In this document: piece after piece, positions 1-5,599 of the stretch | How the letters are laid out: each line of letters opens with the position of its first letter | How positions within the stretch are numbered: position 1 is the first letter of the stretch | The notes under the pieces: model-generated | The model's input: the letters and a program-made list of their open reading frames with translations, nothing else | Told to the model about the DNA's origin: nothing | Database searches by the model: none | Made by a program: the position numbers and the translations under genes | NCBI GenBank assembly: GCA_026692885.1 | Contig: JAPLNJ010000657.1 | Location: forward strand, 1 to 5,599 | Reading direction: 5' to 3' | Length of the DNA stretch: 5,599 nucleotides | DNA from: Planctomycetota bacterium | GTDB taxonomy: Bacteria > Planctomycetota > Planctomycetia > Pirellulales > Pirellulaceae

Positions 1-62
1 ATCGTCACTCCTGTGGTTCACTTTGCCCGCCGACCCGGCGGTCAATATGGTAATCGCCGTTT

Positions 63-96
63 AATGGGGTAATGGGCAGCGTTCCATTACCCTATT
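63..96. repeat. 13-bp inverted repeat (hairpin)
   Basis: AATGGGGTAATGG (63-75) pairs with CCATTACCCTATT (84-96) across an 8-nt loop, with a single G-T pair. No T-tract follows on either strand, so a classical intrinsic terminator is not supported. It may be a cruciform, a terminator of another type, or part of an intergenic repeat family. Confidence 0.6.
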
Positions 97-350
97 CCGC
101 CCCGTTCCACCTCCGCACCCGCTTCGCAGGAACGCCGTCCCTGCTTCGGCGCCGATCGCGTTCACCCCCGCGTTTCCGCCACCGGGAGAGGGGCAGCTTT
201 CGTCAACGCCTGGGCGTTATCGTCAATGGAGAGCATCCCGTTGCCGACAACGGATTCCCCTTGCTACATTGCTTTTCGGCGGCCCCACCTCGATGTCGCG
301 TCATAAACTATTGCTGTGCCAACCTTTTCTTCGCGAGCCCCGTTGTCGGC

Positions 351-410
351 TTCAATGTGGGGTTCCCGCCGTCAATATGGTATCGGATGGCCATCCAACC
401 CCACATTGAA
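351..410 (-). terminator. 14-bp perfect inverted repeat just past the Fic stop; candidate terminator
   Basis: TTCAATGTGGGGTT (351-364) is the exact reverse complement of 397-410. After one mismatch (350/411) pairing continues for three more base pairs (347-349 with 412-414). The 32-nt loop itself ends in a perfect 12-bp palindrome, GGATGGCCATCC (385-396). The repeat begins 8 nt past the Fic stop codon, where a transcript-end hairpin would lie, but no T-tract follows. The nested palindrome is unusual for a simple terminator, so a mobile-element end or recombination site is also possible. Confidence 0.4.
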
Positions 411-417
411 CCCGAAA

Positions 418-1464
418 TCACACAATGCGCCGCCATTTCGCCCACCGACCCTTTCCAAGGCACTCGACCTTCCCCTGGTCCCGTAAGTCGTTCAGTACCG
501 AGCGGATGGTATCCCTGCTGACGGTTGGGCAAGCATTTTCCACATCCCCGATGGTGAACTCGCTCAGAAAGTGCTCGATCGCATCCCGCACCATCGCCTG
601 CTTGGCCCCCGGGGCCGCCGTCACCAGATCCGTTCGCCGCTCTAACTCCCGGTAGGCGGTGACGATCGTGCCCAGCAGGTAGTCCCGCCAGGGCGCCAGT
701 GAGTGCTGTCCCTCGTGCCAGCCTTCGCTGGACGCCTTCAGGGCGCCGTAGTACGACTCCTTCGACTCCTCGATAATCCGCTCCAGGCTCACGTAGCGCC
801 CAACCTCGTAGCCGGCCTCGTACAGCATCAGGAGCGTCAGCAGCCGCGCCATGCGCCCGTTGCCATCGCGGAAGGGGTGGACGCAGAGGAAGTCGAGGAC
901 GAAGGCCGGAATCAACAGCAACGGCTCCACGGCCTCTTGTTGCCACAGCCGATTGAAGTCGCTGCACAGCCGTTCCATCCAGTCGGCCGTGAGCACGGCA
1001 GGGACACAGCGGAAGCGGGTCGTGCGGGTGCCGTCTGAGCGGACGTCGGCGATCTCGTTGTCCACCTGCTTCCAATGCCCACCGGGTTCGGCCGAGAACT
1101 TATACAGGTCGCGGTGGAGTTGGAGGATGACGCCTGGGCGAACCTTCACATGCTCGTGGGAGGCATGGATGGTGGCCAGCACGTCGCGGTAGCCGGCGAT
1201 CTCTTCCTCCGAGCGGTTGGCCGGCGTGGTCTTCTGGGCCATCAGCTCGCGAAGCCGGTCCGGCGGCGCCGTGACGCCTTCGATCCGGTTCGACGACTCC
1301 GTGGACTGAATGATCGCCACTTCCTGGAGTTGCTTCAGGACTTCGGGGAACCGCTCGTTCCACATGTCCTGCTTCCCCTTGAACTCACCGATCACCCGCA
1401 CGGTGCTCAACAGCGCCGGCGTGAGCGGCTGGCGGAGAACACGATCATCCTCGAATGATTTCAT
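418..1464 (-). CDS. Fic family protein, class II (N-terminal inhibitory motif), putative AMP-transferase
   Basis: A complete 348-residue Fic protein. The family transfers AMP, or sometimes another nucleotide or phosphate group, from a nucleotide onto a hydroxyl side chain of a target protein in the cytoplasm. The catalytic motif HPFRDGNGRMAR is at residues 196-207: His196 is the general base, Asp200 the metal ligand, and the Gly-Asn-Gly-Arg loop binds phosphates. An S-x-x-x-E-G inhibitory motif lies at residues 58-63 (Glu62), upstream of the Fic core. This places it in the self-inhibited class, so no separate antitoxin is needed and none is seen. Residues 290-348 look like a winged helix-turn-helix, common at the C-terminus of Fic proteins with this layout. 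The ATG at 1464 has a purine-rich AGAAGGGG about 10 nt upstream. It faces away from the phage-like reading frame on its right and is followed by a strong inverted repeat. The target is unknown. It is probably cargo of the integrated element, or the footprint of a later insertion. Confidence 0.93.
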   Translation of the reverse strand: MKSFEDDRVLRQPLTPALLSTVRVIGEFKGKQDMWNERFPEVLKQLQEVAIIQSTESSNRIEGVTAPPDRLRELMAQKTTPANRSEEEIAGYRDVLATIHASHEHVKVRPGVILQLHRDLYKFSAEPGGHWKQVDNEIADVRSDGTRTTRFRCVPAVLTADWMERLCSDFNRLWQQEAVEPLLLIPAFVLDFLCVHPFRDGNGRMARLLTLLMLYEAGYEVGRYVSLERIIEESKESYYGALKASSEGWHEGQHSLAPWRDYLLGTIVTAYRELERRTDLVTAAPGAKQAMVRDAIEHFLSEFTIGDVENACPTVSRDTIRSVLNDLRDQGKVECLGKGRWAKWRRIV

Positions 1465-1494
1465 CCGCTACGCCCCTTCTCCCCCGAGTATCCA

Positions 1495-1507
1495 GTTGAC
1501 CGTCAAC
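1495..1507. promoter_or_regulatory. 13-bp dyad upstream of the Fic gene, candidate operator
   Basis: GTTGAC-C-GTCAAC is a perfect 6-1-6 dyad, 31-43 bp upstream of the Fic start codon and just left of the first ATG of the divergent phage-like frame. Its position suits a repressor site for the Fic gene, possibly autoregulated through the Fic C-terminal winged helix (inference). I could not find a convincing -10/-35 pair next to it. Confidence 0.3.
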
Positions 1508-1519
1508 CCTCGGCTGGAC

Positions 1520-2662
1520 ATGAAGGCCCGCACCTGTTCCGCGGCATTGATCTTGAGTTGGGCTAACCTGCAAGCCGCGCGGGATTACGCCGTGATCACC
1601 AGCGGCTTGGTTGCGTCCGAGATCGAGGACGTTCACGACTTCCAGGTATTTGAGCGACTGTTCGAGGACCTGGAGGGGAAGGACAAGTCTCGGCTGCAAA
1701 AGGCATTGAACCCGCGGAATGCCTTGTCCGGGTATCGCGAGTGGGCGAACCTGACGAGCAACCACCGTGAGGCGATCTTACGGTATGCCGCGTTCCTTCA
1801 CTTCAAGGAACGGCTGCAAGCTGGGGACCTGACGAACTTCGCCGCATCGGATCGAGGCGTCGCCAAGACCCTCGTTGACACGATGGGCGTGGACGCCGCG
1901 GCGGCCCATATGTCCCGTGACCTGTTGGGCGACTACGGCGACGTTAGCCAGTACGGCCAGGCCCTACGCACGCGGATTGTTCCGTTCTGGGCGTTCCAGG
2001 AAATCAACCTCCGCCGGTTCCCGACCATGATCGCCAACTCGATCGCGGCCGGAGACTGGAAGGGGGCGGCTCGCAGCGTGGGTGTCAAGTCGGTGTCGGT
2101 CCCACTGAAAGTTGCCCTGGCCGTCTCCCGCAACGCGTGGATGTTTGGCGCCGCGTGGTTGTTCAACCACATCATGTTCCCGGACGATGAGGCGATCGCC
2201 AGGGGCAAGCTGCTGGCTGGCGACGAGAAGTACCAGCACGCCTACGATGGTTTCCGGGCCTTCCTGCGGAGCCTAGACCCGGTCGAGAACAAATTGAACC
2301 CGGTTCGTGAGCAGCGGTTCGTTGAAGAGTACCTGAACCCCACCGACCTGGCCAAGCTCGACATCGCCCGCGCGTGGGCACGCGACCAGGAACTCCGCGG
2401 ATGGACGTGGTGGCAGCAGGCCAGCGAGGAAGGCGACTCGCCTGACCAGCGGAAAGCCAACAAACGGGCCGTGGCCAAGGAACGCCATTCAATGGCCGCT
2501 CAGGCGACGCACAGTATGCCGGCTCGGAAGCCCGGCGAGACAGCCGAGGAACACTCGGCCATGCGTGCCGAGATTAAGGACAAACGGATTAGGGCACGAG
2601 AAGACTTGAAGCTCAAGACACTTAGAAAGAGGGATTATGGGATTCTCAGTGGCGGTTATTGA
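1520..2662 (+). CDS. C-terminal part of a phage-type large polyvalent protein (LPD38-like), probably 5'-truncated
   Basis: A 380-codon frame from its first plausible ATG (1520). That start has no visible ribosome-binding site, and the frame stays open further upstream, antisense to the Fic gene. Typical of the C-terminal portion of very large phage or plasmid polyvalent proteins are an Asp-Tyr-rich stretch (SRDLLGDYGDVSQYG, about residues 132-146), followed by RIVPFWAFQEINLRRFP (about 152-168) and then a hydrophobic, possibly membrane-associated helix (about 194-221). I recall this pattern from the LPD38 domain and related internal virion proteins; no search was run. The tail, roughly the last 100 residues, is highly charged and helical and ends in Ser-Gly-Gly-Tyr. 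Whole proteins of this kind usually exceed 1000 residues, so this is most likely a remnant whose upstream part was lost where the Fic gene now lies. A short stand-alone protein is the alternative. Matching residues may begin only near position 1583. Confidence 0.6.
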   Translation: MKARTCSAALILSWANLQAARDYAVITSGLVASEIEDVHDFQVFERLFEDLEGKDKSRLQKALNPRNALSGYREWANLTSNHREAILRYAAFLHFKERLQAGDLTNFAASDRGVAKTLVDTMGVDAAAAHMSRDLLGDYGDVSQYGQALRTRIVPFWAFQEINLRRFPTMIANSIAAGDWKGAARSVGVKSVSVPLKVALAVSRNAWMFGAAWLFNHIMFPDDEAIARGKLLAGDEKYQHAYDGFRAFLRSLDPVENKLNPVREQRFVEEYLNPTDLAKLDIARAWARDQELRGWTWWQQASEEGDSPDQRKANKRAVAKERHSMAAQATHSMPARKPGETAEEHSAMRAEIKDKRIRAREDLKLKTLRKRDYGILSGGY

Positions 2663-3005
2663 AATCCCACGTAGAGGCATGGAGTATAGTCCATTCCCTG
2701 ACCGAAGCGTAAGGTCTTCCCTAACCTGATCAAGCTTGAAGGAACTTGCAGTGCTCGACGTTTGGATACGTGAAAAAGTGAGTGGGAGGGTGAGGTTGGT
2801 CCAGATTCGTGACCCGCGTCATGCCTGGTGCAACGTGTACAACCAAGTGAATCCCGACCGCGTCGCGTCATTAACCCCACCGCCGATCAGTATAAGACAG
2901 GCGGTGCAGGCGTTTTGTCGGTTCGAAGCCGGACTGGCACCGTTGCTTGCTTGGGCGGTGCCAGCCGTCGCGGGTCTCTTGTCCGACGACTTCCTGTACG
3001 GCGAC
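2663..3005. other. Gap between convergent genes, no supported gene
   Basis: The 343 bases between the phage-like remnant and the integrase stop contain only short frames without recognisable features. A TTG-initiated 100-codon frame at 2736-3038 overlaps the integrase end and looks spurious. Contents I can name are a weak hairpin at 2679-2694 (ATGGA/TCCAT) 17 bases past the remnant's stop, and the stronger inverted repeat at 2934-2964. Confidence 0.5.
2934..2964. terminator. 9-bp GC-rich inverted repeat between convergent genes; candidate bidirectional terminator
   Basis: CTGGCACCG (2934-2942) pairs perfectly with CGGTGCCAG (2956-2964) around a 13-nt loop. It lies about 42 nt past the integrase stop on the minus strand, where a terminator serving both convergent genes would be expected. 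No T-tract is present, so termination is inferred from position and structure only. Confidence 0.35.
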
Positions 3006-4109
3006 CTACCCCAGTTCGTTGGCGATCTGCTGTGCTAACGCCAGCCGCTTGCTGGTGTAGATTTGGGTGGCTGTCAACGAGGCATGCCCCAGCATGGATT
3101 GGGCCGCCTCGGCGCCGAATCGCTCCCTGATCATCTGGCCGCGGGAGTGCCGGATGTGATGGGGTGTCCAGTGCGGGAACGGCTCCAGATTCGCTTCTAC
3201 CCTCGCGGTGTTGACTCGCTCGGCCGCCCGCGCGATCGCCTGGCGGTAGCTGTAGGTGGAATACGCCGGTCGGTACCTTCGGTTACCGGACACGGCCCGC
3301 GGGGACCACAGCGGGGCGGTGGGGTCCTCGGCCTTGTCCAGGTACGGCTGTAGGACTGCCTTGCATTGCGGCCCGATCGGCACGATCAGCTCCTTGCCTT
3401 GCTTCTGGGTCTTGTGCTTGGGCCTCCAGAACAACGACCCGCCTGAGTCCGCGAACTGTTCGCCCTTGGCGTTGACTAGGGAGTCGGACCGGACCAGGGT
3501 GTACCATTGGATCAAGAGCATGTCGTGGAGGTGGTCGCTCAGCTTGCCGAGTGCCGCCTCGATCCACTCCCACTGGATCGGTGGTAGCTTCTCCGGCTCC
3601 CTGGCCTCGGTCCGTCCCTCACGCAGGCCCTTGACGCACAGCAGCCGTTGGCCGATCTCACCGGGGACGATCTCCTCCTCGCCAGCCCAAAGGTACATGC
3701 GGATGATTTTGCGACGTTGGTTGTTGACGTACCCGCGGGCTTGTTTCTTCTTCGCCAGGGTGCCGAGGTAATCCTTGAACCGCTTCGGGCTGAAATCCAC
3801 TGCCATCGAGTTCTTGTAGTACTCGGCCAGCGGGATCAAGGCATAGCGAAGGTTATCGTACTCGCCCTTGTCGTAGTAGCCCTCGGCGAAGTCGAGAAAC
3901 TTGTGAACGAGGCGCGGCAGGCTTACGGGTCCCTTCTCGTCCTCGAACACGGCGGGAGCATCCACCATGACGGTGTCCCGAAGCCAGAGGCGATACGCCT
4001 CGCGGGACTCTGGAGAGTTATAGGGACCGGGAAAGCAGGTGACATGCCGCTTGAACGTGCCACAACCCAGGTCCCGATTGTACATCTTTCGATACTTGGG
4101 CACTCGCAT
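3006..4109 (-). CDS. Tyrosine recombinase / phage-type integrase
   Basis: A 367-residue site-specific recombinase that would cut and rejoin DNA at attachment sites through a covalent tyrosine intermediate. Residues about 55-165 form the helical core-binding domain and about 175-367 the catalytic domain. The full catalytic set is visible: Arg207 (in TLVRSDSL), Lys near 231-233 (PKHKT), HHIRH with His317 and Arg320, His342 (LGHASL) and Tyr351 (QIYTS). The length is normal and there is no sign of decay. The ATG at 4109 is preferred over an in-frame TTG at 4190. The ATG has AGAGGA 7 nt upstream, and the TTG coincides with a candidate -35 box and sits next to the tRNA breakpoint. The gene begins about 95 bp from the broken tRNA-Ala on the same strand, the usual position of an element's integrase beside its attachment site. 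It most likely mobilises the element extending to its left. Confidence 0.93.
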   Translation of the reverse strand: MRVPKYRKMYNRDLGCGTFKRHVTCFPGPYNSPESREAYRLWLRDTVMVDAPAVFEDEKGPVSLPRLVHKFLDFAEGYYDKGEYDNLRYALIPLAEYYKNSMAVDFSPKRFKDYLGTLAKKKQARGYVNNQRRKIIRMYLWAGEEEIVPGEIGQRLLCVKGLREGRTEAREPEKLPPIQWEWIEAALGKLSDHLHDMLLIQWYTLVRSDSLVNAKGEQFADSGGSLFWRPKHKTQKQGKELIVPIGPQCKAVLQPYLDKAEDPTAPLWSPRAVSGNRRYRPAYSTYSYRQAIARAAERVNTARVEANLEPFPHWTPHHIRHSRGQMIRERFGAEAAQSMLGHASLTATQIYTSKRLALAQQIANELG

Positions 4110-4116
4110 TTTGATT

Positions 4117-4122
4117 TCCTCT
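4117..4122 (-). promoter_or_regulatory. Integrase ribosome-binding site that decides the start
   Basis: AGAGGA on the minus strand ends 7 nt before the ATG at 4109. It supports that ATG as the start and a 367-residue protein instead of 394. The site overlaps one arm (4111-4119) of the inverted repeat described at 4111-4190. Confidence 0.6.
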
Positions 4123-4161
4123 GGAAACGCGTTTTTCGAAACTGGGCGCAACAATCGCAAC

Positions 4162-4190
4162 AGTGTATCGCGTTTTTTCAGGGAAATCAA
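4162..4190 (-). promoter_or_regulatory. Candidate integrase promoter
   Basis: On the minus strand TTGATT (-35, 4185-4190) is separated by 17 bp from TACACT (-10, 4162-4167). Each box matches four of six sigma70 consensus positions. Transcription would begin near 4155, leaving a leader of about 45 nt before the ATG at 4109. It lies entirely on the element side of the tRNA breakpoint. Confidence 0.35.
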
Positions 4191-4203
4191 GCATTATGCC
4201 GCC

Positions 4204-4217
4204 CTTGCAAAGCTAGT
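4204..4217. other. Candidate attachment-site core (attL/attR) at the tRNA anticodon stem-loop
   Basis: tRNA identity stops just after the anticodon loop, next to an integrase gene. Tyrosine recombinases commonly use the anticodon stem-loop of tRNA genes as their crossover core. The shared core should include TTTGCAA and some flanking bases. Its exact extent cannot be set without the other end of the element. Confidence 0.55.
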
Positions 4218-4242
4218 GCTCTCCCAATTGAGCTACGTCCCC
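4204..4242 (-). pseudogene. Truncated tRNA-Ala(TGC): 5' half only
   Basis: The minus strand shows a normal tRNA start: acceptor strand GGGGACG (4236-4242), TA, D-stem GCTC/GAGC with an 8-nt D-loop, anticodon 5' stem CTAGC (4212-4216) and loop TTTGCAA with anticodon TGC (4205-4211). The next bases should be GCTAG to close the anticodon stem, but only the first G matches. The remaining half (variable loop, T-arm, 3' acceptor) is absent here and I could not find it elsewhere in the window. G3 of the alanine identity pair is present, but its partner is lost. It lies 110 bp downstream of an intact tRNA-Ile, matching the common Ile-Ala tRNA order. It cannot make a tRNA as it stands. The break marks the end of an integrated element. 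Confidence 0.85.
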
Positions 4243-4312
4243 CTAGCCGGCCAGAATCCTGCCGGCGTCGGCTGGCGTTCATCGGGTGGGGGCAAGTCCT
4301 GCCCGCCAACGA

Positions 4313-4326
4313 CGGGCTACAGCCCG
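4313..4326. repeat. Small GC hairpin in the tRNA spacer
   Basis: CGGGC-TACA-GCCCG forms a 5-bp stem with a 4-nt loop in the 110-bp spacer between tRNA-Ile and the tRNA-Ala fragment. A second short dyad, GCCGGC at 4246-4251 and 4261-4266, lies just upstream of the tRNA-Ala fragment. They may be processing structures in the tRNA transcript or a small intergenic repeat. Confidence 0.35.
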
Positions 4327-4352
4327 CGCTACGATCAAAAACTCACCTGCAG

Positions 4353-4426
4353 TGGGCGCACATGGAGTCGAACCATGGACCTCGTCGTTATCAGCGACGC
4401 GCTCTAACCAACTGAGCTATGCGCCC
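4353..4426 (-). tRNA. tRNA-Ile(GAT)
   Basis: An intact 74-base cloverleaf. Acceptor GGGCGCA pairs with TGCGCCC; the D-stem is GCTC/GAGC; the anticodon stem CGTCG/CGACG closes loop CTGATAA with anticodon GAT. The variable loop is AGGTC, the T-stem CATGG/CCATG closes TTCGACT, and the discriminator base is A. The genomic sequence continues CTG, so the CCA end is not encoded and must be added after transcription. It is the first gene of a tRNA-Ile/tRNA-Ala pair, with its own promoter upstream, and is not inside an rRNA operon here. Confidence 0.97.
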
Positions 4427-4452
4427 CGGCAATCTGCGGCGGCCGAGCCAGT

Positions 4453-4480
4453 ATTCTATGCACCGCCGCCTGCGTGTCAA
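4453..4480 (-). promoter_or_regulatory. Sigma70-type promoter of the tRNA-Ile/tRNA-Ala unit
   Basis: On the minus strand a perfect -35 box TTGACA (4475-4480) lies 16 bp from TAGAAT (4453-4458), which matches five of six -10 positions. Transcription would begin about 20 nt before tRNA-Ile. After the tRNA-Ala break, this promoter points straight into the integrase gene. Confidence 0.7.
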
Positions 4481-4511
4481 ACGGTGGTCCGGGCGGGATA
4501 TCGGCTCCGGA

Positions 4512-4586
4512 CCGATAATTCTGCAGGGATCTTGGCCAAAAATCCTGCCAGTTCTTGCCGCGTGACTGAAGTCTCAGAATAATCGG
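4512..4586. repeat. Nested inverted repeat between divergent promoters
   Basis: CCGATAATTCTG (4512-4523) and CAGAATAATCGG (4575-4586) are inverted copies with one mismatch in 12. Inside, 4523-4530 can pair with 4542-4548 (GCAGG, a bulged G, then AT) around the palindrome TTGGCCAA (4532-4539). The left arm can also pair locally with TATCGG at 4499-4504. No target duplication is seen at the edges. It could be a regulatory dyad for the secreted-protein gene or a small decayed mobile repeat. Confidence 0.5.
4555..4583 (+). promoter_or_regulatory. Candidate promoter for the secreted-protein gene
   Basis: TTGCCG (4555-4560, four of six -35 positions) is followed after 17 bp by AATAAT (4578-4583, five of six -10 positions). 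The leader to the ATG at 4684 would be about 95 nt. The -10 box lies within the right arm of the nested inverted repeat, which would let a bound protein block it. Confidence 0.35.
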
Positions 4587-4683
4587 AAAAATTTGCCCAG
4601 TTTCGCTACGTCGTGCGCAGGCCGGCGTCCGAACAATAAATGGGGTTTACGCACGTCTTGTCGAAGCGGAGGAGTCGCAGGCT

Positions 4684-5599
4684 ATGTCTCAACGCAAACA
4701 TCGCATTCTTCTTGGATTGGCCATTTTAGCGGCGGCGTGGGCGATGACCGGTCGCGCGTTGGCAGCGAAGCCCACGGTGGAGGCAGCGCTGACGCTCAAG
4801 CCGCTCCAAGCCGACGTCGACTACGAGACACCGACCGGAGATGATGTGGCGAAGTGTACGATACAGACAGCCACCGGCCCCGGCGCTTCCGGCTGGCTGG
4901 TGTTCAATTCCGCCGGGCAACTCCTCCGCCGGTTCCTGGACACCAACAGCGACAATAAGCTGGATCAGTGGTGCTACTACAAGAACGGGATCGAGGTCTA
5001 CCGGGACGTTGATTCCAACTTCAACGGCAAGGCCGATCAGTACCGTTGGCTGGGCACTGCGGGCATTCGCTGGGGCTTGGACGACAACGAGGACGGCCGC
5101 ATCGAGCGGTGGAAGATGATTTCTGCGGAAGAAGTGGCAGCCGAGGTAGTCGCAGCCCTGCGCACTCGCGACGAGAAGCGGTTCCAACGGCTCCTGCTAA
5201 GTCCCGAAGAACTCAAGCTGTTGGGGTTGGGCGAAGTTCAGGCCGGTGAGATTGCCAAGAAAGTCGCGGCGGCCAGCCAATCTTTCGCCAATCTGGCCCA
5301 ACAGCAGACGGTGGTGGGCAAGGATGCAGAGTGGATCAGCTTCGGTGCGAATCACCCGTGCACGGTGCCTGTCGGCTTTGAGGGTGCCAAGCGGGATGTA
5401 ATCGTCTACGACGCGGTGTCAGCCATCGTCGCGACGGGCGGAAAAACCGCCCAGATTACGCTGGGTACTTTGATTCAAACGGAAGGCGGTTGGCGCATGA
5501 TCGACCTGCCGCAGAATCTGTTGGACAGCCAGACCAATAACTTGGCGGGCGGCTTCTTCTTCCAGGACCCGCCTACGCGCCAACCCGACATGGCGGGCA
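4684..5599 (+). CDS. Secreted protein with calcium-loop-like repeats, N-terminal 305 residues (runs off the window)
   Basis: Open from ATG 4684 to the window end with no stop. GGAGGAG (4668-4674) lies 9 nt upstream, making this start secure. Residues 1-27 form a signal peptide: basic RKHR, a hydrophobic core (8-21), and cleavage after Ala-Leu-Ala, so the product is exported. Three acidic loops follow at similar spacing: DTNSDNKLD (86-94), DSNFNGKAD (110-118) and DDNEDGRIE (133-141). They fit the DxNx(D/N)GxxD/E pattern of EF-hand, dockerin and thrombospondin-type-3 calcium loops, though the first has Asn in place of Gly. Trp/Tyr residues recur between them. Residues 145-280 look like an alpha/beta region without a motif I can name. 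I associate this N-terminal architecture with planctomycete exported proteins that carry a C-terminal thioredoxin-like domain. That part would lie outside the window, so the link is tentative. The gene belongs to the chromosome flank, not to the integrated element. Confidence 0.85.
   Translation, partial: MSQRKHRILLGLAILAAAWAMTGRALAAKPTVEAALTLKPLQADVDYETPTGDDVAKCTIQTATGPGASGWLVFNSAGQLLRRFLDTNSDNKLDQWCYYKNGIEVYRDVDSNFNGKADQYRWLGTAGIRWGLDDNEDGRIERWKMISAEEVAAEVVAALRTRDEKRFQRLLLSPEELKLLGLGEVQAGEIAKKVAAASQSFANLAQQQTVVGKDAEWISFGANHPCTVPVGFEGAKRDVIVYDAVSAIVATGGKTAQITLGTLIQTEGGWRMIDLPQNLLDSQTNNLAGGFFFQDPPTRQPDMAG

Follow-up and report, generated by a model that had tools for sequence, protein, structure and literature searches.

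In bacteria, tRNA-targeting elements of reversed orientation were reportedly described by Zhao and Williams in 2002. Use of the 5' region of tRNA genes for recombination is described as considerably less frequent (PMC6563490), and Islander is reported to contain 5' fragments in 159 of 3919 islands (PMC4383910). For the archaeal pTN3-like integrases, attB is given as the tRNA 5' half with 41 bp shared, and the tRNA is said to be rebuilt and separated from its original promoter, a situation seldom met in bacteria according to these accounts (PMC8371274, PMC5495485). Some mycobacteriophages are described as showing tRNA-dependent lysogeny, in which attP and attB share about 10 bp and, in the account given, the tRNA is not rebuilt (PMC10865867), while expression of the ICEKp1 integrase is reported to depend on the host tRNA promoter as long as the element is integrated and on an end promoter once it has been excised (PMC13023037).

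Here we analysed a stretch of 5,599 nucleotides from a Planctomycetota bacterium (the window), in which a first-pass annotation had noted an integrated element that interrupts a tRNA-Ala(TGC) gene at its anticodon loop. Like the reversed-orientation elements, which are described as having a whole tRNA at their other end (PMC4383910), the window has a 5' fragment displaced to the integrase side, but it differs from them in that its integrase belongs to another clade, found in Planctomycetota-type genomes. Since such rare reversed elements are already known (159/3919 in Islander), the window is a member of a known rare kind, with an integrase clade that we did not find described in a limited literature search; titles and the starts of abstracts on Planctomycetota prophages, integrases and tRNA genes held nothing on the subject. 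Whereas integration of pTN3 is described as disrupting its own integrase gene (PMC5495485), the integrase of the window is intact beside the junction and belongs to another domain of life. The elements that restore the 3' half share the integrase family and the same loop with the window, with halves that often start around position 30-35; however, they carry the 3' half beside the integrase and keep the host promoter, whereas the clade of the window leaves a 5' half there. As in tRNA-dependent lysogeny, the host tRNA is broken at the anticodon region, but those phages are described as carrying a whole tRNA instead of rebuilding one (PMC10865867). The promoter switching of ICEKp1 is reported as experimental (PMC13023037), whereas that proposed for the window is read from the layout, and a rebuilt tRNA would change its promoter as well.

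The split tRNA-Ala(TGC) gene and its host locus

Read by eye on the minus strand from 4242 to 4204, the window contains tRNA-Ala(TGC) positions 1-39, comprising the acceptor 5' strand, the D arm, the anticodon stem 5' strand and the loop TTTGCAA, with non-tRNA sequence beyond. The features of the window are:

418..1464, minus strand: Fic/DOC-family gene, presumed element cargo (PF02661, E 1e-14; phrog_5978, E 3e-44)
1595..2662, plus strand: open frame presumed to belong to the element, with no Pfam or PHROG match
3006..4109, minus strand: tyrosine integrase of 367 aa from its ATG (PF00589, conserved residues)
4110..4203, minus strand: 94 bases of element DNA from the anticodon loop to the integrase start, non-tRNA sequence
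4204..4242, minus strand: 5' half of tRNA-Ala(TGC), positions 1-39, host side of the junction
4352..4426, minus strand: host tRNA-Ile(GAT) gene (ARAGORN), which lies upstream of the split one
4453..4480, minus strand: TTGACA-16-TAGAAT, a promoter-like site that precedes tRNA-Ile and agrees with the consensus at 11 of 12 bases, a consensus match only
4684..5598, plus strand: divergent host gene that runs off the window, conserved beside tRNA-Ile/tRNA-Ala in relatives

Compared with the tRNA-Ala(TGC) of a relative (L205), 37 of 39 bases were identical at positions 1-39 and 11 of 34, near chance, over the next 34 bases. A BLAST search of the half against 137 tRNAs matched another tRNA-Ala(TGC) (L138) over positions 1-39 (92%, E 2e-10), and the tRNA-Ala of L216 was 87% identical over 39 bases by BLAST, its position-by-position score of 10/39 being due to a one-base shift. 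The neighbouring host gene was searched for in 392 genomes (the phylum of G001) and was present in 40, and 12 of its loci were examined. A whole tRNA-Ala(TGC) together with tRNA-Ile(GAT) stood beside it in the order of the window in 8 of the 12 relatives, while no tRNA was found at this locus in three (L208, L209 and L211) and tRNA-Ile only in a fourth (L210). In the last of these, tRNA-Ala is absent from the 539 bases after tRNA-Ile (L210:3347-3885), in contrast to the eight other relatives.

As the locus is conserved in relatives and identity ends at the loop, the right side of the window belongs to the host chromosome, which is interrupted where the anticodon loop ends; as the gene is whole at the same locus in 8 of 12 relatives, the window holds one junction of an integrated element rather than a relic. 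The split proposed by the first-pass annotation is thus confirmed, both by the fall in identity, with an integrase gene adjoining, and by the comparison it had suggested with relatives lacking the element. A half-tRNA in relatives with no integrase beside it, which had been named as evidence to the contrary, was seen in none of the 12, eight of which had the whole gene and four no tRNA-Ala that we found.

The half and tRNA-Ile(GAT) are separated by 109 bases. Between 4000 and 4700 the window has two promoter-like sites against 0.3 expected in shuffles, and no terminator-like site. Over the whole window, the tRNA-Ile(GAT) at 4352-4426 was the sole tRNA identified by ARAGORN, and a search for a further copy of the tRNA-Ala half gave nothing. 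On the other side of the junction, 4110..4203 probably represents the element arm. The integrase matches PF00589 (E 6e-12) and has R207, K233, H317, R320, H342 and Y351, which are conserved or nearly so across the family and which we take to be the catalytic set of a tyrosine integrase. An alternative TTG start at 4190 would give a protein of 394 aa, and alignments with homologues begin at the ATG. Further into the presumed element, the Fic/DOC-family gene at 418..1464 probably belongs to it, and the frame at 1595-2662 had no homologue except itself among about 5.8 billion proteins; an earlier guess that it encodes a phage polyvalent protein was unsupported by the Pfam, PHROG and homologue searches. 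An inverted repeat of 19 bases, 95% complementary, occupies 346-415, and a repeated GTCAATATGGTA motif lies close to it at 35-52 and 365-382.

The integrase family and the tRNA halves beside its genes

Homologue searches with the integrase of the window found 40 proteins besides its own. An alignment of 12 of these (A1) led to 96 confirmed genome loci, of which 80 were kept, and to 5 viral loci. More loci came from sets of 392 and 396 genomes, which partly overlap; scoring there was usually confined to the five top first-look candidates of each genome, so some family members may have escaped notice. Among the genomes of the G002 order (38) and class (80), the search led back to a single locus, L002, which was already known, and additional family loci came from viral contigs. 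Viral contigs, phages and plasmids gave no relatives when a single integrase sequence was the query, and a sub-alignment (A3) gave none in viral contigs, where other alignments did find some.

For the main classification, 160 integrase rows were sorted by upstream content, with rows below 120 bits, duplicates and tRNA-only loci left out. A whole tRNA, not individually confirmed as the target, lay upstream in 94 rows, a 3' half in 42, a 5' half in 5 and nothing in 8, and 10 were too short. The window, which had initially fallen in the whole class (95) through its upstream tRNA-Ile, is removed from the 94, and L107 and L197, counted among the five 5'-half rows, are one locus. These figures supersede a cruder regular-expression count (whole 96, 3' half 36, 5' half 4, none 28 rows). 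Best matches to 3' halves have starts that range from position 21 to 61, with 33 the commonest (10 of 42), while those to 5' halves end at 38 (L001 and L002) and 42 (L085); the 5' half of L107 has a library match over 1-24 only, its end at 38 being read by eye and from its genome, G374. A further 31 viral rows, some of them records already counted, had 3 whole tRNAs, 12 3' parts, 2 5' parts and 14 with nothing, the two rows with a 5' part being one record (L242/L258).

Besides the window, 5' halves were thus observed at L001, L002, L107/L197, L085 and L258. That of L258 (9799-9836) is a tRNA-Lys(CTT) half ahead of the integrase, read by eye and covered by BLAST at positions 9-32, and that of L085 (9485-9526), likewise ahead of the integrase, is Met by BLAST. 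The far ends of L085 and L258, both loci from the viral collection, were not found, and no rebuilt tRNA was seen in the record of L085; the genes around both gave transposase, methylase and TnpB-like matches. A bit-score gap that seemed to divide 5'-type from 3'-type integrases was dropped, as L107, L085 and L258 carry 5' halves outside the supposed 5'-type group. In a viral record (L237), a 3' half best matching tRNA-Ala(TGC) lies just upstream of the integrase at 9992, and both halves of the tRNA type split in the window are therefore carried within the family.

A quick tree built from 176 rows placed L001, L002, P0002-P0012 and L146 together with the window (SH-aLRT 98). A careful tree of 71 chosen rows gave a group of 16 rows (L002, L240, L146, P0002-P0012, L001 and the window) with a bootstrap of 93, which had not settled, and an SH-aLRT of 95. 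The sister group (85/70) carries 3' halves (L237 and L238), L107 sits inside the 3'-type part of the tree (95/83), and L085 is placed elsewhere on a long branch. Since L107 and L085 stand apart from the group of the window, carriage of a 5' half probably arose more than once. Within the group, the viral locus L240, whose position is weakly supported (80/41), has a reversed tRNA 3' half upstream of its integrase with the loop end towards the integrase (L240:1-333); BLAST supports 24 bases of its T-arm side, ARAGORN finds no tRNA there, and the assignment to tRNA-Arg(CCT) is a reading by eye. Type I restriction and HNH genes are found in the neighbourhood of L240. In the four readable members of the group (n=4) the half and the integrase stand on opposite sides of the core, in the window by its junction only.

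Proposed rebuilding of the tRNA at the far end of the element

In the two closest genome relatives, L001 and L002, a tRNA 5' half has phage-type genes on one side and the integrase on the other. In L001 the order is leftward phage-type genes, with polymerase/exonuclease-like (E 5e-5) and excisionase-like (E 8e-4) matches, then the tRNA 5' half, then the integrase. This half is identical to the tRNA-Val(TAC) of its own genome (G001) at 38 of 38 bases, starting at base 1 and stopping where the loop ends; both flanks differ. The half in L002 is flanked on one side by a match to exonuclease VIII (E 3e-59) and a gene resembling an excisionase (E 6e-6), and on the other by the integrase and a repressor-like gene (E 1e-14). 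It resembles tRNA-Gly(CCC), with 87% identity to the tRNA-Gly of other loci and 80% only to that of its own genome, G002, leaving the host of this element unsure. A PHROG scan of 10 proteins from both loci left three without a match; these are both right-hand structural candidates in L002, one of which had been considered as a tape-measure gene, an idea we rejected, and one frame in L001. In our reading, both loci contain an element-borne attachment site that includes a tRNA 5' half.

Both ends of an integrated element were seen in one distantly related genome, G374, where the 5' half of tRNA-Val(CAC) is present twice, 40/40 identical, on one strand and 2.75 kb apart. The first copy is an orphan half that follows a promoter-like TTGACC-16-TACCAT and precedes the integrase, while the second, which follows a promoter-like TTGAAA-17-TAGAAT, is part of a complete tRNA-Val(CAC) identified by ARAGORN. 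These two promoter-like sites are the only ones in 3.2 kb, against 0.9 expected in shuffles, so where they lie says more than how many there are. G818 has this locus without interruption, the left flank being 91% identical over 879 bases up to the loop and the adjoining right flank 85% over the 283 bases that begin at the loop, and the whole tRNA-Val(CAC) was found at the match in 5 of 5 other genomes of the family. The integrase of G374 (L197:8502-9515) lies in another part of the tree from that of the window, among 3'-type integrases, and is decayed, matching the family only to position 278 of 368; the element is thus a remnant that has retained its tRNA-building end.

To the right of the whole tRNA-Val in G818 there is an integrase fragment (L199:2192 onward; also L197:11166-11549; 24.5 bits, E 5e-8), pointing to an earlier element of the 3' type. 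In that case the G374 tRNA-Val may owe its two halves to two different elements, a weak step because the DNA right of this tRNA scored 28 at best against 3'-type arms, not above the shuffle maximum of 30.

The first-pass annotation had offered two explanations for the broken tRNA-Ala, namely that the host tolerates losing the gene because it has another, or that the element supplies a 5' half that rebuilds the tRNA at its far end. The latter is the best supported of the two, and we give a probability of roughly 85% to an element that sits at the anticodon loop of tRNA-Ala(TGC), carries the 5' half and rebuilds the tRNA at its far end. By this mechanism, the attachment site of the free element would be made up of a copied tRNA 5' half, the loop in which crossover takes place and, after it, the integrase gene, and the element's own tyrosine integrase would insert it at the anticodon loop of the host tRNA-Ala(TGC). 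Recombination would leave the host promoter and host 5' half adjoining the integrase, which is where the window has its orphan half (4204-4242), as in reversed-orientation elements. At the far end, the element 5' half would be joined to the host 3' half, and element DNA would stand ahead of the complete tRNA so formed. Site-specific recombination must have this outcome if a 5' half is part of the free element, and G374 displays it. The rebuilt tRNA would then be expressed from an element promoter, and the integrated element would have its integrase read from the host tRNA promoter, which in the window could read on into the gene, given that 4000-4700 has no terminator-like site. Points against this explanation are that scans ahead of the halves in L001, L002 and L085 turned up no promoter-like site, that the integrase of G374 is decayed and placed among 3'-type integrases, that the host of the L002 element is unsure, and that the L085 record has no rebuilt tRNA. 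The window itself displays the junction, L001 and L002 a carried half, and G374 and G818 both ends with the empty site. Rebuilding as offered in the earlier explanation is thus directly seen in one distant relative, G374, and supported through the attachment sites of L001 and L002 in the window's own integrase clade, and the window's own far end presumably has a rebuilt tRNA-Ala as well.

The window displays the broken side only, and both this and an attP/attB identity of about 10 bp as described for the mycobacteriophages (PMC10865867) would be compatible with tRNA-dependent lysogeny, in which tRNA-Ala is broken, nothing is rebuilt and a separate whole tRNA of the same type is carried. We consider this very unlikely, as L001 and L002 carry the whole 5' half up to the loop rather than a 10-bp core and the sole tRNA in the window is tRNA-Ile. 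It is highly improbable that the window contains a usual element whose restored 3' half was later deleted between the loop and the integrase: most relatives are indeed of the 3' type (94 whole tRNAs and 42 3' halves of 160 rows), as are the sister group and the viral relative with the tRNA-Ala(TGC) 3' half, but L001 and L002 share the layout of the window, with a half inside element DNA that ends at the loop, and three clade members would have to have lost the same stretch.

The other explanation in the first-pass annotation, loss tolerated through a second tRNA-Ala(TGC) gene, came out as the less likely of its two and as extremely unlikely in our estimate. By BLAST, a single close tRNA-Ala(TGC) was present in 5 of 9 genomes (G355, G329, G207, G383 and G335), the other four being uninformative because the search missed a known gene in them, and loss of a sole copy is unlikely to be tolerated. 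The 5' half carried by L001 and L002 also implies rebuilding.

Possible docking in either orientation and implications for the host

Within the clade of the window, the carried half is a forward 5' half in L001 and L002 (and in the window by its junction) and a reversed 3' half in L240. Based on the four readable members with the half beyond the core from the integrase, and on the nearly symmetric anticodon stem-loop as presumed crossover, which would permit docking in either orientation, we tentatively suggest that one attachment-site design docks on a tRNA either way, with repeated switching between front and back among elements, although we hold this to be rather less than an even chance. 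If true, host tRNA promoters, and in G374 perhaps both tRNA halves, would come from successive mobile elements.

The arrangement is a rare mirror image of the usual one, in that such elements can carry a spare front half of the tRNA, as the relatives show. While the usual tRNA-targeting elements leave the tRNA under the host promoter, here a likely essential gene would pass to element DNA, and such control would tie the host to the element, as illustrated by G374, in which the integrase has decayed and the tRNA-rebuilding end has been kept. With both orientations close together, attachment sites and an empty site, the family is tractable and suits asking how integrases change the half that they carry, and whether tRNA genes gain promoters via mobile elements.
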